Shown in pieces: positions 1 to 40,228 of a stretch of 40,228 nucleotides of DNA. Source of the DNA: Bacteroidota bacterium (lineage in GTDB: Bacteria; Bacteroidota; Bacteroidia; Bacteroidales; PUMT01). Below the pieces are notes generated by a model. The model did not search any database and was not told where the DNA came from. It was given only the letters and a program-made list of their open reading frames with translations. The stretch lies in the NCBI GenBank assembly GCA_003554865.1, contig PWHJ01000178.1, positions 1-40,228 of the forward strand, written 5' to 3'. The first letter of the stretch is position 1; every line of letters starts with the position of its first letter. Both the position numbers and the translations under genes were made by a program.

Positions 1-1027
1 ACTCTTTCGAAGGCATATCCGCTTCATTTATATCTGCCCACACAAAGAATGCTCCCTCCGGCACGGGGCAATTTATCCCCGGTATACTGTCCAGCTCTTT
101 TGCCACAAATTTTGTTTTTTCCTCCCATTCCCTCCAGTATTCCAAAACCTCGTCGCGGGGAGGCTCTCCGAATGCCTTTGCAGCGGCTGACTGCACAAAA
201 GAGTTGCAGCTTGTAATAAGGTGTTGCTGGAGCTTGTAAAGGGAGCTGACGATCTTCTCGCTGGCATAGATGTATCCTATGCGCCAGCCTCCCATTGAAA
301 AGCTTTTTGTCAGGCTTGTGAGTGTTACAGTTCTCGGAGCCATTCCCCCGAGGTTGCAGATGTTATGGTGTTCCCTTTTGTCCCATGTGAGCCTCTCGTA
401 TACCTCGTCGGTGATAACATAAAGGTTATGTTTCAGAGCCACTGAGGCAATAGCTTGCAAATCTTCGGGTGTGTGTACCACACCGGTTGGGTTCTGGGGG
501 GAGTTGAGCAATATCGCCTTTGTCTTTGAGGTTATATTGTTTTCCAGTTCAGCCGGGTCCCACCTGAATCTGTTTTCCGCCCTCAGGGGAACCGGTACCG
601 GCTTTCCTCCCATATAACCGATAAGCTGTTTGTAGCTGGGAAAGCAGGGATCTTCCACTATCACTTCCTCACCGGGGTTGATAAGTGCCAGAAGGGTTAT
701 GGTCAGACCCTGCTTAACCCCCATTGTGGCAATAATCTCTTTCTCCGGGTCTGCGTCAATATTGTTTTCCCTTTTCAGCTTTGCGGCAACCGCATGCCTG
801 TAACGGGATGTTCCCCTGGCCATTGTCTGGTGAGTGTCTCCCTCTTTCATTGCCCTGGCTGCTTCATCGACCAGATATGCAGGGGTCGGCTCAAAGGCCC
901 TGGCAGCGGAAAAATCATATACCGTTTCCCCGCTTTCCCTTAGACGTATGGCTATATCTGCGATGCCGACCGTTGAAGACTCCTGTGAATTGGCTACCCT
1001 GTCTGATATTTTCAGATTTTTTTCCAT
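1..1027 (-). CDS. PLP-dependent class I/II aminotransferase, C-terminus outside the window
   Basis: Reading the minus strand from the ATG at 1025-1027 gives 342 open codons that run off the window edge, so roughly the last 50 residues are missing compared with the usual length of about 390. The protein is a fold-type I aminotransferase of the aspartate aminotransferase group. Visible motifs are NSPQNPTGV (substrate/PLP loop), TDEVYE (the Asp that contacts the pyridine nitrogen) and SLTKSFSMGGWRIGY, whose Lys should form the Schiff base. It should be cytosolic and transfer an amino group between an amino acid and a 2-oxo acid; the substrate cannot be told from sequence alone. It is divergent from the secreted M81 peptidase gene across a 258-nt spacer, so a role in amino-acid catabolism is plausible but inferred. 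Confidence 0.9.
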   Translation of the reverse strand, partial: MEKNLKISDRVANSQESSTVGIADIAIRLRESGETVYDFSAARAFEPTPAYLVDEAARAMKEGDTHQTMARGTSRYRHAVAAKLKRENNIDADPEKEIIATMGVKQGLTITLLALINPGEEVIVEDPCFPSYKQLIGYMGGKPVPVPLRAENRFRWDPAELENNITSKTKAILLNSPQNPTGVVHTPEDLQAIASVALKHNLYVITDEVYERLTWDKREHHNICNLGGMAPRTVTLTSLTKSFSMGGWRIGYIYASEKIVSSLYKLQQHLITSCNSFVQSAAAKAFGEPPRDEVLEYWREWEEKTKFVAKELDSIPGINCPVPEGAFFVWADINEADMPSKE

Positions 1028-1205
1028 AATAGTATTATTTATTGACAAGTGAACAGTATTCCGCAAAAAAGAATCAGCCAAAAGGTTAGCAAATGCCGGC
1101 GGCAAATTTGATCCCTTTGCGGATATGTATTGTAAATACGTGACCAATTTAGGCAAAAATGATCATGCTGGCAAGAAAGTTAAAAAAGATACCCGATGGC
1201 CTGGA

Positions 1206-1237
1206 TTTGTTTTTCAAAAGCCCCTGTTGTAATTTTA
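1206..1237 (+). promoter_or_regulatory. candidate Bacteroidetes promoter for the M81 peptidase gene
   Basis: TTTG at 1206-1209 is followed after 20 nt by TAATTTTA at 1230-1237, which matches the Bacteroidetes -7 element TAnnTTTG at 7 of 8 positions. The start codon lies 48 nt beyond, which leaves a leader of about 40 nt. The call is by eye only. Confidence 0.45.
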
Positions 1238-1285
1238 CCATATGGATATATTTTAATACTTACAGTTAACTAAAACTTAGATTAT

Positions 1286-2938
1286 ATGCGAACAAAAATT
1301 TATTTCGCGGGACTTATATGCTTTCTTTTTATTTTCCCTTCGGAGCTTTTTTCCCAAAGGATGTCTGAACGCAAAGTCCCTTCAAGGGAAGAGACTCATC
1401 GTGTGGCTGTGCTCTCTTTCAGTCACGAAACCTGCACCTATTGCCCTGATCCGGCCGACCTGGATGCATGGTTCGAAACGGGTGATACCACCAACCGCCT
1501 TTTCAGCAGTGGGACGGGATATATCGGAGGTTTTGAGCAGAGAATGGCCGCCTATACCGGGGTTGAACTTATAGGTATAACATCCCCCGACGGGGGACCG
1601 GCCGGAGGGTCTGCCCGAAGCTGGAACTCTTATGAAGCATGGGAGTATTTTACTTCCCATATGATGGAGGACCTGAAAGAGAAGGGGCCCTTTGACGGGG
1701 TTCACCTGGCTGTTCACGGTTCAATGGCCGTTGTGGACATTGCAAGGCCCGAGGCTGAGCTGGCACGTATGGTTCGTGAAGTTGTGGGAGATGATGCCAC
1801 CATTACAGTAACCCTCGATTTGCATGCATGTGTCGATGCCGAGCTGGTTGCAGAGGATGCCGCAGATGCGGTTTTTTCAGTGAAACGTTTTCCCCATTAT
1901 GATGCCACACTGATGGGGCAGAGGGCTGCAGATGTTATGATACGTTCATTGGACGGCAATTATAAGCCGACAGTTGCCACCAGGAAGCCTGGTGTTATTA
2001 CCCCCAGCTTTTTCCAGGGAACAGTACGCTATCCCGCACGCGAGATTATGGAGCGTGCCCGCCGCTGGGAGAACCGTGAGGAGGATGTTTACGTTTCGGT
2101 TAATTTCGGTTTTGCTTATGCCGATGTGCCGGATAACGGAGCTTCAATATATGTTGTCACAAACGATGATCCCGAACTGGCAAACCGTATTGCCGACGAT
2201 ATGAACGAATTTTATTGGGACCACAGGGAAGATTTTGTATTCAAGGATATAGACGGGCCTGCAGAAGGTGTTAACCGTGCTATTGATGCTGTTCAGGCCG
2301 GAGAGACCCCTGTAGTTATTGCCGACGGTTGCGACAGAACGGGAGGAGCAACGTGGATAACCCACGAGCTCATTGATCAGGGTGCCTCAAATTTTGCCAT
2401 AGGTACCCTGACAGATCCGGAGCTTTTTGATGAACTTACCGAAAAAGGTCTTACTGAAGGTGATAATACCGGGCCCATTGAGGTGGGAGGCACCACTGAC
2501 ATATTTTCGGGCGATCCGGTGGAGCTTGACGATGCGTTGGTTGAATTTATCGACGGCAACTATATTGTGCTTCATTTCGGTGACAACAACCGCATAATCG
2601 TTTCCCCGCACAGGCGGCAGGTAACCAACCCCGAATGGCATGCCAGGGTTGGGGTCGATTTTGACGAGCTGGATATCGTGGTTCACAAGACAAGAGTCCA
2701 CTTTTTCCGCGGATATTATGAGACTGGCATAGCAGGAGAGGAGTATCCGGGAACAATAGTAAAGATTGAGGTTCCCGGATGGGGGCCGGCCGATGTGACA
2801 AAAGTTGATTATGTGAACGGCGGACAGTACCTTTACCCCATTGATATGGACAGGGAAATGGGGAGCGAATGGGACAGGCCCTACATAGATGAGGAAGATA
2901 TGATATTCCAGACGGGAGAGGGAATTGTAGTTGAATGA
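1286..2938 (+). CDS. secreted M81 family (MlrC-like) metallopeptidase
   Basis: A 550-residue protein with a clear N-terminal signal peptide (basic MRTK, hydrophobic residues 5-17, likely cleavage near FSQ at 22-24). The rest matches the M81/MlrC family: a HETCTY segment around residues 48-53 in place of the usual SHETNTF metal site, then DGVHLAVHGSMAV, TLDLHACV and KRFPHYDATLMGQRAA, where the LDLH and PHYD segments carry conserved metal ligands. MlrC of Sphingomonas cleaves linearised microcystin; most relatives are of unknown substrate and often sit in opine, hydantoin or D-amino-acid gene clusters. The signal peptide places this one in the periplasm or outside, which suggests hydrolysis of an imported or environmental peptide or amide. 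The leader carries AACTAAAAC 18 nt before the ATG, like other envelope genes here. Confidence 0.88.
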   Translation: MRTKIYFAGLICFLFIFPSELFSQRMSERKVPSREETHRVAVLSFSHETCTYCPDPADLDAWFETGDTTNRLFSSGTGYIGGFEQRMAAYTGVELIGITSPDGGPAGGSARSWNSYEAWEYFTSHMMEDLKEKGPFDGVHLAVHGSMAVVDIARPEAELARMVREVVGDDATITVTLDLHACVDAELVAEDAADAVFSVKRFPHYDATLMGQRAADVMIRSLDGNYKPTVATRKPGVITPSFFQGTVRYPAREIMERARRWENREEDVYVSVNFGFAYADVPDNGASIYVVTNDDPELANRIADDMNEFYWDHREDFVFKDIDGPAEGVNRAIDAVQAGETPVVIADGCDRTGGATWITHELIDQGASNFAIGTLTDPELFDELTEKGLTEGDNTGPIEVGGTTDIFSGDPVELDDALVEFIDGNYIVLHFGDNNRIIVSPHRRQVTNPEWHARVGVDFDELDIVVHKTRVHFFRGYYETGIAGEEYPGTIVKIEVPGWGPADVTKVDYVNGGQYLYPIDMDREMGSEWDRPYIDEEDMIFQTGEGIVVE

Positions 2939-3036
2939 ACCGGGTTTAATCCTTAAAATTACGGTTTTTAAGGGTGTCCTGAAGATGATAACACAATAAT
3001 ATAAAAATCGATTTAATTTTAAACCGGCAGATAAAA

Positions 3037-3066
3037 AAGCGCCGTTGCATAAGTTCAACGGCGCTT
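3037..3066. terminator. bidirectional intrinsic terminator between converging genes
   Basis: An 11-bp perfect stem (AAGCGCCGTTG at 3037-3047 with its complement at 3056-3066) encloses an 8-nt loop. A run of A precedes it and a T-rich stretch follows, so it can end transcription of the M81 gene on the plus strand and of the baeRF gene on the minus strand. Confidence 0.85.
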
Positions 3067-3105
3067 GCTTTATTAATTGGAGATATTTTCCACCCCGGTA
3101 GGGCA

Positions 3106-4173
3106 TTAATATTTCAGTATCATTGCTATCCTCTCATATTGGGAAAGAGTTCCGTTTTCCGGGAAAACAACTTCCCCGCCGGTTGAGATAACCTGTTCAA
3201 CTATTTCATCGACAAGGTCGTCAACTGTGCCGGGCTCCCTGTAATCCTCAACGGGAACGAAAGAAGTTCCCTCTTCGTTGAACTTTACCGGCTGGTAGTA
3301 ACCCTCCTCCACGAAAAGGGTGGCACCGCGGCCCTCGTTTGCCAGGCGCCAAACTTCGTCGAGTCCGCTTGCAAACTTCAGATTGTCTATTGCATCCTGC
3401 ATTTTGTCAAGCATGCGCCGGCGGTTTTTAAGTGTCTCTTCCCTGACCGCGGGCCATACTATTTTGGCTATTCCCTCAGGTGGGGTCTCGTCATGATTGC
3501 CGTTAATTTCTGCAATTATTGCATTGCTCTTCTCTGCTATCTTCCTGTAATATCCCAGGTTTTTTATGATCCCAATCAGGGCAAGGGGTTTGGGATTCTG
3601 ATTGTAAAAAGATAAAAAGTTATTGTCAACTTGTTTAAAAAAGTTTATTGAGTAGTTGTTTTTCATCTCATCGCTGAGCGGCTCTTCCCGTTCTGTTTCG
3701 GCAGGATTTTCAGCCGGGAACCCTGCGGTATCAATTTCAAGGAACTGGTCACGGTAACATTCGAAAAGCCTTGCATATTTCATGCTCAGGGAAAGGGTGT
3801 AGTAGCTTGTGCTTCGGTTTACCGCCCTTATTATATCACGTGTTGCAAATGTATCGTCAATGATGACGCGCTCTTTGACCGGAAAGGGGAAACGGACAAG
3901 CTTGCTGTAGTCGTTGTTGACAAATATGCCGATACCGTCAAGGTTTTCCCGTAGGTCTATCGTTTCAGTTACCTTGTTGAGCCTGTCGAGCAATTTTTTC
4001 ACATCACGTCTGCGTAATTCCTTCAAAAGTCTTTCCTCGGTTTCTTTGTATAAATTTTTCAGCATAAGCCTGTCCTTGTGAGTATCGTGAGGAGGCCTGC
4101 TGGTGGGTAAAAATATTGAAACACAAGGATATTGTTTGAATGTAAGCAACTCGTTTACAAGATTTTTTTCCAT
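3106..4173 (-). CDS. baeRF-type ribosome-associated protein (bacterial archaeo-eukaryotic release factor-like family)
   Basis: A soluble 355-residue protein with no signal peptide. It resembles the bacterial relatives of archaeal/eukaryotic release factor 1 (baeRF, the group with AOC03_06830-type hibernation factors): an N-terminal segment with PCVSIFLPTSRP, a central region with YTLSLSMKYARLFEC, and a C-terminal eL30-like domain ending in GTLSQYERIAMILKY, the usual closing motif (GIAAILRY-like) of the family. Members are thought to bind ribosomes as stress, hibernation or recycling factors; the exact role here is inferred. The stop-codon-reading loop of true eRF1 is not evident. It is monocistronic, divergent from the permease gene, and ends at a strong shared terminator. 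Confidence 0.7.
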   Translation of the reverse strand: MEKNLVNELLTFKQYPCVSIFLPTSRPPHDTHKDRLMLKNLYKETEERLLKELRRRDVKKLLDRLNKVTETIDLRENLDGIGIFVNNDYSKLVRFPFPVKERVIIDDTFATRDIIRAVNRSTSYYTLSLSMKYARLFECYRDQFLEIDTAGFPAENPAETEREEPLSDEMKNNYSINFFKQVDNNFLSFYNQNPKPLALIGIIKNLGYYRKIAEKSNAIIAEINGNHDETPPEGIAKIVWPAVREETLKNRRRMLDKMQDAIDNLKFASGLDEVWRLANEGRGATLFVEEGYYQPVKFNEEGTSFVPVEDYREPGTVDDLVDEIVEQVISTGGEVVFPENGTLSQYERIAMILKY

Positions 4174-4367
4174 AATTATTTTATTTTTTAAACATTATTT
4201 TTAATCGGGTTGTATGAACGTAGCTGATGATTATAAATTATAAAGTTAAAAAATCAGATCGTCTTTGAAAAACATCTAACAGCCGGGAGAAGGTTGATTT
4301 GTTTTTTTATGCTGCAAACAGTAGATTTGCTAACGATAAACTATAACATTACCTAAAACCTTCTGTT

Positions 4368-5474
4368 TTGAATAAAAATTTTTTCAGAAAGTACCTGCTT
4401 CCCGGTTTCATTTTCCAGTCGGTTATTATCGGAGGCGGTTATGGCACGGGCCGCGAAATAGTTGAGTATTTTCTCAGTTACGGTCCGGTAGCCGGCCTTA
4501 TGGGAATGCTGCTTGTGACAACTCTTTTGTGGTCTCTCTTTCTTGCCCTTACATTTGAATTTACCAGAAAATTCAAAGCCTATAATTACAAGGTTTTTTT
4601 TAAGAATCTTTTGGGCAAATACTGGATTGTATTTGAAATAGTTTTCCTTGTTTATGTTTTGCTGGTGCTGGCTGTGCTCAGCTCTGCGTCAGGGGTTGTA
4701 TTGCGGGATGATTTCGGCTTTCCCTACTATCTGGGGGTAGCCCTGATGCTGACAATAGTGGCGTTTTTTACTTTCAAAGGATCGGAAAAGATCGAGAAGT
4801 TCCTTGCAATATGGTCTATTTTGCTTTGTGTTGTATATGTAGTTTTCCTTGTTGTCACTCTGGTTAATTTTGGCGAAAATATCACTGAGAATTTTGCCGC
4901 TTCTGAAATTACCGGCGGATGGGTCGTTTCCGGCTTCAAATACGGCTTTTACAATATGGCCAACGTTATCGGGGTGATATTTTGTATTCACCATATTGAA
5001 ACGCGTAAAGAGGCCGTCTCTGCCGGAATTATCGGAGGCTTCATAGGAATTATACCCGGGATCCTTTTGTTTACCGGACTTACCGCTTACTATCCCGAGG
5101 TTGTGGATGCCGAAATACCTTCTGCATTTGCTTTCAGGGAAACGGGAGTTGCCGCCCTTTCGGTCGTTTTTCAGGTTATACTCTTTGGGACACTTATAGA
5201 GACAGGTACCGCCCTTATGCATGCTTTCAATGAGCGTGTTTTTACGCCCGGCGGACTGACTTCAAAGGAGCCCCCAAGGTACCTCCGCCCTCTTATTGCC
5301 GTCGGGTTCATCCTGATCGCGGTTGCGCTTTCATCTTTCGGGATAATTGACCTTATAGCAAGAGGCTACGGTATAATAAGCTGGTGCTTCCTGGCGGTTT
5401 TCCTTCTGCCTCTGGCAACGGTGGGGTTATATAAAATTATAAAGGATAAAAATGAAGGCAATAGTAAAATATAA
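4368..5474 (+). CDS. YkvI-family inner-membrane permease
   Basis: A 368-residue very hydrophobic protein with about ten predicted membrane helices and no signal peptide, matching the YkvI family (COG3949, LeuT/APC-like fold). The N-terminal IIGGGYGTGREIVEYF segment, a glycine-rich break in helix 1, is typical of this family and may form part of the substrate site. The function of YkvI proteins is not established; an amino-acid or imino-acid transporter is the best guess because the gene overlaps a dehydrogenase gene by 23 nt and is followed by a proline-racemase-family gene. The start is TTG at 4368, since an in-frame stop lies at 4344-4346 and no ATG fits. ACCTAAAA at 4351-4358 lies 17 nt upstream. 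Confidence 0.8.
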   Translation: MNKNFFRKYLLPGFIFQSVIIGGGYGTGREIVEYFLSYGPVAGLMGMLLVTTLLWSLFLALTFEFTRKFKAYNYKVFFKNLLGKYWIVFEIVFLVYVLLVLAVLSSASGVVLRDDFGFPYYLGVALMLTIVAFFTFKGSEKIEKFLAIWSILLCVVYVVFLVVTLVNFGENITENFAASEITGGWVVSGFKYGFYNMANVIGVIFCIHHIETRKEAVSAGIIGGFIGIIPGILLFTGLTAYYPEVVDAEIPSAFAFRETGVAALSVVFQVILFGTLIETGTALMHAFNERVFTPGGLTSKEPPRYLRPLIAVGFILIAVALSSFGIIDLIARGYGIISWCFLAVFLLPLATVGLYKIIKDKNEGNSKI

Positions 5475-6498
5475 GGCCGGCTACGGCAATATTGGACTTA
5501 AGGATGTTCCCGAGCCTTTTCCGGGTGAGGGCGAAGTGAAAATAAAAATCAAAGCCGCCAGTATTTGTGGCTCAGATCTTCACATATACAAATGGGATAT
5601 AGGTATCCCCACTAAAGTGCCCTTTGTGGTGGGACATGAATTTTCGGGTGTTGTAACCGCTGTAGGTGAAAATGTGAAATACTTGGGGGTGGGTGACAGG
5701 GTTACGGCCGAAAACTCCAGGTATATATGCGGGAGCTGTACCTGGTGTATGACCGGAAACTATAATCTGTGCAGGGAGAGGAAAGCTACAGGATATGCCT
5801 ATGACGGTGGCTTTGCTGAATACTGCATTGTGCCTGCCGAGCGTGTTCACCGGCTGCCGGGGAATGTTGATTTTATAACAGCCGCACTTTCCGATCCTTC
5901 GGCCTGTGTTTACCATGCCGTTCAGGAGCTGACCGGCATAAATGCCGGAGATGTTGTGCTTATAACGGGAGCGGGGGCCATGGGACTCTTCTCTGTTCAG
6001 TATGTAAGATCCAACGGTGGGATTCCGGTGATAACCGGACTGGCAAAGGACAAAAAACGTCTTGAGCTTGCAGGGGAGCTGGGGGCCGAACTTACAGTCA
6101 ACGTTTCGGGGGAAAGTCTTAAAGAGGCTGTCGATGACCTGACCAAAGGGAACGGGGTGGATGTGGCCGTTGAATGTTCCGGTGCCGAAGCGGCTGCCAA
6201 CGAGGCGGTTGAACTGTTAAGACCAAGGGGCAGATTTGTTCAGGTGGGTATATTCGGCAAGCCGGTCAGTTTTGACCTGGATAAGGTCCTCTACAAGGAA
6301 CTGCAGGTTACAGGCTCTTTCAGCCAGAAATACACATCATGGAAAGAGGCCATAAAGCTTTTCTCCCAGGGGAGGATCGTTGCCCGTCCGCTTGTGACCG
6401 ATATTTTAAAACTGGAGGAGTGGGAGGAAGGTTTCCGTAAAATGTTTGACGGGGAGGCAATTAAAGTTGTTTTTCAGCTCGGGGAGCAGGCGGATTGA
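5452..6498 (+). CDS. zinc-dependent medium-chain dehydrogenase (threonine/sorbitol dehydrogenase-like)
   Basis: A 348-residue MDR-superfamily dehydrogenase. The catalytic zinc site is visible as Cys39 (ICGSD), His62 and Glu63 (GHE); the structural zinc loop has four cysteines at 93, 96, 99 and 107. A Rossmann NAD(P)-binding motif GAGAMG follows in VVLITGAGAMGLFSVQYV. It should oxidise a secondary alcohol or polyol, or reduce the matching ketone. The ATG at 5452 lies inside the end of the permease gene with AAGGA just upstream, so the two are likely translationally coupled. Being between a permease and a proline-racemase-like enzyme, its substrate is probably the transported compound or a product of it; this is inference. 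Confidence 0.85.
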   Translation: MKAIVKYKAGYGNIGLKDVPEPFPGEGEVKIKIKAASICGSDLHIYKWDIGIPTKVPFVVGHEFSGVVTAVGENVKYLGVGDRVTAENSRYICGSCTWCMTGNYNLCRERKATGYAYDGGFAEYCIVPAERVHRLPGNVDFITAALSDPSACVYHAVQELTGINAGDVVLITGAGAMGLFSVQYVRSNGGIPVITGLAKDKKRLELAGELGAELTVNVSGESLKEAVDDLTKGNGVDVAVECSGAEAAANEAVELLRPRGRFVQVGIFGKPVSFDLDKVLYKELQVTGSFSQKYTSWKEAIKLFSQGRIVARPLVTDILKLEEWEEGFRKMFDGEAIKVVFQLGEQAD

Positions 6499-6550
6499 AT
6501 AAAACACCCGGACATGTGAGCTAAATTTTAAATCAACCAATTGATAAGCT

Positions 6551-7537
6551 ATGCATTTGAAAAACCTTGTCAATACAATTGACACCCATACAGCCGGTGG
6601 ACCTACCCGTGTTGTGGTATCCGGACTGCCTGATTTGAAGGGGGGGAGTGTTAGGGAAAAAATGGAGTACTTTAAAAGTTACCATGATCCTGTAAGGGCT
6701 ATGCTGATGCAGGAACCGCGTGGGCACTCCGGAATGTTCGGGGCCGTTCTTACTTCTCCATGCATTGCGGAGGCAGATCTTGGGGTGTTTTTCACCACCT
6801 CTTCGGGGTATCTTGATATGTGTGTCCACAGTGCCATAGGCGCCGCGGCAGCCGCATGTGAAACTGGAATGGCAGAGGCGAAAAAAAGTTTTTTGATGCT
6901 GGAGACACCGGCTGGCCTTATCAAAGTAAGCATAAACGGCAAAGACGGCTCCCCGTATTATACGATAACCACCAAACCGGCCTTTGTTTGCTCAACGGGA
7001 TATGAGGCCGGCTTTTGCGGTGAAGGGAAAATACCTGCGGATGTGGTTTTCAGCGGGGTCTGTTTTCTTATGGTGGATGCGGATAAGTCGGGAATAAAGG
7101 TTAACAGGGAAAGTGTGGGGGAAATTACCCGAACAGGTGTTGGCCTGTTATCTGAGTTCAACAAGGGTGGGGGTATGTTGTCGCCTTTTTCAGGCAAAAG
7201 GGAAAATGCGGCTATGGCTCTTTTTTACACCAATATTTCGCGCAACGAGGGGATGAACGCTGTAATTTCTGCCTCGGGAGCGATCGACAGATCACCCTGC
7301 GGAGCCGGTACAGGTGCAAAGATGGCACTTTTGCACTACAATAAATTGCTTGAGCCAAATGAGGTTTATACCAACAAAGGGGTAACCGGCACCGTAATGT
7401 GGGGTTTCTTGTCGGGTGAGAAAAAGGAGAAAGGCTTGACCCTGGTAACCCCCCATATAAGTTCTGAGGCTTTTGTAACGGGTTTTCATCAGTTTGCCGT
7501 TGACTGCAGGGACAACCTTAACCCTTTTCTTATATAG
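6551..7537 (+). CDS. proline racemase / hydroxyproline epimerase family enzyme
   Basis: A 328-residue cytosolic protein of the proline racemase family (PF05544). The N-terminus NTIDTHTAGGPTRVVVSG is the family signature. Both catalytic cysteines are present: Cys91 in DMCVHSAIG, where most members have MCGHG/A, and Cys250 in DRSPCGAGTGAK. Two cysteines favour racemase or epimerase chemistry over the trans-3-hydroxyproline dehydratase subgroup, in which a cysteine is replaced. The Gly-to-Val change beside Cys91 is unusual and may mark a different substrate. The gene follows the dehydrogenase by 52 nt and is probably in the same transcript. Alternative: 4-hydroxyproline 2-epimerase; sequence alone does not decide. 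Confidence 0.85.
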   Translation: MHLKNLVNTIDTHTAGGPTRVVVSGLPDLKGGSVREKMEYFKSYHDPVRAMLMQEPRGHSGMFGAVLTSPCIAEADLGVFFTTSSGYLDMCVHSAIGAAAAACETGMAEAKKSFLMLETPAGLIKVSINGKDGSPYYTITTKPAFVCSTGYEAGFCGEGKIPADVVFSGVCFLMVDADKSGIKVNRESVGEITRTGVGLLSEFNKGGGMLSPFSGKRENAAMALFYTNISRNEGMNAVISASGAIDRSPCGAGTGAKMALLHYNKLLEPNEVYTNKGVTGTVMWGFLSGEKKEKGLTLVTPHISSEAFVTGFHQFAVDCRDNLNPFLI

Positions 7538-7575
7538 AGGGTCAAAGAGGCTGCAAAATAATGCTGCACCTTTTG

Positions 7576-7691
7576 TCAGTCAGCCACTTCCGGCAGAAGC
7601 CTGATGCATTTTTCTCAGTCAGCCATCTTTTCGGCAGAAGCCTGATGCATTTTTCTCAGTCAGCCACCTTCTCGTGGGAAACTTCCTGCAT
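7576..7691 (-). repeat. tandem repeats of the methyltransferase 3' end including its stop codon
   Basis: On the minus strand GGCTGACTGA, the last codons of the methyltransferase gene, occurs three times, with the stop at 7656-7658 and copies at 7615-7621 and 7576-7582 (spacing 41 and 39 nt). The first downstream copy (7615-7650) reads as a complete mini-frame MHQASAEKMAD-stop, against the gene's own end MQEVSHEKVAD-stop (7656-7691): 7 of 11 residues agree and the length is identical. The third copy has lost two bases. The two downstream units share a long identical block with GCATCAGGCTTCTGCCG. Confidence 0.8.
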
Positions 7692-8291
7692 CTGCTTTTC
7701 AGGTTCTTTTTTCAGAGTCAGCAGTTTGAAATAGTCGAAAGCTCCCACTTTGCGTTCGTCAACAACCTCGAACCGGTCCAGGGATTTGATGTCTTTAATC
7801 TTAAAGTAAGAGGACAGCTTAAAGTGGTGGGAAAACCTGTTGAAAAACTTGTCAAGATATTTCATCCCGTTGTCGGGTGTTTCATGGTTTAAAATAAAAA
7901 GTAATCCGTCCTCTTTCAGCACCCTGTAGCTTTCCTCTATCATCCTGTCGGGGTTTTCGGTTACGGCAATTACGTGGCACAAGACCACATAATCAAAAAG
8001 ATTGTCTTCAAACTCGAGCTTTTCCCCGTTCATTACTTTCAGATCAACATTGGTGTATTTTTCTCTCTTTTTTGCTACCTGAATGGATTTGTCTGAAACA
8101 TCTATGCCCTGAATCTCGTGGTTTCTGTACTGGGGGATATGCGAACCTGTTCCAATTCCAACATCCAGAAGATTTCCCTTAGGCAGGGAATTGATAAATT
8201 CTACAAGTACTTTCTTCTGTGGTTTTAAAAAAAGATCTACAAGGGGATATACTGTTACGCAATTGTCATAAAACTTTTTTACTTCCATCAT
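7656..8291 (-). CDS. SAM-dependent class I methyltransferase (UbiE/PmtA-like)
   Basis: A 211-residue cytosolic protein. Motif I LLDVGIGTGS at 41-50 binds S-adenosylmethionine; an acidic residue at the end of the second strand (GIDVSDKSI) and the FDYVVLCHVIAVTENPDRMI and LKEDGLLFILNHE segments complete the Rossmann-like fold. The best matches by eye are UbiE and bacterial phosphatidylethanolamine N-methyltransferase types, which act on quinones or lipids, but the acceptor is not determined. It stands alone and converges with the racemase gene. The last 11 codons are imperfectly duplicated immediately downstream (see the repeat entry), so the C-terminus may have been extended or shortened recently. 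Confidence 0.8.
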   Translation of the reverse strand: MMEVKKFYDNCVTVYPLVDLFLKPQKKVLVEFINSLPKGNLLDVGIGTGSHIPQYRNHEIQGIDVSDKSIQVAKKREKYTNVDLKVMNGEKLEFEDNLFDYVVLCHVIAVTENPDRMIEESYRVLKEDGLLFILNHETPDNGMKYLDKFFNRFSHHFKLSSYFKIKDIKSLDRFEVVDERKVGAFDYFKLLTLKKEPEKQMQEVSHEKVAD

Positions 8292-8604
8292 AAGTTGTGG
8301 ATGTTTGTAAATTATTTTATTATTCTTTTTAAACGATAAAAAAGAATTCTTATTCCGTTAGGAATCAAGAAAGTGCTTTTGTATAAACTATGCAAATATC
8401 GTAAAAAATTGTGAAAATAAAAAAAGTGCATTCGCGGTGTTTCAGCAAATGCACTTTCTGCTTACGGACGGCCTGCTGGCGGCAGCCTTGTGTGAATTTG
8501 GGTTTATTCAGATGAAAGCCCCATTAGCTAAAGCTTACAAAAAGATATGCAGAAAGCATGGGGTTTACATCGGACTTTTTCCTCAGCCGCCTGCTTAAGG
8601 CACC
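8292..8604. other. spacer between the methyltransferase and bacterioferritin genes
   Basis: 313 nt without a convincing gene. It contains the minus-strand terminator at 8423-8457, a GC-rich patch with TGGCGGCAG near 8474, and at 8504-8517 a second copy of the last 14 bases of the bacterioferritin gene. The half next to the methyltransferase is AT-rich and should hold its promoter, but I could not assign a good -33/-7 pair. Confidence 0.6.
8423..8457 (-). terminator. intrinsic terminator downstream of bacterioferritin
   Basis: A 10-bp stem (AAAGTGCATT at 8423-8432 with its complement at 8448-8457) is followed on the minus strand by a run of T. It is correctly placed and oriented to end the bacterioferritin transcript, after about 150 nt of 3' untranslated sequence. 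Confidence 0.7.
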
Positions 8605-8618
8605 TTATTCAGATGAAA
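8504..8618 (-). repeat. 14-bp repeat of the bacterioferritin gene end
   Basis: TTTCATCTGAATAA on the minus strand is the exact end of the bacterioferritin gene (8605-8618) and recurs at 8504-8517, 101 nt downstream. The copy keeps the same last codons (Ser-Ser-Glu-stop). Nothing else between the copies aligns clearly. Confidence 0.6.
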
Positions 8619-9093
8619 AACTTTTGCTTCTTTCGATTGACTGCAGTGCCAGGTAGTTGTCGCCAAACTTTTTGAGGTTCTCCATCTCATCGTCAAACCT
8701 CTCAAAATGCTCTTCTTCATCTTCAACGAGCCTCTCAAAGAGTTTTTTTGTTACAGAGTCGTTGTTCTGGGAGCTGAGGTTTGCCCAGTTATTGTAATCT
8801 TCAGCTGCCTGGGTTTCCATTTTTGCAGCCATCTCCAGCATAGATTTTACATCATGCACCTTTTCAACGTTGGCTGAAAGTGTCATATCAACTTCCCCTT
8901 CAAGAAACAACACCCTCTCGGCAAGATGTTCGACATGCATCATTTCATCGACTGCAATTTTTTTGAAAAGTTTTGCCAGAAGGTCATAACCCTGGTCATC
9001 GCAATGAAAATGAAAATACATGTATTGGTGAACAGCCGACAGTTCGTCTCCTATTCCTTTGTTTAACAGATCAATACTTTTTTGTTTGTCCAT
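8605..9093 (-). CDS. bfr: bacterioferritin
   Basis: A 162-residue four-helix ferritin-like protein; E. coli Bfr is 158. All diiron ferroxidase ligands are present one position earlier than in E. coli: Glu17, Glu50, His53, Glu93, Glu126 and His129. Met51 corresponds to the haem-ligating methionine, and the LFLEG segment after helix B matches Bfr. It should assemble into a 24-subunit cytosolic shell that oxidises and stores iron and protects against peroxide. It is monocistronic with its own promoter (9151-9181) and terminator (8423-8457). A Dps or ferritin (Ftn) identity is less likely because of the haem methionine and the ligand spacing. Confidence 0.9.
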   Translation of the reverse strand: MDKQKSIDLLNKGIGDELSAVHQYMYFHFHCDDQGYDLLAKLFKKIAVDEMMHVEHLAERVLFLEGEVDMTLSANVEKVHDVKSMLEMAAKMETQAAEDYNNWANLSSQNNDSVTKKLFERLVEDEEEHFERFDDEMENLKKFGDNYLALQSIERSKSFSSE

Positions 9094-9150
9094 ATGAGTA
9101 CAATTTTTGATTATTTATTATGTGGTATTAAAAATTTAATTTAAAGAACA

Positions 9151-9181
9151 TAAAAATAGGGTTAATTGTTCACTGTGCAAA
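9151..9181 (-). promoter_or_regulatory. candidate promoter of bacterioferritin
   Basis: On the minus strand TTTG (9178-9181) is followed after 19 nt by TATTTTTA (9151-9158), matching TAnnTTTG at 7 of 8 positions with the preferred spacing. It fits between the end of the S10 peptidase gene and the bfr start and predicts a leader of about 50 nt. Confidence 0.55.
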
Positions 9182-9193
9182 ACAAAATAATTT

Positions 9194-10702
9194 TCAGTAT
9201 TTTGCAGGCACCCCTTCCTCAGGGATAGAGTTCAGTATAAATTCGCGCACATGCTGGTTGGAGGTTTCAAGATCTTCATGGCGCAGATACATCATATGCC
9301 CGCTTCTGTAACCTTCAAACCGCATCCTGTCTGAAAGCCTTCCGGAGGGGTCCATATTCCACATGGTGTATTTTGCACTGAAATAGTCGGTTGCCCCGTC
9401 GTAGTAGCCTGCTTGCACCATCATGTGAAGGAAAGGGTTTTCTGCCATTGCATGGCGAAGGTTTTCGCCCGTGCGGTCACCGCTGCGATCCCACGGATGC
9501 ACTCTTCCGCCTATCTGCCAGTACTGCAGGTCGGTTTCATAGTCGAGTTGTTCTCTGAGGTAATGGTTTATCGCAGGGGCAAAGCTGTGATTCCAGGAGG
9601 CCATTTCGGCTGCAAAATCATATCGCTCGCCCGCGTCTTTTCTGTCTATTCCCTTGTATCTCGAGTCGAGCCTTCCGATTGTGTAACCTCTGTCACGCAA
9701 AAGCTCTTTCCAGAAATAGGATGTTGGAACAGCCAGATTGTGATTTGTGACAACCTTTTCGGAAAGGCCGGAATAACGGGAAACCTGTTTTGCAATCTCT
9801 TCCCGTCTCTCTTCATCTATAGAGCCGCCTCGTGCAAGGGCCGGGATAAACTCTTCAATCGTGAAATCCTCAACCTCGGGGAGAAAATCATAAAGATCCT
9901 GATTTTGCATATCACTGTCGAGAGCCTCATGATACCATGCCGTTGCTGCATAGTAGGGCAGGGAAAGTGCCTCCCTTACCGGTCCGTCGCGATCAATACC
10001 CAGTCCGGTTGGAGATACCAGTATAACCCCGTTCAGAAACATGTGATGCGATCCCTGCAGTCTTCTTGCCATACCTGCTACCCTGGTGGTCCCGTAGCTT
10101 TCGCCTATAAGGTACTTGGGTGAGATCCACCGGTCATTTCTTGAAACAAAAGCGTCGATCCATTCTGAAAGGTATGCAATGTCGGCATTTACACCGAAAA
10201 ATTCGTCCCTGCTCACATCTTCGTCCACTATCCTCGAAAATCCTGTATTTACAGGGTCAACATAGACTATGTCGGCCACATCCAGTACCGAGTGATTATT
10301 CTCTACCACTCCGTAGGGCTGGATGGGGTAGCCTTCCTCGTCTATTTTGAGGAAGCGCGGACTGGTATATCCAAGATGCATCCAGACTGAGGATGAGCCT
10401 GGTCCGCCGTTAAATGAAAACATAATGGGCCGCCTGCTCTTGTCGTCAACATCTGTCCTTTCATAATAGACGTAAAAGACACTGGCTATGGGGTTGCCGT
10501 CATCATCCCACACCGGTTGAGTACCGGCAGTTGCGTTGTAGGGTATCCGCTCCCCGTTTATTGTAACTTCATGGGAGGTTGTAACCGATTCGTCGATCTT
10601 GATTTCACGCTCCTGGCCTTTAAGAGGCAATAAGCTAACGGTGAAAAAAACGGCCGCAATGACTGACAGCCCGGGCAAAACTCTTTTGAAAAGTGTAAGC
10701 AT
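9194..10702 (-). CDS. secreted S10 family serine carboxypeptidase
   Basis: A 502-residue protein from the ATG at 10700-10702. The frame could start 24 codons earlier, but those residues do not look like a protein start, while MLTLFKR followed by a hydrophobic stretch to about residue 27 is a good signal peptide. The S10 fold is shown by FSFNGGPGSSSVWMHLG (oxyanion region, about 95-110), GESYG with nucleophile Ser202, AGYYDGATDYF carrying the catalytic Asp, and RSGHMMYL carrying the catalytic His near the C-terminus. It should remove C-terminal residues from peptides in the periplasm or outside. AACCTAAA lies 18 nt before the start. The gene is divergent from the nitroreductase gene. Confidence 0.9.
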   Translation of the reverse strand: MLTLFKRVLPGLSVIAAVFFTVSLLPLKGQEREIKIDESVTTSHEVTINGERIPYNATAGTQPVWDDDGNPIASVFYVYYERTDVDDKSRRPIMFSFNGGPGSSSVWMHLGYTSPRFLKIDEEGYPIQPYGVVENNHSVLDVADIVYVDPVNTGFSRIVDEDVSRDEFFGVNADIAYLSEWIDAFVSRNDRWISPKYLIGESYGTTRVAGMARRLQGSHHMFLNGVILVSPTGLGIDRDGPVREALSLPYYAATAWYHEALDSDMQNQDLYDFLPEVEDFTIEEFIPALARGGSIDEERREEIAKQVSRYSGLSEKVVTNHNLAVPTSYFWKELLRDRGYTIGRLDSRYKGIDRKDAGERYDFAAEMASWNHSFAPAINHYLREQLDYETDLQYWQIGGRVHPWDRSGDRTGENLRHAMAENPFLHMMVQAGYYDGATDYFSAKYTMWNMDPSGRLSDRMRFEGYRSGHMMYLRHEDLETSNQHVREFILNSIPEEGVPAKY

Positions 10703-10795
10703 GATAAATACATTTAGGTTATGAATAGATTTATGCTTTAAAATTAAAAAAATATAAATACAAATAACCCACATAATGCTGATTTAAAAAATTAT

Positions 10796-10826
10796 TATGT
10801 TGTTCGCTTCAAGTTTTGTAATATTG
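10796..10826 (+). promoter_or_regulatory. weak candidate promoter of the nitroreductase gene
   Basis: TATG (10796-10799), then 19 nt, then TAATATTG (10819-10826), matching TTTG at 3 of 4 and TAnnTTTG at 7 of 8. The gene starts 25 nt beyond. AT-rich surroundings make chance matches easy. Confidence 0.3.
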
Positions 10827-10851
10827 CCTTAAAATCAAAATAAATCTCTAT

Positions 10852-11616
10852 ATGCTGGATACTATATTTAACCACAGAACAATACGAAAGTATAAAAGCA
10901 CTCCGATAGAGGATTCTGTTCTGGAGGAAATTCTGAAAGCGGGCACCAGGGCTTCCACAACCGGAAATACACAGGTTTACAGCATGGTTGTGACAAAAGA
11001 GAAAGAGTTGAAGGAAAAGCTCTGGGAAACTCAGTTTAAGCAGGACATGGTAAAAGAGGCGCCGGTTGTGATCACATTTTGTGCAGATGTTAACCGGTAC
11101 ACAAAGTGGTGCCAATATCGTAAAGCGGATCCCCACTACCACAATTTCCTGTGGTTTTTCACCGCCTCAATAGATGCATTGCTGGCCTCGCAAAATGTAG
11201 CGCTGGCAGCTGAGGCAAATGGACTTGGCATTTGTTATATGGGCCCCACCATTTATTTGGCACGCAAAATAATTGATGTGCTCGACCTGCCAAAAGGAGT
11301 TGTACCGGTGGCGACACTTGTTGTCGGTTACCCTGATGAGGATCCCCCATTGACCGACCGTCTTCCCCTTGAAGGTGTTGTTCATTATGAAACCTACAAA
11401 GATTATACAAAAGAGGATATTGACCGTATATATGCCGAAAAGGAAGCAATGGAGGAGACCAGGGAGCTTTTGGAGATCAACCAAAAGGAGACTCTGGCAC
11501 AGATTTTCACCGACAACCGATACAAAAAGGATGACAACCTCCATTTTTCAAGGGAGCTGCTTGATGTTTTAAGGCAACAGGGGTTTATGGATCATGAAAA
11601 GGAAGAAGACCGGTAG
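10852..11616 (+). CDS. nitroreductase family FMN oxidoreductase
   Basis: A 254-residue protein of the NfsA/NfsB superfamily. The N-terminal NHRTIRKYKSTPIEDSVLEEIL motif (FMN phosphate-binding Arg pair) and the central ASIDALLASQNVALAAEANGLGICYMG helix are diagnostic. The length and the C-terminal extension of about 60 charged residues after VVGYPDEDP resemble the NfsA-like NADPH-dependent branch. It likely reduces quinones, nitro compounds or flavins in the cytosol; the physiological substrate is unknown. It is divergent from the S10 peptidase gene, and an SDR gene follows after 90 nt, so an operon with it is possible but not shown. Confidence 0.85.
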   Translation: MLDTIFNHRTIRKYKSTPIEDSVLEEILKAGTRASTTGNTQVYSMVVTKEKELKEKLWETQFKQDMVKEAPVVITFCADVNRYTKWCQYRKADPHYHNFLWFFTASIDALLASQNVALAAEANGLGICYMGPTIYLARKIIDVLDLPKGVVPVATLVVGYPDEDPPLTDRLPLEGVVHYETYKDYTKEDIDRIYAEKEAMEETRELLEINQKETLAQIFTDNRYKKDDNLHFSRELLDVLRQQGFMDHEKEEDR

Positions 11617-11706
11617 CTCAGGGGACTGAACGGCCACTATGATATTCAGGTTCTTGTGGTTTTACAGGATTTAAAATATTTAGTTAATCGTTAAACCTTC
11701 TTGAAT

Positions 11707-12495
11707 ATGGAAAAAGTGCGGTGGAGCCTGAAAGGGAAAAGAGCCCTTGTAACGGGTGCAACAAAAGGTATAGGACTTGCTGTTGCAAGGGAGCTCTGCT
11801 CATTGGGGGCTGATGTGTGTGTTGTTGCCAGGAATAGCGGTGAGATTGATGCCACGGTGAAAGAACTTGGCCAAAAGCCTTCAGCCGGTCAGTCGACCGC
11901 TTCAGGGGCATGGGGGACTGTCTGCGATGTAACCGAAAGGGAGCAAAGAGAGTCGCTTTATGAGGAGGTTTCTGAAAAATGGGGAGGTCTCGACATTCTG
12001 GTTAACAATGCCGGGATGAACATCCGCAAAAAAACGGTCGAATACACCGAAAACGAGTACAATTTACTGATGGAGACCAATCTGCATTCGGTATACTCTA
12101 TGTCCCGTTTGTTTTACCCTTTGCTTAAAAGTTCAGCAGGTTGCGTGGTCAATATCAGTTCGGTCGCAGGTACAAAGTTTGTTCGTTCGGGAGTAGTTTA
12201 CGGTATGACAAAAGCCTCACTGGATCATATGACAAGGTATCTTGGAGTTGAATGGGCAGGTGAGAGGATAAGGGTCAACGGGGTTGCACCATGGTATATC
12301 CGGACTCCTCTGGTTGAGGGTGTTTTAAGTGACGGCAGTTATATGAAGGAGGTTATCTCGCGTACCCCTGCCCGAAGGATCGGCGAGCCCTGGGAAGTTG
12401 CCTCGGTCGTGGCCTTTTTGTGTATGCCTGCCTCGGCCTATATCGTGGGACAAACCATTTATGTTGACGGGGGCTTTTCCGTTTATGGCTTTTAG
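11707..12495 (+). CDS. short-chain dehydrogenase/reductase (tropinone reductase-like)
   Basis: A 262-residue classical SDR. The cofactor motif TGATKGIG is at 16-23, NNAG at 100-103, the catalytic Ser near 151, and YGMTK with Tyr165 and Lys169. The C-terminal [18 protein letters not shown] is the usual SDR tail. Resemblance is closest to tropinone reductase-like and 3-oxoacyl-ACP reductase-like SDRs of unknown substrate. The ATG at 11707 is preferred over the TTG two codons upstream. It ends 36 nt before xerD, and the two may be cotranscribed. Confidence 0.85.
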
Positions 12496-12531
12496 TTTAT
12501 ATAAATGCCTTTTATATTTTAACGGCCGGTT

Positions 12532-13428
12532 ATGAACTGGGATTCAGCGCTTGAAGATTTCAAGGTTTTTATCCGCCTGGAAAAATCCCTGTCGGAAAAC
12601 TCCCTTGGTGCCTACTTGTCGGATGTAGAAAAATTCCGCTCTTTTATGGAGGTCCATTACACGGGTGTAAAGCCCGCGGATGTGGAGCTGCAGCATCTGC
12701 GTGAATTTTTGAACTGGCTTTCTTCACACGGCATCGGCGCGCGCTCTCAGGCTCGCATCATTTCGGGCATCAGGGCTTTTTTTAAATCCCTTCTTTTAAA
12801 CGATGCGATAGCCTCCGATCCCACAAAGCTGCTTGATCTGCCCAGGCTGGGCAGGAAGCTTCCCCAGGTTCTCTCGGTCCACGAGATTGAAAAAATGCTC
12901 GAGTCCATAGATATGAGCAAACCACTGGCCTCCCGAAATAAAGCTATTATAGAGATTATGTATGGATGCGGGTTGAGGGTTTCGGAGGTGGTGCAACTTA
13001 AAATAACTGATCTGCGGCTTAAACAGGGTTTTGTTAAAATTACCGGAAAAGGGGAGAAGCAACGTCTTGTGCCGATAGGGAGTAAGGCAGCTCACAGGGT
13101 TGAGCTTTACCTTGAAGAAAGGAAAGATTTTCGTCCTGTAAAAGGTCACGAAGATACCCTGTTTTTGAACAGGCGGGGCGGTGGACTAACACGTGTGACA
13201 ATCTTTAATATTGTTAAGGATTTGGCCGGGGGAGCTGGAATAAACAAAGCCATCTCTCCCCATACCTTCAGGCATTCCTTTGCCACTCACCTGATAGACG
13301 GAGGCGCCGATCTGCGGGCTGTTCAGGAGATGCTCGGACACGAGTCCATACTTACTACAGAAATATATACTCATCTTGACCGCGATTATTTAAGGGATGT
13401 GATTATTAGGTTTCATCCGCGATCCTGA
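12532..13428 (+). CDS. xerD: tyrosine recombinase XerD
   Basis: A 298-residue tyrosine recombinase with the standard XerC/D length. The N-terminal SAM-like core-binding domain covers about 1-100 and the catalytic domain the rest. The active site is complete: Arg149 (GCGLRVSE), Lys173 (TGKGEK), His244 and Arg247 (HTFRHSF), His270 (LGHES) and nucleophile Tyr279 (IYTHLD). With a partner it should resolve chromosome dimers at dif during division. Length, sequence and housekeeping neighbours argue against a phage or island integrase, and no att-like repeats are seen nearby. XerD is preferred over XerC by overall resemblance. Confidence 0.88.
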   Translation: MNWDSALEDFKVFIRLEKSLSENSLGAYLSDVEKFRSFMEVHYTGVKPADVELQHLREFLNWLSSHGIGARSQARIISGIRAFFKSLLLNDAIASDPTKLLDLPRLGRKLPQVLSVHEIEKMLESIDMSKPLASRNKAIIEIMYGCGLRVSEVVQLKITDLRLKQGFVKITGKGEKQRLVPIGSKAAHRVELYLEERKDFRPVKGHEDTLFLNRRGGGLTRVTIFNIVKDLAGGAGINKAISPHTFRHSFATHLIDGGADLRAVQEMLGHESILTTEIYTHLDRDYLRDVIIRFHPRS

Positions 13429-13451
13429 AAAAGTTAGTACTGCCACTTTTT
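13428..13451 (+). terminator. weak terminator-like hairpin after xerD
   Basis: AAAAAGT (13428-13434) can pair with ACTTTTT (13445-13451) right after the stop codon, ending in T. The stem is only 7 AT-rich pairs, so the call is tentative. Confidence 0.3.
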
Positions 13452-13567
13452 ACACATAATTATTGCCGGTTATGGGCATTTTGGCAGAGTATGCCTTTGT
13501 GGCAAAAATTTTGCATGTGGCAAAATAAAAGAGGAGTAAATCTGTTTATATAATTTTAATAAAACAC

Positions 13568-13583
13568 TATATTAATATAAAGA
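13568..13583. promoter_or_regulatory. AT palindrome shared with the tryptophanase leader
   Basis: TATATTAATATAAAGA, whose first 12 bases are a perfect palindrome, sits 5 nt before the YugP-type peptidase gene. The same 16 bases recur at 17630-17645 upstream of tnaA. It could be an operator or only AT-rich coincidence. Confidence 0.25.
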
Positions 13584-13587
13584 TAAA

Positions 13588-14265
13588 ATGCCTACAATCT
13601 GGATTATTTTTTTCGTGGTTATATTGCTAAGCTGGCTGGTAAACAATCAGCTCAAGAGCCGCTTTAAGAAGTACTCTCAAATAGCGATGAATAATGGTAT
13701 GACCGGAAAGGAAGTTGCCGAAAAGATGTTGTCTGACAATGGTATATATGATGTTGAGGTGGGTTCGGTTCAGGGTGAGCTGACCGATCATTACAACCCC
13801 CTTAACAAAAAGGTAAACCTCAGCCGCGGTGTTTACAACAGCAAAAGTGTTGCCGCCGCCGCCATTGCAGCACACGAATGCGGTCATGCCCTTCAGCATG
13901 CACATGAGTACAGTTTTCTGAAAATGAGATCGGCTCTTGTGCCGGTTGTTACCGCCACATCAAAATGGATGCATTGGGTTTTGCTTGCCGGCATTATACT
14001 TGTTGAAAGTTTTCCCGGTCTGCTGCTGGCCGGAATAATCATGTTTGCAATTACAACACTTTTCAGCTTTATTACATTGCCCGTGGAGATCAACGCCAGT
14101 CAGCGCGCCCTTGCATGGCTGAATAAAAGCAATATAACCACAAATTCAACTCATCCCTATGCAAAGGATGCGTTGAAGTGGGCTTCTTATACATATGTGA
14201 TTGCCGCTTTGGGCTCACTGGCAGCACTGCTTTACTATGTATCCATATTCATGGGAAGGCGTTAG
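13588..14265 (+). CDS. YugP-family membrane zinc metallopeptidase (Zn_peptidase_2)
   Basis: A 225-residue inner-membrane protein. A membrane anchor covers residues 3-18, the zinc motif HECGH is at 96-100 (HExxH with His96, Glu97, His100), and two further hydrophobic stretches (about 128-170) and one near the C-terminus (200-220) follow. A glutamate in LPVEINASQRALAWL could be the third zinc ligand. This matches YugP/PF04298 proteins, a neutral zinc metallopeptidase family conserved in bacteria whose substrates are unknown. It appears monocistronic, with an AT-rich leader and a following 82-nt gap before the J-protein genes. Confidence 0.88.
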   Translation: MPTIWIIFFVVILLSWLVNNQLKSRFKKYSQIAMNNGMTGKEVAEKMLSDNGIYDVEVGSVQGELTDHYNPLNKKVNLSRGVYNSKSVAAAAIAAHECGHALQHAHEYSFLKMRSALVPVVTATSKWMHWVLLAGIILVESFPGLLLAGIIMFAITTLFSFITLPVEINASQRALAWLNKSNITTNSTHPYAKDALKWASYTYVIAALGSLAALLYYVSIFMGRR

Positions 14266-14347
14266 CCGTTTACTGTAGAGTGGTTACGACTGTGTTTGAC
14301 ATTATGCCGCGAAACTGAAGTATTGTTAAAATATTGCAGGAGGGAGT

Positions 14348-14758
14348 ATGGAGTTCAAGAATTATTACACAATTCTGGGTGTTGACAGAAATGCTACACA
14401 GGAGGAGATAAAAAAGGCATACCAGAGGCTGGCGCACCTTTATCACCCTGACAAGAACAGAGGTGATGAGGCTGCAAAGGGGAAATTCATTGAAATGCAG
14501 GAAGCCTATGAGGTTCTCAAAGACAGGAAAAAAAGGAGAAAGTATGACAGGATGCTGGATGAGAGATCTCAGGGCCGCGGCAGAATACGCGAGAAGATGC
14601 AGTTCACCGAAGGACCGCTGAGCTCCCGTATAGATTCAATATTTTCAGATTTTTTCAGGTCCTTTTTTTCAGATTTCCCCGGGCAAAGGAGCAGTGGCAG
14701 AAGAAGGGATTCGGGCGATGGTTCCGATCATATTCATTATGACGATCTGCTGAAGTGA
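14348..14758 (+). CDS. small J-domain protein
   Basis: A 136-residue protein. Residues 5-68 form a J-domain with the HPD motif at 33-35 (YHPDKNRG), needed to stimulate DnaK ATPase. The remaining 65 residues have a basic stretch and two FFRSFFSDF-like aromatic repeats and no zinc-finger or substrate-binding beta domain, so it is a short type III J-protein. A strong Shine-Dalgarno (AGGAGGG) lies just before the ATG, rare in this window. The next gene, only 16 nt away, encodes a larger J-protein whose first 33 residues are nearly the same, which suggests a tandem duplication with loss of the C-terminal domain. Confidence 0.85.
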
Positions 14759-14774
14759 TTAAAAGGGAGGTTTC

Positions 14775-15722
14775 ATGGAATACAAGGATTATTATAAAAT
14801 ATTAGGAGTTGATAAATCTGCCTCTCAGGATGAAATAAAGAAAGCTTACCGTAAGCTTGCCCAAAAGTATCATCCTGACAGGAATCCGGGTGACAGGAAT
14901 GCAGAGTCAAAGTTCAAGGAGATAAATGAGGCTTACGAAGTTCTCGGTGATCCGGAAAAGAGGAAGAAGTACGATCAGGTGGGCTCCGACTGGAAACAAT
15001 ATCAGCATGCCGAAGGATTTAATTTTGAAGATTTTGCAAAATCTTCAAAATTTGGCGGAAGGGATTTTGGATTCAGCTTCGGTGACTTTGAAGATATTTT
15101 CGGAGGCTCTGATTTTTCCGAATTTTTCAACTATTTTTTCGGAGGTGCAGCCTCTTCCGGGGGGTCATCGGCCGGAACCCGGGAATCTGCTTTTCAGCGT
15201 GCCGGAAAGGGACGCGATTACGAACATGAGCTGCGTATTTCCCTTGAAGAGGCATATCATGGTACTACCAGAATAATAAATGTGCACAATGAGAGGCTTA
15301 AGGTGAAGATCGAGCCGGGCACCCCTGAAGGAAGAAAACTCAGAATGAAAGGCAAGGGTGAGCGTGTTTCCGGAAGGGGGCAAAGCGGCGACCTGTTTTT
15401 GAAAATAGTTTATGAACCCCACCATATTTTCAAATGCAAAGGAAAAGATCTGCACTGTGAAGTAGCGGTTGATGTGTTCACAGCAATGGCCGGTGGTGAG
15501 GCGCCGGTTCCGACGCTCAAGGGAACCACAACAATGAGGATACCGGCCGGCACCGACGGGGGCAAAATACTGAGACTTAAAGGACTCGGTATGCCTGCGG
15601 AAAAAGGCGGTGAGCCGGCGGGCGACCTTTATGCAAAGGTAAAGCTTACCGTGCCGAAAAACCTCTCAAAAGAGGACAGGGATGTAGTGAAAAAGCTTTC
15701 TGAAAAATACGGCAAATCCTGA
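14775..15722 (+). CDS. CbpA-like type II DnaJ co-chaperone
   Basis: A 315-residue protein with a J-domain at 5-70 (HPD at 33-35), a G/F-rich linker (about 75-140, [19 protein letters not shown]) and two C-terminal beta-sandwich substrate-binding domains. Segments [29 protein letters not shown] and [20 protein letters not shown] are typical. It lacks the four CxxCxGxG zinc repeats of DnaJ itself, so it belongs with CbpA/DjlB-like type II proteins. It should deliver unfolded clients to DnaK. AAAGGGAGG precedes the start, and the gene is probably cotranscribed with the smaller J-protein gene. A terminator-like hairpin follows at 15754-15796. Confidence 0.9.
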
Positions 15723-16076
15723 TATTTTTCCGTACTTACTGTTTTTACCTTTCACGGGCTGGCAGGGGTTAGTTTCTTTATTATCCCCGGGCCCGTTGGT
15801 TTTTCCATTGTGATTTTTTACTCAAGCCCGGTTTTGAATTTTTCCCCACTCCGGTGGTTTTGCATTGGTATAATTCTTCGCGAAGTAACTTTTTCCCCTT
15901 TCGGTCGTCTTAGAATTAAAAGTTGTGTTCAAAAACGTGCACTGCAGTTTTAAAAACGCACACTTTAGCAATTGCTTTATTTAGTCTTGTGTGTTGATAT
16001 GTAGTTGTTTAGAAACATTGGCACAATAAATGCAATAATATTAAATATCCAACTATTAAATCAAATTTTTCATATA
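15723..16076. other. 354-nt spacer between the J-protein and GRAM-domain genes
   Basis: No credible gene. The left part holds the terminator-like hairpin. Further right are the 10-bp palindrome CTTCGCGAAG (15876-15885) and a partial direct repeat AAAAACG(T)GCAC near 15930-15965. The last 100 nt are AT-rich and presumably contain the GRAM-gene promoter, though no good TAnnTTTG pair stands out. Confidence 0.5.
15754..15805 (+). terminator. terminator-like hairpin after the J-protein operon
   Basis: ACGGGC (15754-15759) pairs with GCCCGT (15791-15796), and inside it GGGG (15765-15768) pairs with CCCC (15785-15788). The stem is followed by TGGTTTTT. The internal loop makes it less than ideal, but position and T-run fit transcription termination. 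Confidence 0.5.
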
Positions 16077-16385
16077 ATGAGAGTAGATTTAAAACAGAAT
16101 GAGATGGTTGTCAAGGCCGGCAATTCGAACCGGTTTTGGGAGGACGGTCTGATTGAGGGAAAATTCATCGTTACAAATCAGCGTATTTATTTTAAGGCTT
16201 TTAACGGGCATGAAGGCAAATTTGACCTGGAAGTCACCCCTGAGCAGCTCAGAGAGGTCCATTTTTTCAATACCGGTTTTTTCTCGCGCGATGGATTGAA
16301 CCTGATTCTCAAAAGCGGTGAGCAACACAGGTTCAGGGTAAAAAAACGGAACGATTTCGGTGAGCTTATAAATAAAATGTACTGA
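16077..16385 (+). CDS. small GRAM-domain protein
   Basis: A 102-residue cytosolic protein from the ATG at 16077; the frame stays open upstream to 16005, but the added residues are AT-codon junk and MRVDLKQNEMVVKAG is a natural start. The whole protein is one GRAM/PH-like domain: EGKFIVTNQRIYFKAF (beta strands with the TNxR motif), a middle part with LEVTPEQLREVHFF, and DGLNLILKSGEQHRFRVKKRNDFGELI. GRAM domains bind membrane lipids in eukaryotes; the role of the bacterial single-domain form is unknown. It converges with rlmN across 67 nt. Confidence 0.75.
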   Translation: MRVDLKQNEMVVKAGNSNRFWEDGLIEGKFIVTNQRIYFKAFNGHEGKFDLEVTPEQLREVHFFNTGFFSRDGLNLILKSGEQHRFRVKKRNDFGELINKMY

Positions 16386-16452
16386 AAACAATCTGACTTC
16401 CCGTTGCTCAGTATCTGCTGCCGGGGCTTATAAGCACCAGGCGGTGGTATTG

Positions 16453-17472
16453 TTAAGGCTTTTTTGTTGAAAGCTGCCCGCAGGCGGCAGAAATATCCCT
16501 TCCCCTGGAGCGCCTGATTGTGACGGGGATACCTTTTGAGCTAAGGGCTTCTTTGAAATCCTGCATTTGTTCCGGACCGGCTTCCTGAAAACGGGAGCCC
16601 GGGACGGGGTGGCAGGGGATGAGATTAACCCTGCATTTTAGTCCATTAAGCACCTTTGCCAATTCCGCGGCGTGATCGCGAGAGTGGTTAATTCCGCGGA
16701 AGATGACATACTCAATGGAAACCCTGCGCTGGTTTTCAAAGTCGAACGAGCGTATCTCCTTCAGCAGTTTTTTGAAGGGATGGTGTTTTTCAACCGGCAT
16801 TATTTTGAGCCTTTCATCTTCGAAAGGGGAATGTAGACTGATAGCCAGGCGGCAGTTACTTTTTTTAAGCAGCTCACCCATCTGAGGCATTATACCTATT
16901 GTCGATACGGTGATCCTTCTCGGGCTCATTCCATAACCCCAGGCGGAGGTGAGAATGTCCAGGCTTTTGAGAACTTCCCCGGGATTGTCAAGAGGCTCGC
17001 CCATCCCCATGTAAACTATGTTGGTAACCTCTTCCTTTTCGGGTAAAGAGGCAAGCTGGTTTAGGATCTCCCCTGCCGTTAGATTGCCCCTGAAACCCTG
17101 ACTGCCTGTCATGCAAAATCCGCACCCCCATTTGCACCCTACCTGTGTGGAGATACAAACTGTTTTTCGCCTTTGTTCGGGTATGTATACAGTTTCAACA
17201 TATTCTGCGTTGGATACCGGGAAAAGATATTTTTTTGCACCGTCAGCCGATATGTTCTCCTTACTCCAGGGGACCGTTCCCGGCGCGAATTTCTTTTTCA
17301 GCTCATTTCTGAACTTTTTTGACAGGTTGGTCATACCATCAGGCGAGCTGACATTCTTTTTGTAAAGCCATTCTGCAATTTGCCGGGCCGAATATGCGGG
17401 CATTCCCAAATCTTTTACCACCCCGAGCAGCTCGTTGTAAGTTTTTCCGAAAAGAGGCTCCCTGATTGTCAT
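16453..17472 (-). CDS. rlmN: 23S rRNA (adenine-2503-C2)/tRNA A37 methyltransferase RlmN
   Basis: A 339-residue radical SAM enzyme. The iron-sulfur cysteines are Cys113, Cys117 and Cys120 in VGCKWGCGFCMTG (CxxxCxxC). Cys106, seven residues earlier as in E. coli (Cys118/Cys125), and Cys331 near the C-terminus (ISAACGQL, E. coli Cys355) correspond to the additional essential cysteines. MGMGEPLDN is the radical SAM GGE-like motif. It methylates C2 of A2503 in 23S rRNA and of A37 in some tRNAs, supporting translation fidelity. Cfr is an alternative family member, but the housekeeping context and the close match to RlmN make that unlikely. It is monocistronic. Confidence 0.95.
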   Translation of the reverse strand: MTIREPLFGKTYNELLGVVKDLGMPAYSARQIAEWLYKKNVSSPDGMTNLSKKFRNELKKKFAPGTVPWSKENISADGAKKYLFPVSNAEYVETVYIPEQRRKTVCISTQVGCKWGCGFCMTGSQGFRGNLTAGEILNQLASLPEKEEVTNIVYMGMGEPLDNPGEVLKSLDILTSAWGYGMSPRRITVSTIGIMPQMGELLKKSNCRLAISLHSPFEDERLKIMPVEKHHPFKKLLKEIRSFDFENQRRVSIEYVIFRGINHSRDHAAELAKVLNGLKCRVNLIPCHPVPGSRFQEAGPEQMQDFKEALSSKGIPVTIRRSRGRDISAACGQLSTKKP

Positions 17473-17765
17473 AATCGTTTGAACTTAATTTTACCGCAAA
17501 TGAACATAAAATTTTTCTTTTTTTTAATTTTGCAACATAGCCATTTAAAACACTGGCAATAATTTTACGGAAAACATCAATATGTGCAGCTTTATTGCAA
17601 AACTTCCGGTAAATATCTACAAATTCCTTTATATTAATATAAAGAGAAGAGACCCCTACTTTTACCTCTGATATTCAGGCCGGCAAGGCCTATGTTTTGA
17701 ACATTCTGCAAGAATTATCTTTTCAACTATTTTATATTAAAAAATTTAAATATTTGTCTTTCAAT
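17473..17765 (+). promoter_or_regulatory. rlmN-tnaA divergent spacer and long tnaA leader
   Basis: 293 nt. A perfect -7 element TAATTTTG lies at 17525-17532 on the plus strand, but no TTTG is found at the proper distance upstream. If used, it gives a tnaA leader of about 225 nt that contains a short open frame (17582-17671), the 18-bp palindrome CTTTATATTAATATAAAG (17627-17644) and a small hairpin (AGGCC at 17677-17681 with GGCCT at 17687-17691). A long leader would suit post-initiation control of tnaA; this is inference. Confidence 0.35.
17582..17671 (+). other. possible tnaA leader peptide ORF (29 codons)
   Basis: ATG at 17582 opens 29 codons ending in TGA at 17669-17671 with the C-terminal residues RRDPYFYL. 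It is rich in tyrosine but has no tryptophan, unlike E. coli TnaC, which senses tryptophan through Trp12. No Shine-Dalgarno is seen. It lies in a different frame from tnaA. It may be a chance ORF. Confidence 0.2.
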
Positions 17766-19148
17766 ATGGAACTTCCTTTTTCTGAATCATATAAAATAAA
17801 AGTAGTGGAGCCTCTGAGACGAAGCACCCGTGATGAACGTGAAAAGTGGATCAGGGAGGCCCACTATAATCTTTTCAACCTGCAAAGTTATCAGGTATTC
17901 ATTGATTTGCTCACCGATTCAGGCACCGGCGCCATGAGCGACCGTCAGTGGTCGGCCATGATGGTGGGAGATGAAAGCTATGCCGGAGCATCAAGTTATT
18001 ACAAGCTTAAGGAGACGGTTGGGGAAATAACCGGGTTTGATTATTTTTTGCCTACCCACCAGGGACGTGCCGCTGAAAATGTACTTTTTTCAGCTCTTGT
18101 AAGCGAAGGCGACATTGTTCCGGGAAACACCCATTTCGATACCACTAAAGGCCATATAGAATACCGGAGGGCAAGGGCGGTGGACTGCACGATAGATGAG
18201 GCTTTTGACACTGAATCGGAGCACCCTTTCAAAGGAAACATTGATACCGGTAAGCTGGAAAAAGTGCTGAAGGAGAATCCGCGCGATAAAATCCCATTTG
18301 TGGTTGTTACCGTAACCTGCAACAGCTCGGGCGGACAGCCGGTTTCAATGAATAATCTGAAAGAGGTGAAAGCCCTGGCCGAAAAATATGGTGTAATGAT
18401 TGTTTTTGATGCGGCACGCTTTGCCGAAAATGCATACTTCATAAAGCTGAAGGAGAAGGGGTACGAAAATAAAAGTATCAGGGAGATTGTAAGGGAAATG
18501 TTCTCCCATGCGGATGCAATGACAATGAGCTGCAAAAAGGACGGTGTTGTCAATATGGGCGGGTTTATCGGCATGAGAGACGAGGAGCTTTTCCATAAAG
18601 CCGGGGTTTATAATATCCTTTTTGAAGGTTTTCTTACTTACGGGGGGATGACGGGCCGCGATATGAATGCACTGGCTCAGGGACTTGTTGAGGTTACCGG
18701 GTTCGATTACCTTCAGACCCGGATTGAACAGGTGGCCTGTCTCGGCAAAAAGCTCAGGGAGTACAATATTCCCGTACAGGTACCTTTCGGCGGGCATGCA
18801 ATTTTTGTTGATGCCAAAAAGTTATTGCCCCATATTCCCAAAGAGCGTTTTATTGCCCAGACCCTGGCCGTTGAATTGTACCTGGAGGCGGGGGTCAGGG
18901 GAGTCGAAATCGGTACGCTTTTGGCCGACCGGGACCCCGAAACACGCGAGAACCGGTATCCCAGACTGGAGTTGGTGAGACTGGCCATTCCCCGCAGGGT
19001 TTACACCAACAATCATATGGATGTGGTGGCCGCGGCAGTGAAAAATGTATATGACAGGAGGGAGAAAATTGGCGATGGACTGGAAATTGTGAAAGAGGCG
19101 CCAATAATGCGCCATTTTACAGTTAAGCTTAAAAGAGCTGAACGGTAA
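17766..19148 (+). CDS. tnaA: tryptophanase (tryptophan indole-lyase)
   Basis: A 460-residue PLP beta-eliminating lyase, starting at the ATG 17766; the open frame runs 23 codons upstream from a TTG, but MELPFSESYKIKVVEP aligns with the family N-terminus. Family signatures are IDLLTDSGTGAMSD, PTHQGRAAEN and SCKKDGVVNMGG with the PLP lysine near 258. Tryptophanase is favoured over tyrosine phenol-lyase because FDTTKGH and FDAARFAENAYFIK match TnaA, and GVEIGTLLADRDP has Ile where TPL has the substrate-binding Arg381. It cleaves L-tryptophan to indole, pyruvate and ammonia, and can also act on cysteine and serine. No tnaB-like permease lies next to it. Confidence 0.88.
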   Translation: MELPFSESYKIKVVEPLRRSTRDEREKWIREAHYNLFNLQSYQVFIDLLTDSGTGAMSDRQWSAMMVGDESYAGASSYYKLKETVGEITGFDYFLPTHQGRAAENVLFSALVSEGDIVPGNTHFDTTKGHIEYRRARAVDCTIDEAFDTESEHPFKGNIDTGKLEKVLKENPRDKIPFVVVTVTCNSSGGQPVSMNNLKEVKALAEKYGVMIVFDAARFAENAYFIKLKEKGYENKSIREIVREMFSHADAMTMSCKKDGVVNMGGFIGMRDEELFHKAGVYNILFEGFLTYGGMTGRDMNALAQGLVEVTGFDYLQTRIEQVACLGKKLREYNIPVQVPFGGHAIFVDAKKLLPHIPKERFIAQTLAVELYLEAGVRGVEIGTLLADRDPETRENRYPRLELVRLAIPRRVYTNNHMDVVAAAVKNVYDRREKIGDGLEIVKEAPIMRHFTVKLKRAER

Positions 19149-19270
19149 AAGCTTTCAGGTTCCCCGAGTTAATTAAATTTTTTCCGGATAATAAACGGGC
19201 TTCCGGGTTATTACCCGGCAACCGGACTTCCGGATTTTTTCCGCATCGGACTTGACAATGGTATGGCAAT

Positions 19271-19315
19271 AAAAAACACCGCCACGGGTGGTATTTATTT
19301 TCCGCGGCGGTTTTT
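19271..19315. terminator. bidirectional terminator between tnaA and the DJ-1 gene
   Basis: A-run 19271-19276, stem ACCGCC (19278-19283) with GGCGGT (19306-19311), then a T-run to 19315. Symmetric A and T runs allow use on both strands between the two converging genes. Confidence 0.65.
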
Positions 19316-19327
19316 AATTTTTTATCT

Positions 19328-19358
19328 CACCAAATCGGTGTATATCACCGGGTTGGTG
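19328..19358 (-). other. nested hairpin just downstream of the DJ-1 gene
   Basis: CACCAA (19328-19333) pairs with TTGGTG (19353-19358), and inside it CGGTG (19336-19340) pairs with CACCG (19346-19350) around loop TATAT. It lies 11 nt after the DJ-1 stop. No T-run follows on the minus strand, so it may protect the mRNA end or assist the adjacent terminator. Confidence 0.5.
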
Positions 19359-19368
19359 TTAAATTTTT

Positions 19369-19995
19369 CTAGTTCTGTAAAAAGCCCTCTTCTTTCAGGG
19401 CATTTTCAATTGCTTTGCTGAAGTCGCTCAAATCTCCCGGAACCCTTGAGGTTATCAGGTTGCGGTCAACCACCACAGACTCGTCAAGGTAAGTTGCACC
19501 TGCCTCTTCAATCTCTTCCTGAATGCCTCCTACCCCGGTGCATTCAAAACCTTCAAGCACACCGGCCGTTACAAGAACCTGAGGTCCGTGGCATATTCCG
19601 GCAACCGGTTTCCCGGATTCAAAAAACTCCCTTGTAAAGGCCACAACATCCTCATTTTCCCTGAGAGCCTCCGGAGCCTCTCCGCCGGGAAGTATAAGAG
19701 CATCAAAGTAATCCACTGTTACCTCGTCTATTCCCATGTCTATCCTGATCGTGAACTCACTGTTGTAGGCCTGTACCGTTCCCGTTTGCGGTCCGATCAC
19801 AGTGAGAAGGGCACCCCTGTTAGCCAGGTAGCCCATCGGCATAAATGCTTCACCGTCATGGAAACCTTCTGTTACCAGTACGGCAACATTCGGGCGCTCA
19901 TCAACCTCGGGATCGGGCTCAGGCGCTTCGCATGCATTAAGCATAAAAACAGCGGCAGCAACAATAAGCGGCAGAACAAATCTTTTTTTAATCAT
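19369..19995 (-). CDS. exported DJ-1/PfpI family lipoprotein
   Basis: A 208-residue protein. Residues 1-21 form a lipoprotein signal ending in LNAC with Cys22 as the lipidation site, followed by an acidic Pro/Glu/Asp linker that in Bacteroidota often goes with surface or outer-membrane sorting. Residues 36-205 are a DJ-1/PfpI domain with VTEGFHDGEAF (Glu43), LPGGEAPEALREN and the nucleophile elbow GICHGPQVL (Cys135, His136). Family members are proteases, glyoxalases/deglycases or stress chaperones; most are cytosolic, so the lipid anchor is unusual. The leader AACCTAAAACC and its spacing to the ATG are the same as in the M55 gene next to it. An AT dinucleotide run lies further upstream (about 20031-20045). 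Confidence 0.85.
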   Translation of the reverse strand: MIKKRFVLPLIVAAAVFMLNACEAPEPDPEVDERPNVAVLVTEGFHDGEAFMPMGYLANRGALLTVIGPQTGTVQAYNSEFTIRIDMGIDEVTVDYFDALILPGGEAPEALRENEDVVAFTREFFESGKPVAGICHGPQVLVTAGVLEGFECTGVGGIQEEIEEAGATYLDESVVVDRNLITSRVPGDLSDFSKAIENALKEEGFLQN

Positions 19996-20183
19996 AAGTT
20001 TGAGGTTTTAGGTTAGAATTTGTGAAGTGCATATATATATATATTCCTCTGTTGCAAGCTGTTAATGAAAACAATTTATTTCATTAAACGGTGGAACCCT
20101 CATGTTTTATTATCCAGAGACGCATGTTTATTGAGCTAACTATCAAATTTTTCCGCGTTACTGATTTTGTCCGCCGGGAATAT

Positions 20184-21080
20184 TTACCTTGACAGAACAA
20201 GCAGTGCGCGAAACATCTGGAAGCCGTCTATCAGATCGTCTTTTGTAAAGTTTACACTGCGCGGACCGCTTCTCTCAACTCCGGGTACCAGCTCAGCTCC
20301 CTGGGCCTGGCAGCTTCTGAGAAAATCAATATCAAATACGTAGGGAGAGGTCAGGGAGAATACTTCCATATCTGAAAGCTGCTCGAGAGAAGTGCGTGTC
20401 TTTTCTTTTATAAGCTCCTGTGCTTTTGAAGGGACAAGTGTGTTGGCAGCATAGCGCCCGATCCCTTTTTTAACCTCTGCCGTAACTATTTGATCGCCGA
20501 GTGTTTCCCTTGCCTGACGGCAGGCCTCCTCGTCACCTGCAATCATAGCTACCGGCACTCCGTAGTATCCGCCTACAAGTGCATTCATTTCGCCTTCCCC
20601 GAGCTCAACTCCGTTAACCTTTACCGAATACACGGAAGCCCCGGAGTAGGTGTGGTCCAGTACACCGTCGATCGACCCTGCCCTGGCATGATAACCGATA
20701 AATATTATGGCGTCAAAAGTTTCGTCAATGCCTTCCATCATGCTAAGGGGCTTGGGACTTCCGGTAATGAGCCTTGCTTCGGGGTGAAGGTCAGATGCGA
20801 TAATGTTACGCATGCTCCCGTGGGAATCGTTAACCACTATTTCGGTGGCACCGGCTTCCAATGCTCCCTCTATGGCGGCGTTGGCTTCTTCTGTGGTCCA
20901 CCTGCGCGCCAACGAATAATCGCTTCCGCCTGCCGATACCTGGTCGCCGTGCACCACTCCGGCAACGCCTTCCATGTCTACCGAAATATAAACCTTAAGG
21001 CCGTCAGCATAAAGGTTGCCCGATGCAAAAAGCATCAGCGACAATGTCAGAACAAAAAGTGTTGAAAAGATCTTTCTCAT
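20184..21080 (-). CDS. secreted M55 family D-aminopeptidase (DppA-like)
   Basis: A 298-residue protein with a signal peptide (MRKIFSTLFV onward, cleavage near YADG at 24-27) and an M55 domain. The zinc ligands are visible as Asp35 and Glu37 (VDMEGVAG), His87 (NDSHGSM), His131 (GYHARAG) and a glutamate near 162-164 (GEGEMNA). Bacillus DppA is a cytosolic decamer that releases D-Ala from D-amino-acid peptides; this one is exported, so a role in peptidoglycan-peptide turnover or D-peptide scavenging in the periplasm is plausible. AACCTAAAA lies 19 to 11 nt before the ATG. The DJ-1 lipoprotein gene follows on the same strand after 188 nt. Confidence 0.9.
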   Translation of the reverse strand: MRKIFSTLFVLTLSLMLFASGNLYADGLKVYISVDMEGVAGVVHGDQVSAGGSDYSLARRWTTEEANAAIEGALEAGATEIVVNDSHGSMRNIIASDLHPEARLITGSPKPLSMMEGIDETFDAIIFIGYHARAGSIDGVLDHTYSGASVYSVKVNGVELGEGEMNALVGGYYGVPVAMIAGDEEACRQARETLGDQIVTAEVKKGIGRYAANTLVPSKAQELIKEKTRTSLEQLSDMEVFSLTSPYVFDIDFLRSCQAQGAELVPGVERSGPRSVNFTKDDLIDGFQMFRALLVLSR

Positions 21081-21213
21081 AAGTTTAAAATTTTAGGTTT
21101 ACAAATTATTTTGAAATTGAGCCGGTTAGATTTGAAATGTAACTTGCCGGCCCTGTGGAAATTGCCACAAAACAGTGATATAAATATACTAAAATATTGA
21201 ACACTGAAACTGT

Positions 21214-21906
21214 TTATCCCGATTTTTTAGCGACCTGATTTGGGGGCGGGGAGTTAAGCATCTTCCAGTGCTCTTGTGAGAACTGCTCAAGGCTCTCCAG
21301 CTTCAGGTCTGCAATGCAGTATTTGGGGTTTTCTGTTTCGCCGGATTCGGGTACAGCAACGGTTTTCATCTTTGCAGCCTTTGCAGCTATTAGTCCGTTA
21401 ACCGAATCTTCAACCGCCAGGCACCTTTCAGGTTTTTTCCCCAGCTGTTTTGCAGCCGAAATGAAAACCGCGGGATGAGGCTTCCCGTATTCTTCATGGA
21501 CAGCCGAGTTTACAGCAAGGAACTCCTTTTCAAGTCCGAGCTTTTCCAGCACAGCCGATATGATGGCGGGAGATGAAGAAGAGGCCAGTCCTTTTGGCAC
21601 CCCTTTTTGGTTGAGAAAATCAATAACATTGTAAACACCCGGCAGGGGTTCGCCTTTTTCAATGATCAGCCGGGTGACCTTTTGGTCAACTTCTTCGGCT
21701 ATCTCCCCGATAGTTATCCCGTCCCACGGGTAAAGGCTGTACCAGTGCCTGACCACTTCCCTGATTGGCAGTCCGGCCGTTTCAATGCACATTTTTGTTG
21801 TAAGCTCAATTCCGACCTTTTTGAAGATCTCTTTTTCGGCTTCGCGCCACAATGGCTCCGAGTCTATCAGGACCCCGTCCATGTCAAAAATAACAGCTTC
21901 GATCAT
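21214..21906 (-). CDS. hxpB: HAD-superfamily sugar phosphatase, HxpB (YniC)-like
   Basis: A 230-residue cytosolic HAD hydrolase with an alpha-helical cap. The nucleophile motif FDMDGVLID has Asp8 and Asp10, motif II is LASSSSPAI, and motif IV VEDSVNG binds magnesium. Cap and core match E. coli YniC/HxpB closely (WYSLYPWDG, KPHPAVFISAAKQLG, VEDSVNGLIAAKAAKM, IADLKLESLEQ). HxpB dephosphorylates 2-deoxyglucose-6-P and hexitol phosphates; beta-phosphoglucomutase is a related alternative. It has its own promoter and no partner gene. Confidence 0.82.
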   Translation of the reverse strand: MIEAVIFDMDGVLIDSEPLWREAEKEIFKKVGIELTTKMCIETAGLPIREVVRHWYSLYPWDGITIGEIAEEVDQKVTRLIIEKGEPLPGVYNVIDFLNQKGVPKGLASSSSPAIISAVLEKLGLEKEFLAVNSAVHEEYGKPHPAVFISAAKQLGKKPERCLAVEDSVNGLIAAKAAKMKTVAVPESGETENPKYCIADLKLESLEQFSQEHWKMLNSPPPNQVAKKSG

Positions 21907-21926
21907 ATTAATATTTTTAAGGCTTT

Positions 21927-21957
21927 CAAATATAACAATTTGTTTTGCCCTTTCAGA
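21927..21957 (-). promoter_or_regulatory. candidate promoter of the HxpB-like gene
   Basis: On the minus strand TCTG (21954-21957), 19 nt, then TATATTTG (21927-21934), a perfect TAnnTTTG. The gene starts 20 nt beyond. Confidence 0.55.
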
Positions 21958-22065
21958 GGGGAAGAGATAACGGATGTATAAAAATTTTTGGTTTGGATGG
22001 ACTCCCTTACTGGCCGTTGACTGGCCATCCGGAATAATTATCCTGAATTTTTTACGGCAGGGAAA

Positions 22066-22096
22066 TTTGGCTGTGGATTTTTAATGGGTAATTTTA
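22066..22096 (+). promoter_or_regulatory. candidate promoter of the addA-like operon
   Basis: TTTG (22066-22069), 19 nt, then TAATTTTA (22089-22096), 7 of 8 to the consensus. The first ATG of the gene begins only 9 nt after the -7 element, which predicts an almost leaderless mRNA or a start at the second ATG (22115). Confidence 0.5.
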
Positions 22097-22105
22097 AGCA
22101 AAATT

Positions 22106-25100
22106 ATGCCCTTTATGAGCAATCTTATAATTTACAAAGCTTCAGCAGGATCGGGGAAAACCTTCAAACTCACAGAGGAGTTCCTCAAGCTTGCCCTTAC
22201 GGGAGATTTTCGCCGCATCCTTGCGGTTACTTTCACAAACAAGGCAACCGCCGAAATGAAGACACGTATAGTTGAGCAGCTTTCACTGCTCTCCTCCGGC
22301 GGGGAATCACCTTATTTAAGTGCGCTGGTAAAGGAGACCGGAACCGGTGAGGCAAAGGTCAGGGAAAAAGCCCGGGAGGTACTCAATGATATACTCCAGG
22401 GTTTTTCACGATTTTCGGTAGGGACTATCGACAGCTTTTTTCAGCGGATAATACGGGCTTTTGCAAGGGAGATATCACTTGAATCGGGCTTTGAGCTGGA
22501 GGTTGACAATATGCCTGTGCTTGAGAGGGCGATTGACCGTATGTTCCTTGAGGCAACTGAAAACAGGGAGCTTCTTGGCTGGCTTATTGACTTTGCGGGT
22601 GCAAAGATGAGTGAGGGGGCCTCGTGGAACTTTCAAAATGATGTAAAAAACCTCGGGCACTGCATATTCAGTGAAAACTACCAGCAATTCAGCGGCAGGC
22701 TTGCAGACAAGCTATCCGACAGGAAGTTCATGGACTCCTACAGGGAATCGCTTTTTGCAATAAAAAGCGGGTTTGAGAAAAAGATGAAGGAAAAAGGCGA
22801 CAGGGCACTTGGTATCATTGAAATAAAGGGGCTTGCGGTAGCCGACTTTTTGTACGGGCGTAACGGGGTGGCCGGCTATTTTGTGAATCTTTCAAAAGGG
22901 AAAAAATATGCTCCCCACAGCAGGGCACTGGCCGCATTGGATGAGCCGGAAAACTGGCATTCCAAAAGTTCCTCCCTGAAGGCTGAAATAACCGGTGCTT
23001 TTAATGACGGGCTCAATGACTGCCTCAGGGAGGCCGTGGAGACATACCGGCAGGAGTATCCGTCGTATGTGACAGCTCATCTGGTGCTGAATTATATATA
23101 TACGCTGGGTATTATGACCGACCTTGCTTCTCATGCAAGGGATTATGCCTCGGAGAACAATGTATTCCTGCTTTCCGATGTGCCCTCGCTGCTAAGCGGA
23201 ATAATTGGCGGGAATGATTCTCCCTTTGTATATGAGAAGACCGGTAGCTTTTACAAGCACTTTATGATAGATGAATTTCAGGATACATCAAGAGTTCAGT
23301 GGAATAATTTTTCCCCGCTTATTCTCAACAGTCTCTCGGAAGAGAAACGCAATGTGCTGGTAGGGGACGTGAAGCAGTCCATTTACCGCTGGCGTAACGG
23401 TGACTGGAAAATACTGGCCCGTGAGGTGCAGCAGCAGTTTTCCCCTTTTTCCCCCCGTATCGAGCCGCTTAAGGTGAACCGGCGCAGCTGCCCGAACATA
23501 GTGGAATTTAACAACCGCTTCTTCGGAATCGCTTCTTCGCTGATGGAGAACCAGTTCATGTCAGAGTGTGAGGGTGCACATTTAAGCGCTGATTTTGCAA
23601 GTCAAACCGGGGAAATGATAACGGGAGCTTACACCGGTCATGAGCAGCATATGTCGGAGGATTGTGGGGGGAAACAGGGGTGTGTAAGTGTGCAGTTTGT
23701 GGATGCCCCCCGGGGGTCTTCCTGGCGCGAGAGGGTTAATTCAGGTTTGCCGGAATTGATAGAGCGGCTGATTGCCAAGGGGTACCACCTGAAAGATATT
23801 GCAGTGCTGGTTCGAAACAACAGTGACGGACGGGAGGTTGCCTCTACTTTGCTTGAATGGGGTGCCGGTTGCGAAAAGCCTGATATATCAGGCAGGGATT
23901 CCTCTAAAACAGAGGGAGAGAGAAAACGGCTTGATTTTATATCCGATGAGTTCCTTTTGCTCAATGAGTCTGTTTCGGTGAGATTTCTCACAGCCGTCCT
24001 TTCTTATCTTGACAATCCCTCAGACAGTGTGAGCAAAGCGCTTATGGTTAATGAATACTACAGGTATATAAGGGAGGCGGATGATTCTTTGGATCTTCAC
24101 CGTCTGTTTTCATCGGCTTCCTCTGGCTCCACCGATGAATGGGAGGCTTTTTTACCTTCCGGCTTTACCCGGGAACGTCAAAGACTAAGGCAAATGCCTC
24201 TTTATGAGCTGACAGAGGAGTTGATATCCCTTTTCGGGTTGGATCAGTTGCAGGGGGAGATACCCTATCTGACCGCTTTTCAGGATGCTGTTCTGCGATT
24301 TTCTTCCAGGGAGGCGGCAGGTATTCACTCTTTTCTCCGGTGGTGGGAGGAGAACGGTCATAAGGAATCGGTAAGCGGCAGCGACAGTCAGGATGCCGTT
24401 CGAATCATGACAATTCACAAGGCAAAGGGACTGCAATTCAGGGTTGTGCTGCTGCCTTACTGCGACTGGTACACTGATCATAACCCTAATCATGAGAACA
24501 TTGTATGGTGCAGGCCTGCCGGGGAGCCGTTCAACCGGCTTGAGCTTGTGCCTGTGAGATATAAAAAGGAGATGGCCTCAAGCTTATTTGCAGGGGAGTA
24601 TTTTGCCGAAAAGATGCAGGTTTATGTTGACAACCTGAATCTTCTCTATGTTGCCTTCACCCGTGCGCAGGAGGAGCTTCACCTGTTTGCCCCTTCACCT
24701 TCAAGGGAAAAGATAAAAAAGGAGGGGATCAAAAAAGTCCCGGATCTTATATTGAGGACTACAGAAGACTCGGGTGATATGAAAAGGGAGGATCCCCCGA
24801 AAGGTTTTACCGTTGGAGCTTTTTCAGAAGCAGGGGAACGGGAAGCGGAGAAAACCGAAGATGAGCTGATGTTATCTTCCTATCCTTCTGCGTCTTACCA
24901 CGGGAAACTGAGGCTGAGACTGGCAGGTGAGGGGTTTTTCAAAGGTGAGGGGGAGAAAAGAGAGAGTGTGAACACGGGAAAGATAATGCATGAGGCTTTC
25001 CGGCATATTGAAACGGCTGCCGATATTGACAGGGCTGTAAACCGTCTATATATTGATGGACTGATCAATTTAGCCCGGTCAAAAGAGCTTCCCCGCAAAA

Positions 25101-25405
25101 TCAGGGAGCTTGTAGCCAATCCCGATGTAGCCGGCTGGTTTGACGGGAGCCGTAAGGTTAAAACTGAAGCGGAAATACTCCTCAGCGGAGGGGGAACAAA
25201 GCGGCCCGACAGGGTGATGATTGACGGGGATGAGGCTATTGTGGCCGATTATAAGTTCGGCACCCGGAAACACTCCTCACACTTCAGTCAGGTAAGGGAT
25301 TATATGCGGCAACTCTCCCGTATGGGGTACCGGAGTGTGAAAGGTTATATCTGGTATGCCCTTCTCGGGGAAACCCATCAGGTTAAGCTGAATGGTGAGG
25401 ATTAA
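22106..25405 (+). CDS. addA: AddA-like UvrD/Rep helicase-nuclease
   Basis: A 1099-residue SF1A helicase. Walker A is ASAGSGKT near 12-19, AVTFTNKATAEMKTR is motif Ia, the Walker B DEFQDTS is at 389-395, and QSIYRWR, TIHKAKGLQFRVVLLP and YVAFTRAQEELHLF are motifs III to VI. The C-terminal RecB-type nuclease is visible as DRVMIDGDEAIVADYKFG with Asp1048 and Lys1050. It should process double-strand DNA ends together with the AddB-like protein encoded two genes downstream, generating 3' tails for RecA. The start may be 22106 or 22115. Protein divergence from Bacillus AddA is large, as is usual in Bacteroidota. Confidence 0.88.
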   Translation: MPFMSNLIIYKASAGSGKTFKLTEEFLKLALTGDFRRILAVTFTNKATAEMKTRIVEQLSLLSSGGESPYLSALVKETGTGEAKVREKAREVLNDILQGFSRFSVGTIDSFFQRIIRAFAREISLESGFELEVDNMPVLERAIDRMFLEATENRELLGWLIDFAGAKMSEGASWNFQNDVKNLGHCIFSENYQQFSGRLADKLSDRKFMDSYRESLFAIKSGFEKKMKEKGDRALGIIEIKGLAVADFLYGRNGVAGYFVNLSKGKKYAPHSRALAALDEPENWHSKSSSLKAEITGAFNDGLNDCLREAVETYRQEYPSYVTAHLVLNYIYTLGIMTDLASHARDYASENNVFLLSDVPSLLSGIIGGNDSPFVYEKTGSFYKHFMIDEFQDTSRVQWNNFSPLILNSLSEEKRNVLVGDVKQSIYRWRNGDWKILAREVQQQFSPFSPRIEPLKVNRRSCPNIVEFNNRFFGIASSLMENQFMSECEGAHLSADFASQTGEMITGAYTGHEQHMSEDCGGKQGCVSVQFVDAPRGSSWRERVNSGLPELIERLIAKGYHLKDIAVLVRNNSDGREVASTLLEWGAGCEKPDISGRDSSKTEGERKRLDFISDEFLLLNESVSVRFLTAVLSYLDNPSDSVSKALMVNEYYRYIREADDSLDLHRLFSSASSGSTDEWEAFLPSGFTRERQRLRQMPLYELTEELISLFGLDQLQGEIPYLTAFQDAVLRFSSREAAGIHSFLRWWEENGHKESVSGSDSQDAVRIMTIHKAKGLQFRVVLLPYCDWYTDHNPNHENIVWCRPAGEPFNRLELVPVRYKKEMASSLFAGEYFAEKMQVYVDNLNLLYVAFTRAQEELHLFAPSPSREKIKKEGIKKVPDLILRTTEDSGDMKREDPPKGFTVGAFSEAGEREAEKTEDELMLSSYPSASYHGKLRLRLAGEGFFKGEGEKRESVNTGKIMHEAFRHIETAADIDRAVNRLYIDGLINLARSKELPRKIRELVANPDVAGWFDGSRKVKTEAEILLSGGGTKRPDRVMIDGDEAIVADYKFGTRKHSSHFSQVRDYMRQLSRMGYRSVKGYIWYALLGETHQVKLNGED

Positions 25406-25417
25406 AAACAGAGGTTT

Positions 25418-26395
25418 ATGAGTGAGCAAAAGATGGATAATGGTAAAATGATTTTCCCGTGGGGCACATCACGCAGGTTTAATGCCTACCCTGATCACCT
25501 TCGGGGCATTTTTGGCAGCAGGGTTCAGAAGGTGAGCGTAAATGCAGGGTTTACATGTCCGAACCGCGATGGCACCGTGGGCTACGGGGGGTGCGCCTAC
25601 TGCAACAACCTTGCTTTTGTTCCCTCTTACTGCAAAGAAACTCTCCCTGTCAAAGAGCAGATAGAGAAAGGGATCGGTTTCCACCGCAGAAGATACAGGC
25701 GGGCTCACAAATATATTGCATATTTTCAGTCATATACGAACACCTATTCCGGGGTGGGGAGCTTAAAAAAGCTTTACAGCGAAGCTTTGTCGGTTCCCGG
25801 GGTGGTCGGACTGGCCATCGGCACACGCCCGGATTGCATTGATGAGGGGATACTGGATTATTTGCAGGAGCTTTCCGGGAAATATTATATAATTGTTGAA
25901 TACGGCTTTGAGTCGTGCTATGATCACACTCTTGAGAGGATCAACCGTGGCCATGGTTTTGCCGCATCCCGGGAGGCGGTTATAAAAACCCGGGAACGGG
26001 GAATAAGAACGGGTGCGCATATTATATTCGGACTTCCCGGTGAAACAGAGAAGGATATGATAAGGCAGGCAACAATACTTTCAGAGCTTCCGCTTGATAC
26101 TGTAAAGTTCCGCCAGCTTCAGATAGTCAAAGGCACACCCATGGCCCGGGAATATTTTGAAGACCCCTCAAAGTTCCGGCTTTTCAGGCTTGAGGAGTAT
26201 CTCGATTTTATGGTGAGTTTCATAGAATTGCTCAACCCTTCATTTGTGGTCGAGAGGATCGCGGGGGAAGTTCCTCCCCGCTACCTGGCCGTTCCGTTAA
26301 GATGGGGAGTGAGGAATGAAACGATAGTTGATATGTTCGAAAAAAAGCTTAAAGAGGCAGGCACGTGGCAGGGTAAAAAGTACAGCAATAATTAA
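25418..26395 (+). CDS. TIGR01212 family radical SAM protein (YhcC-like)
   Basis: A 325-residue protein. The radical SAM cluster is in GFTCPNRDGTVGYGGCAYCNN with Cys47, Cys59 and Cys62; the wide first gap is characteristic of TIGR01212/YhcC and differs from the common CxxxCxxC. FQSYTNTYSGV, GTRPDCID and GLPGETEKDM are further family motifs. Its reaction is unknown. It sits 12 nt after addA and 11 nt before addB, so all three are almost certainly one transcript and perhaps translationally coupled. A functional tie to DNA-end processing or to [4Fe-4S] supply for AddB is speculation. Confidence 0.88.
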   Translation: MSEQKMDNGKMIFPWGTSRRFNAYPDHLRGIFGSRVQKVSVNAGFTCPNRDGTVGYGGCAYCNNLAFVPSYCKETLPVKEQIEKGIGFHRRRYRRAHKYIAYFQSYTNTYSGVGSLKKLYSEALSVPGVVGLAIGTRPDCIDEGILDYLQELSGKYYIIVEYGFESCYDHTLERINRGHGFAASREAVIKTRERGIRTGAHIIFGLPGETEKDMIRQATILSELPLDTVKFRQLQIVKGTPMAREYFEDPSKFRLFRLEEYLDFMVSFIELLNPSFVVERIAGEVPPRYLAVPLRWGVRNETIVDMFEKKLKEAGTWQGKKYSNN

Positions 26396-26406
26396 AAAGA
26401 AATGAT

Positions 26407-29265
26407 ATGAACCCTTTTTTAAAAGAAGTTGCACAATATCTCTATGACAATTACGCGCAGAGGCTGGACTCTTGTGCGCTTGTTTTTCCCAACCGCCGGG
26501 CGGCGCTTTTCTTTTCCCGTCACTTGTCATCACTTATAGAAAAGCCTGTATGGTCTCCGCGAATTTACACCATCTCGGAGCTGATGGGGGAGCTTTCCGG
26601 TATGGAGCAGGCCGATCCGATATTGCTTAATTTCCGCCTTTACAGCATTTACCGGCAGGTTACGGGAAGCCGTGAGAGCTTTGATAAATTTTACGGCTGG
26701 GGAGAGGTGCTTTTGTCAGATTTTGATGAGATCGACAAATATATGGTTGATGCCGGGGCGCTTTTTAAGAATGTTGCCGGACTGAAGGAGATAGACAATG
26801 TTTTTGATTTTCTCAGTGAAAACCAGCGTGATATAATAAAAAACTTCTGGAAAAACTTTGCCGGTGAATACTCTCAGGAACAGAGAGAATTTTTGTACAT
26901 CTGGGAGGCGCTTTCCGGTATATATGAAAAGTTTACCGAAAGTCTGGCTTCTTCGAATATTGCCTATGAGGGAATGATGTACAGAAAGGTTGCCGGCGGA
27001 ATAAAAAAGAGGGAGGAGCCAAAGCTTGAATATGAGAGGTATTTTATTGCCGGCTTCAATGCTTTGACCCCCTGCGAAAAAGAGCTTTTTAAATATTTGC
27101 AGAAAAGGGGAAAAGCCGCCTTTTTCTGGGATTATGACCGGTATTATACATCCGGGGGAGATCACCGTGCGGGTCTTTTTATGCGCCAAAACCTGAAGGA
27201 TTTCCCCCCGGCGGATTTCAGCCATGACCCTGAAAAAATGGCTAAAAGCAATCCGAAGGTGACCGTTGTTTCCGCCCCCGGCAACACTGCCCAGGCTAAA
27301 CTGACCGGGCTGCTGCCCGGGCTTTTCGGGACCGAAGAGGAGCTTCAGACTGCCGTGGTTTTGCCCGACGAGGAGCTTCTGGTTCCCCTTCTTTCATCTC
27401 TTCCCCAAAAAGTCGGGGAAATAAATGTGACAATGGGGTACCCCCTTAAGGATACTGCCGTTTTCAGCTTTATTATGCACCTGCTTTCACTTTCCAAAAA
27501 TTCCCGGGTAAGGGAAAACAAAACGGAGTTTTACCACAGGGACGTTCTCTCTTTACTGAATCATCCCTGTTTTCGCAGGCACGGCGCAGAGCGGGTAAGG
27601 GAAAAAACCGACAGGATAGTCAGGGAGAATATGATTTATGTTGAGCAAAAGGAGCTGGCTGAACCCGGACTGCCGGAGATGGTTTTCCAAAGTACCTCCG
27701 GTGTGGGTGAATATATTGACCGGCTGCTCAATATTTTGGTTTTTCTCTCGGAAGGGGAGACCGGGGAGAATGAAGAGGAAGATTCCGGAGGGATCCCCGG
27801 CAACGAGATCATTTACCGTTTATATACCGGTGTCAACAGACTGGGAGAGGTGCTGAAGACGGCCGGGATGGAAATTGGTTTTCCCACTTTTGTTAAATTA
27901 CTTAAAAAAGTGCTTTTCTCAATGCGCATCCCGTTTTACGGCGAGCCTCTTAAAGGTGTTCAGGTTATGGGGGTGCTGGAGACCCGCACACTTGATTTCC
28001 GGCATCTAATCTGGCTTTCAATGAACGAGGGAGTTTTTCCTGCAAGATCGCAGTCCTCTTCCTTTATTCCCTATAATTTGCGTAAGGCTTTTGGGTTGCC
28101 CCTTGACGAGGATTACGATGCGGTTTATGCCTATTATTTTTACCGGTTACTCCACAGTGCCGAAAAGGTTACCCTTGTTTATAATTCAAGGGGCGATGGA
28201 CTCTTTACGGGGGAAAAGAGCAGGTTCATCCACCAGCTGAAGCACAATGACCGCTTCAGTGTGGAGGAAAAGGATCTTGCCGTCAGGGTACATCCTGTAA
28301 CATCAAAACCTGTGGTTATTGAAAAAAGCGATGATATACTCCGACGTCTCCAGGGCTATACATCTAACGCCGCGCGTCCGCATTCCCTTTCCCCCAGCTC
28401 TGTAAATACTTACATTGATTGCTCCCTGAAGTTTTATTTCCGGTATGTTGCCGGATTGCCCGAGACTGAAAAAGTCGAGGGGGAGGTTGACCCGGCGCTT
28501 TTCGGCAGTTTGCTTCATGATGCGGCATACAGGCTGTATGAGCCCTTTAAGGGGAAGGTGGTTGAAGGCTCCCGTCTTGAGGAAATTGAAAAAGACGATA
28601 AGCTTTTGAGCGATACAGTGCGCTATGCTTTTTCAAAAGTGTTTTTCGGTGAAAGGGAATCCAAACCGGAGCCGGAGGGGAGGAATCTTGTAATTTCGCA
28701 GGTTTTGCAGAAATACCTCAGGCAGCTGCTTAGGCGTGACAGGGAGCTTGCTCCTTTTACTGTTGTGGGACTTGAGCAGTATTGTACAATGTATCTTGAT
28801 GCCGGTCAGGGTACCGGCAAGGTTAAGCTGGGAGGGGTGATAGACCGTGTTGACAGGGTGAACGGGGTTGCAAGGGTGGCCGATTACAAAACCGGGGGTG
28901 ATGATACAGGCTTTAAAGATATTGACTCCCTTTTTGAAGAGGGGGATCCCCGCAGGAACAAAAGTGTTTTTCAGCTTTTTTTGTACTCGCTTATTTACGG
29001 GTCTTCGCTTGACGGGGATTACAGGATTTCACCGGCTCTTTACAGGGTAAAAAAGCTTTTCGGCAACGATCCCTTTACCGTGGCAGAAAAAACCGGAAGA
29101 TCCGCCAGAAAGGAAGTTACTGATTTTTCGCTTTATGCAGGGGATTTTGAAAAAAGGCTAAAGGAGACCCTTTCCGCCTTGTTTGATCCTGCCAAACCCT
29201 TTGAGCAGGCGGCTGACACTCAAATATGCTCTTTTTGCCCCTACACAGGCATCTGCCACAGGTAA
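26407..29265 (+). CDS. addB: AddB-like PD-(D/E)XK nuclease with iron-sulfur cluster
   Basis: A 952-residue protein. The N-terminal region CALVFPNRRAALFFSRHL resembles the inactivated helicase start of AddB; no intact Walker A is seen. The middle keeps degenerate helicase motifs (GVQVMGVLETRTLDFRHLIWLSMNEGVFP). The C-terminal nuclease has GGVIDRVDRV (Asp813) and VADYKTG (Asp826, Lys828). Cys672 (YIDCSLKFYF) plus Cys941, Cys944 and Cys950 (CSFCPYTGIC) form the AddB-type four-cysteine iron-sulfur site that encloses the nuclease domain. With AddA it should cut and resect double-strand breaks. It is the last gene of the three-gene operon. Confidence 0.86.
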   Translation: MNPFLKEVAQYLYDNYAQRLDSCALVFPNRRAALFFSRHLSSLIEKPVWSPRIYTISELMGELSGMEQADPILLNFRLYSIYRQVTGSRESFDKFYGWGEVLLSDFDEIDKYMVDAGALFKNVAGLKEIDNVFDFLSENQRDIIKNFWKNFAGEYSQEQREFLYIWEALSGIYEKFTESLASSNIAYEGMMYRKVAGGIKKREEPKLEYERYFIAGFNALTPCEKELFKYLQKRGKAAFFWDYDRYYTSGGDHRAGLFMRQNLKDFPPADFSHDPEKMAKSNPKVTVVSAPGNTAQAKLTGLLPGLFGTEEELQTAVVLPDEELLVPLLSSLPQKVGEINVTMGYPLKDTAVFSFIMHLLSLSKNSRVRENKTEFYHRDVLSLLNHPCFRRHGAERVREKTDRIVRENMIYVEQKELAEPGLPEMVFQSTSGVGEYIDRLLNILVFLSEGETGENEEEDSGGIPGNEIIYRLYTGVNRLGEVLKTAGMEIGFPTFVKLLKKVLFSMRIPFYGEPLKGVQVMGVLETRTLDFRHLIWLSMNEGVFPARSQSSSFIPYNLRKAFGLPLDEDYDAVYAYYFYRLLHSAEKVTLVYNSRGDGLFTGEKSRFIHQLKHNDRFSVEEKDLAVRVHPVTSKPVVIEKSDDILRRLQGYTSNAARPHSLSPSSVNTYIDCSLKFYFRYVAGLPETEKVEGEVDPALFGSLLHDAAYRLYEPFKGKVVEGSRLEEIEKDDKLLSDTVRYAFSKVFFGERESKPEPEGRNLVISQVLQKYLRQLLRRDRELAPFTVVGLEQYCTMYLDAGQGTGKVKLGGVIDRVDRVNGVARVADYKTGGDDTGFKDIDSLFEEGDPRRNKSVFQLFLYSLIYGSSLDGDYRISPALYRVKKLFGNDPFTVAEKTGRSARKEVTDFSLYAGDFEKRLKETLSALFDPAKPFEQAADTQICSFCPYTGICHR

Positions 29266-29320
29266 AAACCCACAATTACCCTTCAATTAAAGGTTTTATA
29301 AAAAGGGAAAGTTATGGAGG

Positions 29321-29354
29321 TTTGACCGCTGGCATTTAAATTCTTTTATCTTTG
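29321..29354 (+). promoter_or_regulatory. promoter of the ADP-forming acyl-CoA synthetase gene
   Basis: TTTG (29321-29324), 22 nt, then TATCTTTG (29347-29354): both elements are exact matches to the Bacteroidetes consensus and the spacing is within the reported range. The ATG at 29387 leaves a leader of about 25 nt. Confidence 0.6.
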
Positions 29355-29386
29355 TCACAACTATTATAATTTAAAATATTCAAGCT

Positions 29387-31462
29387 ATGATAAACAGGCA
29401 GTTAACAAACCCGGAAAGCATTGTTGTGGTCGGCGGCTCCAACGATGTTCACAAGCCGGGCGGAAAAGTTTTGAAAAATATTATTGACAGCGGCTACAAA
29501 GGCCGCCTTTATGTTGCCAATCCAAAAGAGGATGAGGTCCAGGGGGTTAAAAGTTACCGTGACCTTAATGAGCTTCCCGAAGCCGATTTGGCAATAATGG
29601 CCATTGCAGCCAGGCATTGTCCGCAAACGGTTGAGTTTCTCTCACAAAATAAGAATACTCGGGCATTTATAGTTCTCTCGGCAGGCTTCAGTGAAGAAAG
29701 CGAAGAAGGGGCTAAGCTGGAGAAGCAGCTTGTCTCTGCTGTGGAGAAAGTGAACGGTTGTCTGATCGGGCCAAATTGTATAGGTGTAATAAACAGCAAT
29801 CACAGCAGTGCATTTACTACCCCTATACCCAAGCTGGATCCGAAGGGGGCCGAATTTATCTCCGGCTCAGGTGCTACGGCTGTCTTCATAATGGAGGCGG
29901 GAATACCCATGGGGCTTACATTTTCGAGTGTTTACTCGGTCGGCAACAGCGCCCAGATGGGGGTTGAGGATGTTCTAAGATATATGGACGAGAATTTTGA
30001 CCCTGAAAAAAGCTCCCGGGTGAAGCTCCTTTATATGGAAAGTGTTGAAAAACCCATGATGCTTCTAAAGCATGCCTCTTCGCTCATAAGAAAGGGGTGT
30101 AAAATAGCCGCAGTAAAGGCCGGTACCTCCGAAGCGGGCAGTCGCGCAGCATCTTCGCACACCGGGGCTCTTGCCAGTTCGGACTCGGCCGTCGATGCTC
30201 TTTTCCGTAAGGCCGGGATTGTTCGCTGCCGCAGCCGGGAGGAGTTGACTGTTGTGGCATCGGTTTTTATGCACCCCCGGCCCGAGGGGAAGAACTTTGC
30301 CGTTATAACCCATGCAGGCGGTCCGGCGGTAATGCTGACCGATACGCTTTCCGAGGGCGGGATGAATGTGCCCCCGATTGAAGGTCCCGCGGCAGAGGAG
30401 CTACTTGAGAAGCTGCATCCCGGCTCATCTGTGGCCAATCCCGTTGATTTTCTGGCAACGGGAACGGCCGAACAACTGGGCCATATTATAGATTACTGCG
30501 ATGAGAAGTTTGACAATATTGACGCTATGGCCGTTATTTTCGGGAGCCCGGGACTTTTCAGCGTTTACGAGGTGTACGATGTGCTGGATGAGAAGATGAA
30601 AAAATGCAGGAAGCCGATTTACCCCGTTCTCCCTTCGATTATTAACGCCAGGGATGAAATTAACCATTTTTTGTCTAAAGGGCGGATCAACTTTCCCGAT
30701 GAAGTGGCACTTGGAAGAGCACTCACGCTTGTGAGCGCAACACCAGCTCCCGCTCCTGGAAAAGTGGAGCTGCCGCCGGTTGACAAAATGGCTGTTAGAA
30801 AGGTTATTGATGCCTCCCCGGATGGTTATCTTTACCCATGTTCAGTAGGAGAGCTTCTTGATGCGGCAGGTATTGAGAGGGCAGGTGAGGCGGTTGTCTC
30901 CGATCGCGAAACTGCAGCCGTCGAGGCTGAAAAACTTGGTTTTCCTGTTGTAATGAAGGCTGTGGGACCGGTTCATAAATCTGATGTGGGAGGTGTTGTA
31001 CTTGATGTCAAAAACAAGGAACAGGTGGAGAAAGAGTATGACCATATGATGGAGATACCCGGCACCACGGATGTTTTGATTCAGCCTATGCTGAAAGGGG
31101 TTGAGCTTTTTGCCGGCGTTAAATATGAGCCGGGTTTTGGCCATATGATACTTTGCGGTCTCGGAGGTATTTTCATTGAGGTCCTCCGGGATGTAAGCAC
31201 CGCTATTTCCCCGGTCTCCCATACTGAAGCAGCCTCTATGATAAAAGGGCTTAACGGTTACGGTATAATAAAGGGTGAAAGGGGACAGGATGCTGTTAGC
31301 GAGGAATGTTTTGCAGATATAATTGCAAGGCTTTCGGCTCTTGTGACAGTTGCACCCGAAATTTATGAAATGGATCTGAACCCCCTTATGGGTGGCAAAG
31401 ACCGTGTTGCCGCTGTGGATACACGCATCAGGGTGGAAAAAAAGAATACAAAAACCGGCTAA
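29387..31462 (+). CDS. ADP-forming acetate/acyl-CoA synthetase (fused alpha-beta)
   Basis: A 691-residue protein. An N-terminal CoA-binding Rossmann domain (SIVVVGGSNDVHKPGGKVLKN, 11-31) is followed by two succinyl-CoA synthetase-like domains with the phosphorylated His258 in SSHTGALASSDS, then an ATP-grasp domain (about 490-680) with GFPVVMKAVGPVHKSDVGG and MDLNPLM. This is the fused form of the AcdA/AcdB acetyl-CoA synthetase. It normally converts acyl-CoA, ADP and phosphate to acid, CoA and ATP, an energy-conserving step in fermentation of sugars, amino or aryl acids. It stands alone behind a near-consensus promoter and converges with cysK over 52 nt. Confidence 0.9.
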   Translation: MINRQLTNPESIVVVGGSNDVHKPGGKVLKNIIDSGYKGRLYVANPKEDEVQGVKSYRDLNELPEADLAIMAIAARHCPQTVEFLSQNKNTRAFIVLSAGFSEESEEGAKLEKQLVSAVEKVNGCLIGPNCIGVINSNHSSAFTTPIPKLDPKGAEFISGSGATAVFIMEAGIPMGLTFSSVYSVGNSAQMGVEDVLRYMDENFDPEKSSRVKLLYMESVEKPMMLLKHASSLIRKGCKIAAVKAGTSEAGSRAASSHTGALASSDSAVDALFRKAGIVRCRSREELTVVASVFMHPRPEGKNFAVITHAGGPAVMLTDTLSEGGMNVPPIEGPAAEELLEKLHPGSSVANPVDFLATGTAEQLGHIIDYCDEKFDNIDAMAVIFGSPGLFSVYEVYDVLDEKMKKCRKPIYPVLPSIINARDEINHFLSKGRINFPDEVALGRALTLVSATPAPAPGKVELPPVDKMAVRKVIDASPDGYLYPCSVGELLDAAGIERAGEAVVSDRETAAVEAEKLGFPVVMKAVGPVHKSDVGGVVLDVKNKEQVEKEYDHMMEIPGTTDVLIQPMLKGVELFAGVKYEPGFGHMILCGLGGIFIEVLRDVSTAISPVSHTEAASMIKGLNGYGIIKGERGQDAVSEECFADIIARLSALVTVAPEIYEMDLNPLMGGKDRVAAVDTRIRVEKKNTKTG

Positions 31463-31514
31463 ACATGTCTTTTGCAGACAATTGAATATTTAGATGTTGC
31501 GAAAGCCTGCAAAA

Positions 31515-32426
31515 TTAGTCCCATAACCCCTCAACACTCAAATACCTTTCCCCTGTATCGTAGGCAAATGTTATCACAAGGCTTTGCAGGGGAAGGGTGC
31601 TTTCTTTCTTTTTTATGGCGGCCAGAACCGCCCCCGTTGATATGCCGGACGGTATTCCTTCTTTTCTTGCCAGCATTTGTGTCATTTCAAATGAATCCTC
31701 TTTTGATACTGTAACAATGTGGTCAGCTATTTGTATATCAAGGATACCGGGCACAAATCCGGCCCCCATACCCTGAAGGGGATGGGGTGAAGGCTTGCCG
31801 CCGCTGAGTACCGGTGAGTCGAGCGGCTCAACACCAAATATCTTCATTTGCGGAAAGTTTTTTTTCAGCTCCCCCCCGGCACCGGTTATATGTCCGCCTG
31901 TCCCGATACCCGCGAACAAATAGTCTGCCCCGCCCGGAAAATCCTCAATAATCTCCCTGGCGGTGGTTTGTGAATGAACGGAAGGGTTTGCAATGTTTTC
32001 AAACTGCATCGGCATGTAAGAGCCGGGTATGGAGCCGGCAATCTCCCGTGCCTTTTCAATGGAGGCTTTCATCCCTTTGTCGCCCGGGGTCAGCTCCGGT
32101 TCTGCACCGAATACCCTGAAAAGGGTTATACGCTCTTTTGACATTGAGTCGGGCATTACCAGGATAACCCGGTAACCTTTTACCGCCCCGGCCATTGCAA
32201 GGCCTACACCCGTATTGCCTGATGTAGGCTCGATAATTGTACCGCCGGGTCTGAGCTCACCATTTTCTTCGGCTTTCTCTATCATGGCCAGTGCGATACG
32301 GTCTTTTATGCTTGCACCGGGATTGTGTGATTCAAGCTTCAGCCATACCCGGAGGTTTGGAAAAAGGCGTTTCAACCTTACATGCGGGGTGTTTCCTATG
32401 GTTTCCAGTATGTTCTGTACCTTCAT
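31515..32426 (-). CDS. cysK: cysteine synthase (O-acetylserine sulfhydrylase)
   Basis: A 303-residue fold-type II PLP enzyme. The Schiff-base Lys41 is in NPGASIKDR, the substrate loop TSGNTG at 68-73, and the PLP phosphate loop GIGTGGHITGAG near 175-186. It makes cysteine from O-acetylserine and sulfide in the cytosol. Its start overlaps the end of cysE by 4 nt (ATGA type), so SAT and OASS are made together and may form the cysteine synthase complex. Cystathionine beta-synthase-like activity is possible in this family but less likely in this pair. Confidence 0.93.
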   Translation of the reverse strand: MKVQNILETIGNTPHVRLKRLFPNLRVWLKLESHNPGASIKDRIALAMIEKAEENGELRPGGTIIEPTSGNTGVGLAMAGAVKGYRVILVMPDSMSKERITLFRVFGAEPELTPGDKGMKASIEKAREIAGSIPGSYMPMQFENIANPSVHSQTTAREIIEDFPGGADYLFAGIGTGGHITGAGGELKKNFPQMKIFGVEPLDSPVLSGGKPSPHPLQGMGAGFVPGILDIQIADHIVTVSKEDSFEMTQMLARKEGIPSGISTGAVLAAIKKKESTLPLQSLVITFAYDTGERYLSVEGLWD

Positions 32427-33205
32427 TTTTTATTATTTTCTTTGATACTCACTTTGCTTTCGTTGTAAACTTTTGCATGGGGAGGCACACTTTTTGTCAA
32501 CCACACATTGCCCCCTATTACACTGTGGTGTCCTATCACCGTCTTTCCGCCCAGAATGGTGCTTCCTGCATATATTATCACCTTCTCCTCTATGGTGGGG
32601 TGCCTTTTGGAGGATGCGGCGCTTTTTGAGACACTCAATGCCCCGAGGGTCACTCCCTGGTAAATTTTCACCCTGTCACCTATCCATGCGGTTTCGCCTA
32701 TAACTATGCCTGTTCCGTGGTCAATAAAAAACGGGGTTCCTATCGTGGCACCCGGGTGTATATCTATGCCTGTGATTGAATGAGCATACTCGGTCATTAT
32801 CCTCGGGACCAGGGGAACACCCATTTTGAACAGCCTGTTTGCCAGGCGGTAGACAAGTATGCCGAAAAAGCCGGGGTAGGCCATTATAACTTCCTCCACT
32901 CCTTCCGATGCGGGGTCGCCTTCGGCTATAAAACGGGCGTCTGAGAGAGCATCTTTGCGAACATCATCGAGCCGGCCGATAAAGCGTTCGGCAATGACAG
33001 ACGGCGGGTCATCCAGCCGTTTTTCAAGCGGACTGAGAATACTCCCCAGCTTTTTCCGGAGCTTTTTTGTTTTTATTTTACGCGACCTTCCACAGTCTAT
33101 TACCGGAAAAAGCGCAATGGTGAGATCATCCACAAAAGATCTCACCTGTGCGATTGCCGGAAGTTTGCGGTGTTCTTGGGCTTTGGGTTTGAATAGACTT
33201 AACAT
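32423..33205 (-). CDS. cysE: serine O-acetyltransferase (EpsC type)
   Basis: A 260-residue protein. An alpha-helical N-terminal half precedes a left-handed beta-helix of hexapeptide repeats (IHPGATIGTPFFIDHGTGIVIGETAWIGD), where the histidine in DHGTGIVIGE is the catalytic base; KVIIYAGSTILGGKTVIGHHSVIGGNVWL continues the repeats. It transfers acetyl from acetyl-CoA to serine, the committed step of cysteine synthesis, and is normally feedback-inhibited by cysteine. The order is aroF, a 136-nt gap with repeats, then cysE-cysK; either the trp transcript reads through or a promoter hides in the gap. Confidence 0.92.
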   Translation of the reverse strand: MLSLFKPKAQEHRKLPAIAQVRSFVDDLTIALFPVIDCGRSRKIKTKKLRKKLGSILSPLEKRLDDPPSVIAERFIGRLDDVRKDALSDARFIAEGDPASEGVEEVIMAYPGFFGILVYRLANRLFKMGVPLVPRIMTEYAHSITGIDIHPGATIGTPFFIDHGTGIVIGETAWIGDRVKIYQGVTLGALSVSKSAASSKRHPTIEEKVIIYAGSTILGGKTVIGHHSVIGGNVWLTKSVPPHAKVYNESKVSIKENNKK

Positions 33206-33260
33206 TTTGAAATTATTTTTAATCGCTTCACGGGAATTTAATTGTTTCCGGCCGGGTTGA

Positions 33261-33348
33261 ATTACTCCCTGTTGCCGCCACCCGGTTACTTCCTGGAGGA
33301 ATTACTCCCTGTTGCCGCCACGCGGTCAGGGTCATGTTTAATTACTCC
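33261..33348 (-). repeat. 40-nt direct repeat in the aroF-cysE gap, in register with the aroF stop
   Basis: On the plus strand ATTACTCCCTGTTGCCGCCAC begins at 33261 and again at 33301, exactly 40 nt apart, and 26 of the first 27 bases of the units agree. A further 40 nt on, at 33341, the end of aroF begins with ATTACTCC (the last codons and stop on the minus strand). The unit contains TGGCGGCA on the minus strand, also found near 8474. Confidence 0.75.
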
Positions 33349-34373
33349 GAAAGGAATTTAAATGAAAGTTCTTTTTTAAGCTCAAAGGTTTTGTTCATTT
33401 TAAAAAGAGCCTGTCTTGCTTCCTCAAAGCTTAACGTTTGCTGGGCATCTGAAGTCGCTTTTTCGGGGACTTCCCCGATCTCCATCAGGAGTCCGTCAGC
33501 CCCCGCCATTACAGATGCAAGCGCCATAGGCTCGACAAACCTGCGAACTCCCACCCCGTGGGAGGGGTCGCAGAATACGGGCAGATGGCTTTTTTCCTTA
33601 AGTAAAGGAATGGCGTTCAGATCGAGTGTGTTGCGGTATGCTTTTTCGAATGTCCTTATGCCGCGCTCGCAAAGTATTATTCTTTCATTGCCGCTTGAGA
33701 AGATGTACTCGGCTGATGCAAGGAACTCATTGATTGTCGATGACATGCCGCGCTTGAGCAGTACCGGCTTGTCAGTTTTTCCCAGTGCATCAAGAAGATT
33801 GAAATTTTGCGCATTACGCGTTCCGACCTGAAAAATATCGACCAGATCATACATGGGTTCTATCTGGGATACCTGCATAACCTCGCTTACGATTTTTATC
33901 CCTTTCTCCCTGCAATGGCGGGCAAAGATCTCAAGTCCCCCGATACCCATTCCCCTGAACGAATAAGGTGAGCTGCGCGGCTTGAATATTCCTCCCCGCA
34001 TTATTTTTACCTGGTTTTTCAAGAGAAAATCGACGGTTTTTTGAACCTGCTCCTCGCTTTCTATTGAGCAGGGCCCCATTGCCACCGTAAGGTTATCGCG
34101 CGATATTACCGCCCCGTCGCCCAGGTCGAGCTCAGTGTCGTTAACCCTCCAAAGTCTTGATACCAGCTTGTTTTCATCCTCGACCATATGGACGTCCTTC
34201 ACCCCCTTGAGTGTGCCGATGCGTCTCGGGTCAAACTCACCCTTTCCTGAGCAGATAATGTATGAGGCGTTGTGTGTGTCAACTTTTGAAGTTTTGAAAC
34301 CTGCTTTTTCTGCCAGGGCGGTTATTTTTTCCAGCTCTTCGTGTGTGCAATCCTCTGTTAACTGAATAAGCAT
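33342..34373 (-). CDS. aroF: 3-deoxy-7-phosphoheptulonate (DAHP) synthase, AroA-beta type with N-terminal regulatory domain
   Basis: A 343-residue protein. Residues 1-75 form a small ferredoxin-like/ACT-like regulatory domain; the TIM barrel follows with MGPCSIESEEQ, RGGIFKPRSSPYSFRGMG (phosphoenolpyruvate and metal site) and FCDPSHGVGVR. It joins phosphoenolpyruvate and erythrose 4-phosphate, the first step of the shikimate pathway. It starts 12 nt after trpA, so it is made with the tryptophan enzymes, which hints at a tryptophan-responsive isoform. KDO-8-phosphate synthase is related but lacks the N-terminal domain. Confidence 0.92.
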   Translation of the reverse strand: MLIQLTEDCTHEELEKITALAEKAGFKTSKVDTHNASYIICSGKGEFDPRRIGTLKGVKDVHMVEDENKLVSRLWRVNDTELDLGDGAVISRDNLTVAMGPCSIESEEQVQKTVDFLLKNQVKIMRGGIFKPRSSPYSFRGMGIGGLEIFARHCREKGIKIVSEVMQVSQIEPMYDLVDIFQVGTRNAQNFNLLDALGKTDKPVLLKRGMSSTINEFLASAEYIFSSGNERIILCERGIRTFEKAYRNTLDLNAIPLLKEKSHLPVFCDPSHGVGVRRFVEPMALASVMAGADGLLMEIGEVPEKATSDAQQTLSFEEARQALFKMNKTFELKKELSFKFLSE

Positions 34374-34385
34374 ATCTGTTTGAAT

Positions 34386-35186
34386 TTATCTGTTGTACAA
34401 ATCGTTTAAAAGTGCTTTGACGGCGATGTCTGGATCATTATATCCGTTCAGCTTATTAATGAAGGCCGAGCCGGTTATCGCCCCGGCGGAGTTCGCCCAC
34501 GCCTTTTCAAGTGTCCCGGAGTTATGTATCCCGAAGCCTGCTATATAAATGTTGTTGAGCTTCATTTGCTTAAGCCTTTCGAAAAAGTTCCCGCCACCCT
34601 TTTCCTCCTTTCTCACCCCGGTTATGGATGAGGAGCTGACGGCATAGATGAAGGCGGTAGTAAGTGAGTCAATCTTTTTTATCCGGTCAGCCGGGGTGGT
34701 GGGTGTTATAAGGAAGATAAAGTGCAGGTTATTTTCTTCAAAAAGCTGCCTGTAGTTACGCTCGTACTGCTCAAGGGGCATATCCGGGAGTATAACACCG
34801 CTAATACCCGCCGAGCGGGCATCTTTGCAGAACTTTTCAACCCCGTACTGAAAGACGGGATTGAGATACCCCATAAGAACAAGCGGGATGGTAAACTTCT
34901 CCCTGGCATCTTCAAGCTGTGAAAAAAGCTTTTTGAGCCCCATACCATTGCCTATAGCCTTCATACTTGCCTGTTGTATTACCGGTCCGTCAGCAAGGGG
35001 ATCCGAGTAAGGCATTCCCACTTCAGCAAAATCAATCCCGTTACCCTCGAGTGCTTCAATTATTTGTCCTGTACTCTCAAGTTCGGGAAACCCGGCCGTA
35101 AAAAAGACCGAAAGAAGCCTGCTTCTCTTTTTTTCCAGAAGTGCGGTCAATGGGTTATAGACCTTTTTTATAGAGTTTTTCTTCAT
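34386..35186 (-). CDS. trpA: tryptophan synthase alpha subunit
   Basis: A 266-residue TIM barrel of normal length. Catalytic Glu55 and Asp66 are in FAEVGMPYSDPLADGPVIQ; later family motifs are PLVLMGYLNPVFQYG and VSSSSITG. It cleaves indole-3-glycerol phosphate to glyceraldehyde 3-phosphate and indole, which is passed to TrpB through the tunnel of the complex. It lies 15 nt after trpB and 12 nt before aroF in the same strand and transcript. Confidence 0.96.
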   Translation of the reverse strand: MKKNSIKKVYNPLTALLEKKRSRLLSVFFTAGFPELESTGQIIEALEGNGIDFAEVGMPYSDPLADGPVIQQASMKAIGNGMGLKKLFSQLEDAREKFTIPLVLMGYLNPVFQYGVEKFCKDARSAGISGVILPDMPLEQYERNYRQLFEENNLHFIFLITPTTPADRIKKIDSLTTAFIYAVSSSSITGVRKEEKGGGNFFERLKQMKLNNIYIAGFGIHNSGTLEKAWANSAGAITGSAFINKLNGYNDPDIAVKALLNDLYNR

Positions 35187-35201
35187 TAGTTTTAATTAGC
35201 T

Positions 35202-36389
35202 TTAAGTCTGTTTTTCAAAATATTTTTCAAAGGTTTCCATATCCTTGTCCCCTCGCCCCGAAAGGCAAATAACTATAATACTACCGGGGTTGAAGCTTAT
35301 CTTTTTCAGCAGCGCTATGGCGTGAGCAGACTCAAGCGCGGGGATGATACCCTCCAGTTTTGTAAGCCGGAAGGCTGCTTCAACAGCTTCATGGTCTTTT
35401 ACAGGGATATACCTTGCAAGGCCTTTTTCGTTCAGGCGGGCGTGCAGCGGACCTATTCCCGGGTAATCCAGTCCGGCCGACAGGGAATGTGTCTCTCTCA
35501 CCTGCCCGTCCCCTGTCTGCATCAGCAATGTTCTTGACCCGTGAATGATCCCCTCGCTTCCGGTGCAAATTGTTGCAGCGGTTTTGCCACTGTCAGTACC
35601 TTCTCCTGCAGCCTCGGCTCCGGTGAGGATGGTTTTGCCGTTGCCGGTAAAATGGTAGAAGCTCCCGGCGGCGTTGCTTCCCCCTCCAACGCATGCCAGC
35701 ACATGATCGGGCTCCTTTCTTCCTTCAGCTTTTTCAAGCTGTGTGATTGTCTCCCGCGATATAACCGACTGGAGTCTGGTTACAATATCGGGATAGGGGT
35801 GGGGCCCTATGGTTGATCCTATAAGGTAATAACTCTCTGCAGGATTGTTTATCCAGTGCCTTATGGCCTCGTTGGTTGCATCCTTAAGGGTGCGGCTTCC
35901 GGATTCAACCTCTATGACGCGCGCCCCCAGCATCCGCATACGTGTTACATTGGGCATCTGGCGCTCCATATCCCTGCTTCCCATAAAAACTGTGCATGGA
36001 AGCTTCAAAAGGGCGCATACGGTGGCGGTTGCCACGCCGTGCTGGCCTGCTCCTGTTTCGGCAATTATTTGTTTTTTACCCATTCTGACAGCAAGCAGCG
36101 CCTGACCGGTGACGTTGTTGAGCTTGTGCGAGCCTGTGTGGCAAAGATCCTCCCTTTTAAGGTAAATTTTTGCCCCGCTCTCGCGTGAAAGGGCTGCAGC
36201 AAAATACAAGGGTGTGGGTCTTCCCACGAAATCCCGCAGCAAACCCTCAAGTTCTTCCCTGTAACTGCTGCAGGAGAGGATGGAGTCGTATTTTTCCCTC
36301 AGCTCTTCAACATTTGCCCAAAGCAGCTCGGGAATGTAGGCTCCCCCGAAACGACCGTAAAATCCTCCAATGTCGGGATAAATTTCCAT
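35202..36389 (-). CDS. trpB: tryptophan synthase beta subunit
   Basis: A 395-residue PLP enzyme from the ATG at 36387-36389; the frame is open 15 codons further but overlaps trpF and lacks similarity there. PLP Lys89 is in HTGSHKLNN, catalytic Glu111 in AETGAGQHGVATAT, and GGGSNAAGSF binds the PLP phosphate. It condenses indole with L-serine to tryptophan. It is a TrpB1-type protein that should work with TrpA. It lies 17 nt after trpF. Confidence 0.96.
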   Translation of the reverse strand: MEIYPDIGGFYGRFGGAYIPELLWANVEELREKYDSILSCSSYREELEGLLRDFVGRPTPLYFAAALSRESGAKIYLKREDLCHTGSHKLNNVTGQALLAVRMGKKQIIAETGAGQHGVATATVCALLKLPCTVFMGSRDMERQMPNVTRMRMLGARVIEVESGSRTLKDATNEAIRHWINNPAESYYLIGSTIGPHPYPDIVTRLQSVISRETITQLEKAEGRKEPDHVLACVGGGSNAAGSFYHFTGNGKTILTGAEAAGEGTDSGKTAATICTGSEGIIHGSRTLLMQTGDGQVRETHSLSAGLDYPGIGPLHARLNEKGLARYIPVKDHEAVEAAFRLTKLEGIIPALESAHAIALLKKISFNPGSIIVICLSGRGDKDMETFEKYFEKQT

Positions 36390-36406
36390 AATTAAATATT
36401 TTTTGG

Positions 36407-37036
36407 TTAACCGGCGCTGTTTTGCCTTAAACACTTTATAAAGCGTTCGATCGACAAAAACTCTTTCACACCGGGAGATAACTCAAAGCGGCTGTTGATG
36501 TCAACCCCTGCCATACCTTTCTGGTTAAGATCCAGCAGATAGTCTGCATCTTCTTCGCCAATACCGCCGCTTAAAAGGTAAGGCGTCTGCAGATTGTACC
36601 CCTCAAGTACTGAATGGTCGAACTTTTTGCCCGACCCCCCGGGCTTGTCAGTTGCGGTGTCCAGCAGGAAAAGGTCACATTTCCCCTCATACAGGTTCAT
36701 TTGATCGGGCAGGTGATCTTTGACCCTGAATGTTTTTATTACCCTGCAGGTATTTTTCAGCCTTTTGCAGAAGTCCGGACTTTCATTGCCGTGCAGCTGG
36801 ATGGCATCGAAACCCTTTTTTTTTGCCAGAAGAAGGGCGTTTTCCTCCGTTTCGTCAACCAGTACAGCTACCTTCTTTATTTCTGAAGGTATAAGATTCA
36901 GCGAGAGGTCTGCTATCTTTTTGCTGACGTCGCGGGGTGAAGGAGGATAAAAAATAAACCCCAGATAGTCCGGTTTCAGGCCGGCAATTCTGAAAAGGTC
37001 TTCGTTGTTGGTTATTCCGCAGACTTTGATTATCAT
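36407..37036 (-). CDS. trpF: phosphoribosylanthranilate isomerase
   Basis: A 209-residue TIM barrel of standard size. KVCGITNNEDL (catalytic Cys6), AIQLHGNESPDF and LFLLDTATDKPGGSGKKFDHS (general acid Asp, phosphate loop) are conserved, as is LSGGIGEEDADYLL. It performs the Amadori rearrangement of phosphoribosylanthranilate to CdRP. It is separate from TrpC, not fused as in enterobacteria, and starts 11 nt after trpC. Confidence 0.95.
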   Translation of the reverse strand: MIIKVCGITNNEDLFRIAGLKPDYLGFIFYPPSPRDVSKKIADLSLNLIPSEIKKVAVLVDETEENALLLAKKKGFDAIQLHGNESPDFCKRLKNTCRVIKTFRVKDHLPDQMNLYEGKCDLFLLDTATDKPGGSGKKFDHSVLEGYNLQTPYLLSGGIGEEDADYLLDLNQKGMAGVDINSRFELSPGVKEFLSIERFIKCLRQNSAG

Positions 37037-37047
37037 GACAGGTGATA

Positions 37048-37905
37048 TTATTTTTGCCCGACAGATTCGTTAATATTTTCCTGTTTGTTTTCTTTTTCCT
37101 GGCTTTGTATGCTGTTTTCGATCTCTTTTATTTTTTTGATGAATTTCTCGCATGTTCTGCCGGGATTTGCGGTGCGCATGAAATAATCTCCAATTAGAAA
37201 GCCGTCAAATCCGGCCTTTTTCATAACCATATATTTTTCGGGAGAGTCTATTCCGCTTTCGGCTATTTTCAAAACACTACCGGGCAGCTTTTCCGAAAGC
37301 TCCACGCAATGCATATGATCTACCCTGCTGTTTTTCAGATCCCGGTTGTTGACACCTATTATGGCCGCTTCCGCGGGAAGCTTCTCAATACAGCTTTCAT
37401 CGTACACCTCGAAGAGAACTTCCATTGAAAGGGAGCGGGCCAGTGAGTGAAATTTTTTCAGCTGCGCGGCTGTCAGTGCCCTTGCAATAAGAAGAATAGC
37501 ATCGGCGCCTATGCTGCGTGATTCGTAAACCTGATATTCGTCTATAATGAAATCCTTGCGCAGGATGGGGCAAAAATTGAATTTTCTTGCAATTTCAAGG
37601 TCCCTGTTGCCCCCGCCAAAGAATTTCGTGTCTGTCAGTACAGAAAGCGCTGAGGCCCCTGAACGCATGAATTCAAGGCAAACCTTCTGTGGACTGGCAA
37701 ATTCATTTATAACACCGCGCGATGGGGATTTTCTTTTGAATTCAGCAATTATCCCGGACAAATCGCTTCGCCTTATATATGCAGATAAAGGCACTGCGGG
37801 CGAATCGAAAAAGATGCTTTTCTCAAGCAGTTTAAGAGGGTAAAGCTCCTTTTTCTCTTTTACATCCTTTTGTTTTGATTCGATTATTTTTTCTAGTTGT
37901 GACAT
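37048..37905 (-). CDS. trpC: indole-3-glycerol phosphate synthase
   Basis: A 285-residue TIM barrel. IIAEFKRKSPSRG (52-64, catalytic Lys), LRKDFIIDEYQVYESR, GVNNRDLKNSRVD and IAESGIDSPE are the family landmarks. It decarboxylates and closes CdRP to indole-3-glycerol phosphate. A low-complexity tail of about 25 charged and polar residues (QSQEKENKQENINESVGQK at the end) extends beyond the barrel; it is likely disordered. The gene is 37 nt after trpD. Confidence 0.95.
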   Translation of the reverse strand: MSQLEKIIESKQKDVKEKKELYPLKLLEKSIFFDSPAVPLSAYIRRSDLSGIIAEFKRKSPSRGVINEFASPQKVCLEFMRSGASALSVLTDTKFFGGGNRDLEIARKFNFCPILRKDFIIDEYQVYESRSIGADAILLIARALTAAQLKKFHSLARSLSMEVLFEVYDESCIEKLPAEAAIIGVNNRDLKNSRVDHMHCVELSEKLPGSVLKIAESGIDSPEKYMVMKKAGFDGFLIGDYFMRTANPGRTCEKFIKKIKEIENSIQSQEKENKQENINESVGQK

Positions 37906-37942
37906 ATATTTTTGTTTTTAACGGTTTTTAAAATGTTGGAAT

Positions 37943-38932
37943 TCATTGTATAGCAGTCAGTTTTTTGAAAACACCCAGCGCCCTGTGGGATTCAATTGAA
38001 TCTCTTGCATCTGCAACGGCAGTTTCAAGTGAACAGCCCCTGTAACATTGCAACGCCAGGGCCGAGTTTGCTATTACGGTGTTTTTTTGTGGAACGGTTG
38101 AACGGTTATTGAGGACATCCATAAAAATTTTGCCTGCACTTTTGACACTCTCCCCGCCTGCAATTTCTTCGGCCATAATGGGAGGGAGGCCGAAACTTTC
38201 AACCGGCAAAAGGCTTTCGCCCTTTTCTGTGAAAAGGCTCACATCAGATGTTAATGAAACCTCATCGTAACCGTCAAGACTGTGGATCACAACAAACTTT
38301 TTATTTTCACGCTGCAGCAGGTAACTGTATATTCTGCCGGCTTCCATGTTGAAAACACCGCTGACCTGGCAGGAGGGGTTTGCAGGGTTAACAAGGGGAC
38401 CGAGAATATTGAAAAAGGTCTTAACCCCTATCTGCTTTCGGATTTTTCCCACTGCTTTCAGGGCGGGATGGAAAAGGGGGGCATGCATGAAACAAATCCC
38501 CGCCTCTTCGAGCTCCTTTTGCAACTTCTCTTTTTCACCGGTGAAGCGGTAGCCGAGATACTCCATTACATTTGACGAACCCGAGGCTGACGATACCCCG
38601 TAGTTGCCGTGCTTGGCGACAGGAACGCCGGCACCGGCAACAACAAATGCAGTTAGTGTGGAGATGTTGAATGTGTTTTTCCCGTCTCCGCCGGTTCCGC
38701 AAACATCAATTACTTCCCGGCTGCCGGTATCCACCTGCCTGGCCAGCTCCATCAGCGCATCCCTGAAACCCAGAAGCTCTTCGATGCTTATGTTTCGCAT
38801 TATGTAGGCTGTTAAAACCGCCGCGCTTTGTGACTCGTTTACCTCCCCCGAGGCTATTCCGTGCATCAGCTTCATAGCCTCGGAGCGGGTTAGTCGCTGT
38901 GATTCAAGTAGCTTTGTTAGTATATCCTTCAT
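37943..38932 (-). CDS. trpD: anthranilate phosphoribosyltransferase
   Basis: A 329-residue protein from the ATG at 38930-38932; a longer frame exists, but its first 12 residues overlap trpG and do not belong to the family. DVCGTGGDGKNTFNIST binds PRPP, KHGNYGVSSASGSSNVMEYLG binds anthranilate and PRPP, and LGPLVNPANP is conserved. It joins anthranilate and PRPP. It is free-standing, not fused to TrpG. The distance to trpG is 22 nt. Confidence 0.95.
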   Translation of the reverse strand: MKDILTKLLESQRLTRSEAMKLMHGIASGEVNESQSAAVLTAYIMRNISIEELLGFRDALMELARQVDTGSREVIDVCGTGGDGKNTFNISTLTAFVVAGAGVPVAKHGNYGVSSASGSSNVMEYLGYRFTGEKEKLQKELEEAGICFMHAPLFHPALKAVGKIRKQIGVKTFFNILGPLVNPANPSCQVSGVFNMEAGRIYSYLLQRENKKFVVIHSLDGYDEVSLTSDVSLFTEKGESLLPVESFGLPPIMAEEIAGGESVKSAGKIFMDVLNNRSTVPQKNTVIANSALALQCYRGCSLETAVADARDSIESHRALGVFKKLTAIQ

Positions 38933-38954
38933 TTTATTAAATTCTGCGGGTTTG

Positions 38955-39533
38955 TTAAAAATTATCAAGCCAGTTTTTTATAATTGTTTTTCCCAGGGGT
39001 GTCAAAATTGATTCAGGATGAAACTGCACACCGCATATATCAATCTCCCTGTGGCTTAAAGCCATGATATTACCCATATTGTCGGTTGCTTCAATCTTGA
39101 GTGCCTCCGGGAGATTTTGCGGATTTACCACCCATGAATGATATCTTCCTGCTTCAAATACTGAAGGCACCTTTTTGAAAAGGTAATGCGGGGGTTGTGT
39201 TATTTTAACCGGGGTTGCCACTCCATGAAATACGGAAGAAAGGTTTAACATGCTGCCTCCGTATACTTCAGCAATGGCCTGCATTCCAAGGCATACTCCA
39301 AAAATCCGCTTCTTTTCCCTGCAGTGTTCAACAACAGAGGTTAGTATGCCGGCATCTGCCGGGAGTCCGGGACCGGGAGAAAGGATTATCCCGTCATATT
39401 CAGCCGTATCATCAAGGGTAAGCTTGTCATTTCTAATAACATTGACGGCAAAACCATTGAAATCATTCACATAATGAACAAGATTATAGGTGAACGAGTC
39501 GTAGTTGTCAAGTACCAGTATCTTTTTCCTCAT
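38955..39533 (-). CDS. trpG: anthranilate synthase glutamine amidotransferase subunit
   Basis: A 192-residue class I amidotransferase. The catalytic triad is Cys81 (FGVCLGMQAI), His172 and Glu174 (VQFHPESIL), with LSPGPGLPADAG forming the oxyanion region. It supplies ammonia from glutamine to TrpE. It could also serve aminodeoxychorismate synthase (PabA), but its position 3 nt after trpE makes the tryptophan role primary. Confidence 0.95.
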   Translation of the reverse strand: MRKKILVLDNYDSFTYNLVHYVNDFNGFAVNVIRNDKLTLDDTAEYDGIILSPGPGLPADAGILTSVVEHCREKKRIFGVCLGMQAIAEVYGGSMLNLSSVFHGVATPVKITQPPHYLFKKVPSVFEAGRYHSWVVNPQNLPEALKIEATDNMGNIMALSHREIDICGVQFHPESILTPLGKTIIKNWLDNF

Positions 39534-39536
39534 ATT

Positions 39537-40228
39537 TTAAGTATGACTTTTGTTAAAATTTTCACCTTCTCTTATGGCATTTCGTAAAGCCTCGAGCTTT
39601 CCGTTCACCTCTTTCAGTTCATTTTCAGGCGAGGAATCGACCACTATCCCTGCCCCCGCCTGGTAAAAGAGTTCTCCCCTGCGGCTTAAAAAAGAGCGTA
39701 TCATAATTGCATGGTTAAGATTACCCGATGGATCAATATATCCTATTGCACCCCCGTAAAATCCTCTCGGGGTGGACTCATATCTGTCTATCAGCTGCAT
39801 TGCCCTGTGTTTCGGAGCACCGGTGAGGGTGCCTGCCGGGAATGTGTCCGCAAAAAACCGGTAGAGCTCGGTGTTCTCTTTTAATTTGCCGCTTACCACT
39901 GATACAAGGTGTATTACATGTGAATAGGTATGAACCTGCCTGAATTTTTCCACAGTAACATCCTTTGAATGGCGGCTCAGATCGTTCCTTGCAAGGTCAA
40001 CCAGCATGGAGTGTTCGCTGTTTTCCTTCGGATCATCCAGCAACTTGTTAACCAGCTGGATCTCTCTGGAGTTGTCGCCTGTTCGGTTGACCGTTCCGGC
40101 TATAGGGTTGATCGTAGCCTTACCTTTTGATACCTGAAGCTGGGTTTCCGGGGATGAACCGAAAAGCTTGAAATCCATATAATCAAAAAAGAAAAGGTAT
40201 GGCGAAGGGTTGATGGACCTGAGGGCCC
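39537..40228 (-). CDS. trpE: anthranilate synthase component I, N-terminus outside the window
   Basis: The C-terminal 230 residues of the chorismate-binding subunit; the frame continues off the window edge, and INPSPYLFFFDYMDFKLFGS shows that the ATG at 40178 is internal. LARNDLSRHS, HLVSVVSGKL, GAPKHRAMQLID, YGGAIGYID and FYQAGAGIVVDSSPE are active-site motifs of the chorismate-using enzyme family. It converts chorismate and ammonia to anthranilate. The feedback site for tryptophan lies in the missing part. The promoter and any attenuator of the operon are upstream of the window. Confidence 0.95.
   Translation of the reverse strand, partial: ALRSINPSPYLFFFDYMDFKLFGSSPETQLQVSKGKATINPIAGTVNRTGDNSREIQLVNKLLDDPKENSEHSMLVDLARNDLSRHSKDVTVEKFRQVHTYSHVIHLVSVVSGKLKENTELYRFFADTFPAGTLTGAPKHRAMQLIDRYESTPRGFYGGAIGYIDPSGNLNHAIMIRSFLSRRGELFYQAGAGIVVDSSPENELKEVNGKLEALRNAIREGENFNKSHT

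Follow-up and report, generated by a model that had tools for sequence, protein, structure and literature searches.

The question raised by this locus is why the end of a gene, stop codon included, should be followed directly by two copies of itself, and whether these copies serve any purpose. The window, that is, the whole stretch of DNA analysed (40,228 nt), comes from a draft genome (243 contigs; contamination estimated at 4.3%), and the repeat lies in it between a methyltransferase gene and a convergent neighbour. An earlier note on this DNA had described the last 11 codons and the stop of the methyltransferase as recurring downstream at 41 and 39 nt, with a similar peptide readable in the first copy. 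The coordinates, the spacing and the peptide reading were all found to be correct by repeat finders, TRF and alignments. The features concerned are the following.

6551-7537, plus strand: proline racemase family gene, the convergent neighbour (Pro_racemase, E 1.4e-69)
7656-8291, minus strand: SAM-dependent methyltransferase gene, 211 aa (Methyltransf_11, E 2.7e-19)
7656-7658, minus strand: methyltransferase stop codon, TGA
7691-7656, minus strand: unit copy within the gene, last 11 codons and stop, 36 nt
7655-7615, minus strand: spacer copy 1, 41 nt, with TGA at its end
7614-7576, minus strand: spacer copy 2, 39 nt, with TGA at its end

The three copies are arranged head to tail. The gene ends in ATGCAGGAAGTTTCCCACGAGAAGGTGGCTGACTGA (minus strand), and the spacer copies read GAAAAATGCATCAGGCTTCTGCCGAAAAGATGGCTGACTGA (copy 1, 41 nt) and GAAAAATGCATCAGGCTTCTGCCGGAAGTGGCTGACTGA (copy 2, 39 nt). 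Copy 1 translates as MHQASAEKMAD-stop and the gene tail as MQEVSHEKVAD-stop, and the frame of copy 2 is shifted because it is 2 nt shorter. This peptide-like reading with its kept stop follows from the copying of a coding tail and is therefore no sign of translation. Few differences separate the two spacer copies, namely one substitution and two single-base gaps across 41 columns, and their alignment score was 33, while the maximum among 5000 shuffles was 18. The gene copy stands furthest from the other two, with 27 of 36 positions identical to copy 1 and an alignment score of 18 that was reached by 2 of 5000 shuffles. TRF reported the array with a period of 41, 2.4 copies and a score of 164, at the top of the 12 TRF rows for the window, and a separate repeat finder recovered the same array. 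Furthermore, the 12-mer GTGGCTGACTGA, with at most one mismatch, occurred three times in the window, always within the array, against 0.10 occurrences expected. An assembly artefact is an unlikely source, since the copies differ among themselves; with copies this nearly identical, their true number could be undercounted. The copies thus form a head-to-tail array whose unit falls in the ~10-100 bp range of minisatellites and extends across the stop codon of the gene, and the array belongs to the stop-overlapping kind of minisatellite, known here from one genome of the species.

It is very probable that the array is an ordinary minisatellite that arose by neutral tandem duplication of about 40 nt across the 3' boundary and stop codon of the gene. 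A first duplication would have taken in the final codons together with the stop and 5 nt of the spacer and placed a copy of them downstream, a more recent one would have yielded the two near-identical spacer copies, and one of these would then have lost 2 nt; this two-step order is suggested by the similarity among the copies. Slippage or template switching would be the molecular cause, and this, like neutrality, draws on established knowledge of bacterial tandem repeats. A duplication at the tail is tolerated because the upstream copy leaves the protein and its stop unchanged; the equivalent event at a start codon or within a gene would more often be harmful.

Comparison with relatives places the event at the level of this lineage. 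At the orthologous locus of a genome of the same genus (G001), which carries a close orthologue, the order of ferritin, methyltransferase and racemase genes is maintained, a ferritin-like gene being located behind the methyltransferase gene in the window as well. In that genome, neither the array nor the spacer is present, and the reading frames of the methyltransferase and the racemase overlap by 62 nt. The array DNA gave a single match in its own genome and none in the 15 other family genomes searched, and therefore the array arose in this lineage, or was lost elsewhere. On the same grounds, a dispersed or mobile element resembling the mycobacterial interspersed repetitive units (MIRUs) was rejected. 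At E <= 1e-30, the methyltransferase itself was found in its own genome only, among 119 genomes of the order, and three distant relatives came from named genomes.

The direction of copying could also be reversed: the spacer repeat may have come first, and the methyltransferase may have gained its C-terminal tail from it by losing an earlier stop. The C-terminus of the methyltransferase is not conserved relative to that in G001, where the protein has a different ending, and the tail could thus have been taken from the spacer repeat. However, the gene copy has diverged further than the two spacer copies, as would fit, without proving, a greater age. In addition, another case in the family argues against this direction. 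In G015, which belongs to another genus of the same family, the repeated 79-nt piece at locus L133 7600-8703 codes for the C-terminal end of a UDP-GlcNAc 2-epimerase, and the wecB model TIGR00236 spans residues 4-364 of the 367 in this protein, so that the gene tail is ancestral there and the spacer copies are derived. We therefore consider an origin of the methyltransferase tail from the spacer to be very unlikely, and duplication of the gene tail into the spacer remains our preferred reading.

The earlier note had also suggested a local duplication mechanism acting at the 3' end, and that such tails may be a recurring feature of the genome, to be checked by searching for gene tails that recur downstream and comparing the result with shuffles. 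In our test, the last 40 nt of each gene were sought in the following 150 nt by ungapped alignment (+1/-2, score >=12, low complexity filtered), with a mirror test at starts and expectations from dinucleotide shuffles; genes were simple longest-ORF models. In the genome of the window (G000), of which 813,477 of 3,214,845 bases (25%) were sampled, 5 of 634 tails matched, where shuffles gave 0.4, and at starts the count was 2 of 639, where they gave 1.2. A smaller sample of this genome had given 6 of 462 tails, including an A-rich low-complexity case (L043) that was later filtered out. The counts for tails and starts were 2/181 and 0/180 in G001, 1/212 and 1/214 in G002 (also of the family), and 8/215 and 2/216 in G015. 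In the controls they were 0/92 and 0/89 (G030), 0/166 and 1/164 (G017), and 0/230 and 0/225 (E. coli K-12).

When the sampled parts of the four family genomes were pooled, 16 of 1242 tails matched against 0.6 expected from shuffles, two of the 16 (L127 9078 and L127 11474) belonging to one array, and 5 of 1249 starts matched, one of which (L129 2064) is part of an array already counted at a 3' end. The pooled controls gave 0 of 488 tails. In Fisher tests, tails differed from starts with p = 0.016 and the family from the controls with p = 0.009; these values assume independent hits, an assumption that does not hold strictly. The first comparison is weakened because start positions are approximate in longest-ORF models, and the second is based on three control genomes. 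Several of the matches, with scores of just 12-14, may be due to chance. The excess over shuffles and the occurrence of cases in all four family genomes support local duplication at gene 3' ends as well as its recurrence; the lack of any excess, which the earlier note had named as a refutation, was not observed. Other gene ends in the family show the same type of event with unrelated units. The L055 array DNA, searched in its own genome, occupied one locus there.

A scan by position, restricted to genes of at least 150 aa, gave matches in the family for 14 of 1026 tails, 3 of 1044 mid-gene positions, 5 of 1044 positions 300 nt before the stop and 2 of 1029 heads, and for 0 of 405 control tails. 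In the first 40 nt past the stop, repeats were equally common in controls (7/403, four of the seven in E. coli with spacings of 98-101 nt) and in the family (19/1022). The mark of the family is therefore the reach of repeats into gene tails, not their presence within spacers. Likewise, the density of TRF arrays per 100 kb of spacer does not track the family boundary, being 6.9 (G000), 12.2 (G001), 3.2 (G002) and 34.9 (G015) in the family and 9.0 (G030), 31.6 (G017) and 3.5 (E. coli) in the controls. A mutational process of the family could be proposed that preferentially duplicates 40-100 nt across gene 3' ends, copying tails into spacers, from which they would sometimes be recaptured as new C-termini; template switching at sites where replication encounters the ends of transcription would be one example. 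We regard such a process as unlikely.

Several arrays were observed in passing. The array at L127 11180-11488 (G015), with a 43-bp unit in 7.2 copies and 95% matches, takes up the whole intergenic space between two convergent genes and contributes to the tails of both; it is likely a VNTR. Related tandem units of ~70 bp occur in G001 at or near a contig end (L063 1-359 and L074 11304-11469), which suggests a dispersed family of tandem repeats that breaks the assembly. At L108 7993-9231 in G017, there is a tandem array of tRNA-like genes (seven by ARAGORN), four with a two-base anticodon only and the rest assigned as Val, Val and Phe(AAA), which may be degraded tRNA copies.

Weaker cases had been suggested in the window after bfr and aroF, for which the relevant features are these.

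33255-33348, minus strand: another stop-overlapping array like that of the methyltransferase, with 2.3 copies at period 40, in contact with the DAHP synthase stop codon
33342-34373, minus strand: DAHP synthase (aroF) gene
8491-8618, minus strand: bfr tail repeat, a weak third case in which the final 14 nt of the gene recur
8605-9093, minus strand: ferritin-like (bfr) gene

At aroF there is a second tandem array. The bfr case amounts to 14 identical nt, TTTCATCTGAATAA, found again 101 nt downstream of the gene. The aroF array fell below the score threshold of the tail scan; it is outside the 16 family matches and was entered manually as case 17. Elsewhere in the window (22106-29265), we observed genes for a UvrD-like helicase (1099 aa) that has a weak Cas4-like match at its C-terminus, for a radical SAM protein, and for a protein of 952 aa whose C-terminal domain is of the PD-(D/E)XK type. 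The arrangement resembles a pair of the AddAB type separated by a radical SAM gene.

No support for a function of the tail copies was seen. According to the earlier note, they might form a back-up stop or tail element, which would offer a second chance of termination after read-through. TGA is indeed kept in both spacer copies of the methyltransferase, and 11 of the 17 cases hold some stop at the copied position, although in three of these (L017, L127 12484 and L133 7600) it is a different stop. However, a tandem stop, in which a second in-frame stop comes soon after the first, was not found at the methyltransferase: the stops of the spacer copies lie at +41 and +80, out of frame with the gene, and read-through would meet no in-frame stop before +114. 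Among all 17 cases, the copy is in frame in seven, against about six expected by chance, and provides the first in-frame stop in two. The back-up stop was rejected on reading frame and has next to no probability in our view. An RNA element repeated at the transcript's 3' end, acting as a terminator, as stabilising hairpins or as a multi-copy protein-binding site, would suit the position of the copies past the stop and between convergent genes. Against this, the fold z-score of the array was 0.25, with values from -1.76 to 1.99 across eight regions, and the array DNA is single in its genome, as is that of another array. No Rfam family matched in the window, and a terminator scan of 7300-8700 gave 1 against 1.7 in shuffles, which is the background level. 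On these results a structural role in RNA was rejected, and we hold an RNA element to be highly improbable.

Taken alone, the methyltransferase array matters little, and is most probably a neutral remnant at the end of a gene. Should the excess at tails across the family hold in complete genomes, it would provide a natural set of cases for asking how tandem duplications at gene ends arise, and whether tail duplications lead to turnover of C-termini and stop positions.

Stop-overlapping repeats have already been described, and the frequency of tail copies in this family is the sole mildly new point; no published account of such repeats in this bacterial group was found in the literature searched. 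MIRUs form one dispersed, apparently mobile family, unlike the methyltransferase unit, which has a single locus in its genome. The likeness to them lies in short repeats that touch codons at gene ends (PMC12548453). Of the 88 VNTRs described in a study of Yersinia pestis, 16 lie across a gene end, with stops (10) more commonly overlapped than starts (6), as in the family studied here (PMC3689786). The loci of Y. pestis differ in copy number among strains, whereas one genome of the species is available here, and most of their units are 7-21 bp, whereas those of the clear arrays here are 39-55 bp (PMC3689786). Its authors expect a weaker effect of VNTRs at stops, but the stop-overlapping loci showed lower diversity than they had anticipated, in which they see possible selection (PMC3689786); this low diversity is a point against pure neutrality. 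The tandem units described there take in the stop codon of the gene, as the methyltransferase unit does, and one of the stop-overlapping units, M76, is likewise 41 bp long (PMC3689786).
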